The position numbers were made by a program, and so were the translations under genes. From Chloropicon primus (taxonomy: Eukaryota; Chlorophyta; Chloropicophyceae; Chloropicales; Chloropicaceae), in contig CP060757.1 in NCBI GenBank assembly GCA_023205875.1, positions 744,001-808,000 of the forward strand: DNA of 64,000 bases. Reading direction: 5' to 3'. Below, piece after piece: positions 1 to 64,000 of this stretch. Position 1 is the stretch's first letter. Every line of letters starts with the position of its first letter. Below the pieces are notes generated by a model. That model was given only the letters and a program-made list of their open reading frames with translations. It ran no database searches and was not told the DNA's origin.

Positions 1-1
1 G

Positions 2-142
2 ATCAAGGGTGAGCAGGGCCTCCTCAACGTCAAGAAGAAGACCCTCGGCGGAACCATCACGAGCAAGGCCGTTGCTCTCAACAAGACGACCGCAGGCGAA
101 TCGGGAGAGACCGAGATGGTCAGCATCAACGTCGATAACTAA
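2..142 (+). CDS. 3' end of an unidentified protein (5' truncated by window edge)
   Basis: The window opens inside an open frame that runs 46 codons to a TAA at 140-142. The fragment is Lys/Thr/Gly-rich (it contains GLLNVKKKTLGG) and ends SINVDN. I do not recognise the family. Codon choice (GC-ending third positions) matches the real genes nearby, which is the main reason to call it coding. An AATAAA-like motif near 264-269 may be its poly(A) signal. Only the C-terminus is present, so no function can be proposed. Confidence 0.5.
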   Translation: MKGEQGLLNVKKKTLGGTITSKAVALNKTTAGESGETEMVSINVDN

Positions 143-333
143 AACACACAAACCAACAACAAGATCTTGCCCTTTCTTGCAATGCTTCTGCTTCTACCTC
201 GAGACGACTTTGAATCCATCCTCTCTTCGTCCTCCCAAACAAGCCCTCCCCCCAAGGGCTTGAAAAATAAATTTCCAATAACCATCATAATCGGAGTGAT
301 CATCGAGGAGAGCCCTGAGGGAGCCAAGGCGCG

Positions 334-1037
334 ATGGTCACAACCAAGCCCTTCCATGTGAAGTGCCCTTATACGAACTTGCTGGTGTGCACGTGCACGC
401 ACGGGGCGACGAGGTTCAAGACTACAAAGGGTGCGTGTCTTGCGCGCGTGTGCGTGCGTGTGTGTGTGTGCTCGGAAGAGATCATCTGTCTCTTGTGTGT
501 TGTTGTGTGTGAGGGAGGAGAGAGCTTGTCTGAGAGGTGCGCTCGCTGCTTGCCCCTCCGGAGAGCCTTGCTGACACCGTTCCTCGTTTCCTTTCGTGAT
601 TTGCAGAGAAGGAGGAGTTCTCGGAACATGCGGAGAAGCTGTGGAAGCTCTACAAGAAGTCGCGCTCGGCGGACTCCGAGTGTTGCACGGTCGTGTCCGC
701 GGAGACCCGGCGGGAACCTCGTCCCCACCCGCTGCTCTTCCGTGGGATGCACGCGAACATCGCCCTCCCGGCTCTCAAGCCGCGGTTTCCCTTGTCGAAC
801 GCGAGGCGGACGCAAGGCTGGACAGTGGCCGAGCTGCGAGAGGCCTTTGGGGACGACGACGTGAGGCTGATCCTGGAGTCTGCCTTCTCACCCAAGCAGT
901 GGAAGCAGATGGCCAAGGTGCAAGGGGGCTTGCCTCAGTCACGGGGCCCTGGTTTTGGGGGTGGCGACCTGGATGAGCTGGCGCAGGTAAGTTGAAGAGC
1001 GAGCGAGGAAGTCTCCTCGAGCTAACCCCCGTAGCCG

Positions 1038-1072
<35 letters not shown>

Positions 1073-1691
1073 GCTGATCGACTTTGAACTCTTGTTTCCG
1101 TGTCACCAGATCATGGGCAACACAAGAATAAGGCTGGAGGACGTGAGGAGGTACCACGCGGTCTCGCGGGAGCAATCAGAGGGGCTCGAGGCGCGGTCTC
1201 TGAAGATGCAAGAAGCGGCGGACGCCTTTGAGGCGGAGGTCAGCAAGGAGCTCCAGGCTGGGGCCAATGAGGGAGAAGGTGCGAGCAAAGCCCTCGGGGG
1301 CGCGGGCGAGGCGGAGGAGGCCCCTGAGGACTCCGTGAGGAGGGTGGACGCCCAGAAAGCGACGCGGCCGAGCGACGCGGCCGCTGCCACCGAGGACGAT
1401 GGCGAGGGGGACAATGACGACAAGACTGGAGGGCGCGGCGACGAGGACGACGACGTCTTGGTTCCCTTCCCGAGGCGGAAGCGAACCAGTAGGTCGAGGA
1501 AGGCGAGGGAGGACTTTGGTGGAATGGTTGCCTTCGCGGCGCAAGAAGAAGAAGGTGGTGACGGTGAGGGCAAGGGGGAGGGGAACAGCCTCGTGAGCGA
1601 CGAGCAGCTCGCCCTGCGGCTCCACGAGGAACTGAACGCCCCTCCAACGAAGCGGTTGAGGTTCGCCCAAGCCGACTGTGGCGCCGAGTAG
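334..1691 (+). CDS. Unrecognised nuclear-type protein, three exons
   Basis: The model is join(334..430, 607..986, 1110..1691), 352 residues. Both introns are GT-AG and the phases agree: G430 joins AG607-608 to make a Glu codon, and the second intron is phase 0. The N-terminal ~160 residues contain several Cys/His (KCPY, CTCTH, ECC) and a compact basic/aromatic segment. The C-terminal half is Ala/Glu-rich and low complexity with basic clusters (RRKRTSRSRK, a likely nuclear localisation signal). It closes with an amphipathic segment, SDEQLALRLHEELN, then PPTKRLRF. I do not recognise a catalytic domain. The acidic/basic make-up suggests a chromatin- or RNA-associated protein, but that is inference. 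AATAAA follows the stop almost directly (1693). Confidence 0.6.
1038..1072 (+). repeat. (GA)n microsatellite in the second intron of the 334-1691 gene
   Basis: A run of about 13 GA units followed by an imperfect GGGAGAGAGG tail lies inside the 123-bp intron 987-1109, upstream of the acceptor at 1109. It is noncoding in the chosen model. Confidence 0.8.
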
Positions 1692-2200
1692 TCAATAAAA
1701 CAAAACAGTGAGCCTCTTTGCGATATCTGTGCGACCACGGGACCCCCTTGGTCCCCGCTTAACTTGCAATTGTTCTTGTTTGTCTTGAAGTGCAAACTTT
1801 CATTGATCTCTGGACTTCGAGAGCCCCCGCCCCACTCCGGTTGGCGTTTTCCAGTCCATGGAGGTACAGCTCGAGGAGTGTCCTCTGAAACATCCATCCA
1901 TCGGTTCAGAAAAAAATTGCCCAGCTGTCCGTAAGATTAGAGCATCTCCCCGAGCCAAGAGTTGCAATAACGCTTTTTTTCTGTGGCGGCGGAGAAAAAG
2001 GACGAGAAGACGAGGACGAGGACGAGAGACCTGTTCAGTTAAGGGCGAGGGACGGACGAAGGGGACGGAGGGACGACGCCAGGGACGGACGAGAGAGGTC
2101 GAGGGCCAGGGGGGTCGCGGTGGGCGGAGCCGCGAAGTGAACTGCCGGGGAAGGGGGGGGCGAGAGAGAGGGAGTCGTTTGGGCCGAGCGTTTGCGAAAT
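1692..2200. other. Intergenic: 3' region of one gene and promoter/5' leader of the next
   Basis: About 500 bases without a convincing ORF. It holds an AATAAA at about 1693 just after the upstream stop and a T-rich stretch at about 1974. A long purine-rich GA/GGA tract (about 1990-2180) on the sense strand runs up to the ATG at 2201. I see no RNA gene. Confidence 0.6.
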
Positions 2201-4024
2201 ATGGATGCAGTCGTGTTGCTTCGAGGGGACGCGTGTATTGGGGAGGTGAAGGTGGTCGTGGAGGACAAGGATGGGAACAACGGGTCGTGTGCGTCTAAGG
2301 AGGAGTGGGTCAAGGTGATTTACGCGGAGACCGGCTTGGGCGACGACGCTCCGGGGAAGGAGGCCTCGGCGAAGGTTGTGTTCCGGGTGCCGGCCTCGGG
2401 TCTGAGCAGCGGCGTGCAGAACCTGCTTGCGGCCCTGAGCGAGGTGAACGAGAAGGTCGAGGCCGACGCGACGGGGGACCAGCCCGCGGCCGCGGGCGTC
2501 TCCCTGACCATCGCCTGCGTCAACAGGTCCCAGAGGGACGAGTTGGTGTCTTGCTTCGGCAACGACATTATGGCCAGCATGGGAGGAGCCGCGGTGGTGA
2601 GCGCTTCCAAGGCGAGCAAGAGGATGGTCCAAAGCATCCGAACGATTGAGAGCGGGATTAAGGAGGCGCTGGGCAGCGAGTCGAGCGTCCAGGACGACGC
2701 GCTCCAGGCAAGGATGGAAGACCTCTTGAGGGTCATCGAGGCCGACACCACCGGAGACTACGCGAACAGGTCGTCCCTGTGCATCGGGGCGGCGTCGATC
2801 GCGACGAGGCTGCTGCAGCTCCTCAAGGGGGAGATGCTCAAGCAGGGCGACGCGGAGGACGCGAAGGGCGCCGAGCTCATGACCGCGGAGGACGTGAGCG
2901 CTCTGGTTCAGAAGGAATTTCTCGCCGACGAGTTCAGCGATGGCTTCAAGAGGGTGTTGATGGTCTCGGAGGCGTGCAGAGCGGATGGCGCGGCAGGAGT
3001 CACCGCGGCTGAGGTGATCGTCGTCTTCGTGGCCCTGATGACGATTCTCGAAGCGGTTCTCAAGATCGAGAAGAAGACGGTGGAGGACTTTACCAAGGGC
3101 ATCGTTCTGCCCGACGGAGTCCCACAAAGCATTCAGGGCCCCAAGTCCAGCGGCGGATTCGACAACCAGCTTCAAGGCATCTCTGGCGTCAGGGAGGGAG
3201 ACTGGATCTGCTCCCAGTGTGGGGACTTCCAGTTTGCGAGAAACTTCAAGTGCAGGAGGTGCGGGGCTCGAAAGCCGGGCCAGTCCTCATACGATTCGAG
3301 GATGTCCCAAGGAGACTGGGAGTGCCCGGAGTGCAACGACTACCAGTTTGCCAGGAACACCCACTGCAGGAGATGCGGCGCCCCCAAGCCCGGTGATGGC
3401 GGCGGCATGTTCGGAGGAGGAGGAGGAGGAAGAGGAGGAGCGGAGGACCACGAACACTTTGGCAGCAGAGGAGGCGGCAGGGGCGGGGGCTTCGGCTCCG
3501 GCGGGTGGGGCTCCGGAGGCGGGGGTAGGAGCGGAGGAGGCAAGCCAGGAGACTGGGAGTGCCCGGAGTGCAACGACTACCAGTTTGCCAGGAACACCCA
3601 CTGCAGGAGGTGCGGCGCCCCCAAGCCCGGCGAGAGCGGAGGCATGTTCGGAGGAGGAGGCGGGGGAGGAGGCGGGGGCTTCGGCTCCGGCGGGTGGGGC
3701 TCCGGAGGCGGGGGCAGGAGCGGAGGAGGCAAGCCAGGAGACTGGGAGTGCCCGGAGTGCAACGACTATCAGTTTGCCAGGAACACCCACTGCAGGAGGT
3801 GCGGCGCCCCCAAGCCCGGCGAGAGCGGCGGCATGTTCGGAGGAGGAGGAGGAGGAAGAGGAGGAGCGGGGGACCACGAACACTTTGGCGGCGGCAGGCA
3901 GGGTGGCTTCAGCTCCGGGGGTTGGAGCTCTGGAGGCAAGCCTGGCGACTGGGAGTGTCCTAACTGCGGCGATTATCAGTTTGCGAGGAACACTCACTGC
4001 AGGAGGTGCGGGTGCCCTCGATAA
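2201..4024 (+). CDS. RNA-binding protein with five RanBP2-type zinc fingers
   Basis: 607 residues from ATG 2201; an in-frame TTG nine bases upstream is not needed. Residues 1-330 are a helical region with no family I recognise. Five RanBP2-type zinc fingers follow, starting near residues 333, 371, 450, 513 and 582. Each has the pattern GDWxCxxC...F(A)RN..C.RCG. Fingers 2-4 are identical at the protein level. Long Gly/Arg linkers (GGGGGGRGG) separate them. This finger type, with the W, the FxRN and the basic residues, is the single-stranded-RNA-reading class seen in ZRANB2 and FUS-family proteins. The likely role is therefore RNA binding in the nucleus or in granules. The fingers plus RGG linkers suggest phase-separating behaviour, which is inference. 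AATAAA occurs about 40 bases after the stop. Confidence 0.8.
   Translation: MDAVVLLRGDACIGEVKVVVEDKDGNNGSCASKEEWVKVIYAETGLGDDAPGKEASAKVVFRVPASGLSSGVQNLLAALSEVNEKVEADATGDQPAAAGVSLTIACVNRSQRDELVSCFGNDIMASMGGAAVVSASKASKRMVQSIRTIESGIKEALGSESSVQDDALQARMEDLLRVIEADTTGDYANRSSLCIGAASIATRLLQLLKGEMLKQGDAEDAKGAELMTAEDVSALVQKEFLADEFSDGFKRVLMVSEACRADGAAGVTAAEVIVVFVALMTILEAVLKIEKKTVEDFTKGIVLPDGVPQSIQGPKSSGGFDNQLQGISGVREGDWICSQCGDFQFARNFKCRRCGARKPGQSSYDSRMSQGDWECPECNDYQFARNTHCRRCGAPKPGDGGGMFGGGGGGRGGAEDHEHFGSRGGGRGGGFGSGGWGSGGGGRSGGGKPGDWECPECNDYQFARNTHCRRCGAPKPGESGGMFGGGGGGGGGGFGSGGWGSGGGGRSGGGKPGDWECPECNDYQFARNTHCRRCGAPKPGESGGMFGGGGGGRGGAGDHEHFGGGRQGGFSSGGWSSGGKPGDWECPNCGDYQFARNTHCRRCGCPR
3311..4016 (+). 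repeat. Tandem in-gene repeats encoding zinc finger plus Gly-rich linker
   Basis: The DNA encoding the finger is almost identical at 3311, 3548 and 3737, with a more diverged copy at 3944. The intervening GGAGGAGGA-type linker DNA is also repeated, in units of roughly 190-240 bp. Synonymous sites are largely preserved between units, so the expansion is recent or has been homogenised. Confidence 0.85.
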
Positions 4025-4391
4025 GCAAGCCACTAAACAAGCTAAGGCCACCTTCTTAGTGAAATAAAAATCCGAAGACAACACGAAACAGTAACACACA
4101 CGCACGATATCGCCCCTCAACCTCACCTCCCCCCACCCCTCTTCCTCGCCTCTCTTGGAGGACGACAGAGATTCTCCGCGCTCAAAGAGAAAATTAGAGA
4201 GGGATCACGGACGCGGTCTTTTAACCTCCTAGTGGCAGTTACGCGAGGAGACGACCTTGGTTGGGTGGAGGAGGGAAACGATCGTTTGGGAGCAGTCACC
4301 GCGTGTCCCTATGGGCGTGGCGAAGGCCGACCTGAGTTGTTTTGTCGTGTCCTTTTAAGCGCGCGGTAGGCGAGAGAAGAAGGGAGCGATT
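4025..4391. other. Intergenic region upstream of the receptor cyclase gene
   Basis: 367 bases. AATAAA (about 4063) belongs to the upstream gene. The remainder is a mixed-composition promoter and leader of the gene starting at 4392. I see no RNA gene or clear TATA box. Confidence 0.5.
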
Positions 4392-7300
4392 ATGACAAGG
4401 ACAACCGCTCCTGCTGCGGAGACGGGTCGTCGGGTCAACGAGGTGCTGCTTTGCTTTCCTGTCGCGCTCCTCGTCACTCTCGCGGCTGGCGCGGCGTTGG
4501 GGGTCGCGGCCCAGGGGACGGACGAGATAGGCGCTGACCTGAAGGGGGTCGACTGCGGTGGGACGGCGGAAGTGCAAGACGTTCTCGATTTTCTGAGCCG
4601 AGGGGGAGGGAACGGGAGCGGCCTCGTGGCCAAGGGTAATTCGTCCGCGGCGGTGGATGGGCTGGGAGGCGGTGCGAGCGAGTGGACACTGGCGGACTTG
4701 TGCGGCCTGGGCGGTGTCGTCTGCCTGGAGCAATGCACGGAGCAATTCGGGAGAACCCTCCTCGAACCCTTGTGCACCCTGGGCAACGGCACCCTGGGCC
4801 CCGAGGTTTCGTGGAGTGACGACGAGGACTTGGCGTCCCTGCTGGGGGGCAGCACCAGCCCTGCCCTGGCTCTCGTTTCGTACTGCGTCACCCAGTTGAA
4901 TTTTGCGGACAGGGGTTGGGAGGGAAGTCTGAAGAGCTTGCGCAGCCTTCGGAATCTCGAGGTCTTGAACCTCACGAAGAACGCGATCACGGGAACGGTG
5001 CAAGACCTGAGCTCCATGAAGAAGCTCGAGAAGCTGGACTTGGGATACAACAGGATCGAGGGCAACTTCAGTGGATTTGCGAACCCTGCGCTCAAGTACT
5101 TTTATGGAGGGAACAACTTGTTCAGAGGCACCTTGGCTGGGTTGGAGGGGCTCCGGAGCTTGGAGGTTTTGGACCTGAGTTTCAACGAGATTGAGGGAAC
5201 GATGGATTCCCTCGAGACCATGAGCCAGCTGAAGAATGCGCTGCTGTCGCACAACCAGCTTACGGGGAGCATTAATGTGATACAGAACATGACAGAGCTC
5301 CTCGTGCTGAACGTAGTGGACAACAGGCTGAGCGGGGCATTGCCCCAGTTCGGGGTGTTTGACAACGTGGTCGTGCTCTCGCTGAGCTACAACAACTTCA
5401 CGCGAGTCGGGAATGCTCTGGAGACTATGAAGAACATACAGCTCTTGGATTTGTCTGCGAACCAGTTCGATGACAACATCAACGACGTTCTCTCCATCTC
5501 GAGCGTATGGATGGGGCGAATGGATTTGAGGGTAAACAACTTCAGAGGCGTCATGAATCCTGACGCCTTGCAGCACCTCCCAAACCTCGAGATGTTCTTC
5601 GTCCAGGACAATCCAAAGCTTCAAGGGAGGCTTCTGCCCAACTTTGAGAACTTCGAGCAGATGCTGGTGAGCACGAACGATCAGCTGATTTATTACACGG
5701 TGGACGAAGACTTCTTCAGAGCCATAGAGACGACAGACAGCAATTACTTCCAGATCAACACTGGCTTTATTTCCTTGGAGCCAACATGCAACGAGGTGCA
5801 CCAGTCCCTGGCAATCAACGAGAATGACGACAAGGAGGCGGAATTCTACGTGGAGATTCCAGAGGAGGTCGATCAGATCTACTTCTGCTTTGCGACGCCC
5901 AGAGGGAAGTTCTTGATCGACCCTGTGACTCAGACCCCCCTGGAGTTCAATGTCACTTTCAATGCAAATGCTGTAGCATGTGGAGTACCAGTTCAACAGC
6001 AAGGTCAGTCAAAGGGAGGCACCACGAGTGGAGATGGAAGGTTTATTCCTGTTGCTCTGCCGGTTGCGACGTGCAACAAGAAAGATGCCGAAAATTTCAT
6101 CAACGAGGCCATCAGGCTGAGCATGTACACCGTGGGCCAATATGCAGATGGTTCGAGCAGGGGCAAAATTCAGCAGTTTGCTTTTGGGATCAACATTCAG
6201 GAGGACACGAGCCAGCCCCTTGGCTCAGGAGGAAAGCTGGCTGCTTACATTTCGATGATCGTCCTGTTCAGCGTAATCGCTTTTGTCTTGGCAGGATTCG
6301 TGTGGATGACAGTCGCCATGTACCTCAGCTTCCAAAAGTCCCAGAAGTACAGCAAGATGAAGAAGAGCGCAGAGAGTGCTTTTGTGAAGTCGAGGAAAGA
6401 GGCGAGGCTGCAGATGGACAAAGACAGCTGTATAGTCTTCACAGACATCCAGAATTCCACTGTCCTGCGCGATGCTTCGTCCCAGCTGTACAATGAGATC
6501 ATCCTCGTCCACGATGGAATCATTCGGAAGCTCACCGCAAAGTTGGGAGGTTTGGAGTTAGCCACAGAAGGAGACGGGTTCGTGCTCTGGTTCGAAAACG
6601 TCGCACACGGAACGCTGTTCTGCATGGAGTTGCAGGAGGAGCTCATGCAGTGCTCCTGGGACCGCAAAATCACCAAGCTCTGCAACAAGGCGTACGAGGA
6701 GAGTCACGATGGGGCGAGCACGAGGTTCGCGAGCAAGGGCTCTATGCGCTCACCGCACCACTCGAACCATTCAAACATTTCCTTCAACTCGGACGCGCCC
6801 ACCCTGTACAAGAGGTTTCAGAACAAGTACTTCAAGCTCCTGTTCAGAGCGAAGAAGGAGAAGTGCTTCAATGGCCCAAGAGTCCGCTGCGGTGTGCACG
6901 TGATACGGTCGGGGATGAACACCATCGAGAATCAGGCTCTCGGGGTGTACTCCTTTTCTGGACCAGACTTTGAGATTGGACGCATGGTGTGTGACATCGG
7001 GCACGGCGGGCAGGTGCTTGTGACCGGGCAGGCCCAAGGAATTATCCTTGAGAACCTGAACGCGACTCAATTTCCCCAAATATGGCACTGGGGCGGGTAC
7101 ACGTTCGATGACGACGAGGACAAGGACATTCACCACATCTACGAAATCGCCCCGTCTCACGGAGTGCTCAAGATGAGGAACTTCGAGAGTCTCAGGGGCC
7201 ACATCCAGCTCGCGTATCCTCCAGGTGTCAACATCACGAGCAGAAGCCTTCCCCTGGAAGACGCGATCATCGTGTGCGCGACCGTGAAGGATCCGAACAT

Positions 7301-9107
7301 GACCAAAGCAGCCTACGACATCGCAGACGGTCTCATCTCTGACATGCAGCAGAGGTTTTGGGGCTGGAGGGTCATGCCTGATGACATGGTGAAGACCCCC
7401 ACGAAGCCAGGTGGCGGGAGAGGGAAGGCGTTCGCCCGCCTGGGGAGGGTCTCCATGCGTAGCACAGGCCAGGAGGAGTTGGGTGCTTCGCCCACCGGTG
7501 AAGTCATATCGCCGGCGTCCACCGGCGCGTTCCCCTCGAACAACAGCGTGCTGGAAAAGGCCATGCCCTTCCGGTTCCAGGAAGTCTCTTTCGAGGAGCA
7601 CGAGATGTCGAAACGGTGGTTCTTCGCTTTCGCCAAGCCAGAGGATGCCCTGCGGTTTGCGCTGTGCTGCCAGCTGGAGCTCGTGTACGCGAACTGGCCA
7701 AAAAGCATAAAGAGCAGGTTCAAGAAGCAGGTTACGGCAGAGAAGGCGCCCCTGTGGCAGGGCTTGCCCGTGGCCTTTGCAATCCACGTCTGCAAGTCTC
7801 CGAATTTCGACCAGAGGAGGCACTTGGAGCTGATGCCCATCAGTTCCTTCCGCATGAAGCCTCCGTCGAAGAAGAATTTGACGTTATGCAATCCGAGCAG
7901 GAGGAACATCTTGTACACCACTCGAGACACCGTTAGGGCGACCATGAGCATCCTCGACAGCGTTGCCCTGGACGGGCAGGTCGTCGTGACGACGGATCTG
8001 ATCCAGAGCATGACCCTCCCCATCGCGAGCGTGGGGGATCCCGTCGTCGAGCACTTGGGCCGGGTCGCGGTGAAGGACTTCAAGAGCTCCGTGGATGTCT
8101 ACCAGGTCCTTCCCGTGGAGCTCGCGGCCCGGAGGTTTCCCACGCTCTCGGAGGCCTTGAGCACGGGCCACCTCCTGTCCGTGGGCGCCAGGTGCGCCCC
8201 GAAGCCCAAGGTCGGCCTCGCCTTCGTCTTCATGTACACCGTGGTCTCGAGCGAGACCCAGGACAACGAGGGGAACAACGCCTTCTCGTCGGATTCCATC
8301 TTCGACGGGGACCAGCTGCAAGTCCTTCTCACCAGGTTCTCCGGGTACCTGGTGGACGAGGTCAGCATGAGCAACATGGTCTTCGCCTTTGAGGACGTGA
8401 GCGGGGCCGTCTGCTTCTGCGCCACGATCCAGAAGTCCCTGGCCATCTTCAAGCTGAGGCTCAAGGACTCGCTGTGGGAGGAGGACGGGGTCCAGGGCGA
8501 CAGGTCCTTCGAGCTGAGCGAGGGCGCGCCCCAGGACGCCGTGGACGCGGTCAACCTGCTCAAGAGCAACCACGACGTCAACAAGACCCTCAAGTTCGGG
8601 ATCGCCTCGATCGAGACCCAGGCGGAGGTCCACGACGTGTACCTCGGGATAGACTCCACGACCGGGCGCAGGAGGTACGGCACCCCCGTGCTGAACATGG
8701 CCGCAAGGGTGGCCAAGAGCGCCCGCACGGGGCAGATCCTCATGGTGGGGAGGAACCCCACCAAGAGGTTCTGGGACAGCCGCAAGGTCGGCGAGCTGGA
8801 GGACTCGGTCGGGGGGGTCCAGATCCTGCAGCACGGCTACTACAAGCTCCGGGGCTTCGGGGAGAAGCCCAGGTTCATCTACGAGGTGCGGTCCTCGATG
8901 GTCGCGACCTGCTCCCTCCTGGACCTCAGCCAGGCGGACCACGTCCTCAACTCGGACGACATCGAGGCCGTGTCCTCGCAGCGGTCCTACCTGTCGGGCT
9001 CCGAGGGGGCTCTGAGCATCGATAAGGTCGCCAGCACCGCGAGGACGGGGTCCAGGAGGAAGAAGAGGAGGGACGGGGGCCGGGGAGTCCGAGGAGGAGG
9101 GCGGTAG
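4392..9107 (+). CDS. Receptor-type adenylate/guanylate cyclase: extracellular LRRs, one TM, three cyclase-homology domains
   Basis: 1571 residues in a single exon. There is an N-terminal hydrophobic segment (about residues 18-37), then a Cys-containing ectodomain with about ten leucine-rich repeats (about 170-420; repeated LEVLDLSxN-type units). One transmembrane helix lies at about 616-645. The cytoplasmic part has three regions alignable to class III cyclase domains. The first (about 676-890) has both metal-binding Asp residues (Asp685 in VFTDIQ, Asp728 in TEGDGF). At the transition-state Asn and Arg positions, however, it has Glu861 and Met865. The second (about 950-1265) lacks all of these. 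The third (about 1275-1500) lacks the metal Asps but has the catalytic Asn1435 and Arg1439 in LNMAAR. An active site shared by domains 1 and 3 would mirror the C1/C2 halves of animal membrane cyclases. Substrate (ATP or GTP) is not assignable by eye. The basic tail is low complexity. Confidence 0.88.
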   Translation: MTRTTAPAAETGRRVNEVLLCFPVALLVTLAAGAALGVAAQGTDEIGADLKGVDCGGTAEVQDVLDFLSRGGGNGSGLVAKGNSSAAVDGLGGGASEWTLADLCGLGGVVCLEQCTEQFGRTLLEPLCTLGNGTLGPEVSWSDDEDLASLLGGSTSPALALVSYCVTQLNFADRGWEGSLKSLRSLRNLEVLNLTKNAITGTVQDLSSMKKLEKLDLGYNRIEGNFSGFANPALKYFYGGNNLFRGTLAGLEGLRSLEVLDLSFNEIEGTMDSLETMSQLKNALLSHNQLTGSINVIQNMTELLVLNVVDNRLSGALPQFGVFDNVVVLSLSYNNFTRVGNALETMKNIQLLDLSANQFDDNINDVLSISSVWMGRMDLRVNNFRGVMNPDALQHLPNLEMFFVQDNPKLQGRLLPNFENFEQMLVSTNDQLIYYTVDEDFFRAIETTDSNYFQINTGFISLEPTCNEVHQSLAINENDDKEAEFYVEIPEEVDQIYFCFATPRGKFLIDPVTQTPLEFNVTFNANAVACGVPVQQQGQSKGGTTSGDGRFIPVALPVATCNKKDAENFINEAIRLSMYTVGQYADGSSRGKIQQFAFGINIQEDTSQPLGSGGKLAAYISMIVLFSVIAFVLAGFVWMTVAMYLSFQKSQKYSKMKKSAESAFVKSRKEARLQMDKDSCIVFTDIQNSTVLRDASSQLYNEIILVHDGIIRKLTAKLGGLELATEGDGFVLWFENVAHGTLFCMELQEELMQCSWDRKITKLCNKAYEESHDGASTRFASKGSMRSPHHSNHSNISFNSDAPTLYKRFQNKYFKLLFRAKKEKCFNGPRVRCGVHVIRSGMNTIENQALGVYSFSGPDFEIGRMVCDIGHGGQVLVTGQAQGIILENLNATQFPQIWHWGGYTFDDDEDKDIHHIYEIAPSHGVLKMRNFESLRGHIQLAYPPGVNITSRSLPLEDAIIVCATVKDPNMTKAAYDIADGLISDMQQRFWGWRVMPDDMVKTPTKPGGGRGKAFARLGRVSMRSTGQEELGASPTGEVISPASTGAFPSNNSVLEKAMPFRFQEVSFEEHEMSKRWFFAFAKPEDALRFALCCQLELVYANWPKSIKSRFKKQVTAEKAPLWQGLPVAFAIHVCKSPNFDQRRHLELMPISSFRMKPPSKKNLTLCNPSRRNILYTTRDTVRATMSILDSVALDGQVVVTTDLIQSMTLPIASVGDPVVEHLGRVAVKDFKSSVDVYQVLPVELAARRFPTLSEALSTGHLLSVGARCAPKPKVGLAFVFMYTVVSSETQDNEGNNAFSSDSIFDGDQLQVLLTRFSGYLVDEVSMSNMVFAFEDVSGAVCFCATIQKSLAIFKLRLKDSLWEEDGVQGDRSFELSEGAPQDAVDAVNLLKSNHDVNKTLKFGIASIETQAEVHDVYLGIDSTTGRRRYGTPVLNMAARVAKSARTGQILMVGRNPTKRFWDSRKVGELEDSVGGVQILQHGYYKLRGFGEKPRFIYEVRSSMVATCSLLDLSQADHVLNSDDIEAVSSQRSYLSGSEGALSIDKVASTARTGSRRKKRRDGGRGVRGGGR

Positions 9108-9653
9108 CAGCCGCTGCAGTCGTGCTTTTTTCTGGTTTTGGGGGAAGGGGAGTTGCAGCAGCCAGCGTGTGGCGCAGCGTGTCGAGGAGAGCAAGTAAGA
9201 GAGAAGGACGTTTCTCCTTGTGTGTTCTATTTTTTTTTCCGCTCTTTTTCACGTCCCAGAGTTAAACCTAATGAATCGTTCGGCATTCATTCTATCCTCG
9301 AACCCCTGCCTCATTCCCATCCAATTCTCCTGCTCATTCTTGGACGCCTGCGCGCCTTAAATGTTTGAACATTTGAGAACAACATGAGAACGAGGGATCC
9401 GCTCAACCACACACTCGCGGTCAACAAAGCGCGGGAAAAGAATTGGTCAACGCCGCCAGACGAGACGAGAGACGAGAGACTTCCTTCCTCGACGCCGACG
9501 ACGGTTGGTTTTGTTGCCTGAGACTGACGCACCCACGTCGGGCGCGCCATCCGTTACGACTGACGCGACGCGCGCGCCCGCCGTAACGGTAACGCCACAG
9601 GGAGAGATTCCGCGCGCTCGCGGGGTGTTTCTTCGGTTGTGAGGACGACGACG
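9108..9653. other. Intergenic region, 546 bp
   Basis: T-rich 3' region of the cyclase gene (about 9225-9250), a short palindrome around 9359-9375 (AAATGTTTGAACATTTG), GAC/GAGAC-rich repeats near 9455-9482 and a GC-rich leader before the ATG at 9654. I see no RNA gene. Confidence 0.5.
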
Positions 9654-11150
9654 ATGACTCGTTACGCCGCCTTGTCGAGCCTTCGGGTGTTGCTCTGCCT
9701 GGTGTGTCTCTGGTCCCCTCGCGCGGTGGAGGGGTTCGACTGGAGGTTCGAGGGCAGGGGGGAGCGCATCGTGCGGTCCCTTGGGGCGAACAACAACAAG
9801 GCCGCCAAGGAGATCAGTGGGGTGGTGGCCAGCAGGACGCAGACGGCGAGGGGGGGGAACGGGACGGCGGGCGGGGTGCTTTGGTCGCACAACGACAGCG
9901 GGAGCGGCCCGTACCTTTTCGCGCTCAACGCCTCCACTGGGGAGCACATCGCGTGGTTCGAGCTCGAGGGGGACAACATCCCGAACTCGGATTGGGAGGA
10001 CATCGCCATCGGGCCGGGCCCCGTGTTCGGCCAGGACTACATCTACATCGGGGACGTGGGGGACGCGGGGGGGCACTCCAACGGGAACAAGATCATCAGG
10101 TTTCCCGAGCCGAAGCTGCCGTACTACTACGGCGGGAACGCCGCCGTGGTCCGCGCCGCGGGCCGTGCCGGCGACGGCGGCGGCGAGGCCCCGGCCCAGT
10201 CCTTCGACCCCTGGGAGCTGATCCCCATCACGGACTTCGAGGTCATCCACTTCAAGTACCCGTCCGGGAAGACGCACAACTGCGAGGCCCTGACCATCGA
10301 CCCGATCACGGGGGACATCTTCGTTGCCGCCAAGCACTCCAACCGCCTGGACGTGTACGTCCTGCACTACAAGGACCTCAAGACGAAGGGCGTCAACGAG
10401 CTCAAGCTCCACTACAGCAGCTGCAACGACTATGGGCGCACGGGCACGGAGGAGTGCGAGCACTGCAAGGGCTGCGTGGACAGCCGGGCGGACTACAACA
10501 CTCTGGTGGCGGCCGACATCTCCCCGTCCGGGTACGGCCTGATCATGTCCGACTACAAACAGGTCTTCTACTGGAAGAGGGAGTTCCTCAACGAGAGCTT
10601 CTTCGAGTACGAGGCCGTCCAGCTCCCTTACATGAACCGCCACGGCACGGAGGAGGCCTTGGCGTGGTCCTGGGACTCGAAAGGGTATTTTGTTGTCCCG
10701 GAAGGCAGCTTCCCAGAGTTGAGGTATTACCCCTACTATGGCGACGTGTGGTGGTCGAAGCTCAGGGACTACGAAGGGTCGTGCTACGCGTTCATCCACC
10801 CGCCGACCTCCTCCATCCCCAGAATCAGGTCAAACTTGGCCGGGAAGGGCGCGCCCTTGGGCTCGGAGGCCGGGAGGGGCCCCGTGTCCTCTTGCATCTC
10901 CGTCCCCTGCTCGGAGGTGTCCGACCAAAAGCAACGGGTGGCCGCAAGCATGGTCTCCTTCTTCGAGGGAAAGGAGCAGTGCGAGACTTGGAAGAAGTTT
11001 TACAACAGAATGACGAGGCACGGCGTGGACTGGCTGAAGGACCACAACAAGATCGACTTTGTCAACGTTGACGTCCACGAAGAGTTTGATTTCATCCACG
11101 AAGACATGGTTGATCTGATCGAGGACCACCTCGACGGGATCGAAGGCTGA
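9654..11150 (+). CDS. Secreted propeller-like protein of unknown function
   Basis: 498 residues from ATG 9654; an in-frame GTG 15 bases upstream is ignored. A clear signal peptide (about residues 1-27, LRVLLCLVCLW) is followed by a region with repeated hydrophobic-Asp motifs: LWSHNDSGSGPYLFALN, then SDWEDIAIGPG and YIYIGDVGDAG. These resemble a bacterial and algal family of secreted beta-propellers that carry an 'NDSG ... DWED ... IGD(I/V)GD' signature. Asp-rich loops suggest metal binding. A central Cys-rich loop (CEHCKGC) and a C-terminal helical segment are additional. No enzymatic role can be assigned. It probably acts at the cell surface or in the secretory pathway. Confidence 0.7.
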   Translation: MTRYAALSSLRVLLCLVCLWSPRAVEGFDWRFEGRGERIVRSLGANNNKAAKEISGVVASRTQTARGGNGTAGGVLWSHNDSGSGPYLFALNASTGEHIAWFELEGDNIPNSDWEDIAIGPGPVFGQDYIYIGDVGDAGGHSNGNKIIRFPEPKLPYYYGGNAAVVRAAGRAGDGGGEAPAQSFDPWELIPITDFEVIHFKYPSGKTHNCEALTIDPITGDIFVAAKHSNRLDVYVLHYKDLKTKGVNELKLHYSSCNDYGRTGTEECEHCKGCVDSRADYNTLVAADISPSGYGLIMSDYKQVFYWKREFLNESFFEYEAVQLPYMNRHGTEEALAWSWDSKGYFVVPEGSFPELRYYPYYGDVWWSKLRDYEGSCYAFIHPPTSSIPRIRSNLAGKGAPLGSEAGRGPVSSCISVPCSEVSDQKQRVAASMVSFFEGKEQCETWKKFYNRMTRHGVDWLKDHNKIDFVNVDVHEEFDFIHEDMVDLIEDHLDGIEG

Positions 11151-11423
11151 CATGTCATGCATGTGATCCCCGAAAGCTACTTTCCGATTTTAATACAAGA
11201 CTTACCCTTAAGTGGGATTCTTTCCTCTCCCAATCTCTTCGCAGGACTAGAAGCAGGAGGAGGCCAAGACCGGAGAGCCGACGGAGCGGAGCGCGGGGTT
11301 GGAAGGCGAAGACGAAGGCACGATGACTCGAGATCCTGGTTCGACGGCGGTTAGGGCAGGGTCGCACTAATCATCGCGAGTGTTGTTGGTGTCGAGGCCA
11401 CCACGTGGTGGGAAGATCGAGCG

Positions 11424-12803
11424 ATGAGGAAGTCCTCGACCAAGCGAAAGGGTTCGAAATCCAGGCTCTTTGTCACGATGCTGTGCGCGTTGGCCACGGT
11501 TCTCATCATCGCGCCCCCCACTCCGATGGAGCTGCACATGCAAAACCGCGTCATCTACATCTCCAACAAGCAGTCGAGCCAACTGACTCCCCCGGACGCA
11601 GCGGGTCAAGTTGTCCCGGCAGCAGCAGACTCTGCTGCTGCGATGAGCGACGAAGTTGGGAAGGGAGCGGGAAGCGATCAGCTGCCGAGCAGCGACGGGG
11701 GGGACGCCGACGAGGACAAGGAGGATGCCGAGCCCGGGGCCGCGAGCGGCTACAAGAGGTGTCCCCGGACTATGGCGCCAGTGAGGCCAACGCTGGAGGG
11801 GTTGAGTTTGGACTTCAGGGTTGGCAGGCACGGGTTTAACATCAGCGACAGCTTTATCCACAAAGGGAACTACGAGCAGCTTTTGCGGGGTGACTACACT
11901 CTCCACCGCCACACCATACCCATGCTCCCCAAGTCATACGAAGACATCGCTGCCAACTACAAGTTCAACAGCTGCGCCGTCGTGGGGAGCAGTGGCTATA
12001 TGAAGCTGGCGCAGTTCGGAGCTGCGATAGACACGCACGACGTCGTGGTGCGGCTCAACCAATCGCCCACAAAGGCCTTCGCCAAGTGGGTCGGCACGAA
12101 AACGACGATGAGGATGCTGAACAGTTTGTGGAGCAACCACTACGGTGCCGGGAGATACGAGCCCATGGCCCTGCCGCTCGAAAACGATGTGACTCTCATC
12201 GTGTCAAGGACGACGGGGCATGCTTTTGACAAGATCGTGAAAACAATGAAGCAGAAGCGGCCGGACGTGAAGGTTCTCCAACTGAGCTCAAGGGTTGTCT
12301 CGGCAGCCAGGCGACTCCTGGTCCGATACAGGGTCAAGCTGTGCAAGGATGGTTACGGACCGTACAGCGGAGGAAGCACTCCCTCGTCTGGCTTCGTCGC
12401 CGTTTACTTCTTGCGCACAATCTGCAAGCGCGTGACCCTGTACGGTCTGGGAACTGTGAACATTCCCGATGTACCATATCACTATTTCACTGGGGTGGGA
12501 AGCAGGCAGAAGGGTAACTCGGTGCACTCGTTTGATTCCGAAAGTGCTACGCTCGATGCTCTCGCGTTCGAGGACAAGATCGAGCAGTGCAAGTACCGGA
12601 CGAGGGACATCGTTCCTCACGGAAACCAAATCCTGTCGAACTTGAGGACGAACTTCACACTCCTCCAGGATCACAGATACAACAACAGGTTCTGCGGCTG
12701 GAATTTGTGCAACCGGAGGGGGTACAAGAAGCTGGGAGAAATGGTAGGCGTGGCGAGAGAAATCAATTACGCCGATTGCAGGAAGATCATGTACAATGAA
12801 TAG
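11424..12803 (+). CDS. GT29 (sialyltransferase-like) glycosyltransferase A
   Basis: 459 residues. It is a type II Golgi protein: short basic tail (RKSSTKRKGSKSR), signal anchor at about 15-32, acidic stem, then a GT29 catalytic domain. The sialyl motifs are visible. The L motif is FNSCAVVGSSGYMK with the downstream DTHDVVVRLNQSP. The S motif is SSGFVAVYFLRTICKRVTLYG, motif III is the HYF region, and VS is HSFDSESATLDAL. In green plants this family uses CMP-activated sugars related to sialic acid (for example Kdo or Dha, as proposed for SIA1/SIA2), so true sialic acid transfer should not be assumed. It lies 58 bp upstream of a same-strand paralogue. Confidence 0.85.
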   Translation: MRKSSTKRKGSKSRLFVTMLCALATVLIIAPPTPMELHMQNRVIYISNKQSSQLTPPDAAGQVVPAAADSAAAMSDEVGKGAGSDQLPSSDGGDADEDKEDAEPGAASGYKRCPRTMAPVRPTLEGLSLDFRVGRHGFNISDSFIHKGNYEQLLRGDYTLHRHTIPMLPKSYEDIAANYKFNSCAVVGSSGYMKLAQFGAAIDTHDVVVRLNQSPTKAFAKWVGTKTTMRMLNSLWSNHYGAGRYEPMALPLENDVTLIVSRTTGHAFDKIVKTMKQKRPDVKVLQLSSRVVSAARRLLVRYRVKLCKDGYGPYSGGSTPSSGFVAVYFLRTICKRVTLYGLGTVNIPDVPYHYFTGVGSRQKGNSVHSFDSESATLDALAFEDKIEQCKYRTRDIVPHGNQILSNLRTNFTLLQDHRYNNRFCGWNLCNRRGYKKLGEMVGVAREINYADCRKIMYNE

Positions 12804-12861
12804 GCCAAGAAGCCTTCGCCCCCCTCCACTGTATTATACTTTGAACCATCCCCATGTGCCC

Positions 12862-14526
12862 ATGTCCCGAAATCAATCCCCCTCCGATCCCTCTCCACAA
12901 AACTGCCTCCATTCCACGAATGAACCGCAGGGAGAAGAAGGAGAAGAGGAGGAAGCAGCAGCAGGCCAAGTCTCGAAGCAGCCTTGGTCCAATGGGCACA
13001 ACATGAATCTAAATGGGGACAGGAGACCTTTGTCCGTGAAACTGTTTGTGCTTTGCGTGATACTCGTGGCGTTCACCGTTCTACTGGCTCCTTTCAGGCC
13101 TTCTTCACCAAAGCCAAAGGTGCTGGCTGGCTTGGATGCCACAGTGAAAGAGCGAGTGGAGGAGGTGCAGATCGAGGGAGTTGGCGCCAGCAGCCTGCAG
13201 GGTGGCGATGCCTTGAAGTTAGCAGAGACGGTTGAGCTCCAAGACGAGGATCTTGCGGAGGATGAAGAGGAGCAGCAAGAGGAGCAGCAGGAAATCAAGG
13301 CGATTAACAAGTGGGAAGACTGCTCGGACGTGAAGGCAGATGCGAGACCGACGCTTGAGGGCATCCCCTTGTTCTTCACGGACGAGAATGACAATCTCAA
13401 TTACGACGACGTCTTTATCCACAAGAAAAACTACAAGCGGTTTTGGGCTCGGGGCAGTTACGTCGTCGACAACGACACCATCGCCACGCTGCCGAGCTCG
13501 CACGAAGAGATAATTGGGTATCACAAGTTCAACAGCTGTGCAGTCGTTGGAAACAGCGGTTACCTCAGGTTTACTGAGTTCGGTGATGCCATCGACACGC
13601 ATGACGTCGTCTTGCGTCTGAATCAGGCACCCACAAAGAAGTTTTCGAAGTGGGTGGGCACCAAGACATCCATACGGCTTATCAATAACCTTTGGAGCAT
13701 CAGGTACGGCTCGGAACGGGACTTTGGCAAGATCCCCTTGGAGAAGAACCTGACCCTGGTCGTGTCCAGGACACGGGGTTTTGTTTTTGACAACATCGTC
13801 AAATTCTTGGGCGAGAAGCGGCCTGACGTCAAGGTGGTTCGGCTGAACTCAAGGATGGTCTCAGCCTCGAGGAGACTGCTTGTGGCGTACAGAGTCAAGA
13901 TGTGCAAGGATGGCTACAAGTACGAGGGAGGAATTTCGCCGACTTCTGGATTCGTTGGCACGTACATTCTTCGCATGCTCTGCAAGCGGGTGACCTTGTA
14001 TGGTCTTGGAATGGTCAAGTCCAGGGCGGTGCCGTACCATTACATGACGGGAACGATCGGAGCGAGGACGGCGCCCACGTCAGTACACTCCTTCCCGGCT
14101 GAAAGCGCTACGCTGGATGCTCTTGCATTCGAGAACAAGATCGAGCAGTGCAAGTATCGCGAAAAGGCTTACATTGCCCGCCCAGGCGAAAGCGTATCAA
14201 ACTTGAGGAGCAACTTTACGGTCTTAAACTACGCCGCCCACAACAATCATTACTGTGGGTGGAACGTGTGTCACCACAGACGCTACTGGCGGTTCTGGCG
14301 CAGGGTCATTAAGGAAAGCTTGCCTTTTGGAGGGAAAGACGTGCCTTACAAGGACTGTTGGAGGGTAATGTTTTCGGACATCGATGTGCCACCCGGAAAG
14401 GCTGAGAAGGCCCAGGAGGAGGAGAAGCAGGCCCAGGAGGAGGAGGAGCAGGCGCTTGAGGAGGAGGAGACGCAGCAAGCGCTGGAGGCGCTGAAGGAGG
14501 AGGAGGAGGAGGAGGAGGAGGTATAG
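12862..14526 (+). CDS. GT29 (sialyltransferase-like) glycosyltransferase B, tandem paralogue
   Basis: 554 residues from ATG 12862. The frame is open further up to an ATG at 12796 that overlaps the stop of the upstream paralogue (ATGAATAG). An internal ATG at 13003 sits just before the signal anchor (about residues 56-76, VKLFVLCVILVAFTVLLAPF), so the exact start is uncertain. The catalytic domain has the same L motif (CAVVGNSGYLRF), S motif (TSGFVGTYILRMLCKRVTLYG) and VS motif (HSFPAESATLDAL) as its neighbour and is clearly paralogous. It differs by a longer acidic stem and a C-terminal Glu/Gln-rich coiled coil of about 45 residues encoded by GAG repeats. Golgi glycan synthesis is the likely role. 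Confidence 0.83.
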   Translation: MSRNQSPSDPSPQNCLHSTNEPQGEEGEEEEAAAGQVSKQPWSNGHNMNLNGDRRPLSVKLFVLCVILVAFTVLLAPFRPSSPKPKVLAGLDATVKERVEEVQIEGVGASSLQGGDALKLAETVELQDEDLAEDEEEQQEEQQEIKAINKWEDCSDVKADARPTLEGIPLFFTDENDNLNYDDVFIHKKNYKRFWARGSYVVDNDTIATLPSSHEEIIGYHKFNSCAVVGNSGYLRFTEFGDAIDTHDVVLRLNQAPTKKFSKWVGTKTSIRLINNLWSIRYGSERDFGKIPLEKNLTLVVSRTRGFVFDNIVKFLGEKRPDVKVVRLNSRMVSASRRLLVAYRVKMCKDGYKYEGGISPTSGFVGTYILRMLCKRVTLYGLGMVKSRAVPYHYMTGTIGARTAPTSVHSFPAESATLDALAFENKIEQCKYREKAYIARPGESVSNLRSNFTVLNYAAHNNHYCGWNVCHHRRYWRFWRRVIKESLPFGGKDVPYKDCWRVMFSDIDVPPGKAEKAQEEEKQAQEEEEQALEEEETQQALEALKEEEEEEEEV

Positions 14527-14616
14527 ACAAGGAGCAGACCTGGTTCGTGCATGCACATTGACGAGCCTGCCGGCAGGGGTGTATGATATTTTACAACGTA
14601 CAAGAAAGAAACCGAG

Positions 14617-15075
14617 TCACTCGTCCAGGCAGGGCCTGAACACTTCATAAGAGTGCTCCGAGTGCGGATTGGAAGGTCCTCTTATTTGCCTTTGTTCATA
14701 AGAGTACTCGACAACTTCGTAGTCCTCGACGTCGCGAGGGTGGAACTCCTCCTCGTCGCCTACCGTCCACCAGTCCTCGTCCCCTTCTTCCTGCTCCTTC
14801 GGCGGCACGAGCAAGCTCGCTCTCACGACTCCAGTCTCCTCGTCCACCCCATCCACACGCAACACCTTTACCTTCGCCTCTTCCTCACTCCGCACCACCA
14901 CCACATCCCACTCGTTGATGGATGGTGAGGCCCTGGTGGTGCACACCTTGCGACGAGGAGGGGAGGCGCGCCGCGAAGACTTCGTGGTGCCTGGTCTCCA
15001 AGCACACAACGACGACGCGACAGATACCCCGCGCCACGTCGTCCGTCGCCTCCAGAGGACCGCCCTGTCCATCAT
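14617..15075 (-). CDS. Small putative plastid protein, unknown function
   Basis: 152 residues from ATG 15075 (MMDRAVLWRRR...). The first ~55 residues are basic and Ser/Thr-rich with few acids, as in a chloroplast transit peptide. The rest is acidic, with a compact beta-rich stretch (NEWDVVVVRSEEEAKVKVLR) and then EFHPRDVEDYEVVEY. I do not recognise the family. The composition switch from targeting to mature region, and the divergent position 64 bp from the gene at 15140, support a real gene. It converges on the GT29-B gene with a 90-bp gap. Confidence 0.55.
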   Translation of the reverse strand: MMDRAVLWRRRTTWRGVSVASSLCAWRPGTTKSSRRASPPRRKVCTTRASPSINEWDVVVVRSEEEAKVKVLRVDGVDEETGVVRASLLVPPKEQEEGDEDWWTVGDEEEFHPRDVEDYEVVEYSYEQRQIRGPSNPHSEHSYEVFRPCLDE

Positions 15076-15139
15076 CTCTCCTCTCCGCCGGACGGGGTCA
15101 GAAGAAGAAGATCTCTGAGATCTCAAATACAAGAGAGAG

Positions 15140-16024
15140 ATGGCGAGTGCGGAGGAAGTGGGCGTGGAGCCACCGCCGCTGGTGAATTCTCTCGGGGTGT
15201 TGAAGGGCATCGAGGCTGAGGAGGGGAAAGTGAAGCTTGCCCAAGGGGGGTTCACGGGTCCTTCGGATGCGGAGGACGCGACGTGTGCCGATTGGGCGAG
15301 GCGGGAGATCAAGGGCGCCAGGGGATCGGCGCTATCGACAAAAACGATCTTCAGCCACTGCTTTGTGGTCCCCTGGTCAAGCGTAGGGTTCCGTAGCCTC
15401 TACGGCATCCTCATGGTCTTCCTGGCCATCGTGGTCCAGGTCGCGGTCCCACTCATCATCCTAGTGACGCGCCAGCCGGTCAAGGACCTCAGCAGCGCGT
15501 GCCCGAACCAGTCCAGCTACCAGACCAAGATCGTTGGGTTCACTCTGAGCTTGTACTTTGTTGTCCAAACCATATCGCTTTGCGTCAACAAGCTGCGAGG
15601 CCTCGGGTTTTTGCACGAGTTTGTGGATCTGGGCTTTGCGAGGTCCCTCTTCATCAAGCTCGCCGTTCTCTCTCAATTTGCCGGGATGGCGGCAGCGGGC
15701 GGGGCCCAGTTCCTCCTCTTCGTCGGCAATGCCAACGGCGCCTTCGTGGTTCTGGTTCTCCAGTCACTGGCGATGACCTTCTGCCTGACCGTCGACCAGA
15801 ACGTGGTCGGCCACCAGATCGGGTCGTGGACCCAACACCGTCTATCCTCGATCACCAAGGACGAGATGCTCAACAACGGCATCGGCATTGGGAGGGAGGG
15901 AGAGAGCATCCCAAAGTCTTCCTTCGACAAAATCAAGCTTTTGGTCTTCTCCGAAAAGCTCGTGCTTCTAACGGTTGTCGCGACGGGGACGGGGTGGATC
16001 ATCGGCGTCACATACTGTATGTGA
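15140..16024 (+). CDS. Multipass membrane protein, unknown function
   Basis: 294 residues from ATG 15140. An N-terminal soluble stretch of about 85 residues is followed by about five hydrophobic helices. They include GILMVFLAIVVQVAVPLIIL, a segment around VGFTLSLYFVVQTISLCV, one at AVLSQFAGMAAAGGAQFLLF, one at FVVLVLQSLAMTFCLTV and a last one near the C-terminus. No family motif is recognised. It may be a small channel or transporter-like protein, but nothing in the sequence fixes that. It converges on the NDH-2 gene (gap about 120 bp). Confidence 0.65.
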   Translation: MASAEEVGVEPPPLVNSLGVLKGIEAEEGKVKLAQGGFTGPSDAEDATCADWARREIKGARGSALSTKTIFSHCFVVPWSSVGFRSLYGILMVFLAIVVQVAVPLIILVTRQPVKDLSSACPNQSSYQTKIVGFTLSLYFVVQTISLCVNKLRGLGFLHEFVDLGFARSLFIKLAVLSQFAGMAAAGGAQFLLFVGNANGAFVVLVLQSLAMTFCLTVDQNVVGHQIGSWTQHRLSSITKDEMLNNGIGIGREGESIPKSSFDKIKLLVFSEKLVLLTVVATGTGWIIGVTYCM

Positions 16025-16147
16025 ACTCTTTTGTTTTGTATCCAATTTTGTTTTGTATCCAATAGAAGACAGTCGAAAACACGCTACTCCTCCTCTCTAT
16101 CAGTTAAAACACAAAATTATCGGTCTCTAGTTTTATGCCCTTGTCCC

Positions 16148-17716
16148 TTACCACCGGGTGAGGTCCCTGCCCATGAACTGGGTGGTCGCCCAGTTCAAAA
16201 CGACGTAGATCTTGTTCTGGATGTTCCCGAGCTTCGTCAAGTACACCCCACGCCACGTCAACCAACTGAGGAAGCCCGAGAAGCTGAGCTGAGGGGTTCC
16301 GGATCCCCCACCGAGGTCTGTCACAGCGCTTCCAGTTGTCATGGCACTCATCGTGCCCAAGTGGGTGTACCTGAAAGGCTGAGGCTCAGCGTCTTCTGCC
16401 TCCTTCTCTGCGTTCACGTCATTCACGTAGCTCGAGAGCCACTTGCCCTGCTGCTCCGCCACCTGCGCGGTGCAGGGAAGGGGGTTGAGGTTGTTACACG
16501 CGCAGTCCCCCATCGCAAAGACGTTCTCCACGGGGTTGCCCTCGAGGTCCTCCACGTTCAGGAAGTCGTCCACCGCGAGGCGGCCGTCCTTACTCTTCCC
16601 AAAGGGAAGCGAGGTGATGAAGGGGGTGGGGCCGACTCCAGTGGACCACACGAGCAGGCCGTGCTCAATCTCCGACCCGTCGGAGAGAACCACGGTGGTC
16701 TCCTTGACCTCCTTGACCTGGGCCTTCACGATCTCCACGCCTGACTTGGAGAGGATCCGAGCGGCGTACAGCCTGAGGTCGGGGTTGAACATTCCCAAGA
16801 TGTCCCGCGCCTCGATCAGGGTGATGCGCACGGAGCAGCTGACTTGGGGCACCAGCCTCGACAAGTCCTCCTTCACCAAGTTCGAGAGCTCCCCCGCGAA
16901 CTCGACTCCGGTGGGCCCGCCGCCAACGATCACGAAATTCAGGAGCCTCCTCCTCTCGGACTCTTTGATGGTCGGGATCTGGCTCCTCGCTATGTTCTTC
17001 ACGAGCTTGTCCCTGATGGCGCTCGCGTCCTTCACGTCCCTCAGGGGAAGGGCGTATTCCTCCACCCCGGGAATGCCGAAGGTGCTCCCCTGGGCCCCCG
17101 TCGCGATCGCGAGCTTGTCGTACTCCACCTCGAACTCCTTGCCGTCCGCCTGGCAGATCACGACCTGCCTCTCCGGGTCGACCTCCTTGGCCTTGGCGGT
17201 GAAGAAGTTGTTCGGTTGCATGCCCAGGGCGGGCTGCAGGGTCCTGATGTTGACGGCCACCGACCTGAAGTCCAGGGTGCCCACCGTCGTCGACGCGAGG
17301 AGCGGGGTGAACACCATGTGGTTCCTGGGGGAAACCACCGTCAGGTCGTAAGTTGCCATATCGAGTTCCTTGGCCAGGCGGGCCGCGGCCCAGCCCGTGC
17401 CGAGGACCACGACGCGCTGCTTCTTCGCGGGCCTCGTCGCGAAACTCAGTCTGAATTGCTTCGCGGCCGTCTTCACGGGCTCAAGCGCGCCCACCTTGCC
17501 CACCTTCTCGAGCGTGTCCGCCACGCCCAACGCCTCGACGCTTCGCTTGCCCTCCCCGCTTCCGCCATCCCGAGGCACGCTCGCGCCAGCCCTGGTCAGC
17601 GCCCTCGAGGACAGCGGCCAAGACGTCGACGACGACGATCGACCGGCCTTCCTCCCCGCGGCCACGCTGCTCTGCCACACCCCCAAGCTTCCTCTGCTCG
17701 TCCTCGCCTGCAACAT
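16148..17716 (-). CDS. NDA: Type II (rotenone-insensitive) NAD(P)H:quinone oxidoreductase
   Basis: 522 residues from ATG 17716; the open frame extends upstream only through a TTG. An N-terminal basic/Ser-rich presequence of about 90 residues fits organelle import. Two Rossmann motifs follow: VVLGTGWAAARLAKEL for FAD and FVIVGGGPTGVEFAGEL for NAD(P)H. A conserved VFAMGDCA segment follows. The C-terminus, NWATTQFMGRDLTRW, resembles the membrane-anchoring end of plant NDA/NDC enzymes. It transfers electrons from NAD(P)H to ubiquinone or plastoquinone without proton pumping. No EF-hand insertion is seen, so it is not NDB-like. Mitochondrial versus plastid location is open. It shares a divergent upstream region with HRD3/SEL1L. 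Confidence 0.9.
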   Translation of the reverse strand: MLQARTSRGSLGVWQSSVAAGRKAGRSSSSTSWPLSSRALTRAGASVPRDGGSGEGKRSVEALGVADTLEKVGKVGALEPVKTAAKQFRLSFATRPAKKQRVVVLGTGWAAARLAKELDMATYDLTVVSPRNHMVFTPLLASTTVGTLDFRSVAVNIRTLQPALGMQPNNFFTAKAKEVDPERQVVICQADGKEFEVEYDKLAIATGAQGSTFGIPGVEEYALPLRDVKDASAIRDKLVKNIARSQIPTIKESERRRLLNFVIVGGGPTGVEFAGELSNLVKEDLSRLVPQVSCSVRITLIEARDILGMFNPDLRLYAARILSKSGVEIVKAQVKEVKETTVVLSDGSEIEHGLLVWSTGVGPTPFITSLPFGKSKDGRLAVDDFLNVEDLEGNPVENVFAMGDCACNNLNPLPCTAQVAEQQGKWLSSYVNDVNAEKEAEDAEPQPFRYTHLGTMSAMTTGSAVTDLGGGSGTPQLSFSGFLSWLTWRGVYLTKLGNIQNKIYVVLNWATTQFMGRDLTRW

Positions 17717-18217
17717 CGTCCCCACGACAACAAAACACAAAACAAAGCGATCCAACCCTTCACACCTTCCCGACCGTCACAACCGCGTCGACCGCCGACC
17801 TCGATCCAAACCTTGCCCGAACCTTGTGTCTGTCGACCTTCCTCTCGAAAACCGTCTCTCTCTCTCTCTCTCTCCTGACGGTTGGCGTGCAGGTCTGGCA
17901 CCCGCACGTGATACACTTCTGTCCGTCCAATTTTGTTTCAGTAGAAGACGTTCATCCAGTCCAGGGAGGAAGAAAGGGGGCGGACTCTGCGAACTCGGGT
18001 TTGTTTGGGTGTTGTCGGAGGGACGGGGACCGTAGGACCTTAGAGAGAAGGAAGGGAAGGACCTCTTGTTCTTCTCGTGGTGGTGGTGGTGGTGCTCTTC
18101 CTCTTCTTCTTCTTCGACGCGTGCCTTGTTGTTTCGAGAGGGCCTCGACGGCCGCGGTGGGGAGGATCGGATAGGAGAGATTGAGGAGTTTGAGGGGTTG
18201 TTGGTTGTTGGGTTGTG
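17717..18217. promoter_or_regulatory. Divergent intergenic region between NDH-2 and HRD3/SEL1L
   Basis: 500 bases serve both genes. A (CT)n run at about 17853-17878 is (GA)n on the sense strand of the NDH-2 gene. Toward the plus-strand gene there are purine-rich segments and a GT-rich 'GTGGTGGTGGTGG' run near 18079. No ORF in it looks genuine. Confidence 0.5.
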
Positions 18218-20764
18218 ATGGAAGGAGGGGGGAAGTGGGGGAGGGGGAGGGTCAATCGGGATCAATGTGGGTGGGCGACCGCCCTGATCCTCTTCATCCT
18301 CGTGGCGTCGTCCGGAGGCTTCGTGGGCGGTGCCGCTGCCACGGTGCCCTCCTCGAGCCTGGTGTCCTCGAGCCTGGCGAGGGACGCTCAAGCGGCACTG
18401 TCCATCTACGGCCCCGCGGAGGCGTCGGGCCTGAACGCGGAGGAGGCCGTGAACCTGTTCGAGAGGGCGCAGATCGCCCTGTCCAAGACCCCCCTGGCGT
18501 TCGTGGACTCCCTCGTGGAGAAGCCCAGGGGGGCGGAGGGCGTGGGGGGCGTGAGCATCGTTGACGGGGCGGCGGTGATGGACGAGGACTCCGACGGGTT
18601 CTCGGAGGTGGAGGCCGTCGAATTGCTCAAGGTGGCGGCCCTGTCGGGTCATAGGGAGGGCGTCGCCCTCTTCGCGAGGCTGATGCTCTTGGGGGCCGTG
18701 CCCAAGCTTGGGGAGGGGCCGCCCAGCAGCCTGGAGCGGTCGTGGTCTCTGCGGCTGCTCACCCAGGCCGCGTCCCTCGGTTCGCCCCTGGCGCAGACCT
18801 ACCTGGGCCTGCTGTACTCCGCGGGGGTCGCGCCGATATCGTCGGAACCCCCCACCGGGGGCTCCCAGCCTGCGGCGACGGAGGACTCCTTCTCCGTGCC
18901 GGAGTCCCTCCTGCACCTCTACATGGGCGCCTCTGGGGGGGACGCCCTGGCCCAGCTGTCCCTGGGGTGGAGGCACGCCCTCGGCATAGGAGTGCCCAAG
19001 TCGTGCCAGGCGGCCGTGCTCTATTACGACACGCCCGCCTTCCTTCTCGTGGACAAGACGAGGGAGCCCGGGTCGACGCTGAGGCACGCCTTTGGGGCGC
19101 CGAACAAGGACAGGATATCGAGCTCCGAGGCCCTCAAGTCCGTGAGGTGGCAGAAGTTCGACGAGGACACCTTCGTTGGCAGGTTCAAGTCGGCCTACAA
19201 CAAGGTCGCCGCGAATTCGGCGACATCCTCCGGGGCGCAGCACGAGACGGACATGCTCCAGTACTACGAGTACAGGGCCAGTGCGGGGCACGCGGCGGCC
19301 CAGACGGCCATGGGCGAGGTCCACCTCTCGGGCTCGAACGGGATGCCGCAGGACTTTGAGAAAGCCGTCGAGTACTTCGAGCTCGCTCACTCCGCGAACG
19401 ACAGGGAGGCGACCGCCCAGCTTGGCCACATGTACGCCAACGGCTTGGGGGTGGAGCAAAGCAACTCCACCGCCATGGAGTACTTTCAGGAGGCGGCCGA
19501 TATGGGCAGCGCGCACGGCATGTACGGCCTGGGCTACTTGTATCTCTCTGGTTTCACGGGCGACGCCGAGGAGGGAGATGGCCACGAACTCGAGGGAGGG
19601 GATCGCCCTGCCATAAACGTCGAGAAGGCGATCACGTACCTCTCAAAAGCGGCGGACAGGGGTCATGTCGAGGCCATATTTCTCCTTGGGGTCATGTACT
19701 TGAACGGCTGGAACGCAAACAGCAAGCGGATCATTGCCAAGGTGAGGGATGTGATCCACGACAAGACGAACGTCGCTCTCGCCAAGGAGAGCGACACGCT
19801 CAAGGCCTACAACTTCTTGCAGGTCGCTGCCTATGCCGGCCACCCGATTGCAATGTACAACACAGCAATGATGCGGTTGCTAGGGATGGGGACCCAGGCC
19901 TCCTGCTCTGGTGCCTTGGAGCTCCTCAAGCCTCTCGCGGAGCGCCTCAGCCCTGAAACAAAGTTGCTAGAACACGCGTTTCGGCAGGTGTCGACGGGCG
20001 TCGACAATGCAGCGCTGAGCTACATGCTTGCGGCGTACTCGGGGATGGAGGTCGCCCAGACGAACGCGGCTTACCTCCTGCAGCACGGGTCAAACGTCGA
20101 CTTTGACGTTATATCCTTCGAGGACGGGCAGAGGATCGTGTCCTCGGAAATCGACAGTCAGCGCCAAGCCATCAAGTTCCACAAGTACGCCGCCGAGCAG
20201 GGGAACATGGCGAGCCTTCTGGCCATAGGAGACATTTATTTCTATGGATACGGCGTCCCGGTGAACAAAGAGAAGGCGGGGGAGGCGTACAGAAGGGCAG
20301 CGGAGATCGCCACGTTGAAGAAAGCGGACAGCCACGCCTCCACTCTCGCTGGCGGAAGGCCCAAAGGGGGTGGGGACTCGAGCTCCGATTTCGAGCTCAC
20401 CCCCCCCGTCGCAACCGCGTTCGCGTACTTCAACTTGGGGGTCATGCACCAGATGGGAATCGGTTTGCCACAAGACTTGCATTTGGCGAAAAGGTTTTAC
20501 GACCTTGCCATGGGCAGCCACTCGACCGCATCGGGGCCCTGTACCATAGCGCTCTTCTCCCTTCGTGCCCACAAGTCCCTGGAGCAGCTCGCGCCTCTCG
20601 CCAAGAAGGCTGCAGAGCTGTTTGTGAACTACGTCCCTGACTTCACAAAGGCTTTCAAGGAGGCCTTCCCAGACTTTGCGGACACCGAGGATACGGTTCT
20701 GATTCTCTCATTAATCCTGCCGCCAATCCTCCTCGTCATGCTCATGCGGCGGAGAGTGTTTTGA
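18218..20764 (+). CDS. HRD3: HRD3/SEL1L-type ERAD adaptor with Sel1 repeats
   Basis: 848 residues from ATG 18218. A signal sequence (ALILFILVASSGG) is followed by Sel1-like repeats across about residues 130-780. Typical units are YYEYRASAGHAAAQTAMGEVHLSG, LGHMYANGLGVEQS and YLSKAADRGHVEAIFLLGVMYLNG. A single transmembrane helix lies near the C-terminus (about 824-843, ILSLILPPILLVML), followed by a short RRR tail. This luminal Sel1 array plus C-terminal anchor is the layout of yeast Hrd3 and animal SEL1L, which recruit misfolded glycoproteins to the HRD1 ubiquitin ligase in the ER membrane. TGTAA follows the stop within about 15 bases. Confidence 0.9.
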   Translation: MEGGGKWGRGRVNRDQCGWATALILFILVASSGGFVGGAAATVPSSSLVSSSLARDAQAALSIYGPAEASGLNAEEAVNLFERAQIALSKTPLAFVDSLVEKPRGAEGVGGVSIVDGAAVMDEDSDGFSEVEAVELLKVAALSGHREGVALFARLMLLGAVPKLGEGPPSSLERSWSLRLLTQAASLGSPLAQTYLGLLYSAGVAPISSEPPTGGSQPAATEDSFSVPESLLHLYMGASGGDALAQLSLGWRHALGIGVPKSCQAAVLYYDTPAFLLVDKTREPGSTLRHAFGAPNKDRISSSEALKSVRWQKFDEDTFVGRFKSAYNKVAANSATSSGAQHETDMLQYYEYRASAGHAAAQTAMGEVHLSGSNGMPQDFEKAVEYFELAHSANDREATAQLGHMYANGLGVEQSNSTAMEYFQEAADMGSAHGMYGLGYLYLSGFTGDAEEGDGHELEGGDRPAINVEKAITYLSKAADRGHVEAIFLLGVMYLNGWNANSKRIIAKVRDVIHDKTNVALAKESDTLKAYNFLQVAAYAGHPIAMYNTAMMRLLGMGTQASCSGALELLKPLAERLSPETKLLEHAFRQVSTGVDNAALSYMLAAYSGMEVAQTNAAYLLQHGSNVDFDVISFEDGQRIVSSEIDSQRQAIKFHKYAAEQGNMASLLAIGDIYFYGYGVPVNKEKAGEAYRRAAEIATLKKADSHASTLAGGRPKGGGDSSSDFELTPPVATAFAYFNLGVMHQMGIGLPQDLHLAKRFYDLAMGSHSTASGPCTIALFSLRAHKSLEQLAPLAKKAAELFVNYVPDFTKAFKEAFPDFADTEDTVLILSLILPPILLVMLMRRRVF

Positions 20765-21016
20765 TGTATATTCCTGTAAAAGTGTACTTATATAGATTAT
20801 TCGTGTGGCGTCCAGGTGCCATCCCATATCCACATCCGCAGCCTCTCGCAGAGTTGGTCCACATTGGTTCCGGAAGCGTCTTCGCCTCGTCCCCGTGAGG
20901 CATCCACTCGGTCTGCTCCTCGTCGGCCTGGCCGGCTCAATCTCGGGAAATCCTATTGTTGCCTGGCGGGCCGGGACTGCCGAGGAGGACAAGGTATCGA
21001 AGACACGCTACGCACA

Positions 21017-22192
21017 ATGGATTACTTCAAGTCGCGATCGCTGGTGCTGCCCGTCCAGCCCATGGATGTGTGTGCCCGCGGTGACTATGCCGCGGTCGCC
21101 CTGATAGACGGCCGCATTGCGCTGGCGAGAGTGGGCGAGAACGAAGGCGAGGCCGGGAGAATGACGACGCACCTCTGGCAGGCTCACGACGGGGCCTCGT
21201 GCAGGTCGGCGATATTCCTGGACGACTTCGTCGTCAGCGGTGACGCGCAGGGCAGCCTCCGCCTCAGCAGCATCGAGAGGAGCGCTGGGGCTAGCGCGGA
21301 TCAGGGCAAGCCGTACGGGGTCCAGAGCGAGGGCCGCCAGGTCGAGGAGGACGAGGAGGACGAGGAGGAGGGGGGCGACCTCGGGTGTGGGACGAGCTGC
21401 ATCGTGGGGCTCGGCGATGCGAACACGTTCGCCGTTGGGTACGACGACGGGAAGCTCGAGGTTTACGACAGGAGGGCGCTCGGCAAGGGGGCCTCGCCCG
21501 TTCCAGTGGCCCACTTCGTGGAGCACACGGACTTCGTTTCCGCCATGGACTTGGTGTCGCCGGGGCAGCAGCTCGTGTCGACCAGCGGGGACGGCACCCT
21601 CGCGCTCTTCGACCTCAGGAAGAGGAAGCTCGTCGCGAGGTCGGAGGACGACGCGGACGACGAGATGCTCTCGGTGCGGGTGATGAAGGGGGGGAAGAAG
21701 GTGGTCTGCGGCCACCAGAGCGGCGTCCTCAGCATCTTCTCCTGGGGCTACTGGAACGACTGCAGCGACAGGTTTCCGGGCCACCCGGAGTCCGTGGACG
21801 CTATGGTCAAGGTCGACGAGGACACCCTCCTGACGGGCTCCTCCGACGGCCTGATTCGGATCGTCAGCGTCCTGCCGAACAAGGCCTTGGGCGTCGTCGG
21901 CGAGCACCTCGCCGAGAACCCGATCGAGAAGCTATGCCTCGAGCCCACGAGCTCTCGGACCTTGTACAGCATCTCCCACGACAACGTCGTCAAGGTGTGG
22001 TCCGTGGGCGAGCTCCTGGACGAGGACGAGAGCGACGACGGGGAGGACGCCAAGGCCGAGGAGGAGGGCTCGGACTCGGAGGACGCGGATCGCCCTCGCC
22101 CGCAGAGGAAGAAGCACAAGAAGGGGAAGCAGAAGGGCGGTTTCAAGGGTCAGAAGCACGCGGAGCGGTCCGCCTTCTTCGCGGACCTTTAG
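21017..22192 (+). CDS. WDR55: WD-repeat protein, WDR55 homologue
   Basis: 391 residues from ATG 21017 (MDYFKSRSLVLPV); upstream in-frame codons are not supported by an ATG context. Repeats span the first ~325 residues, for example NTFAVGYDDGKLEVYD, LVSTSGDGTLALFDLR, VVCGHQSGVLSIFSWG and LLTGSSDGLIRIVSV. The tail is acidic, then Lys-rich (KKHKKGKQKGG), ending AFFADL, a typical WDR55 C-terminus. WDR55 proteins are nucleolar and needed for rRNA processing. In plants they also associate with DDB1-CUL4. Confidence 0.87.
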   Translation: MDYFKSRSLVLPVQPMDVCARGDYAAVALIDGRIALARVGENEGEAGRMTTHLWQAHDGASCRSAIFLDDFVVSGDAQGSLRLSSIERSAGASADQGKPYGVQSEGRQVEEDEEDEEEGGDLGCGTSCIVGLGDANTFAVGYDDGKLEVYDRRALGKGASPVPVAHFVEHTDFVSAMDLVSPGQQLVSTSGDGTLALFDLRKRKLVARSEDDADDEMLSVRVMKGGKKVVCGHQSGVLSIFSWGYWNDCSDRFPGHPESVDAMVKVDEDTLLTGSSDGLIRIVSVLPNKALGVVGEHLAENPIEKLCLEPTSSRTLYSISHDNVVKVWSVGELLDEDESDDGEDAKAEEEGSDSEDADRPRPQRKKHKKGKQKGGFKGQKHAERSAFFADL

Positions 22193-22825
22193 CAGGCAGC
22201 AGGGAGAACTTCATATAACATATACATAAGCATAAGCATAAGCATACCTTTGAAATCATCATCCATCTTTGGTTTAACTTTGCGCTGCGCAAAGTTCACC
22301 ACCAGGAGGCCACACACCACCAGGAGGCCACCACCACCAGGAGGCACGAGGCTTGGATTGGCTTCGCGGATTGCTCCCCAGCATCCCCTCCCAGCTGTTC
22401 GATGGATACTCCTTCCCCCCCCCAAAAAAATAGAGAGCAGACCAGAGCTGGCCCCCGAGTCCAGCGAACAAGAAATTTCTCTCTCTCTCTCCCTTTCAAA
22501 CCCTTCCCCCTTCGTTTTTGGACAAGGGATTTGAAAGGGGCAAGAGAGAGAGAGAGAGGCGGAGGCGGAAAACACCACTTGTGTTGGCGCGCCAAGGGAA
22601 CGAGGGACGCACGAGGGGGGGATTGAGTGAGGATCCTTGGCGAGTTCGTGACTCTGTCTCTGGTCTGGGCCGGCTCGGGTTTGTGTGAAACACTTGTGCT
22701 TCTTTTGAAGGCGAGGCTTTCGGGGGCGCGCGCGAGAAGAACCTTGCCTTACCTTTCTAGTTGTACCCCAGGGCCAAAGACCGTGGTTGTGCGTGTGCGC
22801 GTGAGGGTCAAGGAGAGAGGACGAG
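22193..22825. other. Intergenic region upstream of PP2A-C
   Basis: 633 bases. A CATAAG repeat (about 22225-22244) follows WDR55. Three copies of a CACCAGGAGGCCA-like 13-mer occur at about 22299-22346. A CT-run (about 22477-22491) and a GA-run (about 22536-22557) flank a pair of imperfectly complementary segments (CCCTTTCAAACCC and GGGATTTGAAAGGGG) that could form a hairpin. The GA run is on the sense strand of the PP2A gene. No protein or tRNA gene is visible. Confidence 0.55.
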
Positions 22826-23773
22826 ATGGGAGAGAAGGACATATTGTCGCTGGCGGATGCGAGCGAGCTGGACAACCACATCAACAACCTCATGGAGTGC
22901 AAGCTGCTCTCGGAGGAGGACGTAGAGGCCCTGTGCAAGAAGTGCAAGGAGATCCTTGAGACGGAGCCTAACGTGACGCCCGTGAGCTGTCCGGTGACGG
23001 TCGTCGGGGACGTGCACGGGCAGTACCACGACGTAATGGAGCTCTTCAAGATAGCGGGCACGGCGCCCAACACCAACTTTCTGTTCCTCGGAGACTACGT
23101 GGACAGAGGGTACTACTCGGTCGAGACGGTGCAGATCGTGCTCGCCCTCAAGGCGAGGTACCCGAAGAGGGTGACGATCATCAGGGGCAACCACGAGAGC
23201 AGGCAAATCACGCAAGTCTACGGGTTTTATGACGAGTGCCTGAGAAAATACGGGACGGCGAACGTTTGGAAGATGGTGACGGACCTTTTTGACTTCTTGC
23301 CCCTCGCGGCCATAGTAGAAAACCAGCTCTTCTGCCCCCACGCGGGCCTGTCCCCGGGCCTGAACACCATCAGCAACATCGACCAGCTCTCTCGATTCGA
23401 GGAGGTTCCCCACGAGGGCCCCATGTGCGACTTGCTTTGGAGCGACCCCGACGAGAGGCCTGGTTGGGGGCTGTCCCCAAGAGGAGCGGGGTACACTTTC
23501 GGGCAGGACGTGAGCGAGCAGTTCACCCACACGAACGGCCTCAAGTTCATCATGAGGGCCCACCAGCTCGTGTCGGACGGGTACTGCTGGGTGCACGAGG
23601 GCAGCGTCGTGACGGTCTTCAGCGCGCCGAACTACTGCTACAGGTGTGGAAACCTGGCCGCAATCTGCGAGATTGACGAGCACCTCAACTGCAAGTTCCT
23701 GCAGTTCGAGCACGCGCCTCCAAGAGGAAGCGGAACGGAGATCAAGCGCATGGTTCCGGACTACTTCTTGTGA
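22826..23773 (+). CDS. PP2AC: Serine/threonine protein phosphatase PP2A catalytic subunit
   Basis: 315 residues. The metallophosphatase signatures are intact: [28 protein letters not shown], then a histidine in PHAGLSPG and [20 protein letters not shown]. The C-terminus is the diagnostic PDYFL, whose Tyr can be phosphorylated and whose Leu is carboxyl-methylated in this family. These place it in the PP2A rather than the PP4 or PP6 branch. It is a single-exon gene. A TGTAA lies near 23970. Confidence 0.97.
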
Positions 23774-24088
23774 TCCGCCGTTTGTTGTTTGTGTTGCAGG
23801 ATTGCCTGTGTGTGGGTTGTGGGGTAGAAGAACAAGAAGGAGAAGAAGAAGAAGAAGGAAGGTATGTTTGTATTTTTTTCTAGTATTTAAGGCGGAGCGA
23901 AGGAAGGAGGAGGAGGAGGGGGCGACGAATATCATAGAGGAGTTCCAAAAAACGCAACATAGAAAACACTTGTAACACGTCCGTGTATTATCACAGAGAA
24001 AAGAAGGAAAAATGCATGCGCGCGCGGTCCTTTCCCCCCCTACCCCCCCACATACACCCCGCACGGCACCAAAACTTAGTTTAATTAT
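23774..24088. other. Convergent intergenic region, PP2A-C to ferrochelatase
   Basis: 315 bases between two convergent stops. It contains (AAG)n-rich DNA at about 23829-23860, a TGTAA near 23970 and a C-rich run at about 24037-24052. I see no gene. Confidence 0.5.
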
Positions 24089-25636
24089 TTACACGGCGTC
24101 CTCCACGGCTTCAAGCAGGAAGGCCGCCTTCCCCGTCGCGATCTCGAAGATGATGATGGTCAGCAGGGCCATCATGGCCAGCCTCCCGTTCACGAGCTCC
24201 GCGGACCGGGTCCAGCCCCACTCCCACTCGAGGGAGACCTCCGGCAGGGGCAGGACCTTCCTGTCCCCGTCGTACGTCTCCAGCAGGGCGTCCACGCTCC
24301 CCATGGGGACCAGGCTCCCCGACTGCTTCAGGAGCGCGGGGGTCTGGGGGTCCCTCAGGTCGGCCTCGTACGCCACGTTCCCCATGTTGGGCAGGGCGTA
24401 GGGCAGGGCCTCGATCGCGGCGCTCGCGAGGTCGGAGATGAAGACCTCGTCGCACCCCAGGGCGGGGACCCTCCTCCAGCCCTGGATCCCGCAGTCCTCG
24501 GCGACCTCCCTGTACTCCATGTCGATCTCTTCCAGGGTCTCGATGTGCTCGCTCACAAAGGAGATGGGCACGACGACGAGGGCCTCCACCCCCTGGTTCG
24601 CGAGGTACCTGATGGAGTCGCCCGTGTAGGGCTCCAGCCACTCCACGGGTCCGACCCTCGACTGGTACGCCAGCGTGTGGCCGTTGTACTCGATCCCCCT
24701 GCCCCTGAGCTCCTCCACGATGAGGTCCACGGTCTCCTCCATCTCCTCCTTGTACGGGTCCCCGGCCTCCGTGACGTAAGACTTGGGGACCCCGTGCGCG
24801 GAGAAGAAGACGTGGGCCTTGCGGGAGCTCAGGCCCTTCTTGGCCGACTGCTTGCACGCGTCGAACGCCAGGATCTCCCTCTCGATCAGGTTGGCCATGG
24901 CGCACACGTACCCCCTCCTCTGGTACCAGGACGGGATCACCGTGTGCCTCAGGTCCTTGAGGGCGGGGTCCTCCTTGAAGATCTTCTCCAGGAGCCTGAG
25001 GGAGGACCCGGACGTGGACACGGAGAACTGCGGGTACAGGGGCAGGATCACCAGGTCGGTGATCCGGTCCCTCTTCACCCTCTCGATGGCCTCCTCCGTG
25101 AAGGGGTTCCAGTACCTCATCGCGACGTAGCACTTGGCGTCCACGTCCTGCGCCCGCATCGCCCCCTGCAGGGCCCGGGCCTGCTCCTCGGTCGTCCTCC
25201 TGATGGGCGACCCGCCGCCGATGGCCTTGTACCCCTCCTGGGAGGTCGGCGCCCTGGCGTACGACACCACGGAGGCAAGCAGGGGCTGGGCCCACCCCAC
25301 CGCGTCCGGCAGCCTCAAGATGTCCGGGTCCGCGAACAGGTTGTACAGGAACTCCTGCACGTCGTCCAGAGTCTCGGGACCGCCCAGGTTCAGGAGCAGG
25401 ACCCCGACGCGACGCGACGAGCTGGTCTCGGCGTCGTCGGTGGCGTTGTCGGGTGCTGACGACGACGGCGAGGAGGGGGTGTCCGTGGTCGCCCGGAGGG
25501 GGCGAGCGCAGTGTGTGTGTGTGTGGGGGGGGTGCCGCTGCCTCCCCCTGAGACTCGCGGCGGGGTGACTCGTGGCGGGGGGGCACCGCGGTGCCGCCGC
25601 CCTCCCTCGCGTCGCCGCCGACGCCGTCCTCCTCAT
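24089..25636 (-). CDS. FECH2: Plastid ferrochelatase with C-terminal LHC/CAB-type helix
   Basis: 515 residues from ATG 25636. A basic Arg/Ala/Pro-rich leader of about 75 residues without an ER signal fits a primary-plastid transit peptide. The mature enzyme opens [17 protein letters not shown] and includes the active-site histidine in [13 protein letters not shown] and the LPLYPQFS and [13 protein letters not shown] blocks. It inserts Fe2+ into protoporphyrin IX. The last ~40 residues ([20 protein letters not shown]...) are a chlorophyll a/b-binding-type transmembrane helix with the ExxNGRxAM motif. This is typical of cyanobacterial and plant FC2 and links haem synthesis to thylakoid chlorophyll status. 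Its 250-bp upstream region also separates it from the next minus-strand gene. Confidence 0.95.
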
Positions 25637-25882
25637 CGCGCTGTTCGTTTAGGGTGTTCGCACTGTTCGTTAGTGTGCCGTCGGGACGCCGTAAGAGTTC
25701 GTCGTTGGCGTTCGTTCCTTCTCCTTCTGGAGGACGAGGGAGGAGATCTGGATTCGTGGCCCTGCTGAGGTTTTCGGCGGGTGAGCTCGGCTTCGGTGCC
25801 TGGGGGAGGATCGGTGTTTGGATGGATTTAGGAACCTTGTTCCGGAACTGCTACAATTCCGAGCTCAGGGCGAGTCGAGGGA

Positions 25883-26789
25883 TTAAGTAGCGTGTAATAT
25901 AATATAACGGGTGGCGCCGGACTTGGGCATGTAGTGCGACGCCGCGTACACGGCTTGCCCGTCCGAGGTGCTTGCAGCCTTGCTCATGTACTTTTTGAGC
26001 TCCTCTTTCTTTTCCTCCCCAATCAAAGTTGCTGCGTGGGGCGTCGGGATGCACGCCAGTATAGAGGCCTGCCCTGCGCGCTCAGCAAGGTAGTCACCTG
26101 TTCAGGAAGATCTTTGCCGAGCAAAGCGCTTGAGATCGTGGCCGCCTGACCAGCGAGCTTGTTCCCAAGCCCCTCCTGCACAATGGACTCGCGGAGGAAG
26201 ACGATGAAGTGGGTCAGTCCTTTCAAGCCCTCAACGCGCTCCAGGTGGACTCCGCCACGGCCTCGGACCACGCGGACCAGGGTCAGCTCCTCAGGCTCGC
26301 GAGTTCGCTCCGCCCGTGTACCCTCGCGTGCAAGGGTGGGCTGCGCGCCAGCTAATTCGTCTGCGAAGCGAAGAGAGGCAAGAAGTCCATCCGCATTGAG
26401 AAGCGTCGTCGGATCCGCGTTCTCCTCGATGGCGGCCATCTCCCGCTGCCTATGAGGTCCCGCGGAGGTCGCCAGGGCCACTGTGCAAGCGTTGGTGTCC
26501 AGGCTTGTTCCGAGTGCCACCGCGCCGCACGGCTGCCCGCTGCCCTGCAATTGGGTGAAGACAGAGACATTGGGCACCACAATCCTTGGGCGCCACCCAC
26601 CTGGAGAACCGCGGCCGGGGTGGCGTCACCAGCCCCTTCTTCACATGACGACGTCGCGACGTCGGACGTGGAGGACCCAGTATTCGTCAGTCTCCTCTTC
26701 TTCGGCCTCGGCGGCAACCAGTTTAGGGTCGCCACTTCTCCCGTGGGATAACATAAGTCAGTATGATTTGCTTCTCCCCTTCGCCCCAT
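25883..26789 (-). CDS. Unrecognised protein, probable three-exon gene
   Basis: Proposed model: complement(join(25883..26014, 26098..26544, 26601..26789)), about 255 residues. The first intron (56 bp) has CAG|GTGGGT...ATTGCAG and keeps frame. The second donor (GAACAG|GTGACT) is clear, but its acceptor is ambiguous: the frame-keeping site is after GGGGAG at 26015, while a better-looking CGCAG at 26032 breaks frame. Exon 2 encodes an Ala/Leu-rich domain (VALGTSLDTNACTVALATS; GLKGLTHFIVFLRESIVQEGLG) that reads like a real folded protein. The tail ends SGATRYIILHAT. I do not recognise the family. The N-terminal exon is the least certain. Confidence 0.45.
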
Positions 26790-26966
26790 TCGGGAGCCCT
26801 CCCCTTCTTCGTCGGTGGTGCTTGACCCAGACCATGGTCCTCTCCCAGCTCCCGCCAGGTCACACACCTCCTCGCCGTCCTCCGCCGTTACGATCAACGA
26901 TCTCGTTGTCCTTGGGTATAACTAACGTCTCTAACCGAATCATTGTCTCACGGAGCAAGATTGAAA

Positions 26967-27039
26967 GACCTGTACGGGGGTCGAACCCGCGACCTCTAGA
27001 TTCGAAGTCTAGCGCTCTGATCCACTGAGCTAACAGGTC
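26967..27039 (-). tRNA. tRNA-Arg (anticodon TCG)
   Basis: On the minus strand a 73-nt sequence folds as a full cloverleaf. The acceptor stem is GACCTGT/ACAGGTC. The D-arm is GCTC...GAGC. The anticodon stem is CTAGA/TCTAG around loop CTTCGAA (anticodon TCG). The T-arm GCGGG-TTCGACC-CCCGT follows. No intron is present and CCA is not encoded. It lies between an unknown minus-strand gene and a GNAT gene on the plus strand. T-rich DNA follows the 3' end on the minus strand (TTTCAATC). Confidence 0.95.
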
Positions 27040-27156
27040 TTTGTCCCATAACAAGAGCTTTTCGACTACAAGTACTGTTGCGCCACCCCGACGATCGGGA
27101 TCGGGGTCGGTCTGCTGCTGGCCCTCGCCCTCGTCGTCGTGCCCGTTCCCGTTCCC

Positions 27157-27855
27157 ATGACGACGACGAGGGCGAGGTCGACGACCACCCGGGGGCGGCG
27201 GGCGACGAGGCGGCCCTCCACGCCTCCTCAGCACGAGCACGGGCACGAACGTCGCCGTCGTTGTGGACAGCATCTTGACGTCGCCCGCGTCGTGGCCTCC
27301 GCGGAGCGGAGGAACCTCCGCCTGGAGTACGCCGGCCTCGGCCCGGCCTTCCGGGTGACCGCGACCACGACGACCTCCTCGACCTCCTCGACCTCCTCGA
27401 CCTCCTCTTCTTCTCCCGGCGTCGTCGTCGAGGTCGGGCACATCACGGGGTTCTTCGTCCCGGCCAGCGGGTACGTCCACTTCGACGAGATGCGCGTGGT
27501 GCCGTCGTCCTCCCTGCGGGCGTCCGGGGCGTCCGCCGGGGCCTTCGGCACCGGCTTGGTGATGGGCGTGTTCGCCCTGTGCGAGCTCAGGGACCGGGGG
27601 TGCAGGACCGCGGAGCTCCTGGCGATCAACGACAACTCGTACCAGTTCTCCAAGCTTGTCCGGTACTACGAGCGGATGGGATTCGAGAGGGTCAGGGAGG
27701 TCGGGGGCGTGGACGAGGATCAGAGCCCGTGGCACGTGGAGCTCGTGGACCGGCTCGTGTGGGGCGGGTCCGGCATGCTCATGAGGGCCGACGTCGGGGA
27801 CGTTCTCGCGAGGTGGTCCAAGGCCTTCCAGGACAAGGGCCAAAGCCCAACATAA
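27157..27855 (+). CDS. GNAT-family N-acetyltransferase, probably plastid
   Basis: 232 residues from ATG 27157. The N-terminus ([19 protein letters not shown]) is basic and Thr/Arg-rich like a transit peptide. A low-complexity Thr/Ser run (about residues 68-85) interrupts the domain. The GNAT core is visible: beta-4 [11 protein letters not shown], then the acetyl-CoA-binding [18 protein letters not shown] region, then [22 protein letters not shown], the usual beta5-alpha4 signature. It would transfer an acetyl group from acetyl-CoA; the substrate is unknown. The P-loop (GxGxG/A) is only loosely conserved. Confidence 0.68.
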
Positions 27856-27986
27856 TAATGTCATACAGAGAAAAAAGCAAAAGCAAAAAAATTCTCGCTC
27901 CCTCCCTCCTTCCCTTTCCTTCGTTTCTGGTCAGACACCCGCGCGCGCAACCCAAAGGAGACTTCGCTCTCCTCTCTGTGCCAACC

Positions 27987-30134
27987 ATGGCTGCCATGGC
28001 TTGGGTGGTGCGCTCGCTGGTGCGGACGTCGTCGGCGGCGACGACTCGGGTCTTGCGTCCGTCGTCGTCGTGCCTCCTCCAGAGGGTTGTTGTTGCCCCT
28101 CGCTTTTTTTCCACGACGACCGAGGAGTACCCGCCTCACATCACTTTGGATATGCCGTCCCTGTCGCCAACCATGTCCCAGGGAAACATTGCCGGCTGGA
28201 AGAAGGCCGAAGGGGACCAGGTAAGCGAGCCACCCAAGCAGCATCCCGTCTCTCCCGTCTCTCTCTGAGATGATACTTCTTCACATCTTCTTCTCACACA
28301 CACACACACACACACACACTGACTCTTCTTTCTTTCTTTCTTTCTTTCCTTCTTCCACCCTCTTCGTCGTCGTCGTCGTCGTCGTCGTCGTGACACCACC
28401 ACCACTACTACTGCCACTACTACTGCCACTGCTACTGCCACTCCACCCAACTCCACCCAACGTCACCTAAAACACACCGTTCGTCGTCATCATCAACAAA
28501 ACCACCACAAGGTCGCCGCGGGGGACGTGCTCGCCGAGGTGGAGACGGACAAGGCGACGATAGAGTGGGAGTCCGTGGAGGAGGGCTACCTGGCCAAGAT
28601 TTTTTTGCAGGACGGGGCCAAGGACGTCCCCGTGGGCACGCTGGTGGCCGTGCTGTGCGAGGAGGAGGGGGACGTGGGGAAGTTCGAGTCGTACTCCCCC
28701 GCCGCGGCGTCGGAGCAGCCCGCCCAGGAGGAGGAGCCCTCCCAATCAACCTCCTCTCCCTCGTCGGCGGCGCCCTCGTCCCTCGCCCTCGCCCTCCCCC
28801 CACACACCGTGCTCGGCATGCCCTCGCTCTCCCCGACCATGACCCAGGGGAGCCTGTCTTCCTGGTCGAAGAAGGAGGGCGACGCGATCGAGGCGGGGGA
28901 GATCCTCGCCGAGGTGGAGACCGACAAGGCGACCATCGAGTGGGAGGCCGTGGACGGGGGCTTCCTCGCCAAGGTGCTCGTGCAAGCCGGGACGTCGGAC
29001 ATAGAGATAGGCAGGCCCGTGGCCATAGTCTGCGAGGAGGAGGAGGACATGGGGGCGTTCAAGGACGTCACGCCGGAGATGCTGGCGAACGAGGGGGACC
29101 AGGAGGCCCCCTCCGCCCCGGCGCCGCCCCAGGAGGCGAAGAAGGAGAAGGCAAGGCCGGCGGCAAAGGCCGCGGCCCCCATGTCCTCCTCCTCGCAGGC
29201 TCCTCGCACGCACCCCTCGGGCCACGTCCTGGCGAGCCCCAAGGCCAGGGCGATGGCCAGGGACGGGAACGTGGACCTCTCCCTCGTCGCCGGGACCGGT
29301 CCTGGGGGCAGGGTCATCGCGGCCGACGTGGCGGAGTACGAGGAGTCCGCGCCCCGCCAAGCGACGCACGCGGGTGCTGCTGGGGACGACAACGTTCCGG
29401 ACGCCTACGAGGACGTCGAGGTCTCCCAAATGCGGAGGGTGATCGCCCAGCGCCTCCTCATGTCCAAACAGACGATCCCCCATTACTACCTCACCATGGA
29501 CTGCGAGGTGGGCGCTCTCATGTCCCTGAGGTCAAGCGTCAACGCCTCCGTCGCGGAGAAGATGGGGAAGGTCTCCCTGAACGACTTTGTCATCAAGGCC
29601 TGCGCCTTGGCGTGCCAGGAGGTCCCGGAGTGCAACGCAGAGTGGAGGGACGACGCGATCAGGCTGCACAAGAACGTCCACGTCGGGGTGGCGATGGACC
29701 TCGGGTCCCTCGGCCACACCCAAGGCGGGCTCGTGGTGCCGGTCGTCAAGAACGTGCAGCTCAAGGGGGTGGCCTCCATATCGAGCGTGGTCAAGGACTA
29801 CGCGGCCCGGGCCAAGCCCGCGGATGGGGTGGATGGGAAGATGCGCCTCACTCCGGAGGAGATGGACGGTGGTACCTTCACGGTGTCTAACCTGGGGATG
29901 ATGGGAGTGAAGCAGTTCGCCGCGATCGTGAACCCGCCCCAGTCGTGCATTTTGGCGGTCGGGGGGGTGAGAAGCGAGGTGAAGAAGGATGGCCCGGACG
30001 GCTTCAGGGAGGCAAAGGTGATGAGCGTCACGCTGTCTTGCGACCACCGCGTGGTGGACGGTGCGGTTGGAGCCAAGTGGCTCCAGAAGTTCAAGAACCT
30101 GCTAGAGAACCCTCTTCAGATGCTCTTGCAATAA
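27987..30134 (+). CDS. DLAT: Dihydrolipoamide acetyltransferase, E2 of mitochondrial pyruvate dehydrogenase
   Basis: join(27987..28220, 28512..30134), 618 residues. The 291-bp intron splits the first lipoyl domain in phase 0 (EGDQ|VAAGD). A mitochondrial-type presequence (about 1-45, ending near [13 protein letters not shown]) precedes two lipoyl domains, each with [10 protein letters not shown] and its lipoylated Lys. A peripheral-subunit-binding domain ([17 protein letters not shown]) follows, then the acyltransferase core ending with the catalytic CDHRVVDG. Two lipoyl domains fit the mitochondrial enzyme rather than single-lipoyl plastid forms. It converges on pyruvate kinase with a 54-bp gap. 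TGTAA follows the stop by about 10 bases. Confidence 0.93.
28296..28450 (+). repeat. Microsatellite cluster in the DLAT intron
   Basis: The intron contains (AC)n (about 28297-28319), (TTTC)n (about 28327-28350), (GTC)n (about 28363-28391) and ACT/CCA-rich repeats up to about 28450. It makes up most of the 291-bp intron, which is long for this window. Confidence 0.85.
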
Positions 30135-30188
30135 TTCTTTAATTGTAACAATGCTCTTTTCCAAGGATTGAGAAAACAACAACAAGGA

Positions 30189-32033
30189 TTACAGAGACCC
30201 GTCCTTGGTGACGTAGCGGACCTGGATGCTGCGGATGACGTCCGCCGTCGGGCCGACGTCGCTGACGACGACGACCAGCTGACCCTCCTTGATCAGGTCC
30301 CTGGCGCGCAAAAGCTTGAAGGTGCGCTCCACCGTCTTCTCTGGGTTGGCGTCCAGGGGGAGGCCAAAAGGGATGATCCCCCAAAGGAGATTCATCTTCC
30401 TCCTGACCGCGTTTGTGTCCGTGAAGGCGAAGATGGGGCACGACGGCCTGCACCGGCTCACGAGGCTTGCCATGTACCCCCTCTTCGTGTACACGAAGAT
30501 GGCAGCCGCTCCCAGTTGCTCTGCCAGGTTTGCAGCGCTCGAGCAGATGCCCTCGCTGATCTGCTCTTGTTCCGTCCCGTCCCCTCCACTGGAAGCCCCC
30601 AGCATGCTCTGCTGCTGCTCGGTCCTCACGGCAACAGCTCTGAGCACCTCGAGGCTCTTCATGGGGTGAAGCCCAGCCGCGGACTCCCCGCTAAGCATAA
30701 GCGCGTCCGCCCTCTGCTGCACCACATCAGCGATGTCAGCCACCTCGGCTCTTGTCGGGGTTGGGTGCTCGAGCATGGACCTGAGCAGGTGGCTGGCAAC
30801 AATGCACGGCTTGTTGAGGCGCCTGCATGCCGTGGTGATCTGCTGTTGCACCACGGGAACGTCTTCCAGGGGGATTTGCGACCCCAGATCTCCCCTGGCC
30901 ACCATGACGGCATCGCTTGCCGCGACGATGTCGTCCAGGTTCCGCAGCGAATCACTGCTCTCGATCTTGGAGACGACGCCCGGAGCGGCCCTCGTTCCCG
31001 CGCCGGGACCGTCCTGCTTCGGCATGCATTTGGACGTCAGGTAAGACCTCAGGTGTTTCACGGTGTCCGCCGTCTTCACAAAGGAGATCGCGATCAAGTC
31101 CACTTCGTTCTCGATGGCAAAATCGATGTCCAGCCAGTCCTTCGCGCTGATCGTCGGGAGCATCGAGTTCCTCGCCCTCACCGGCACGCCGTCCCTCCTG
31201 AAGGTCAAGTTCGCTTTCGGGAGGAGAATGCCTGGCTCGATGCACTCGCAGATCACGTCAGGACCCTGCAAGGACACGACTCGGAAGTTCACCATCCCCC
31301 CGTCCACCAGAATCTCGTCCCCGACGCTCACGTCCTCGGAGAAGCCGTCGTAGCTCACCGACGCGATTCGGGGGCGCTTCGCCTCAGGCTGGCCGCCAGG
31401 CTCCCCGGCGCCGTCCTCGGGGTGGTCCGAGGGCCCGGGCCCAACGCTCTCCGCGTCGAGGGAACGGATGGTGAAAGTCCACCTGTCGTCCATGTCGACC
31501 CGACTGGGCTCCGCGATGTCCCCTATGTGGACCTCGCTGCCTTCGGTGTCGACCATAATCGCCAAAGAGTAACCAAGCTCCTGGTTGAGCTTCCTTATCC
31601 TCTGGATCACCTCCCTGTGCCACTCGTGGCTCCCGTGACACATGTTCAGCCTCGCCACGTTCATGCCGTTCTGCGCCAGCTGCTCGAGCTCCCTGTACCC
31701 GCTGGTGGCGGGCCCGATGGTGCAGACCAGCTTGGTCCTCCTGGTCGAACGGAAGCCGTTCTCCTTCAACTCGTTCTCGAGGGCCGTGTCCACGTCCACG
31801 TCCATGTCCACGGACGAGTTCGGCGTCGCCACCCCCACCCTCCACGAGGCCCTCCGACCCTGGCTTGAGGCGCGAGCGAGCGGGCGGCGAGGGGTCGCCG
31901 ACGCGCCTGCGGTCCTCGCGGCATACCTTCCACCGGATCTCACCCCGGGGGTCCCTGGCACGGGCCTCCTCACTCCCACAGCTCCACCAAACGAAACCGA
32001 AACCCCTCTCATCATCGTCATCATCATCATCAT
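30189..32033 (-). CDS. PK: Pyruvate kinase, plastid-type
   Basis: 614 residues from ATG 32033; the frame upstream opens only with TTG. The N-terminus is a Met-rich start followed by a basic Gly/Ala/Arg presequence of about 75 residues, suggesting plastid import. The catalytic barrel contains [29 protein letters not shown], the metal-binding [16 protein letters not shown] and [16 protein letters not shown]. It also has [30 protein letters not shown] and MLSGESAAG. It converts phosphoenolpyruvate and ADP to pyruvate and ATP. A Pro/Gly/Glu-rich insertion (about residues 205-230) lies in the B-domain region. It converges with the PDH E2 gene. Confidence 0.92.
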
Positions 32034-32579
32034 CCCCAAACGGATTGTTCCTCACACAACGACGCACGCACACACCCTGCGTCCCCCCCCCCTCAAAAAA
32101 AAAAAAGCAAAGCAGACGGACGTCAGGCGCTTGGCCTCCGCGTTCGTCCGTGTCCGTGCCCTCGCGATCCCCCTTCCCGTCCTGCTCCCGTCCTCTCTCT
32201 CTCTCTCGCTCGCTCGCTCGCTCGCCGTCCGTCGCGCGCTGCTGGCGTTTTTTATCCTTATCGCAAACCAAGTCACCGGTGATCCCAAGGAAAGGTTATT
32301 CAAAAAAATAGAATATTGACAGATTGATATCTTGGCCCAAGACAGCGTCGTTTGATCGAGAGACAGACAGAGAGAGAGAGAGAGAGAGGGAAGGACGAAT
32401 TTCTTCCTTGCTTGCTTGCTTTTCCTCGGCTCGGCTTGCGTTCCTTAAGCTTCGTTTGCTGTTCGAGACGAATCGTTTTCGCGACTCTCCTTGAGGGGTC
32501 AGCTTGGACCAAGATCGCCAGAGGGATCGTTCGTGCTGGGTCTGGGAGGCCTGTGTCGAGCTAGGGAGTCCTCGCGAGG
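32034..32579. promoter_or_regulatory. Divergent intergenic region, pyruvate kinase and DNAAF4
   Basis: 546 bases. A C-run and A-run lie at about 32083-32107. A (CT)n(CGCT)n tract at about 32193-32224 reads GA on the pyruvate-kinase sense strand. A (GA)n tract at about 32361-32389 reads GA on the DNAAF4 sense strand. Each gene thus has its own sense-strand GA tract. No other gene is seen. Confidence 0.55.
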
Positions 32580-34499
32580 ATGGCTCCGCTCAGTCCGAAA
32601 TGGACCTGGAGGCAGACGGAGGCGACGGTGACGGCGGACGTGGACGTGAAGGGCGTCTCGAAGAAGGCCTGCGACATATTCTTGTCCGACAGGTTTCTCA
32701 AGGTGAACGCCCCGCCCTACCTCCTGGGTCTCGACCTGTGGGGGGAGATCGATGAGGAGAGGTCGACGGCGACGGTGTCCCAGGGCTTGATCACGGTGCA
32801 CATGTACAAGAGGGCCCCGGGGTCCTGGGACGAGCTGCACCTCGACCTGAGCGACAGGGCGGAGCGCGCCTCCGTGCTCGAGAGGAGGAAGGAGAGCATC
32901 GAGCGGGCGCACAAGAAGCAGGAGGAGAAGAGGAAGGAGAGGATCGCGTTGCGAGAGAGGGAGCAGAGGGAGGCCCAGGACCGCAGCTTCGAGCTCGACC
33001 GGAAGAAGAGGCAAGCGATAGACGACGCGAAGAACAGGGAGCTCTTGGACGCCAGGGAGGAGATCGCCTCCTTCACCTCGAAGAAGCCCGCCGCGCGCCA
33101 GGAGGACCAGCAGCAGAAGCGCGAGGAGGCGACGGACAGCGAGAGCGACCTCGAGGAGGACGGTGGGGCTGGCGGCGAGGAGGGGGAGGCCCCCCAGGAG
33201 GAGGAGAGCCAAGGAGAGGAGGAATCGGAGGAGGAGGAGATCGTGATCCTTCCCCCACCGAGGGAGAAGATGGCTTCGGTGGAGGTGGAGTTCACCCCAA
33301 CCATAGTCGACAACCTTCCAGCGAGGGAAGGGCGGGAGGAGGAGCTGAAGCTGATTCGGAGGAGCCAGGGCAAGCCGGATGACCTGGCCAGCGAAACGGA
33401 CCTGACGGAGAGGCACCCCATCTTCCTCAAGGACAAGGGGGACAAGATGTCGAAGCACGGGAACTTCAAGGGAGCCTTGCGAGCCTACAACCGGGCCTTG
33501 GAGATCGATCCGAGTCACTTGCTTTGCATCTGCAACCGATCCATGTGCTACCTCCGCCTCGGGGAGGCCTCCAAGGCGGAGGAGGACTGCAGGAAAGCCC
33601 TCGGGATGATCGCTGGGGAGGAGTCCACCTCCGCGCCAGAGATGGAGGACTCCGAGAAGAAGCACATGCTGAGAATCAAAATGAGTGGCCGCCTCGCCAA
33701 GGCCCTCGCTGCGCAGGACAGGACCAAGGAAGTCATCGAAGAGCTAGAGAATGCGTTGAAGCTTTCGAGCAATTACCCCGAGATCAAGGAGTCCATCCAG
33801 CGAGACCTGGACGACGCCATCGCCTGCGAGAGCGTTTCCTTCGAGGGCCCTCTCGATCAGATCGTGGACTTGACCACGACCAAGCTGAAGCCCAAGATCG
33901 AGTCGATCAAGAAGCTCGCGGATACGCGGATAAAGCAGCAAGACCCCAAGGGGGCTCTGCGGGTTTACAAACAGATCAGTAATTTCATCTCTGAAGTGCG
34001 AAACAAGTGCGACCTCGACGCGTTTCAGCTGATGGACAAGGAGTTCTTGCTGGAAATGAAGCTGGCTTGCTTCTCCAACAGTGCCTCTGCGTATCTCATG
34101 CTCGGGGACTTTGTGTCCTCGATAGATAGTTGCAAGGGTGCGATCTCCGCCGTGGTTACCCTGTTCGAACTTTACTACGATTTCCCAAAGGACGAGGAGG
34201 ACGGCGACGTGGAACGGCTGATAGCATTGATAGAGAAGCTGCTGGACCTTTTGAGGGAAACTCCGGGGAGGTCTTCCCACTTGTTCGAGGGGAAGAGAGA
34301 AAAGTACGTCCTTTCCCTGGTTCGTATCTTGAGAAGGATGTCCTCCGCGTGCGGCCACTTGAAGGACTACGGGCTGGGAGTGAAAATCCTCGAGGTCGGA
34401 CTCACGGCGACGCGGATGTGCGAGCTTGGGAGCATCTCGACTGAAATTACAAAGGACCTGAGAAACTTGAGCGTCCTTCAAGCACAGCACTGCAAGTGA
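32580..34499 (+). CDS. DNAAF4: Dynein axonemal assembly factor 4 (DYX1C1) homologue
   Basis: 639 residues. The N-terminal ~90 residues form a CS/p23-like domain (KWTWRQTEATVTADVDVKGV; LGLDLWGEIDEERSTATV; ITVHMYKR). A highly charged coiled coil follows (ERAHKKQEEKRKERIALREREQREAQ), then a conserved Pro-containing segment before TPR repeats (FKGALRAYNRALEIDPSHLLCICNRSMCYLRLGEASKAEEDCRKAL). This CS-coiled coil-TPR order is that of DNAAF4, an HSP90 co-chaperone that preassembles axonemal dynein arms in the cytoplasm. It implies that the organism makes, or recently made, motile cilia. It is single exon and longer than the ~420-residue human protein owing to an acidic linker and a C-terminal helical extension. 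Confidence 0.82.
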   Translation: MAPLSPKWTWRQTEATVTADVDVKGVSKKACDIFLSDRFLKVNAPPYLLGLDLWGEIDEERSTATVSQGLITVHMYKRAPGSWDELHLDLSDRAERASVLERRKESIERAHKKQEEKRKERIALREREQREAQDRSFELDRKKRQAIDDAKNRELLDAREEIASFTSKKPAARQEDQQQKREEATDSESDLEEDGGAGGEEGEAPQEEESQGEEESEEEEIVILPPPREKMASVEVEFTPTIVDNLPAREGREEELKLIRRSQGKPDDLASETDLTERHPIFLKDKGDKMSKHGNFKGALRAYNRALEIDPSHLLCICNRSMCYLRLGEASKAEEDCRKALGMIAGEESTSAPEMEDSEKKHMLRIKMSGRLAKALAAQDRTKEVIEELENALKLSSNYPEIKESIQRDLDDAIACESVSFEGPLDQIVDLTTTKLKPKIESIKKLADTRIKQQDPKGALRVYKQISNFISEVRNKCDLDAFQLMDKEFLLEMKLACFSNSASAYLMLGDFVSSIDSCKGAISAVVTLFELYYDFPKDEEDGDVERLIALIEKLLDLLRETPGRSSHLFEGKREKYVLSLVRILRRMSSACGHLKDYGLGVKILEVGLTATRMCELGSISTEITKDLRNLSVLQAQHCK

Positions 34500-34549
34500 G
34501 GGAGACAGGCCTGGGGCAAATTCTTCGCTGTAGAAGGAACAAAAAGGTA

Positions 34550-34625
34550 AATTAAAAGCCTCTGTTTCGAATCCGACCCCTTATACTTTCGAGTCAGATT
34601 GTCATATATCAATGTAAAAAGCTTC
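34550..34625 (-). promoter_or_regulatory. SECIS element candidate in the thioredoxin reductase 3' UTR
   Basis: On the minus strand the core runs ATGA (34605-34602), 12 nt, an AAA at the 5' side of the apical loop, then CGAA (34569-34566). The intervening arms AATCTGACTC and GGGTCGGATT form ten pairs including G-U. An 11-nt loop (GAAAGTATAAG) sits on top. This matches the eukaryotic SECIS pattern (AUGA...AA...NGAN with 11-12 nt between quartet and AA). It begins about 74 nt after the UGA, close to but within the workable range. The basal helix is weak by eye (AAGCT/GGCTT). Confidence 0.75.
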
Positions 34626-34672
34626 GTCAACCCAAATCCACTCAGCCAACACTCCACGAAGTGTTGGCAGAG

Positions 34673-36235
34673 CTAACCTCAGCAACCACGCTTTGTGGGG
34701 TCCATACCCGAGCTCCTTGTCACCTTCAGCATGGTGAACTCCTCTGCGACGGTGGGGTGGATTCCCACCGTGTCATCGAAGTCCGCTTTGGTTGCTTTCA
34801 TTTTGACGGCTACCGCAAAGCCCTGAATGACCTCGCCCGCGTGGGGCCCGACATAATGAAGGCCAATGACCCGCTCGTTCTCCTCCTTGAGGGTGATCAT
34901 CTTGAAGAAAACGCTGTTGTCCTCGCGGTGCTCGACGCCTTTCTTGGCGTCATGGAACTCCTGGTTAGTTTTCCACTCCAAGGGCCTCAGGAAAGAGAGG
35001 TAGATCTCTAGCTTGTCCATGCCATACGTCTCCACGGCGAGCTCCTCAGACATTCCAACGCAGCCGTATTCCAAAGGCGTGAACACTGTGGTGGGAACCT
35101 CCAGGTAGTCCATCTTGAACTCGGGTCTGCCTCCGAACAGCCTGTCCGCAAGGCGCTCCCCAGACTTGATCGCCACAGGGGTGAGCTCCTGACGCGTGTC
35201 CACCGCATCTCCAATGGCGAATATGTTTCTCGTGCTCGTCTGGTCGTACTCGTCCACGTAAACCTTCCCCGTCTTCTCGTTGAGCTTGATGCCAGCTGCA
35301 TCGAGGTTGACCTCCGTCGTGCAAGCGTCCCTGCCCACGGCAAGAAGGACGGTGTCAAAGTACTCGGTCGTCTCGAACTCAAAGTCCAGGTTCTTGTACG
35401 TGCAGGCGATCATACCGTGGTTGGGGCTGCTCTCGTCTTCGACCTTCTCGAACTTGACCGGAACGCAGCGCTTTATAATCTTCGTGCCGTGCCTCTCCAT
35501 GTAGGAGCCGATGTGCTCCGCCACTTCCTGATCGAAGCCACGGAGAAAGATGGACCTCGCCATGACGTAAGTGTCGTATCCGAAAGCCGTCAAAAAGCCG
35601 GCGCACTCCAGGGCTATGTAACTCGCCCCCACGACGAGCGTCTTCCCCGGCGATTTCTGGAGGGAGAAGATGTCATCGCTCGTGATGCACAGCTCCTTGT
35701 CTCCGGGGACGCCGAGATACCTCGGCCTACCACCAGGGGCGAACACGATGTACTCCCCCGTGATGTTCTTCTTCTCCCCTCTCTTGTTCGTGCACTCGAT
35801 CGTGTGCTCGTCCACGAAGACGCCAAACTCGTTCTTGTAATCAACGCTCTGCTCCCTCAGCTCCGTCCTGTACCCGAAGTTGAGGCCCCTGACGTAGTTC
35901 TGCACAGACATCACGAGTGTCTCCCAGTCGTGGGTTGGGTGTTCCTTGCCGTCCTCCTTGCCGAAAGTCGTCCAGCCCAGGGACCTCGCGTCACCGGCGG
36001 ACTCGCCGAGCAGGGCACCGTAGTGCATGAGCTTCTTAGGGATGCAGCCCACGTTCACGCACGTTCCTCCGAGGCCCCACTTGGTCCCGTAAGGCGAGGG
36101 TTTCACGAAGTCGAGAAGGGTCACCTTCTTCCCGTGCTTCGCGCAACGCTTCGCGCACGCAAGGCCTCCGCTCCCCCCTCCCACGACGATCACATCGTAG
36201 TCGTACGAACCGGACCCCCCCTCCGATGATCCCAT
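34673..36235 (-). CDS. TXNRD: Selenocysteine-containing thioredoxin reductase (animal-type, GCUG C-terminus)
   Basis: 520 residues from ATG 36235 if the in-frame TGA at 34681-34679 is read as selenocysteine (residue 519), followed by GGT (Gly) and TAG. The C-terminus is then Gly-Cys-Sec-Gly, the hallmark of high-molecular-weight thioredoxin reductase. FAD motif VIVVGGGSGGLACAK, redox disulfide Cys59/Cys64 in GGTCVNVGC, NADPH motif LVVGASYIALECAGFL and FAIGDAVD are intact. The C-terminal interface domain contains the His-Glu pair region (GLHYVGPHAGE). It reduces thioredoxin with NADPH through the flexible Cys-Sec tail. A SECIS candidate follows. Ordinary annotation would stop at Cys518 and miss the catalytic residue. 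Confidence 0.93.
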
Positions 36236-36473
36236 CTCCTTCCTCCTCCCCTCGCTCGTGTCCTGGTCCCCCAACCCTCTCAGCAGTTTCGCCACGTCCA
36301 CTCCCACGCAGAACCCGTTCCCGCGTATCTGCGATACCGTCGCCCTCCCCCCAGCCACCGTCCACAACGCACGCCCTAGTATCGTATCGTTCCTCCCCTT
36401 CGACCAAAGGGGCGTCCCTCCCTCCTCCCCCTTCTCTCTGCCAAGCTTGGCGGGAAAAAGTGAAAGTGAGAGG

Positions 36474-36475
<2 letters not shown>

Positions 36476-36518
<43 letters not shown>
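36476..36518 (+). repeat. (GA)n tract abutting the serine dehydratase start codon
   Basis: About 20 GA units run directly into the ATG at 36519. They sit in the 283-bp divergent region between the thioredoxin reductase (ATG 36235, minus) and serine dehydratase genes. If translated upstream it would give an Arg-Glu repeat. The lack of an upstream ATG with a matching domain argues it is 5' leader. Confidence 0.8.
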
Positions 36519-36521
<3 letters not shown>

Positions 36522-37547
36522 TCGGCGGCGGCGAAAGAGGTTTCGAAGGAGGCCCTGCACCTGAGGACTCCGCTGGTATTGTCCAAGCCTCTGAGTGAGA
36601 GGGTCGGGGTGAAGACTTACCTCAAGCTGGACAACCTGCAGCCGACGGGGAGCTTCAAGGTGCGTGGGATGGGTGCTGCCACACAAAGGGCCAAGGAAAG
36701 GGGTTGCAGTCGGTTAGTCTCGAGCTCCGGGGGGAATGCTGGTTTAGCAACGGCATACTGCGGGAACGTGCTGAACCTTCGAACCACGGTGGTCCTTCCG
36801 ACGACCGCCTCGGAGAATGCGAAGAGGAAGGTGGCGAGCCTGGGTGCCGAGGTCGTTGTGGAGGGGGGCCAGTGGTCGGAGAGTAATTCGTTCGCGGAGG
36901 GTCTCGTGGCCGAGAGCGAGAGCAGTGGCGACAAAGCTGTGTTGATCCATCCGTTTTATGGGGAAGACATCTGGGAAGGGAACTCGACCCTCGTGGACGA
37001 GATCGCGGAGCAGCTTCCTGCAGGGGTGAAGCCATCTGCGATACTCGCGAGCGTTGGGGGCGGCGGGCTGCTGATGGGAATACTCCAAGGCCTGAGAAAG
37101 CGGGGCTGGCGGGAGGACGTCAAGGTACTGGCCTGCGAGACCTTTGGGGCGAACGCGCTCGCTCTGTCGCTAGAGAAGAAAGAGAGGGTGGAGATAGCGA
37201 TCACTTCTGTGGCAAAGTCCTTGGGTGCCGACAAGATCGGGGAGGATATTCTCAAGGAGTGCTTCGATCCTGGATACGACTTGGAGCCTTTCGTAGCGAC
37301 GGATGAAGAAGCCGTGGGGTCGTGCTTCAAGTTCGCCTTGGACCACGGCATGCTGGTCGAACCCTCTTGTGGCGCTGCTCTCTCTCCCATCTACTACCAC
37401 AGCGAAAGGGTTCGGGAGCTCGCGAAAGGGGAAGACAAGTGCATCGTGGTCGAAGTCTGCGGAGGCGGAGCCTTCAACTCCATCGAAACGTTGCAGGCTT
37501 ACGCAGAGCAGCTGGGCTTGGACTTGAACGGCGACAAGATTATTTAA
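36519..37547 (+). CDS. SDS: L-serine dehydratase / threonine deaminase-like PLP enzyme
   Basis: 342 residues from ATG 36519. It is a fold-type II PLP enzyme. The Schiff-base lysine is in LQPTGSFKVRG, the substrate Ser/Asn loop is SSGGNAGLATAY, and the phosphate-binding glycine loop is SVGGGGLLMG. There is also HPFYGEDIWEG and a C-terminal VEVCGGGAFNS. The ordering and the absence of an ACT domain match catabolic serine dehydratase (SDS) and related serine racemase enzymes rather than biosynthetic threonine deaminase. It deaminates L-Ser or L-Thr to pyruvate or 2-oxobutyrate. No targeting peptide is apparent. AATAAA overlaps the region just after the stop. Confidence 0.85.
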
Positions 37548-37587
37548 AAATAAAGTTTAATAAATTATTTGTGCCAAAGGGGGGTCC

Positions 37588-39462
37588 TCATCCTTCACCG
37601 CCTTCTCCGGCCTGCTCGGACTTTGAGACGCTCTGGAGCACCCTCTCCAAGTAGCTTGCTTCCGCTTCATCCTCGCTGTCCTCTAGGGAGGCGTCTTGGC
37701 CGTCCTCGGAAGGGAAAAGGGTCTCAAAATCTGGGTACAGCCTCGAGACGCATTTGCCGGAAGACTCCACGATGTTCTGGAAACCCAGAGAGGCATCGGG
37801 GCCGCCGAGTTGCACGATGCCTTCTCCCAACTCTGCGAGATCAGATCTGCCATCTCTCTGCGTGTAATAAAGACACAGCAGCGCTTTTGGGAGATCCTTG
37901 GATTCGGAAGCTAGCTCGGGCGCACCATCGAGGTCTTGGAGACTCGCAAGCTTGCACAAGGCTCCCTCGAGCACGTGTCGTGGACTGGTGCGTTCTGATG
38001 ATGGGTTCTGAGCTTGAGCCCTGCAGGAGAGATAGATAACCACCAAGCTCTCGCTCCCACAAGTGTTCAGAGCATTGCCTTCGATGCAGACCGCTCGAAT
38101 CGTGTGGGGGTTGCCCCCAACAGTGTGCGGGGAAAACACATGCAGTTGTATGTTGCCACCCTTCTTCGCGGGAGATTCTTTCTTCTTGGCCACGCAAGCA
38201 CATCGAAAGACTTTTCCTACCTCCTCATTCCGGTCACTCGACAGGCTGACCTCTGGGCCGAGCAAGATTTTCTTGCAACGCACTGGAACAGCACCCTTGA
38301 TATGAACTTCGTAGGTGTCGGGCTTCTCCTGCTCTCCTGCTCCTTCTTCTGGGCAGGACGCAGGTAAAGCTTCTGCCCTTGTTGGAGCATAGTTGAGCAC
38401 GTAGGTGGCTCCGTGCACAGCAGCTAACCTGCAAAAGGCTTGGCTCAGCTCTCCATTTCCGTAATTGCATGCTAGGAGAGCCCCCACCCCCGGCCCAAAA
38501 CGATTGATGGACTTGGCGTACTTGTAGAGCCTCTGTCTCCCCTCCTCGGCGCTCGGACCCTCTTCCTCGCCGCCTTCGCCGTCTAGATCTGCTATCCCGT
38601 ACATCACGATCGACCTCAGTTTCTTCGGCAGTTTGTGCACGTCTCTGAGGTACTCCACCATGCTCAGACCGGCAACCTCTGCCGAGGAGGGCCCCGGGCC
38701 TCCGTTGTCTCCCGCACCGAGAGAGTCTTGCTCGGACTTCAAGTACCGCATCAGCAGCCTTTTCTCGACCGGGCCCAAGTCCTTGCTCTTGAAGATATCA
38801 GACCGGCTCGCGGGCACGACGAACGACGAGGCCTCTTGGCCATCATGGTCGCCGGCACCCTCGTTAGCTACCCAAAGGGTGCTGCTTTGGACTGCTTTGA
38901 ACTCCAAGTATCTGTGCGCATCAGACGCTATCAGCGTGTCGATCATGTCGCCAGCGCCGAGGCATAGCTTTGGAGCACACGCGAGGTCGAACTGGATGGA
39001 CTCCACATCCTTGGCGAAGTCCTCCGCCAGAGATACCCCGGCCTCGTTGAGGCTTCCCGCTTCCGCGGAAACCAGGACGCTCACGTCGCCTATGTTTCTC
39101 GATCGGGGGTAAGCGAAGTTGACGATTCCGGGGTCAGCTTCCACCGTCCCTGTCGACCCTCCGTCGAGGCCAGTTCCATCTCGCGCCGTCGCGAGATCAC
39201 GCAAGACGTCCCCCAACCTGCGCGTTGCCCAACACTTCCCTCCGTAGCTATCATTGGGCTCCAGGTGCAGAACCCTAACACCCCTTCTCGCTAGCGCTGC
39301 TGCTGCTATGGACTCCGGCAGTCCAGTGCCCACAACTATGACGTCGCAGTGCTGCCACTCCTCGCACGCGTCCTCCTTTTTGTCCTCCCCGTCCTCCGCG
39401 CTGGGTTCGTGCAGCAGCCTCACTCTCGACGCCATCCTCTCCCCCTGTAACTGCCAATCCAT
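37588..39462 (-). CDS. REP: Rab escort protein (REP)
   Basis: 624 residues from ATG 39462; a second Met 27 bases downstream (39435) is an alternative. The GDI/REP fold is recognisable. It opens with HCDVIVVGTGLPESIAAAALARRGVRVLHLEPNDSYGGKCW, followed later by LCLGAGDMIDTLIASDAHRYLEFKAV, then ISKS-equivalent and YGNGELSQAFCRLAAVHGATYVLN. It carries long low-complexity insertions typical of REP rather than the compact GDI, and an acidic C-terminus. REP presents newly made Rab GTPases to geranylgeranyl transferase II. The start is only 49 bp from the divergent SIN1-like gene, so the two share a promoter. Confidence 0.85.
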   Translation of the reverse strand: MDWQLQGERMASRVRLLHEPSAEDGEDKKEDACEEWQHCDVIVVGTGLPESIAAAALARRGVRVLHLEPNDSYGGKCWATRRLGDVLRDLATARDGTGLDGGSTGTVEADPGIVNFAYPRSRNIGDVSVLVSAEAGSLNEAGVSLAEDFAKDVESIQFDLACAPKLCLGAGDMIDTLIASDAHRYLEFKAVQSSTLWVANEGAGDHDGQEASSFVVPASRSDIFKSKDLGPVEKRLLMRYLKSEQDSLGAGDNGGPGPSSAEVAGLSMVEYLRDVHKLPKKLRSIVMYGIADLDGEGGEEEGPSAEEGRQRLYKYAKSINRFGPGVGALLACNYGNGELSQAFCRLAAVHGATYVLNYAPTRAEALPASCPEEGAGEQEKPDTYEVHIKGAVPVRCKKILLGPEVSLSSDRNEEVGKVFRCACVAKKKESPAKKGGNIQLHVFSPHTVGGNPHTIRAVCIEGNALNTCGSESLVVIYLSCRAQAQNPSSERTSPRHVLEGALCKLASLQDLDGAPELASESKDLPKALLCLYYTQRDGRSDLAELGEGIVQLGGPDASLGFQNIVESSGKCVSRLYPDFETLFPSEDGQDASLEDSEDEAEASYLERVLQSVSKSEQAGEGGEG

Positions 39463-39511
39463 CCCAAGGAAAGGAAAAAGCAAAAGCACCTCCTCATCTC
39501 AGAGCGAGAGG

Positions 39512-41644
39512 ATGGAGGAGGGGTTCCTGCAAAGGCTGTTCCCCCGGGGAGAAGGGGATGGGCACTACAGGTAATCTAAGAGTCACGAGGGACTTGTTCT
39601 GTGAACACGAAGCGTGGGGAGTTCTCAGAACCAGTAACAACCATCGTGGACACCTAACCCTCGAGGGGGTAAATCAATAAACTGACAGGTGTGTGTTTGT
39701 GTTTGTTGCTCGATAGAACGGCGGCATACTCGAAGCTGTACAACGTTCTCTGTCCGCCTCAGCCCAATTTGCGTGAAATAGCCCAAGGTTTTGCCCTCTC
39801 AAAAGAGAAATCAAAAGGTAAGCGCGAGAGTGCAGAGGCGAGGCAATGGGATGTGTTCCTGACTCTTTCCACTTGTGGTGCACAGCGAACGTTTGGGAGA
39901 GCTTCCTGGATGCCCCAAGCGATCTGGCCGGAGGGTCTTCTGGAAAGGAAGGAAATTCGCTTGACAAAGCCTCGGAGGGAGACGACCAAGGCTCAAGCCA
40001 GCACGCGCCCGTTAGAACTGTGCGGGGCTTTGAGGCCACTTCCAGCAGCAACAGCGCTACGAGCAGTGGCGACCAACTCGAAAGGAAGAAGGAGACGGAC
40101 CAGTCCGAGCTGAGCATCGGTTTCTTTCGAAGGAAAAAGGTAGTGAAAATATCCTTGACCACTGCGTTGGATTGTGCTTTCCGATGACTGACAACGCGTT
40201 TTGGTTTCGACAACAGCTACGAGTCGTGCTGTTTGCAGCGAGACTCCATGCTGACAAGGCTGGAAATAAGAGGGATGTCATGGAATTCCAAGTGGATGCG
40301 GACAGAACTTTGACAGCGAGCATGCTCACCCAGGTCATACTGGGAAAGATTAGCGCCAAGGACTACAAGGTGGACTTCACGGGCTATGAAGTGAGATTTC
40401 CGGATCGGGATGACGATGGCCTCAAGCCAGAAGAGGCCACGGCTGACACGACTTTGCCTCCTCTTGGCTTTCAGCAGCCAGTTTCCCAACTCAATAGCAA
40501 CATGTTTGTGATCACGGAGAGGCCCGTGAACAACAAAGCTCTCGCAATGAAGACAAGGGTATCCATAAACAGCTTTGAGAGAGACCGAAGCAGGTTCCCG
40601 ACTCTGTCCCAGCTGTCTCCAGAGGAGCTGGACGAGTACTTCAAGAAAAACACCCCAAAAGATTCCAAGAACCCAATCACGTGCATTGTGAAGCTGGCGA
40701 TATCCCCGCTGTGCACCAAGAAGCTGGTCGGCAGCATCGGAAGAAGCCTTCAGAGCTTTGCTGATTGCATCCCACAGAGCGTCGTCCTTCGTGCGGACAG
40801 CGGCATGACTGTCGAGGACCTCACCAAATTCTTCCTCGGCTCCCTGTGCAAGGGCTACGAGGAGCACTGGAAGGACTGGATGATCAGAAAGACAAAGGTG
40901 TCTGTGTTTGACACAGTGGACGAAAGGTGAGTCTCTCGCGCGGCCCGCCCCCTCGGCAGCATTTCTCTCTGGCGACCATCAAATCCTGACCTTCTTTTTT
41001 CTAGGTGCTCCTTTTGGATGCACCAGGGGAACAACCCGCTTGGAGAGGTTCTAGACACGGACGCCAAAGTCACAGATGTGGCGGCCTGGCAAACGATCGT
41101 GCTCCTTCCCCGAACGAGCAAATACGCTCTCGAGAAGAAGGCCTCGGAATCGCAGCGCGGAAAATCTGAGCAGCCCAAAGTCACGTACCTGTTCACCGAG
41201 CAGACGGCGAGCATGTACGTCGAGTACAACGTGGTGAAGTTCAATCGGTACGGGAAGAAGCAGGAGCGCATACTCGGAATCGACAGGGAGCAGATTTACA
41301 ACTTGCTGCCGAGGCTCCAGCTGGACGAGGACAGCATGGACATGGAGCTGACCGCCAGCGATCTCATCGAAGCGAAGGGCGCGAGCGCTGACTTGTCTGC
41401 CAAGTCCCTTGCCGCGAAGGTCTCGAGGGGATTGCTGCAGAGCACCACAAGCGAGACGAAGAAGCGCGTCAGGCAGGTCAACCAAGTCAAGAGCTGCGAG
41501 GTGAGCGGGGACAACAAGGCCGTTGGGTGCCTCCGCTACAAGGACGGGTCGACCTACAATTTCGAGTTTGAGAACGAGGACCTGTGTGCCGAGGCCGTGG
41601 CGAGAATCAACTACTTGGTGAAGTTGTGCACCGAGAGCCTGTAA
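39512..41644 (+). CDS. SIN1: SIN1/AVO1 (MAPKAP1)-like TORC2 subunit
   Basis: join(39512..39570, 39717..39817, 39886..40139, 40217..40926, 41005..41644), 587 residues; all four introns are GT-AG and every phase closes. The N-terminal ~135 residues are linker-like. A CRIM-type domain starts near residue 139 with LRVVLFAARLHADKAGNK. It is followed by a segment in which an acidic stretch leads to DTTLPPLGFQQPVSQLNSNMFVI. This is close in pattern to the SIN1 '...DTDFPPLD...IHKFGF...LALVE' block. The last ~130 residues resemble the SIN1 PH domain (YVEYNVVKFNRYG; then FENEDLCAEAVARINYLVKL at the end). SIN1 recruits AGC-kinase substrates to TORC2. Identification rests on pattern and domain order, not on an alignment score. 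Confidence 0.72.
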
Positions 41645-41690
41645 AAACAGATCCGAACAAAAATCTTTTTGAAATAAACAAACACTCACT

Positions 41691-41954
41691 TTAGATCCTG
41701 GCCGCCCTCCTCAGTGCCGCCTTCTTCGCCTTCTCCTTCATCTTCTTCGCCTTTGCCTCGGCCTTCCTCTTCCTTGCATCGATCTTCTCCGCCTTCTTGG
41801 CGGCACCGCTGGGGGCTCCGCTGGGCTCGTTGAACCTCACCTCCTTCCTCCTGGCCCCCTCGCAGCTCCCCTTGCTCCTCCTCCACCCCCCGCTGCGGAG
41901 GAACACGAAAACGGATCCAATCGCCGCGAGCGCCAAAGTCCCGGAAGCTTGCAT
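41691..41954 (-). CDS. Small single-pass membrane protein with basic coiled coil
   Basis: 87 residues from ATG 41954. A short hydrophobic N-terminal helix (TLALAAIGSVFVFL) is followed by a basic segment (GGWRRSKG). A Lys/Ala-rich helix at the end (KKAEKIDARKRKAEAKAKKMKEK) probably forms a coiled coil. No family recognised. It converges on the SIN1-like gene with about 45 bp between stops, and its coding character is supported by composition rather than homology. Confidence 0.5.
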   Translation of the reverse strand: MQASGTLALAAIGSVFVFLRSGGWRRSKGSCEGARRKEVRFNEPSGAPSGAAKKAEKIDARKRKAEAKAKKMKEKAKKAALRRAARI

Positions 41955-42288
41955 GCCAATCGCGTTGGGAACGGGCCAAGTATTATTCCTCGTCGTTCGG
42001 TAAGCTGGTGCTGTCGAGAAGTGTCTCTCTCAACCACCCATCCATCCAGCTCTGCAGCTCCACGTCATCGTGCAGATCGAAAAATTCGATGTCAGCGAGA
42101 TGGAGCGAGAGGAGGAGGAAACGCCTGGGAGATATCGACCGTTTCGACTGGGGCAAAACGAGACCCCATTACATTACTCTTGGGTTGAGAGTCGTCGAGC
42201 CCCGGACGCTAGCATCATAAGGACTTTGAAACAACAACACGCCGTACCGTCTTCACCGTTGGACCAGCGTCGGATCGAGGATTACACG
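41955..42288. other. Divergent intergenic region, 334 bp
   Basis: Between the small membrane protein (minus) and the nsLTP-like protein (plus). The plus frame remains open from about 42070 and includes an in-frame ATG at 42100. The signal peptide, however, begins at 42289, so this is more likely 5' leader. No RNA gene is seen. Confidence 0.5.
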
Positions 42289-43437
42289 ATGACATCGCCA
42301 TCAGCAGGACGATCTACGATGTTGTGCGTTGCTGCCGCCCTTGTGGCCGTGCTCTCGAGCTCGGGGGCCCACGCGCAGATGAGCACGGCGGACGTGATGG
42401 AGAAGGCCCCGGTGTTCGGGGTGCCCGCCCTGACGCCCGAGGAATGCGGGGCCACGATCGAGAACTCCACGACCGACATGATCATCGCTTTCTCGTCGTG
42501 CCTAGCGACCGACTCCGCTTCCGAGGCCTGCTGCGGTGCCGTGCAGGACACGTTTGCCTTCGAGAACGAGAAGTTCGGGGGGTGCTTGTGCCACCCCGTC
42601 CTGATGAACACGGTGATGGAGCTGGCCGAGGGGTTCTTGCCGGGGTCCAAGGAGCTCATTCCCAGGGTTATGAACGACTGCGTCGATCCGGATGGGAACT
42701 ACTCTTCGTCCTTCCCGTTCTACGGGCAAGCCTCTGGGAGCGAGCAGTGCGATCCAAGCGTGCTCGTGAACACGGATGCCGTGGATCTCTCCGTGCTCGG
42801 AGAGCTCGCCCCCACCGTGGGCGCGCAGTCCAAGGACACCGAGGAGGAGGCGCCTGCCGCGGGCGGGTCAGACGCCCCTGACCAGGCGGACAGGAGAATG
42901 GACACGGCCCTCACCGTCTTCAGCGTCGTTGCCGCGGAGGACTGCGGCGCGAACTTGCAGAGCGGGAAGGGGGAGCTGATCGGAGCTCTGACGCCTTGCA
43001 TCATCGCCGAGGCGCCGACGCAAGAGTGCTGCAACGCGGTTGAGCAGGTGTTCAGACCGGACAACGAGAGGTTTGGAGGCTGCTTGTGCCACAAGGAGGT
43101 TATGGACGGCATCTTTGACGAGGCCGAGGGCTTCCTTCCTGGATCCACCGCCTTGATCGAGAACGCCTTCGAGGTCTGCACGAACGATTTTGGATCTCAG
43201 TTTTCCTTCCACGGCCAAAAGGTTGGGCACGTGGCGTGCTCCAGCGAGGACAAGCTCCAGGCTCCGAGCCTGAACCAGGCGGGCTCGAGCGGATCAGAGC
43301 AGGAGGAGGAGGGCCCAACCCTCCTGGGTGACTTGCAAAACATGTTTGGGTCGAGCTCTTCGGCGGCGAGCCCCGGCGCCGTCGCGTCCTACGCTCTCGT
43401 TGCCGCCTCGACCCTCGCGTACGCTTTCCTCCTCTAG
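42289..43437 (+). CDS. Secreted, probably GPI-anchored protein with two eight-cysteine (nsLTP-like) domains
   Basis: 382 residues. Signal peptide (about 1-29, LCVAAALVAVLSSSGAHA), then two tandem domains (about 52-155 and 218-325). Each has eight cysteines in the order C-C-CC-CLC-C-C. Domain 1 has EECGAT, SSCLAT, EACCGAV, GGCLCH, MNDC and SEQC. Domain 2 has EDCGAN, TPCII, QECCNAV, GGCLCH, FEVC and HVAC. This is the plant non-specific lipid transfer protein (8CM) signature. The C-terminus is Ser/Gly-rich and ends in a hydrophobic segment (YALVAASTLAYAFLL), as in GPI-anchored LTPGs. Likely role: surface lipid binding or transport (inference). TGTAA follows near 43463. Confidence 0.72.
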   Translation: MTSPSAGRSTMLCVAAALVAVLSSSGAHAQMSTADVMEKAPVFGVPALTPEECGATIENSTTDMIIAFSSCLATDSASEACCGAVQDTFAFENEKFGGCLCHPVLMNTVMELAEGFLPGSKELIPRVMNDCVDPDGNYSSSFPFYGQASGSEQCDPSVLVNTDAVDLSVLGELAPTVGAQSKDTEEEAPAAGGSDAPDQADRRMDTALTVFSVVAAEDCGANLQSGKGELIGALTPCIIAEAPTQECCNAVEQVFRPDNERFGGCLCHKEVMDGIFDEAEGFLPGSTALIENAFEVCTNDFGSQFSFHGQKVGHVACSSEDKLQAPSLNQAGSSGSEQEEEGPTLLGDLQNMFGSSSSAASPGAVASYALVAASTLAYAFLL

Positions 43438-43544
43438 TGCTGCCGCGAAGAACTTCAGAAGTGTAAAGAAGGGGTCCGAGGGACCGAACGCTGCTTCCCC
43501 GACGCCCGTCTCTGTGCGCAAGACTAGTAGTATTCTCTCTTACT

Positions 43545-44094
43545 TTATGATTTGCTGGTTAATACTTTGTGCAATGCATACTTACACGCTTTGGTGAACT
43601 GAAGCTGGGTTATTGGGCCGTCCCCGCTTCCGAGGTCGTTCGAGAGGTCGAGTGTTGCTAGGGCGGCGGAACCAACCAGGTTCTCTACCGCGTTCATGGC
43701 CTGAGCCTTGGACATCGTGCCGGTGTTGTTCATGTCGTACATGTTGAACATGGTCGACAAGTCCTCGTCGCTGAAGAGGCAGCCTACAAAATTCGTCGAG
43801 GCGAGAGAAACGTCCTCCTCCACCTGGCTCGCGGACTGCATTTGGCGCAGTATGTCCACCAAGTGACTCTTCACATCGCTTGGTTTGTGGTATATCAGCG
43901 AAGCGGTCAGAACCTGCGAAGACAAGAGAGAGGGAAACAGAGGTCGAGGTGGTCAGGAAACGCCGGAGAGCCCCGTCGAACGGTCGAAGAAGCACGAGGC
44001 AGCGTAGAGTTGAGCGAGCGCGCACCTGGAGGAGCCCCGTGATGTTGTGTCCCTTAATATACTCCTGGGCTTGTTGAATAGGGTCTGCCACCAT
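43545..44094 (-). CDS. EFCAB10: EFCAB10-like protein: RIIa-type dimerisation domain plus EF-hand
   Basis: complement(join(43545..43913, 44026..44094)), 145 residues. The 112-bp GT-AG intron is phase 0. Residues 8-50 resemble the RIIa/Dpy-30 dimerisation-docking fold (AQEYIKGHNITGLLQ|VLTASLIYHKPSDVKSHL). A single EF-hand-like loop (MYDMNNTGTMSK) follows in a C-terminal helical region. This pairing is that of EFCAB10, a small protein linked to cilia. Near the 3' end the sequence GCGTGTAAGTATGC looks like an alternative splice donor (about 43590) that could change the last ~14 residues. Confidence 0.68.
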
Positions 44095-44455
44095 CGTGCT
44101 CCGAGCACCAGCAAACTTCTTTTCCTTTTCTCTTCGATTCTCGCAGAACGAAGGCGAGGACCCTCCTAAGTCTACTCCCAGCCTCGCGTAAGGCTCGCTG
44201 CGAAGACCGCGTTTCAGTTTCTGCGCTGCACAGGCCTCTGCACACCGCAAACTCCTCTGTTGACTGGGACGCACTGGGACGACGAACTCGAACTGAGGAA
44301 AAAAAAAATTGAAAAACAAAAAATTTCCCTCTGGGAGGAAGGGGCCCCTCGAGGGGTGAGGGTGACCCTCGAGCTCCTTCGCAAGGCACTTGGGTACTTG
44401 GTGGGATCCTGGGTGTTTAGGGCAGATCGAGAGGTGCCTGTGCTCGCACGACTGC
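44095..44455. other. Intergenic region, 361 bp
   Basis: Lies between the EFCAB10-like start and the end of the GST gene, both on the minus strand. It contains an A-rich run (about 44300-44325) and GGGGCCCCTCGAGGGG-like palindromic sequence near 44340-44357. No gene is visible. Confidence 0.45.
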
Positions 44456-45107
44456 TCACGGAAAAATTTGAACGCCGTTTGTCGTGAGCTTCTTGACCGC
44501 GGATACCTCGCTCATCTCCGAGAACCACGAGGCGAACTGCAGGGGAGAAGAGGGGTGGAGAAGTGAAAGGTGTCAGATCGCGGCTTGGGCTTCAGGGGTC
44601 TCTCGACGACGGGGTTCTTGCCTTGGGATACTTTTCTGGTTCTATCTTCCCCTTCTTCATCACGATGAGGCTCGCGACCCAGAAAGCGTGGAGGTCCGCG
44701 ACCGTGATTTCGGAAGAAACCAGAAACTTGCTGGCCTGGAGCCTCTTCTCGACGAGGGCGAACCACTTGTCCTGCCTTCCGTTCTCCGCAGTCCACTTGC
44801 CGTCCTTCTGCACCTCGTCGAACATGTCGTTGAAGTCCAAAAGCAGCTGCTTGCAATCCACTTTTTCTGCCGGCGTGCTTCCGCCCAAGCCGAACTCGCT
44901 TCCCAGAACGTCCATGATCATCGGCGTCTGGCTCATGAGCTGCCCCGTCGAGAGCTTCACGATCGGCACCGCGAAGCAGAAGCTCTCGGGCAGGTCATCG
45001 TTCCCAAGCACCTCGTAAGGCACGCCCGCAAACTCCAACGCCAGGGCGATGGGAAACCCCCTCCCCTGGAACTTCTTCATCGCCGCCCAGTAGTAGATCG
45101 TTATCAT
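44456..45107 (-). CDS. GST: Glutathione S-transferase (sigma/mu-like)
   Basis: complement(join(44456..44536, 44622..45107)), 188 residues from ATG 45107. The thioredoxin-fold N-domain shows YYWAAMKKFQGRGFPIALALEFAGVPYEV and VPIVKLSTGQLMSQTPMIMDVLG. The Pro and the SQT turn of the glutathione site are there. The helical C-domain has EKRLQASKFLVSSEITVADLHAFWVAS, the usual N-capping motif. The single 85-bp intron begins with GC (CCCAAG|GCAAGA) rather than GT and ends TGCAG. No GT donor keeps frame. The last exon gives FASWFSEMSEVSAVKKL. It is divergent from PTOX. Confidence 0.8.
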
Positions 45108-45362
45108 CTCTCTGCCTCCTGCTGCTGCGCTCCTCAATCGATCGGTGGTCCTGGCGTCCAGATCTCGAACCTCAAGTAGACCAAAACAAACAACCACACA
45201 CACACACACCGTCAACCAAACCGTCACTGTCACTCACCGGCTTGCCTGCTACATCAGCCCTTGCCCCAGAAAGCGAAGCGTTAGAATTGAAATATCTCAG
45301 AGAGGGCTGGCGCGCTCCGCTCAAGCTCCTACAAAAAGTGCAGGGTTCGTCGTCGAGGGAGG

Positions 45363-46650
45363 ATGGTGTTGGCGGGGAGGGCGCGAGGTGGCCGGGTCGC
45401 ACTCCGCACGGCGCCACAGCGCAGGCGGGGTGTCGCGAGGACCTTGGCGGATCGTGGAGCGGTGCGGTCGCGAGCGACCTTGGAGGATGAGAACAAGAGC
45501 AAGGGGGAGGGGAAGAGCGAGAACGAGAACGAGAGCGAGAACGAGAACGTTCCCTGGCCCGAGTGCGAGTACAGTTTCACGGCGAAGGGGAGCTCGGGGG
45601 TGGAGGGGCCGAGCACCCCTTCGAGCGTTGCGGTGCTCGCCGTGTCGAACTTTAGGAAGGAGTGGCAGGCCTTGCGGGAGTGGCAGGCCTCGAGGAAGGA
45701 CCTCGAGCTGACGCAGGACTCGGGGTACTACGACGAGGGTTCCTCTGGGCCCGGTGGTGGGGCGTTCGAGCTCGGCAGCATGGGGGACGAGGAGCTGTGC
45801 GTGACCTTCGAGGACCAGCTCAAGAAGCTGACCCTGGACGCGGAAGGTGAGTCAGCGGTCCCGGGTGCGAAAACCTTGCCTGTCTCACTGACTCTCTCTC
45901 TCTCTCTCTTTTGCTCTCCGCGAAACGGCTCCAGGGATTTACGAGAGGGAGCTGAAAAGGCAGAAGGACGGGGACTACTTCAAAAAGAAGTCGTGGATCA
46001 TCAAGGGGCCCTACATCGTTCTCTGCTGGGCCTTGGACAGGTTGTACGGCAAGGATCGCCCCATCCAAAGGTTCTGGCTCCTGGAGACCGTGGCCAGGAT
46101 GCCGTACTTTTCCTACATCTCGATGCTTCACCTCTACGAGACGCTCGGCTGGTGGAGGAAGGGTGCCGCGGTGAAGAGTGTCCACTTCGCGGAGGAGTGG
46201 AACGAGTTCAACCATCTCCTCATCATGGAGTCCCTCGGCGGGGACGACTCTTGGATAGACCGCTTCGCGGGCTACCACGGCGCTATCGTGTACTACTGGG
46301 TCCTGAACCTGCTGTGGCTCATCTCGCCCTACCTGGCCTACCAGTTCTCAGAGTTGCTCGAGAACCACGCAGTCGACACCTACTCGCAGTTCGTGGACGA
46401 GAACGAGGAGCTGCTGAGGACTCTCCCCGCTCCCGCCGTCGCGAAGAACTACTACCAGAACGAGGACTTGTACATGTTCGACGAGTTTCAGACGTCGAGG
46501 AGTAGCGCGGCCAGCAGGAGGAGGCCGCAGATAAACACGCTCTACGACACCTTCAGCAACATAAGGGACGACGAGTTGGAGCATGTCAAGACGATGGTGG
46601 CGTGCCAGAACACCAACAAGCCGGTGAGGTCGCCGCACCAAAGCAGGTGA
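45363..46650 (+). CDS. PTOX: Plastid terminal oxidase (plastoquinol oxidase)
   Basis: join(45363..45846, 45935..46650), 399 residues; the 88-bp intron is phase 1. A basic Ala/Arg-rich transit peptide (about 1-45) leads into the di-iron carboxylate oxidase. The glutamate/histidine ligands are visible in LLETVARMP, HFAEEWNEFNHLLIMESLGG, ELLENHAVDTY and RDDELEHVKTM. The PTOX-type region between helices 3 and 4 (about KNYYQNEDLYMFDEFQTSR) separates it from mitochondrial AOX. It oxidises plastoquinol with O2 in chlororespiration and carotenoid desaturation. TGTAA occurs near 46730. Confidence 0.94.
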
Positions 46651-46831
46651 CGGGGCGGAAGCCAAGGCGCAGCACCGTTCAAGAAAGTTGGCTCCGCGTA
46701 GAGTTGTAGAAGTAACAATAGGTTGTTTTTGTAAAGTGTATTTTTCTTTCCCTTTTCTACAAACAAATGGCTTCTCTTCAGCCACATAAAATAACCTCAC
46801 CAGCGCTTTAGTAGTGTTACACCTTCTCTAA

Positions 46832-47773
46832 TTAATGGTCAAGGCTCTGCAAGACCATCGTCCTCTTGTGGTATAGCTCCCTTCTCTTACAAAACTCCTC
46901 GAGGAAAGCCTCCACAGAGATCTTCTTGTCCACGAGTTGCTGGCTCAGCTCTTCACTCTCCTCGTCCGCTTTCGTGGCGGCCTCCGAGAGCTTCTCCTTA
47001 AGCGTATTGACGTTGATGCTCGACAGGATGCTGTTGTGCTCCTTCGCGAGGGCTTCGTACTTGTTCTTCACCTCCAGCACTTCGGTCGAACGAATGATGG
47101 CTATCTGGTTCTTCACGTCCGCAATCTGGTTCTGCTTCTCCAAGCTCGACTCCGCCACGGCTTGGTTCTTCAGCACGAGCTCCCTGATCGACAACCCCAT
47201 GTTGTTCAGCTGCTTCATGCCCGCCATGTATTGCGCGTAGGCCTCCTTGTCCGTGAGCAGCTCCAGGAGCTTCTCCTCGGACAGCTTCGCTATCTCGCTC
47301 TTCACCTCCTCCAGGTTTATGTCGTGCGAGGGCACCGGAGCGGGGCTGCTGCTCCCTTGCTGCTGGTCCTTCTGGACTCCCGGAACCTCGGGCGGGCCGC
47401 TCTGGCGCGCGTACTGCCCCCCGGACGCCCCCAGACCCGCCTTCTCGAAGGATCCCAACAAGTGGCCAACGAGTTTCGCAAGCGCCTTCTCGTCGTGCTG
47501 ATAGTAAAACTTCTGGATGCTCTCGTGCCACACCTTTCCCTGCGGCTGAACCCAAGGGTGATCCAAGTTCGCAGGCGCAACCGCGACGTGGGGGACCACG
47601 CTCGGGTACTCCTTGGGCAGCACAAGGTTGAGGGTGAGTCCCGGAACGTTTCTGTTGTTCACGGGCACCCGTATCGTTCCCGCTTTCCGGTTCACGATAG
47701 TCGCCTGCGGATACTTCGTTATCAGCTCCGTCAGCTGCTCATTCACTCGTATCTCCACCACCTGGGAGAACAT
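46832..47773 (-). CDS. VPS37: ESCRT-I subunit VPS37A-like (UEV-like plus Mod(r))
   Basis: 313 residues from ATG 47773; an in-frame GTG nine bases upstream is ignored. The N-terminal ~105 residues resemble an inactive ubiquitin-conjugating (UEV) fold (LTLNLVLPKEYPSVVPHVAV; no catalytic Cys seen). A Pro/Gln linker leads into a C-terminal coiled-coil Mod(r) domain (LSEEKLLELLTDKEAYAQYM to FLEEFCKRRELYHKRTMV). Human VPS37A has exactly this layout. ESCRT-I sorts ubiquitylated cargo into multivesicular bodies. Confidence 0.83.
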   Translation of the reverse strand: MFSQVVEIRVNEQLTELITKYPQATIVNRKAGTIRVPVNNRNVPGLTLNLVLPKEYPSVVPHVAVAPANLDHPWVQPQGKVWHESIQKFYYQHDEKALAKLVGHLLGSFEKAGLGASGGQYARQSGPPEVPGVQKDQQQGSSSPAPVPSHDINLEEVKSEIAKLSEEKLLELLTDKEAYAQYMAGMKQLNNMGLSIRELVLKNQAVAESSLEKQNQIADVKNQIAIIRSTEVLEVKNKYEALAKEHNSILSSINVNTLKEKLSEAATKADEESEELSQQLVDKKISVEAFLEEFCKRRELYHKRTMVLQSLDH

Positions 47774-48005
47774 CCTTTCCACCTAAACTCTCCCTCTTCT
47801 CTCCCCTCCCCCTCGCTCGCGCTCGCGCTCTATTGCTCTTGCCTTTGTGGAGACGGCCCGCGGCTGGGAGAGATGGGGTAAAGGATGATGGGATGGAGGA
47901 GGAGGATAGGATAGGGAGGATGGCAAATCGAGCTGATGGGTGTCTCCCTTCGTCGAGCTTGCGTTACAGGTAATGATACAACGGACCAGCTTTTGCTTTC
48001 GGTGG

Positions 48006-48947
48006 TCAGGTTAGGGCTTTCATGGTTGCCATCGCGATCAGGGACCCGGCGGATATCATGAGGCCGTTGACGACGTCGTTGGTGAGGATGCTGGACTCCT
48101 GCTGCAGCGTAGCCCCGATCCAGCTCTCAAGGCCGGTGGCGAGGAACGCGGCGATCACGCAGACGCACGCACCCAGGGGGTTGACCTGGCCCAGCTTCCA
48201 GGAGAGCCCGGCGTACGCGGCGCTCGCCAGGAGCCCGGCCAGCGTCCCTTCGAGGCTCACGGCCCCGTCGGTCCCCCGAGGCACAGGCTTCAAGCTCGTG
48301 ATCAGTATTGTCGTCCTGCCGCAGGCCTTCCCGATCTCGCTCGCCACGGTGTCCGAGAGCTTGGTGGCGAGGCTCGCCACGAACCCAACCCGAAGAAGTC
48401 TGCACACCGCTTCATCCCCCGCGAACGCAAGGGCCAGGACTGCGCACACCGCTGCCGCGAAACCCGAGCCCCAGACGCTCGCGGGCGTCCTCTTCCCCTC
48501 GTTCCTCTCGAAGGTCCCCTCCTCCACCTTGACCTTCTTCCCGACCTTCGTGACCAGAGTCCCGAACACAAAGTACGCGCACACCAGAACGTATCCTCCC
48601 GCCTGGAAGCCTGCGAGGACGAGCGTCCCCAACATCCAGGAGTGCGCGATGGCGAGGTTGCTCAATCCGCTCCTCAGCGCCGGATACCCGAACAGGAACA
48701 CCGACGAGTTGGTCAGCAGCACCTGGCCAAGCGGGGGGAGAGCACCGCAGGTGGCCGAGCTGGGACGACGCCGATCCAATTCTTCCAGTTGTGGTGTCAC
48801 GTGCTTCCGCCTTTGGCGCGATTCGCGCCGCCGCGGGGTCAACCGCGACGTACGCCGCGTCCTCCCGGGAGCCTTGCGACGGCAACCCCGTGACTCCAAC
48901 CCCGCGGCGCGTCCCGCCGATGCCTGCGCCACCGGGGACGCAACCAT
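48006..48947 (-). CDS. VTE6: TMEM19/DUF92 protein, VTE6-like phytyl-phosphate kinase
   Basis: 313 residues from ATG 48947. A basic Arg-rich leader of about 60 residues is transit-peptide-like. The body is a multipass membrane protein with the DUF92 signatures. These include VFGTLVTKVGKKVKVEEGTFERNEGKRTPASVWGSG in part and SDTVASEIGKACGRTTILIT, then the GTDGAVSLEGTLAGLLAS loop and a final helical hairpin. Plant VTE6 phosphorylates phytyl phosphate from chlorophyll turnover for tocopherol and phylloquinone synthesis in the plastid envelope. Cytosolic TMEM19-like relatives exist, but the leader favours the plastid form. Confidence 0.85.
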   Translation of the reverse strand: MVASPVAQASAGRAAGLESRGCRRKAPGRTRRTSRLTPRRRESRQRRKHVTPQLEELDRRRPSSATCGALPPLGQVLLTNSSVFLFGYPALRSGLSNLAIAHSWMLGTLVLAGFQAGGYVLVCAYFVFGTLVTKVGKKVKVEEGTFERNEGKRTPASVWGSGFAAAVCAVLALAFAGDEAVCRLLRVGFVASLATKLSDTVASEIGKACGRTTILITSLKPVPRGTDGAVSLEGTLAGLLASAAYAGLSWKLGQVNPLGACVCVIAAFLATGLESWIGATLQQESSILTNDVVNGLMISAGSLIAMATMKALT

Positions 48948-49073
48948 CTCTGTCTCTCTCTCCGCTTCTCTTCGAGAGAGAGAGAAAAGTGGAAGGCGGA
49001 ATAATGGAAGGGCCTTGAAGAGGAGGACTCCGGTTGAAAACTTATTTAACTTTGGTCTGCCGTGTTGACGGAA

Positions 49074-49799
49074 TTAGAGCTCCCCGCAGTCGGCGATGAC
49101 CACGGGCTCGGCTGGCCTGTCCATGGCGCCCGTTTTGCTGCCCTCGATCGTCTGAACGATGTCAAAGCCCTCGATGACTTGACCGAAAACGGTGTGCCTT
49201 CCGTCCAGCCAAGGGGTGGGCACGGTGCAGATGAAGAACTGGGACCCGTTCGTGTTGGGTCCGGCGTTGGCCATGCTCAGCACACCTGGTCCGAGGTGCT
49301 TGAGGTTGAAGTTCTCGTCCGCAAAGGTGCGTCCGTAGATGCTCTTGCCTCCCGTTCCGTTTCCGGCTGTGAAGTCGCCTCCCTGGATCATGAAGTCCTT
49401 GATGACTCTGTGGAATCCGCAGCCCTTGTACCCGAATCCTGCCTCGCCCGTGCACAACTGGCGGAAGTTCTCGGCCGTCTTTGGGACATCGTTTCCGAAG
49501 AGCCCCATGACGATGCGTCCAGAGGGGACCCCGCCGATCTCAATGTCAAAGTAAACCTTCGAGGTGACGTCCGAGATGGTTCCCTCGCCTCCCGCGGCCG
49601 CGCAGAACAAGCGAGACGCCCTGGCCTGGGCCACGCCCTGCCTGCCCCTCACCACGCCCCCCAGGCTCGACACCCTCTGTCCCTGGAAGGTGCTCGCCTG
49701 CAACCTCCTCGCCAACTTTCCAGCACCGTACTTCCGCTGCGCCGCGGCGTACGTCGCCTTCGTCAGGCTCACCGTTCTCGCTCTCACCATCTGCATCAT
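49074..49799 (-). CDS. CYP: Cyclophilin-type peptidyl-prolyl isomerase, organellar
   Basis: 241 residues from ATG 49799. An N-terminal Ala/Arg/Gln-rich presequence of about 70 residues precedes a complete cyclophilin domain. It opens [21 protein letters not shown] and has the catalytic Arg in [43 protein letters not shown] and a closing [11 protein letters not shown] follow. The canonical tryptophan of the cyclosporin pocket is present in TPWLDG. The likely location is plastid or mitochondrion. The 126-bp gap to the downstream VTE6 start on the same strand is short. Confidence 0.92.
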
Positions 49800-50039
49800 T
49801 CACCTGCACACAACACGCTCCCTCAACAACACACTCCAAAACAAACAACACCTCTCTCTCTCTCTCTCTGCGCAGCCACAAAAAACACGATAACGACGAC
49901 GATAAGCTTTGGCTTCGGCTTGCTCATGCATTGAGGGAGGTTGATACGTTTTGGCACGGGACCGAGTGTGGAGGGTTTTTTATTCATTGGTGTAAGCTTA
50001 TACGGTAGGAAGGCTGGGTACGCTTGGTGGTGGGCCTCG

Positions 50040-50534
50040 ATGGTCGTGTACTTGCTGAAAGTGAGATGCGAGCTTGAGAATGTGACCACCTTCAAGCCGC
50101 CCAAGGGGATGTGCTACTGCCTGGACCTCCAGCAGTCGGATGGGGACGAGGTCAGGGAGAAGGTGGTGGTCGATCCTGGCGAATTGGTTCCGATGAAGGG
50201 AGGCCGGGGTGAGGCGAACCTGACGCTCACTTTTGGCTCGAAGAAGGAGGCGTCCGTCTCGTTTTTGGATGGTCTGAAGGGCGAGGCCGCTGCCAGACCT
50301 TACATGGAAGAGGACAACGGCCAGTTCGTGACTTTTGCCGCGTTCGAGTGCCGCAACTGCGTTCCGACCAAGTGGCACCAGCTCAGCGAGCTCAGTTGCG
50401 AGAGCACAGAGGGCAAGAAGTTCGATGAGGTCGACTTGAGCGAGGACGACTGGTGCGATTACGACGACGAGAACGACCTCTCCGTCTCCATCTCTAACCT
50501 TGAGAGCACGTTCGAGGTTCACAGGGGAAAGTAA
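50040..50534 (+). CDS. CZIB/UPF0587 (DUF866) family protein lacking the zinc-binding CXXC motifs
   Basis: 164 residues from ATG 50040 (MVVYLLKVRCELENVTTF). The whole length follows DUF866: the LENVT opening, the MKGGRGEANL turn, YMEEDNGQFVTFAAFECR and the closing DLSEDDWCDYDDEN. Human CZIB binds zinc through two CXXC pairs. Here the first pair position reads QQSDGDE and the second TFGSKKEAS, so neither pair is present. A structural role without zinc, or a changed metal site, is inferred. It is divergent from the cyclophilin gene. Confidence 0.82.
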   Translation: MVVYLLKVRCELENVTTFKPPKGMCYCLDLQQSDGDEVREKVVVDPGELVPMKGGRGEANLTLTFGSKKEASVSFLDGLKGEAAARPYMEEDNGQFVTFAAFECRNCVPTKWHQLSELSCESTEGKKFDEVDLSEDDWCDYDDENDLSVSISNLESTFEVHRGK

Positions 50535-50583
50535 AAGGCTATTGCTGTCTCGTAGTGTACACGTTATTATTACTTTTCGCGAA

Positions 50584-52158
50584 TCATTCCGCGATTGGTT
50601 CCGCTTTCACTGGGTCGTTGCCAGGCAGCCAGAGGGACAATTTGGAGCTCCCTGTGGCAAACAGAGCGTGACGCGGGGACCACTTCAAGCAGCTTGGGAT
50701 GTCCACCCCGCCCCCCTTGAGCTTTCCAACTTCCCGGCCATCGTCTAAGCTCCATACGGCCACGCTCCCGATTCCACAGCCACTGGAAACACACAAGAAT
50801 TAACGGAGTTAGTGTCGGCCGCAGCGGCGCGCTGAAGAGGAAACAGGCAGGAAATCAAGTTTTTGCTCACCTCAAGAGGTACTTGTCGTCCGAAGTGAAG
50901 TCAAACTCGACGTTGTCCGTTGCAATGCCAGTTTCGAACGTGTACAAGCTTCGTTGCGTCGCCTTGTTCTCCTTGACATTCTTGACGGTGTTCACGTCGA
51001 TTCTGTACACCAGTATTTTCCCCTGAATCGAGACAGCCACGAGGTCTCCCTTGTTGCTCATCTTCAAGCACGATATCGGTGGCCTCAGGAGCCCAATGGA
51101 TTCGCTGTGGATGGTGTGAAAGGGGCCGCCATCCATTTTCTGCGCGCTGTACAGATATATACTCCCCCCCTCCGTGCCAACGGCTATTACGTTCTCGTCC
51201 CTGTCCAATGCCACTCGAGGTTTCAGGCAATCGAGCTTCGTTTCGCCTGACTTCAGGTCGAGGCTCCCTTGCTCTGCTTCTGCTCTGAGATCCCACCTCT
51301 TCACCGTCCTGTCCAGGGAGCACGAAAAGAAAGCGTCGCTCACTTTGGACATCTCGATGCCAAGGACCTTCTCGGTGTGGCCCTGGAAGTACCTTATGTA
51401 GGCATTGTCGTGCAGAGAGTGGTACCGGATGGCGTGGTTCTCCGACGCTTTCTTAGTGCTATCCTCGCGGGTGCTCGCGTAAAGTATTGCCATGAGGTGG
51501 TGGGTGAAGCGAGCGGAAGACACCCCGTGCTTCCCGCTGTAGTAGGTCCTCTCGTGCAAACCCTGAACAAGTCATTCGCGTCAGTGCCCACCGCCAAAGG
51601 CAAAAGCTCCCAGCCGGAACTCCTCCACAGGAAGGAACTCCTTCGCTCGCCCAATGCTCGAGTCGTGTTTTGCTCCGTCTCAATTCACTTACCTTGTCAA
51701 TGTTGTAGAGCCTGATTCCCGCGTCCGCGTCCGTAATGGATACCAACAGCGGCTCAGAGTTGTGGTAGTCCAACGATGTGACCTGTTCACGTCGACAAGG
51801 AATCCGTCAGTCACTGCCGTTGTGCCGATGTCCCTCGACGCTCAACCTTCAGAGGGTGGCGCCGAGTTGTTCCTCGAGATCTACAAGTGGGGGCGAGCAC
51901 ACAGAAGGGGAGCAACCCCGAGTGGGCTCGCCCCTAGTCTTTCTCGCCGTGCAGCCTGGCAAGGAATGTGCGGCCGCGTCGCCCAAGAAGAGAACTTGCG
52001 AGATCGTGACGTACCTTGGGTTGCTCCTTGGTCTGCTCCTTCTGGTCGGGGGCCTGCCCCCCGAAGTCAGGAGGTCCGAAAACACGCCCCTCTTGGAACG
52101 TCTGCAGCAAGCCGTCGGAGATTTCGATCTCCCCGACGCCACCGTCTCCCGTCGCCAT
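50584..52158 (-). CDS. WDR82: WDR82/Swd2-like WD40 protein
   Basis: complement(join(50584..50782, 50871..51562, 51693..51782, 52015..52158)), 374 residues; all introns GT-AG with closing phases (0, 0, 2). The N-terminus is variable. WD units include LVSITDADAGIRLYNIDKG and then the Swd2-like HAIRYHSLHDNAYIRYFQGHTEKVLGIEM with CSLDRTVKRWDLR. Further units are VIAVGTEGGSIYLYSA and a last blade with GIGSVAVWSLDDGREV. Swd2/WDR82 works in the Set1/COMPASS H3K4 methyltransferase and in termination/phosphatase complexes. The linker in exon 1 (48 residues) is unusually Gln/Lys-rich. Confidence 0.85.
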
Positions 52159-52365
52159 CGCTTCGCCTGGCCCTGCCGTTCTCCGTCTGAACTCTGAACT
52201 CTGAGCTCCACCTCCCTCTTCCTCGAAGAGGGCTGCCAGATTGTGATGGATGGATGCGGAACCTCCTTTCCTTTCGACGCAGCAGCTGCTGGTTTTTTGG
52301 AGGGAAGCTTTGGGATAGTTGATGAGGAGCTCCTTGTTTGTGATAAGGAATGATATTATAATTAT

Positions 52366-55300
52366 TTATACATTCTGCTTCTCCCAATTATAACGAGGAG
52401 AGAAGTTTCTATGCCTCGAGCTCTTCGTGTAAAGGATGCCTCCAACACAAAGGAGGAGCAACACGAATCCAAAGACTTGGACTTGGACCAGACTGCCGTT
52501 TTTCGTATCTCTCGCTCCGACCCCAGTGATGGGTGTGTGTGCCGAGGTGTTGGGGGTTCCGTCGCCACGTGGGGTCACGGGATCCTCGCTGCTGGGTGAC
52601 AGCCCCAGACGACTAGAAATGGACGGACCACTTTGTGTGAGCCGCTTCTTGGCCCAGTCAATCCATTTCATCATGAGGTTGCTCCTCTCTCTGACCATGG
52701 CTGACCTGTCAGGCTGGTGACTCAAGGGGGCATTGCGGAAGCACTGCAGTGGCTTCGAAAGCAGCTTCATGCTCTCGCTATCAAGGTTCTCATGCTCATC
52801 CGGGATCGCGAACTCGTACATACCAATGTTCCCTCTGAAATACGCTGGACGATCGCCCGCGAAATTGTCAAAGTCAAAGTTGTATTCTCCCTCGTGGAAC
52901 GATCCCTCTTCGATCCAGGTGGGGGTCTCCCCCTCTGACGCATACTTGACAAAATCAGTGAAAACACCCTTCATCTTTTTGATTCCCGTTTTGGCGTGGC
53001 TGATGTCCTTGTCAAAACTGCTGGAATCGCTGAAAATCACAAGGTTTCCCTCTCCCACCTTGGTCATACCCAAAACAGGAGCCTTGTCGGCCTTCTTGTT
53101 GTGTGGTTCTATCTCGAAGATGACGCTGTTTGGAGGCATTCTCCCTATCATGGCACCGTCATAAACCCCAAGTTGCTTGTCAGGGCCCAGCCGCAAATGA
53201 CCGTTCGCTGTAGCGTTAGAAAAAGCAACTTCGAAATTGGAGAGGAGCCTGTTCAATGCAGGGACATTGCACCCGCCCATCGCAGGGTGCATGGTCGCCC
53301 GATAATTGTCATTCCACAAGGTGTACTTGTCAATCATGTGACGGTCGTACCAATCGGCGAGAACGAGAAGTCCCATGCCCTCTTTGGTCACGTCAGTGTA
53401 CAGTTTGTCGATTTCTTCTTGGTCGAACTCCATTTCTGGATCTATGACTACAAGAAGGCCGTACTGAGATGCGTCAAAGCAAGTCATCGACGAGCTGAGA
53501 ACCTCCACAAAGTAACCATTTGCAACCAGTTCGTTGAAAACGTTGAAATAGTTTGTGTGTGGGTGGTCCCCTTGGAAGTCGTACGTATGCGTCTCATGGG
53601 CCGCGTCCTTTGGGATGTAAGCATATGGATACTGAAGGCTGTGGTAGTCATCCCACAGAACGCGCTTGCTCCTTGGTGGAGTTGGCTCAACACGCAACTT
53701 AATGTCGATTCTAACCTCCTGCTCCCGCTTTGTCCCCCTCTTCTCGCCTGGGAACGGGGGAGACGACACATTGAATGTAATGCTGCCTTCCGCAATACCA
53801 GAGCTGTGGGCAGCTGCATCCTCGACATGCATGTAGACCCCAAGGTACCCGGACCAAGGCCAAAGGACGTTGCTGTAGTCAAACTGAAACCTGACTTGGT
53901 TCCCAAGCTTGTTCCTCGGGTTCCATCGTGGCGGATCAGTGAAATAGCCCGTGACGCCCATCCCGTTCATGATCGTGAAATTGAGCATGAGCGGCATGGA
54001 TTTGGCGTACACCGGCTGGGCGGAGTGAGGCCAGAAGAAGCCCGAGTCCTCCTTGGACGTGAGGTCGATGTAAGATGGGAAGACGGTCACTCGTGGCTCG
54101 TAGGCCTTGGCCACTTCGACTGATTTCAACATATTCAGAGCGCCAGGCCCTTGGTCGTACATTGAGAAATGGTCGAGACGGTCTGCACCCTCTATCAGCA
54201 TCTGCTTCAGGGACATAGGTGTCACCTTCCTGTACCTCTCCTCCTCAGGAATCGCGGAGGCGCAAAGCGCCGCTGCACTTAGAGCCACAGGGGATGCCGT
54301 GCTCGTTCCCATGATCTTCGAGCAACCCTCTTGATTGTTCAGTGCCATCACCATATCTGCGTAGGCCAAGATACCTGGCGTCACGCGTCCATACCCGTAG
54401 GGCTTCTCCTGCAGGGACATCCCCCTCGACTGATAGTCGCTGATCATGAAATTGAAGTTGTGAGAACCCACACCAATGATGTAGATTTCATCGGCAGGCG
54501 AGTTCGTCGTCCCCCTGAGGGGCCCCATGTTTCCCATAGCCGCAAACACTGCCACGCCATTCGCCACAAGCTCCCGAAACTTCTCCACAAACGGGTGGTC
54601 CAAAAAATCTGGCCCACCAATGGACACGTTGACCATGTGGACTTTCATCAGCAGCGCAAAGTTTATGGCGTCGAGGTACCACGAGCTAAAGGACTCGGTA
54701 ATGTCGGTGAACACTTTGAATGTGTAAATATCCACGTCCGGCGCGGCGCTGGAGCACTCTGGGTGGATCGAAGCAATAGACCCCGCTGAGGCTGTTCCGT
54801 GGCCATTTCCGTCCGTCCTGACCGGTTGAAACGTCCAGTTACTCCGCCACTTGATGTTTCGGATGTATCGCGTCTTCTCTGCTGGGTTCAGACCCGTGTC
54901 GAACACTCCGACCCTGATTCCTTTGCCCGTGTACCCTTGGTTCCATATGAGCTCTGGCTGGTACTGGGAGTTCGTTTGGTGCTCCACGCGCTCCCTCCCA
55001 GGGTCGAAGTACAGCCTTTCCTTGTACGCAGTGCTGTACGGGGCATCCATGCTGTCCAAGTCATCTTGGACGGCGTCCTTATAAGTCGAATCCACGGCAC
55101 TGGGGCCGGGCCTCGCTTGCAGGTCCCTGACACTCGAGTCCGGGAACACCCCCTTCACGCCCCTTAGACCCCTTATGGCCTCAACCAGGCCATCCTTCTT
55201 CCCGTCGCTCGGCACGGTGATGACCCCAAAGTCCGTGGTGTACTTCGAAGCCTCATTCTGGCGGTCTCTCCAGGCCCACGCCTTGTCCACGGGAAGGTGC

Positions 55301-55599
55301 TTCTCCAGACTCAGCTTGTGCTCGTCCGCGAACTTGTACTCGTCAAAGGTCACCACAAAGCTCTCGTCGGTGGCATTTCCCCTCGCGTCCGATGCGCTCG
55401 TCGTCTCCGCGGTGAAGTCGTAGACTTTGCTCTCCTCCTCCTCGATTTTAACGCACTCGTACTGCCCGTGCTCCTCCGCCAGTTGAAACAAAAGTCCCTT
55501 CTCGTCACACGTCGTCGCATCTTTCAGGCCTTGCGCACAGTTCCACCACGATATCGACACCAGCAAAGCCAAGAACACCACTCCCTTCGCCATCTTCAT
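52366..55599 (-). CDS. S1P: Site-1 protease (subtilisin/kexin isozyme 1, SKI-1)
   Basis: 1077 residues, single exon, from ATG 55599 with signal peptide (about 1-24). The subtilase triad is Asp234 (GVFDTGLNP), His267 (NGHGTASAG) and Ser433 (GTSTASPVA). A pro-domain precedes it. A long C-terminal region is characteristic of S1P (about 480-1000). One transmembrane helix lies near the end (about 1048-1065, FGFVLLLLCVGGIL), followed by a short basic tail. S1P is the Golgi protease that cleaves luminal domains of SREBP/ATF6 or plant bZIP17/28 factors before site-2 cleavage. No site-2 protease is in the window. Confidence 0.93.
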   Translation of the reverse strand: MKMAKGVVFLALLVSISWWNCAQGLKDATTCDEKGLLFQLAEEHGQYECVKIEEEESKVYDFTAETTSASDARGNATDESFVVTFDEYKFADEHKLSLEKHLPVDKAWAWRDRQNEASKYTTDFGVITVPSDGKKDGLVEAIRGLRGVKGVFPDSSVRDLQARPGPSAVDSTYKDAVQDDLDSMDAPYSTAYKERLYFDPGRERVEHQTNSQYQPELIWNQGYTGKGIRVGVFDTGLNPAEKTRYIRNIKWRSNWTFQPVRTDGNGHGTASAGSIASIHPECSSAAPDVDIYTFKVFTDITESFSSWYLDAINFALLMKVHMVNVSIGGPDFLDHPFVEKFRELVANGVAVFAAMGNMGPLRGTTNSPADEIYIIGVGSHNFNFMISDYQSRGMSLQEKPYGYGRVTPGILAYADMVMALNNQEGCSKIMGTSTASPVALSAAALCASAIPEEERYRKVTPMSLKQMLIEGADRLDHFSMYDQGPGALNMLKSVEVAKAYEPRVTVFPSYIDLTSKEDSGFFWPHSAQPVYAKSMPLMLNFTIMNGMGVTGYFTDPPRWNPRNKLGNQVRFQFDYSNVLWPWSGYLGVYMHVEDAAAHSSGIAEGSITFNVSSPPFPGEKRGTKREQEVRIDIKLRVEPTPPRSKRVLWDDYHSLQYPYAYIPKDAAHETHTYDFQGDHPHTNYFNVFNELVANGYFVEVLSSSMTCFDASQYGLLVVIDPEMEFDQEEIDKLYTDVTKEGMGLLVLADWYDRHMIDKYTLWNDNYRATMHPAMGGCNVPALNRLLSNFEVAFSNATANGHLRLGPDKQLGVYDGAMIGRMPPNSVIFEIEPHNKKADKAPVLGMTKVGEGNLVIFSDSSSFDKDISHAKTGIKKMKGVFTDFVKYASEGETPTWIEEGSFHEGEYNFDFDNFAGDRPAYFRGNIGMYEFAIPDEHENLDSESMKLLSKPLQCFRNAPLSHQPDRSAMVRERSNLMMKWIDWAKKRLTQSGPSISSRLGLSPSSEDPVTPRGDGTPNTSAHTPITGVGARDTKNGSLVQVQVFGFVLLLLCVGGILYTKSSRHRNFSPRYNWEKQNV

Positions 55600-55757
55600 C
55601 TCCCAAGTCCCTACCTTTCCTTCACCCTCCCCTCCCCCAAGCCCCTTCCCTCACCACGAAACCCTCTCTCCTCCACCTCCACTGCCGTTCCGACGCCACC
55701 GTCTTCGTCTTCGTCTGGGGCACGAGGGCGGAAGTCGAGGGGGGACAGAGGAGAGGG

Positions 55758-58252
55758 ATGATCACAAGAAGGATCGTGAGGAGTATGAGCGCGAAAGGGA
55801 TGTCAAACGAAGGGGGGAAAGCGAAGGCGTTGCCCGCGAGGGTGCCGCATGAGGTGAAGTTCGGAGTCGTGGAAGGGGAGAACAGGGGGAGTGTGAAAGG
55901 GTCCCTGTTCGATCCACCGATCACGAGAACGGATCCTTACTTTTGGCTCAGGGACGATGAGAGGAAGAGCGAGAAGGTTATCGATTACCTGAAGCAGGAG
56001 AATGACTACTGCAAGGAGGCCACGAGCCACCTGGAGTCCTTCTCCGGCGAGATCTACAAGGGTGAGTTGGTTCTGACGTCTGCACCAGAAGACTGTTTCA
56101 GGCACGCTTGTGTTACGTGGAGACCAGACTGACACGAGGATTTGTTTCGCTCCTCGACTCCGTCTCTGCAGAGATGAAATCGCACCTGAAGGAGACGGAC
56201 GACGAGGTCCCTTGGCAGCAAGGGACCCTCGGCTGGCGTTACTTCACCCGAACTCTCGAGGGGAAAAGCTACAAGCTGCACTGCAGGACAAAGCTTGAGA
56301 GCAACGCCGAGGAAGATTTGCAGGGCGAGAACATCGATGTGATCCTCGACGAGAATGACGTCGCGAAGGATCTGGCGCACTGCGACGTGGGGTGCGTCGT
56401 CCCCTCCCCATCGGAAAACTTGGTGGCCTACGCCGTTGATTCCACTGGGTACGAGACGTACAAGGTCTGTTTCAGGGATCTGGACGGGAAGCAAAACACG
56501 GAGGAGACCATCGAGGAGACCACCGGGGACATTGCGTGGGGCCTCGACGACTCCTTGATCTTTTACAGCAAGATGGACAAGGCCCACAGGCCCCACCAGC
56601 TTTGGGTCAGAGTGAGAAAAGAGGGGACCGGGGAGGCTCGGGACCAGCTCCTGCTCGAAGAAGACGACGAGCGCTTCTGGCTCGGATTGTGGAAGTCGAG
56701 GAGCGGCAAAATCCTCTTTTCGGGGCTGAGGAGCAAGGAGACTACTGAGGTTCACATGATAGACCTGCAAGCAGTTCACGACAGGATTAAGGCGGGCCAG
56801 GACGTTGAAATCAAGGACTTCCTCAAGATGGTGTCCCCAAGGGAGCAAGGGGTCATTTACAAGGTCGATCACCTGGACAAGTTCGGCCACTTGGTCTTCC
56901 TCACCAACGCGTGGGACAAGAAGGAGTTCACGCTGTGCGCCGCGCCCGTGGATAAGCCAGACAGGGCCAACTGGTTCGAGATGGAGAGCTTCAAGTACGA
57001 CCCCGGCAAGTACCTTCTCGGGGCCTACTGCTTCAAGGATTTTGTTGTCCTGTCCGGGAGAGAGGGCGGCCTCACGAGGTTGTGGATCCTGCATTTCGCC
57101 GAGGATGGGGGAACTTTGGACGTCGCCAAGTGCCAGAGGGTGGAATTCGAAGAGGAGGCTTACGAGGTGAACTTCTCGGCCAGGAACAAGGTCTTCGATT
57201 CGGATTCCTTCCGCGTGATATACTCCTCGATGGTGACTCCTGACTCCACCGTAATGGTGAACAGCTCCTCAGGGGAAACCGAGGTCATCAAAGTCGACGA
57301 GGTTCCGGGGTACGACCCTTCCAAGTACGCAACGATCCGCCTGGAGGCGGAAGCCAGGGACGGGACAAAGATTCCCATGTCCGTGGTCTTCAAAAAAGAC
57401 AAGGATTTCGTTGACGGCGAAGACATCAAGACTCAATTCATGAGCAAGGAGCGCCCAACTTACCTTTACGGCTACGGATCTTATGGCATCTGCATTGACC
57501 CGAGCTTCGGCATGTCCAGGCTGCCGCTTCTGGACAGGGGCATGGCCTACGTGATCGCGAACATCAGGGGGGGGTCGGAACTGGGAAGGAGGTGGTACCA
57601 GACCGAAGGAAAGTACCTCACCAAGTGCAACACCTTTGACGACTTTGTGGACTGTGCAAAGTTCCTTCGCAAGGAAGGCATTGCGTCCAAAATCGCGATC
57701 GAGGGCCGCTCTGCCGGTGGCCTTCTCGTTGGGGCGTCCATGAACAGGGCTCCGCCGGGGCTCTTCGACGTTGCCGTAGCTGGCGTGCCTTTTGTGGACG
57801 TCATGGTCACCATGTGCGACCCCAGCATCCCCTTGACCGTGATCGAGTGGGAGGAGTGGGGCAACCCGAACGAGCCAAAGTACCACGACTACATCTTGTC
57901 GTACTCTCCTATCGACAACGTTGGCTCGGAGAGCAGCACGGAGAGTGGCAACGAAAAGTGCGGGGTTCAAGACTACCCGAGCCTGCTGATCACTTCGGGG
58001 CTCCACGACCCGAGGGTAGCCTACTGGGAGCCCGCGAAATGGATGGCAACGATGCGCCACCACCTGTCCGAGGCCGCCAAGGGAAGGGAGGGGGCGCCAA
58101 AGGAGGAGCCCCTCCTCTTGCTCAAGACGGACCTGACGAGCGGCCACTTTTCGGCCAGCGATAGGTACAAGTGGCTCAAGGAGCGCTCCTTCGATTACGC
58201 CTTTGTGCTGGACCAACTTGGCATCAGCAAGCCACTTGGCCCAAAGCTTTAA
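55758..58252 (+). CDS. PTRB: Oligopeptidase B / prolyl oligopeptidase-family serine peptidase
   Basis: join(55758..56061, 56172..58252), 794 residues; the 110-bp intron is phase 1 (K G|AG M). The N-terminal segment DPYFWLRDDERKSEKVIDYLKQENDY is the typical oligopeptidase B start, followed by a beta-propeller. The hydrolase domain has Ser615 in GRSAGGLL, Asp714 in SGLHDPRVAYWEP and His760 in SGHFSAS. The FNDF-like opening appears as TFDDFVDCAKFLRKEG. It cleaves short peptides after basic residues. Cytosolic location is likely, though the first ~20 residues are basic (MITRRIVRSMSAKG) and an organelle form is possible. Confidence 0.92.
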
Positions 58253-58370
58253 GCAGCTTGATTAAAAGAAAAAATGTTATTTTTTAACCGACAGACGGTT
58301 TATTCTTGCTTGCCAGACCTTCGGTCATCATGAGGAGGAGCAGGTAGGGCAGGACGAGTGCTCGGGGAGA

Positions 58371-58886
58371 ATGGTGTGCAAGAATTGCGAGGAGAAGTTG
58401 GGCCGGGTGGCGGCCCCCGACACCTGGAAGGCCGGAGCGAGGAACACCATGGAAAGCGGGGGCAGGAAAGTTGGGGAGAACAAGCTCTTGTCCCGGAAGT
58501 TGGCTGCTGGTGGGATGGGGGCCACGGGCGGCGGTCCTCGACGGCGGTGCGTGGACTGCGGGCAGGCCTGCCACCAGGACCAAGCCACGCTGTGCCACGT
58601 GTGCGCTTACTCGAAGGGGGTGTGCGCAATCTGCGGGGTGAAGATTTTGGACACGACCTTTTACAGGATGACGGGGGCATCGGTGGCGACCCACAAGCCG
58701 AGAGGACCTGCTGAGGAGGACCAGGCCGGGGTTGGCAACAAGAGGAGCGCGAAATCGACTGATCCGACGGTACTGTGGGTCAAGGACAAGAAGACTGGGT
58801 ATCTCTTTGAGAAAACTACGAAGTATTACTACGATCCCGCCACAAAGCTCTACTTTCACCACAAGAGGGGCAAGTGGATGGAGTGA
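58371..58886 (+). CDS. CRIPT: CRIPT homologue with added C-terminal OCRE-like segment
   Basis: 171 residues. Residues 1-100 follow CRIPT closely: MVCKNCEEKLGRVAAPDTWK, then ARNTMESGGRKVGENKLLSR, then zinc-type pairs CVDC, CHVC and CAIC and the ending GVKILDTTFYRMT. Normal CRIPT stops about here (101 residues in human). This protein continues about 70 residues and ends in an aromatic repeat, TGYLFEKTTKYYYDPATKLY, then FHHKRGKW. That repeat matches the octamer-repeat (OCRE) type found in splicing factors. CRIPT is a component of the minor spliceosome, so a splicing role is reasonable. It lies 118 bp downstream of oligopeptidase B on the same strand. Confidence 0.85.
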   Translation: MVCKNCEEKLGRVAAPDTWKAGARNTMESGGRKVGENKLLSRKLAAGGMGATGGGPRRRCVDCGQACHQDQATLCHVCAYSKGVCAICGVKILDTTFYRMTGASVATHKPRGPAEEDQAGVGNKRSAKSTDPTVLWVKDKKTGYLFEKTTKYYYDPATKLYFHHKRGKWME

Positions 58887-59044
58887 GAAGGCAAGGGGGG
58901 TTGTTATTATTAAGGGGAGAAAGCGGGAGAAAGGGGTGGGGGCGTTCGTCAAGTCAGTAAGCTTTGATTTAAAAAAAAAATGGATATTTCTCAACGCTGT
59001 CGTGTCCTTCCTGCGGTGGTTTCGGTGCGCGCGCCTGACTCTCG

Positions 59045-60679
59045 TCAGATGACTTTCCACAGCAGAGTGTCCAAGTTCTTAGAGTTCAGCCTGCGGAACG
59101 GATGCTTGTTGTCACCCTCGGCAAGACCTGGTTTGGCCTTCTTTTGCTCCTCTTTTGGGCTGGGCAAGAGCTGGATCTCGCCGCAATACTTTGTGATCCA
59201 GGGGTGCCTCACCAGGTCCAGGGCGCTCGGCCTCTCCATCCAGTTGTACGTCAGGGCCTTGAGGATGAAGTTTCTGGCAAGGGGGGAGACAACTCCCTTG
59301 GAAAAGGAGATGGACCCCTCGAGGATCTTGTTCTCTGGTCTTTCATCCAAGTCGAGCTGACTGCCGAACGGGGGGCAACCCACCAGAAGCTCGTAGAGGA
59401 GAACGCCCACCGCCCAAATGTCGACGCGGTGGTCATACCGAGGCTTCTGGTGCTTGGAGCCCGTGAAGCTCGATTCAGAGAGGCGATTGTCCACCGGGCA
59501 CGACGAGTCGTTCTTTCCTTTCTTCAGCAAGGCTGTTCTCAGCTTCTGAATCTTCTGGAGCTCCTTGATGTCCAGCTCGGTGGGACACTTCAAGAGCTCG
59601 GGCGCCATGTAGTCCACCGTGCCGACCCTAATGACGGGGGTGCTCACCCTCGAGTCGATCGCGAGGCCGAAGTCGCACAATTGGATCTTCCAGCCCCTTC
59701 TCTTGATAGGATTTCTTCTCAGGTGGCGGTCATACCTCTTGGCCTTCCTGGGACCGCCAAGGCACAAAGTCCCCTGCAGCGCGGCGGCACACCCTCTTGA
59801 CTTGGTGGTCTGACCACTGCCCTTGGCCTTGCTCCCTGACCCACTCGAATCATGATCCTCATGGTCCCACTGGCCCCGGTACAGCTTCGCCTCAATGGTA
59901 TTGGCACTCTCCAAAACCTTCTCGTCGTCCTCCGACCAGGTCGAGAGCAAAATGTTCTCTGGCTTGATGTCCCTGTGGATCACGCCGTGAGAGTGCAGGT
60001 GCACCAGCAAGCAGAGCAGGGGCTTGATCACTTCTGTGGCGCACCTCCTCTCGTTGCCGTACACGCAGTTCAGGCTCCTTTCCTGGCCGCCGCTCTGGCC
60101 GCCGCTCTTGAAGTCGTACTGCTCGCTCAGGGCAAGGGTCTGGATCATGCCCTTCCTCAGCTCCCTGTACAGGTCGCCCTTCGTCTCCTCCTTCTGCACC
60201 AGGTAATAGCACGACCTGTCCTCAAAGGCAGCGAAGAGCGGAATGACGTGCATGCACTTGGTGTGCGCCCTGTGAATGTCCATCTCCCTCCTCACGTTCC
60301 TGTGGTGGACATCCTTCATCCTCTTCTTGTCGTACACCTTCATGATCACCACGGACACTTCGTCCTCGAGAGCCCGGGAAGAGTCTTGTTGCTGCTGCTG
60401 GGAGGAGTGAAAGCTACCGCCCTCCCTTATCTTCCCCATCACGCGGTCGCGCTTCCAGTCATTGCGCTGGCGATGGTGGTGGGACTTGAGGACCATGGCT
60501 CGGAAGACTTGGGACACCTTGCTGGAGGCGAGAAGCTGGATCGGCTTGAAGGCCTCGCTCGTCCAGTCGTGTTCCGCGATGGCCTCCAGGACGTTCCTCG
60601 GGCAAACCTCCGTCGCGAACGGCAGGGCTGGGCGCGGTGCCGACTCCGGCTGGACGTGGGCAGACGAGGAGGAGTCCAT
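59045..60679 (-). CDS. Serine/threonine protein kinase, Aurora-like
   Basis: 544 residues from ATG 60679 (MDSSSSAHVQP); upstream in-frame codons lie in a microsatellite and start with TTG. The core is intact at the ATP lysine (VVIMKVYDKK), alpha-C Glu (RREMDIHRAH), HRDIKPENILL, LCDFGLAID, GTVDYMAPELL and DIWAVGVLLYELLVGCPPFG. The Gly-rich loop is degenerate (LLASSKVSQVF). Two insertions lie before and after the catalytic loop. The spacing and GDLYRELRKG resemble Aurora and Chlamydomonas CALK, a ciliary Aurora-like kinase; the assignment to that branch is tentative. Its 5' end is part of the adjoining palindrome. Confidence 0.78.
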   Translation of the reverse strand: MDSSSSAHVQPESAPRPALPFATEVCPRNVLEAIAEHDWTSEAFKPIQLLASSKVSQVFRAMVLKSHHHRQRNDWKRDRVMGKIREGGSFHSSQQQQQDSSRALEDEVSVVIMKVYDKKRMKDVHHRNVRREMDIHRAHTKCMHVIPLFAAFEDRSCYYLVQKEETKGDLYRELRKGMIQTLALSEQYDFKSGGQSGGQERSLNCVYGNERRCATEVIKPLLCLLVHLHSHGVIHRDIKPENILLSTWSEDDEKVLESANTIEAKLYRGQWDHEDHDSSGSGSKAKGSGQTTKSRGCAAALQGTLCLGGPRKAKRYDRHLRRNPIKRRGWKIQLCDFGLAIDSRVSTPVIRVGTVDYMAPELLKCPTELDIKELQKIQKLRTALLKKGKNDSSCPVDNRLSESSFTGSKHQKPRYDHRVDIWAVGVLLYELLVGCPPFGSQLDLDERPENKILEGSISFSKGVVSPLARNFILKALTYNWMERPSALDLVRHPWITKYCGEIQLLPSPKEEQKKAKPGLAEGDNKHPFRRLNSKNLDTLLWKVI

Positions 60680-60722
60680 GTGGATCAACAGTTGAATCAA
60701 TGAATGAATGAATCAATCAATC

Positions 60723-61591
60723 AATCCATGAATCAATCGGGTGGGTGGTTGGACCGCCAGGCGCCCGGCTCCTTTTGAGGATACGATTCCGAGGCCGGCG
60801 TGAGGTTCTTGGTTTGGCCCCACCCCATGGCTTGTGAATCGTCCCCTCGCGTTCCTGTTGACTCGTGCTAGAGTCTCTGACCTGGTCTCGGTGGTGCTGG
60901 TGGTCCGACCTGTCGTCCTTTCGTGATCTCCTGGACTTGGAGGAGGTCGGGGAGTGGATTCATGAATAATTATCTTCTCGTGCAGAATATTTGAAGTGAG
61001 ACGTGCGAAGGAGAGGGCTGCTCGACCCCCGCAGAATGTGCAAGGCAAGGGTCAAGCCTGGCGAAAGCCTGTGTAAAACACATGTCGCATCCGCCGCCCG
61101 AAAAAATTAGATTAATATCAAGACCTCATATCGAGGTCGTATCAGATATTAAACTGATAAGAACAGATACTACACTTGATCTTAGCCAAAAGGCCGAGAA
61201 AAGTAATGACATACACGAAATACACGAATTCAACGAATACCAAACCACCCGGGACCCAAGAAAACAATACGAATTACAAGCAAGAATCTTCCCAAGACAC
61301 CAAGATACCAAGATCGAGGGGGACCAAGCACAGGGCAATCGTTTGAGTGTCCTGGGACAAGGGACAAGGCCGATCCTGACTTGGATCCCACTGCAGAACA
61401 TCAAGGTGGCCACCGAAGCACAAAAAGTGCTCACCAGAGTCTGGTCCCAAGAGTCAGGGTTGGATTGGATCGGATTGGAGTCCAATCATTGGACTAACGT
61501 CGTGTTAAAGAGATCTTCGCCTCCTTGGCCGGCCCATTTCAGACCCCCGCCTCCTTGGCCTTCATCCCCAACGCCTCTGCATCGGCCTTCC
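60723..61591. repeat. Left arm of a near-perfect 0.87-kb inverted repeat containing a U2 gene
   Basis: This 869-bp segment is the reverse complement of 62012-62880. By reading along both arms I found a single difference (61011 G versus 62592, read on the same strand), with no indel: every pair of positions sums to 123603. The arm holds a U2 snRNA gene on the minus strand. Similarity continues outward, through a diverged ATTC/ATTG microsatellite, into the first bases of the kinase gene. Confidence 0.92.
61020..61207 (-). ncRNA. U2: U2 small nuclear RNA (copy 1)
   Basis: Reading minus from 61207, ATTACTTTTCTCGGCCTTTTGG and the following GCTAAGATCAAGTGTAGTATCTG are U2 stem I and the branch-site-binding GUAGUA. 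TTCTTATCAGTTTAATATCTGAT is the conserved II/IIb region. An Sm-like site (TAATTTTTTCGG) follows at about 61095-61106. The 3' stem-loop (GCTTGACCC/GGGTCGAGC) ends near 61020. Both ends are estimated. The copy is identical in the gene body to copy 2. Confidence 0.93.
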
Positions 61592-61651
61592 AGAATGTCG
61601 TCGAAGCAGCCACTGTGGTAAGCCAAGAAGAGAAAGATGAGAAGGGTGCCG

Positions 61652-61781
61652 CCAGGCTTGGCATTTACGGCTGGGAAATGAAAAAAACGCGCGTATTTTT
61701 GAGTTTCATGAAAAGTACGGTTAATTACGCGTTAGAATCACGGCGTAAGAACCACGGCGTAAACGTAAATGCCAAGCCTGG
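61652..61781. repeat. Short element with 18-bp terminal inverted repeats in the palindrome spacer
   Basis: CCAGGCTTGGCATTTACG at 61652-61669 is the exact reverse complement of 61764-61781. The AT-richer 94-bp interior has no coding potential. It resembles a MITE-like non-autonomous element. A target-site duplication is not clear; GGTGC occurs close to both ends but not flush. Confidence 0.5.
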
Positions 61782-62011
61782 GTGCTGCAGATCCAGAGGG
61801 CGTGAAACCAGGCCGGCTGATCGTTCCCGCCGCCATGAGGATTTTCCAGCAGCAGCAGCCGAGCCACCTCCATGACAGGCGCCGTGCAAGTGCGCGGCCT
61901 CGCCACCGACGGACTCTTTGTGCACGTGCTTCTCAATAATTGGTTTAAGCCTGGCCAGCTGGACCAAGCCGGGAACGCACGGGAAAGAGGGATGCGGACC
62001 CGGAAGGAAGA

Positions 62012-62880
62012 GGAAGGCCGATGCAGAGGCGTTGGGGATGAAGGCCAAGGAGGCGGGGGTCTGAAATGGGCCGGCCAAGGAGGCGAAGATCTCTTTAACA
62101 CGACGTTAGTCCAATGATTGGACTCCAATCCGATCCAATCCAACCCTGACTCTTGGGACCAGACTCTGGTGAGCACTTTTTGTGCTTCGGTGGCCACCTT
62201 GATGTTCTGCAGTGGGATCCAAGTCAGGATCGGCCTTGTCCCTTGTCCCAGGACACTCAAACGATTGCCCTGTGCTTGGTCCCCCTCGATCTTGGTATCT
62301 TGGTGTCTTGGGAAGATTCTTGCTTGTAATTCGTATTGTTTTCTTGGGTCCCGGGTGGTTTGGTATTCGTTGAATTCGTGTATTTCGTGTATGTCATTAC
62401 TTTTCTCGGCCTTTTGGCTAAGATCAAGTGTAGTATCTGTTCTTATCAGTTTAATATCTGATACGACCTCGATATGAGGTCTTGATATTAATCTAATTTT
62501 TTCGGGCGGCGGATGCGACATGTGTTTTACACAGGCTTTCGCCAGGCTTGACCCTTGCCTTGCACATTCTGCGGGGGTCGAGCAGCCCTCTTCTTCGCAC
62601 GTCTCACTTCAAATATTCTGCACGAGAAGATAATTATTCATGAATCCACTCCCCGACCTCCTCCAAGTCCAGGAGATCACGAAAGGACGACAGGTCGGAC
62701 CACCAGCACCACCGAGACCAGGTCAGAGACTCTAGCACGAGTCAACAGGAACGCGAGGGGACGATTCACAAGCCATGGGGTGGGGCCAAACCAAGAACCT
62801 CACGCCGGCCTCGGAATCGTATCCTCAAAAGGAGCCGGGCGCCTGGCGGTCCAACCACCCACCCGATTGATTCATGGATT
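62012..62880. repeat. Right arm of the inverted repeat containing a U2 gene
   Basis: Mirror of 60723-61591. The 420-bp spacer 61592-62011 is unique to neither arm and holds the TIR element. Beyond 62880 the outer microsatellites differ in unit number and order between the two sides. Confidence 0.92.
62396..62583 (+). ncRNA. U2: U2 small nuclear RNA (copy 2)
   Basis: Same sequence as copy 1 on the plus strand, from ATTACTTTTCTCGG at 62396 to the stem-loop IV closing strand GGGTCGAGC near 62583. The two genes are divergent, their 5' ends 1188 bp apart and facing the palindrome centre. Repeated ATTGG/CCAAT-type motifs lie about 255-300 bp upstream of each. I did not identify a plant-type USE or TATA element with confidence. 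Confidence 0.93.
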
Positions 62881-62973
62881 CATTCATTCATTGATTCATT
62901 CATTCATTCATTCATTCATTCATTGATTTATTGATTGATTCATCTGTTGATCCACATGGACTCCTGCTGCGAA
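62881..62973 (+). repeat. ATTC/ATTG microsatellite followed by a copy of the kinase 5' end
   Basis: (ATTC)n and ATTG units (about 62881-62940) are followed by CTGTTGATCCACATGGACTCCT. This equals the sequence around the kinase ATG (60679) read on the minus strand. The homology stops about four codons into the kinase, so this is a truncated copy of the kinase 5' end, not a gene. Confidence 0.75.
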
Positions 62974-63651
62974 TCACTCCTTCCTTCAGTCATCGTGAGC
63001 CTTTCCCCATCAACTGGTACTGGTGTGACAGGAGGAAAGACAATTCGTTTGGGCGGAGGGGAGGGATCACACAACAAGTTAGGCGTCAATTTGCTGGGAT
63101 GAATGCAAAAGACTCGGGGGGGGGGGGAGGATGGATATCACCAGGGCACCGCTGAGTGGATCGAGGAGCACCCTGGATCGGATGTGGATTGGGTCTCGTC
63201 TCCATTCACAAGTGATCTCAATGCGATAAATAATCGCATCACATCCGCTGGCTTCGAGGTCAGCGTCCACCATGCCTTTTGGTTTAATGAAGTGTTTCAG
63301 GCAATCAAACAAGTTTAAGCTGATGCTCACCGCTTTGGGGCACCTAGATCCCTCTCCCGTGACTCCTTTCCATGAAGAGCGTCGTCTCGGCAAAGATCAC
63401 CGGCCCACGGGCTCGCGACCTCCCACTGGACTCGCCCCCCCTTGTAGATCATGGTCAGCGCTTGCCAGGGCCTCGACATGCTCCACAAGCCTCCCTGGCA
63501 CCACCCTGGTCGACCACGTTGTCACAGATCCGTGAGGGCACCCCATCAGGGCAAGACCGACGCCCAAAGACTCCACACTTAAACGCTTCTGGCTCGGAAG
63601 CTTTTTTCAAATTGATCAAAACAGAGAGCAACTGCAGAGTCGGTCGGTGCG
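62974..63651. other. Region beyond the palindrome, mostly without recognisable genes
   Basis: About 680 bases. A G-run lies at about 63117-63128, next to the short ORF listed separately. The rest (63320-63650) is of mixed composition with no recognisable gene. It ends in the 5' leader of the gene at 63652. Confidence 0.5.
63103..63318 (+). other. Short orphan ORF, possibly a gene remnant
   Basis: 71 codons. After a low-complexity start next to the G-run, the stretch AEWIEEHPGSDVDWVSSPFT and then AINNRITSAGFEVSVHHAFWFNEVFQ reads like natural protein rather than shadow sequence. No family recognised, no intron signals noticed. It could be an exon of a diverged gene or chance. Confidence 0.3.
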
Positions 63652-64000
63652 ATGGCGATGGAGGAGGACAACGAGAAGAAGGGAGAAGACAACAACCACG
63701 AGGGGGTGGGAGGGAACGACAACAAGGGGGAGGCCGAAGCGAAGGCCGAGCCGAGCGGTCCGCCTCCGAAGGACGATGGCGAGTCGGAGAAGAAGAAGAC
63801 GAGCGTGATCTTCGCAGACAGGAAGGTGCGACGACGACGACGGACTTGGCTCTAGTCCCCCTCCCTCCGTGTCCGTGTCTCTCCGACGAGTGTTTCGTTG
63901 AAGGCTTGGATGGCCGTGCTGACCACTTTTCTTTGCTGTACCCCGCGACAAAAACAAAACTCTTCCTCTCAGATCACGACGAGCGAGAACGTGGACGAGG
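63652..64000 (+). CDS. 5' end of an unidentified gene (continues past window)
   Basis: Exon 1 is 63652..63825 (58 codons, phase 0 donor CAGGAAG|GTGCGA); exon 2 begins at 63973 after CTCTCAG and is cut by the window end. The visible protein is acidic and Lys/Asn/Gly-rich (MAMEEDNEKKGEDNNHEG), then KKKTSVIFADRK and ITTSENVDE. Too little is present for a family call. Confidence 0.55.

Follow-up and report, generated by a model that had tools for sequence, protein, structure and literature searches.

The window analysed here is a 64,000-nucleotide stretch of the Chloropicon primus genome, positions 744001-808000 of contig C4 in an assembly of 20 contigs and 17.58 Mb. A five-exon gene, assigned below to the SIN1 family, lies on its plus strand. 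The gene and the features of its product are as follows, with coordinates counted from the first base of the window and residues from the start of the predicted protein.

39512..41644, plus strand: putative SIN1 gene, five exons, 587 aa; product identical to the deposited protein HOP50_04g31620, SIN1_PH over its cut-off
39512-39570, 39717-39817, 39886-40139, 40217-40926 and 41005-41644, plus strand: the exons, forming a single open frame of 587 aa
40134..40537, plus strand: CRIM-like region, residues 137-245, split by intron 3 (40140-40216); placed by motif alignment with human SIN1, the Pfam CRIM profile not being reached
40400..40444, plus strand: acidic loop PDRDDDGLKPEEATA, residues 200-214, at the position of the substrate-recruiting acidic loop of fission yeast Sin1
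40445..40513, plus strand: DTTLPPLGFQQPVSQLNSNMFVI, residues 215-237, a gap-free match to human SIN1
40670..41116, plus strand: region between CRIM and PH, residues 290-412, holding intron 4 (40927-41004); defined by position only
41213..41302, plus strand: first stretch of SIN1_PH, residues 445-474, Pfam profile positions 2-32
41303..41446, plus strand: 48-residue insertion within the PH domain; profile positions 33-41 are missing between the two SIN1_PH matches
41447..41623, plus strand: second stretch of SIN1_PH, residues 523-581, Pfam profile positions 42-104

We confirm that this SIN1-like gene is real, as first observed. The five exons proposed in the preliminary description join into one frame, the four introns (146, 68, 77 and 78 bases) are all of the GT...AG type, and the product matches HOP50_04g31620 of C. 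primus residue for residue. The host is therefore a green alga, as had been proposed, the genus being chlorophyte. The deposited entry is labelled 'hypothetical protein', and its UniRef name starts 'Sin1 middle CRIM domain-contain...'. According to the statistics quoted from the genome description, C. primus genes carry a mean of 0.50 predicted introns with a mean size of 152 bp (PMC6731263), so that a gene with four introns is intron-rich for this species.

Other genes were noted in the window. Adjoining the SIN1 gene head to head, on the minus strand (37591-39498), lies a gene whose product belongs to the GDI family (86.7 bits) and looks by eye like a Rab escort protein. The next gene downstream (42004-43434, plus strand) encodes two similar cysteine-rich repeats (FGGCLCH), and Pfam gave no match for its product at E up to 1e-5. 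A Site-1 protease (MBTPS1-type subtilase), with a fourth domain scoring 223.6 bits, is encoded at 52369-55650 on the minus strand.

SIN1_PH was the sole Pfam family to exceed its own cut-off in the C. primus protein, and no other family outscored it, which upholds the family assignment made at the outset. It scored 32.6 bits in the spliced protein and 36.6 bits in exon 5 alone, against a cut-off of 27. A six-frame search of the genome placed the profile at the SIN1 locus with 37.8 bits over two stretches; the one other match listed (16.6 bits) fell below the cut-off. In the relatives P0002, P0003 and P0005 the same family reached 38.3-41.8 bits, and of the eight aligned members all but one matched it at E up to 10. 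Pairwise alignment of the PH domain with human SIN1 gave a mixed picture: shuffles scored as well in 0/2000 cases for P0002, 5/2000 for P0003 and 1287/2000 for P0005, and the C. primus domain itself (P0001) did not rise above shuffles (204/2000 as good). With a profile of the PH segment, 75 of 946 scored shuffles did as well against full-length human SIN1 and 3 of 969 against the human domain alone; in this and the other segment-profile tests 1000 shuffles were made, and those that HMMER left unreported are excluded from the denominators. We conclude from the Pfam scores that the match of the PH domain exceeds chance.

The acidic stretch, the DTTLPPLGF motif, the ...FVI motif and the C-terminal PH-like domain all lie where the preliminary description had located them. 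Human SIN1 aligns without gaps to DTTLPPLGFQQPVSQLNSNMFVITER, which carries the DTTLPPLG...FVI motif, and when the human domain was shuffled 2000 times for pairwise comparison, one shuffle did as well for the C. primus protein (20 of 2000 for P0002). The acidic loop just before it has seven acidic and two basic residues in 18; the loops of P0002, P0004, P0005 and P0006 have 9 to 13 acidic residues, and that of P0003 has 3 in 16. The corresponding loop of fission yeast Sin1 is described, in the text cited, as essential for binding Gad8, the TORC2 substrate kinase (PMC5340527). The CRIM-like block proposed earlier thus holds as a motif in register with human SIN1 but not as a Pfam domain: while SIN1_PH passed in the same Pfam search, the CRIM model had no match in the C. 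primus protein or its aligned relatives. A CRIM profile search of the whole genome also returned nothing, as it did in the control genomes. The CRIM segment profile was equalled by 72 of 585 scored shuffles against full-length human SIN1 and by 4 of 789 against the human domain alone. Comparing whole proteins with human SIN1 by itself gave weak matches; hhalign, too, gave a weak result with its top match out of register, the second match in one run being the CRIM motif. What these alignments point to is a CRIM motif, an acidic loop followed by the PPL motif, rather than a fold.

SIN1 proteins carry a Ras-binding-like domain between CRIM and PH. The equivalent segment in C. primus resembled human SIN1 no more than shuffles did (311/641 as good against the full-length protein, 605/946 against the domain alone). 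An AlphaFold model of the C. primus protein had a mean pLDDT of 38, too poor to show the ubiquitin-like fold of CRIM. The first Foldseek match of this low-confidence model among PDB chains was the PH domain of AVO1 (3ulc; E 0.15, rmsd 2.0 over 53 columns), a hint rather than proof since no match reached E 0.001. Against PDB sequences, phmmer with the protein gave no match at E up to 10, a four-sequence SIN1 profile returned AVO1 only (E 0.23), and an eight-sequence profile returned no match.

Relatives of the SIN1 protein in environmental data share 31-60% identity with it; those at the lower end (31%) may come from other algal groups. Intron 4 of C. primus falls within the codon of R375. The environmental relatives P0005, P0006, P0007 and P0008 seem either to continue through or to begin within an intron whose end is the arginine before [FY]WMH, the site of C. 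primus intron 4. This apparent intron sequence, recognised from protein letters alone, suggests a shared intron and therefore descent of these SIN1 relatives within one clade.

The preliminary description had made its reading depend on a RICTOR gene in the same genome, and such a gene was found on contig C10.

C10:275705-279421, minus strand: putative RICTOR gene, one 1238-aa frame with no intron in frame; RICTOR_M over its cut-off, RICTOR_V behind it

Searching the genome with RICTOR_M gave a single place (C10:276923-277177, minus strand) at 31.2 bits, against a cut-off of 27; protein scans gave 28.9 and 27.8 bits, so that the margins over the range 27.8-31.2 are small. Behind RICTOR_M, within one open frame of 1281 aa, RICTOR_V scored 23.1 bits; its range over the C. 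primus searches was 21.3-23.1 bits, below its cut-off of 27. RICTOR_N was absent from the profile search of the C. primus genome, and the control genomes gave no match either; P0012, a relative that ends early, has a partial RICTOR_N before RICTOR_M (profile positions 191-371, 18.1 bits, cut-off 28.5). Both RICTOR_M and RICTOR_V exceeded their cut-offs in the relative P0010 (RICTOR_V 31.6 bits), and at E up to 1 the four aligned RICTOR-like proteins all matched RICTOR_M and three matched RICTOR_V. The database match from C. primus, A3770_10p58490, is identical at all but 6 of 1238 residues; UniRef gives it a name starting 'Rapamycin-insensitive companion'. Three environmental relatives are 54-69% identical over the aligned part, one of them covering only 38%. 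Near the gene on C10 are what we take to be a glucan water dikinase, a starch enzyme recognised by eye (locus L005, 1759-6498, plus strand), and, presumably, an importin-alpha (locus L006, 4521-6203, plus strand).

Comparisons with human RICTOR gave differing results. A profile of the C-terminal half scored 12.7 bits against human RICTOR 545-1044, a value that none of 654 scored shuffles reached (best 8.6; 1000 made); the importin-alpha of C. primus, an armadillo protein, scored 7.9 bits with the same profile, a modest gap. Using hhalign, the RICTOR-like proteins were co-linear with human RICTOR over 397 columns (E 0.0017). In pairwise alignments of the C-terminus, shuffles did as well in 73/2000 cases for P0009, 10/2000 for P0010 and 1837/2000 for P0011. 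Searched against PDB sequences, the RICTOR profile found 34 chains, which were armadillo and importin proteins, with RICTOR absent. A structure model of P0011 was of low confidence (mean pLDDT 46). Human RICTOR (6zwm_E) ranked fifth by E-value among its Foldseek matches (9.3e-6), with the longest alignment (1025 columns) among the best 50 matches listed; given TM scores of 0.30/0.27 and an rmsd of 30.8, this match supports a helical repeat and little beyond. VIA-align of the RICTOR model did not place RICTOR among the best 50 matches listed, which were mostly armadillo proteins; RICTOR may rank further down. The dominance of armadillo proteins in the PDB searches is what a helical repeat would give.

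The other core TOR-complex proteins are encoded in the same genome: TOR on C10 (FRB domain, 144 bits), RAPTOR on C3 (238 bits) and LST8 on C2 (46% identity, 300 bits). With SIN1 and RICTOR, all five core proteins counted by a 2025 survey are therefore found in C. primus. Five AGC kinases with a C-terminal extension were found. One, on C9 (C9:519747-521960; locus L023, 48-2261, minus strand), carries a PH domain ahead of the kinase domain and among PDB entries matches full-length AKT2 and AKT1 best; a PX domain read by eye in this kinase was not listed by Pfam and was dropped. In AGC kinases the hydrophobic-motif position of the tail usually holds a residue that can be phosphorylated. The tail of the C9 kinase is ISSFNF, which has none there. 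In another, on C1 (locus L009, 118-1650, plus strand), a Myosin_TH1 domain (70.1 bits) precedes the kinase domain, and the tail, FDGFTF, offers a possible phosphorylation site; among PDB entries S6K1 matches it best, followed by SGK1 and AKT. It is a candidate substrate of TORC2 or TORC1. The cited part of a study of the Ostreococcus kinome reports the TORC2 targets PKB and PKC as absent across the green lineage (PMC4143559), and for this reason the C9 kinase, whose kinship with AKT is suggested by its architecture, would be a fitting companion of TORC2. As a separate observation, the N-terminal half of the SIN1 PH domain (VVKFNRYGKKQERILGIDREQIYNL, 41213-41302) resembles part of the TH1 domain of the C1 kinase (VVKKINRKGSTQKRILMITTRAIYNL); the PH and TH1 domains may be related.

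Set beside human SIN1 (MAPKAP1), budding yeast AVO1 and fission yeast Sin1, the C. primus protein shares the order of acidic loop, DTxxPPL motif and C-terminal SIN1_PH; the DTxxPPL motif is in register with that of human SIN1, and as in human the gene co-occurs with a RICTOR gene. It differs in a CRIM too divergent for Pfam, an unrecognisable RBD, the 48-residue insertion in the PH domain, and a green alga as host. The C. primus RICTOR shares with RICTOR/AVO3/TSC11/Ste20, the TORC2 scaffold, a RICTOR_M over its cut-off with a sub-threshold RICTOR_V match in order behind it, and the family is co-linear with human RICTOR over 545-1044; it is shorter than the human protein (1238 against 1708 aa), and RICTOR_N is below detection in C. 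primus and partial in P0012. C. primus shares TOR, RAPTOR and LST8 with the green-lineage TORC1, for which, in the literature cited, these three are the only components reported from other green algae and plants.

The SIN1 and RICTOR genes lie on chromosome-scale contigs, match curated profiles and co-occur with TOR, RAPTOR and LST8. We consider it very probable that the gene at 39512-41644 is the C. primus orthologue of SIN1 (AVO1/MAPKAP1), paired with the C10 RICTOR as the TORC2-specific subunits, and the SIN1/AVO1-like interpretation given earlier is supported. The best reading is a conventional but divergent TORC2 in an unexpected lineage; the novelty is the lineage, the type of system being already known. 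From yeast and human TORC2 we infer that these proteins form one complex and which proteins it phosphorylates. SIN1 and RICTOR would be the two subunits that set TORC2 apart, grouped with the TOR kinase and LST8, and the N-terminus of SIN1 would touch both RICTOR and LST8. Kinases of the AGC family would be recruited by the acidic CRIM loop, the PH domain would keep the complex at the membrane, and TOR would phosphorylate the tail of the recruited kinase.

TORC2 had been reported as completely absent from more than 450 archaeplastid genomes in the 2025 survey (PMC12467227). As described in the parts cited, that survey used PANTHER models, disregarded hits below 100 bits, and removed those chlorophyte and streptophyte hits that were unexpected, such hits often being contaminants or misannotations; the word Chloropicon does not occur in its main text. 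An earlier comparison of five clades names Plantae, in the section cited, as the sole one without TORC2 (PMC5745459). A search of titles and abstract openings, with most subscription journals and preprints outside its coverage, found no report of TORC2 in Chloropicon or of RICTOR in prasinophytes. The automatic UniRef names point to SIN1 and RICTOR, and a database user could therefore already have seen both genes.

An alternative is that neither protein is what it seems: the C-terminal domain of the C4 protein might be of the TH1 type (myosin tail) or otherwise PH-like, its CRIM motif a chance match, and the RICTOR-like protein an unrelated armadillo protein. The likeness of the PH segment to the TH1 domain of the C1 kinase is in keeping with this, as are a weak Myosin_TH1 match in P0003 (15.6 bits, cut-off 31.1) and the mostly armadillo proteins returned by searches with the RICTOR profile and model. 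However, it is SIN1_PH that exceeds its cut-off, Myosin_TH1 does not figure among the matches of the C. primus protein at E up to 10, and the TH1 matches of the genome sit elsewhere; we have for this reason set aside a TH1-type tail as the main reading. RICTOR_M, likewise, occurs at one place in the genome with RICTOR_V behind it, and importin-alpha scores below human RICTOR, if by a modest gap. We regard this explanation as improbable. The chance that the two genes are assembly contaminants is negligible, although the survey text cited found unexpected chlorophyte hits to be often just that (PMC12467227). The assembly, at 20 contigs and 17.58 Mb, resembles the 20 chromosomes and 17.5 Mb given in the cited account of C. 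primus RCC138 (PMC12301720), the second strain to be published and probably the one that bears the HOP50 tag; the SIN1 match is tagged HOP50 and the RICTOR match A3770, which we read as two strains; and GC3 is native for both genes. Contamination was accordingly rejected as the main reading.

If SIN1 and RICTOR are genuine C. primus genes, chloropicophytes might have gained them by horizontal transfer rather than inherited them from the archaeplastid ancestor. In published surveys the other Archaeplastida lack TORC2, and on that sampling one gain explains the pattern as simply as several losses would. Transfer would nevertheless need the joint gain of SIN1 on C4 and RICTOR on C10, which are unlinked and of which SIN1 has four introns and RICTOR none in frame. 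Their GC3 values (0.72 for SIN1, 0.77 for RICTOR) are native, next to 0.74 for a piece of TOR and 0.75 for a piece of RAPTOR, and both proteins have diverged environmental relatives (31-60% identity for SIN1, 54-69% for RICTOR). There is also no relative in viral contigs, where 24 and 144 stretches matched patterns for the two proteins and none was confirmed by tblastn. These data fit both origins, but we hold transfer to be possible but doubtful, and retention from the ancestor seems the likelier of the two. With some reserve we favour the view that chloropicophytes kept an ancestral TORC2 with an AKT-like effector, the PH-domain AGC kinase at C9:519747-521960, and that TORC2 was lost several times within Archaeplastida rather than once in their ancestor.

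The presence of SIN1 and RICTOR in a green alga contradicts a complete absence of TORC2, and the timing and cause of its loss become testable. A 100-bit threshold and the removal of unexpected hits could conceal divergent orthologues. C. primus offers a photosynthetic green cell in which the functions of TORC1 and TORC2 can be compared and, if retention is correct, TORC2 would still have been present when green algae arose.
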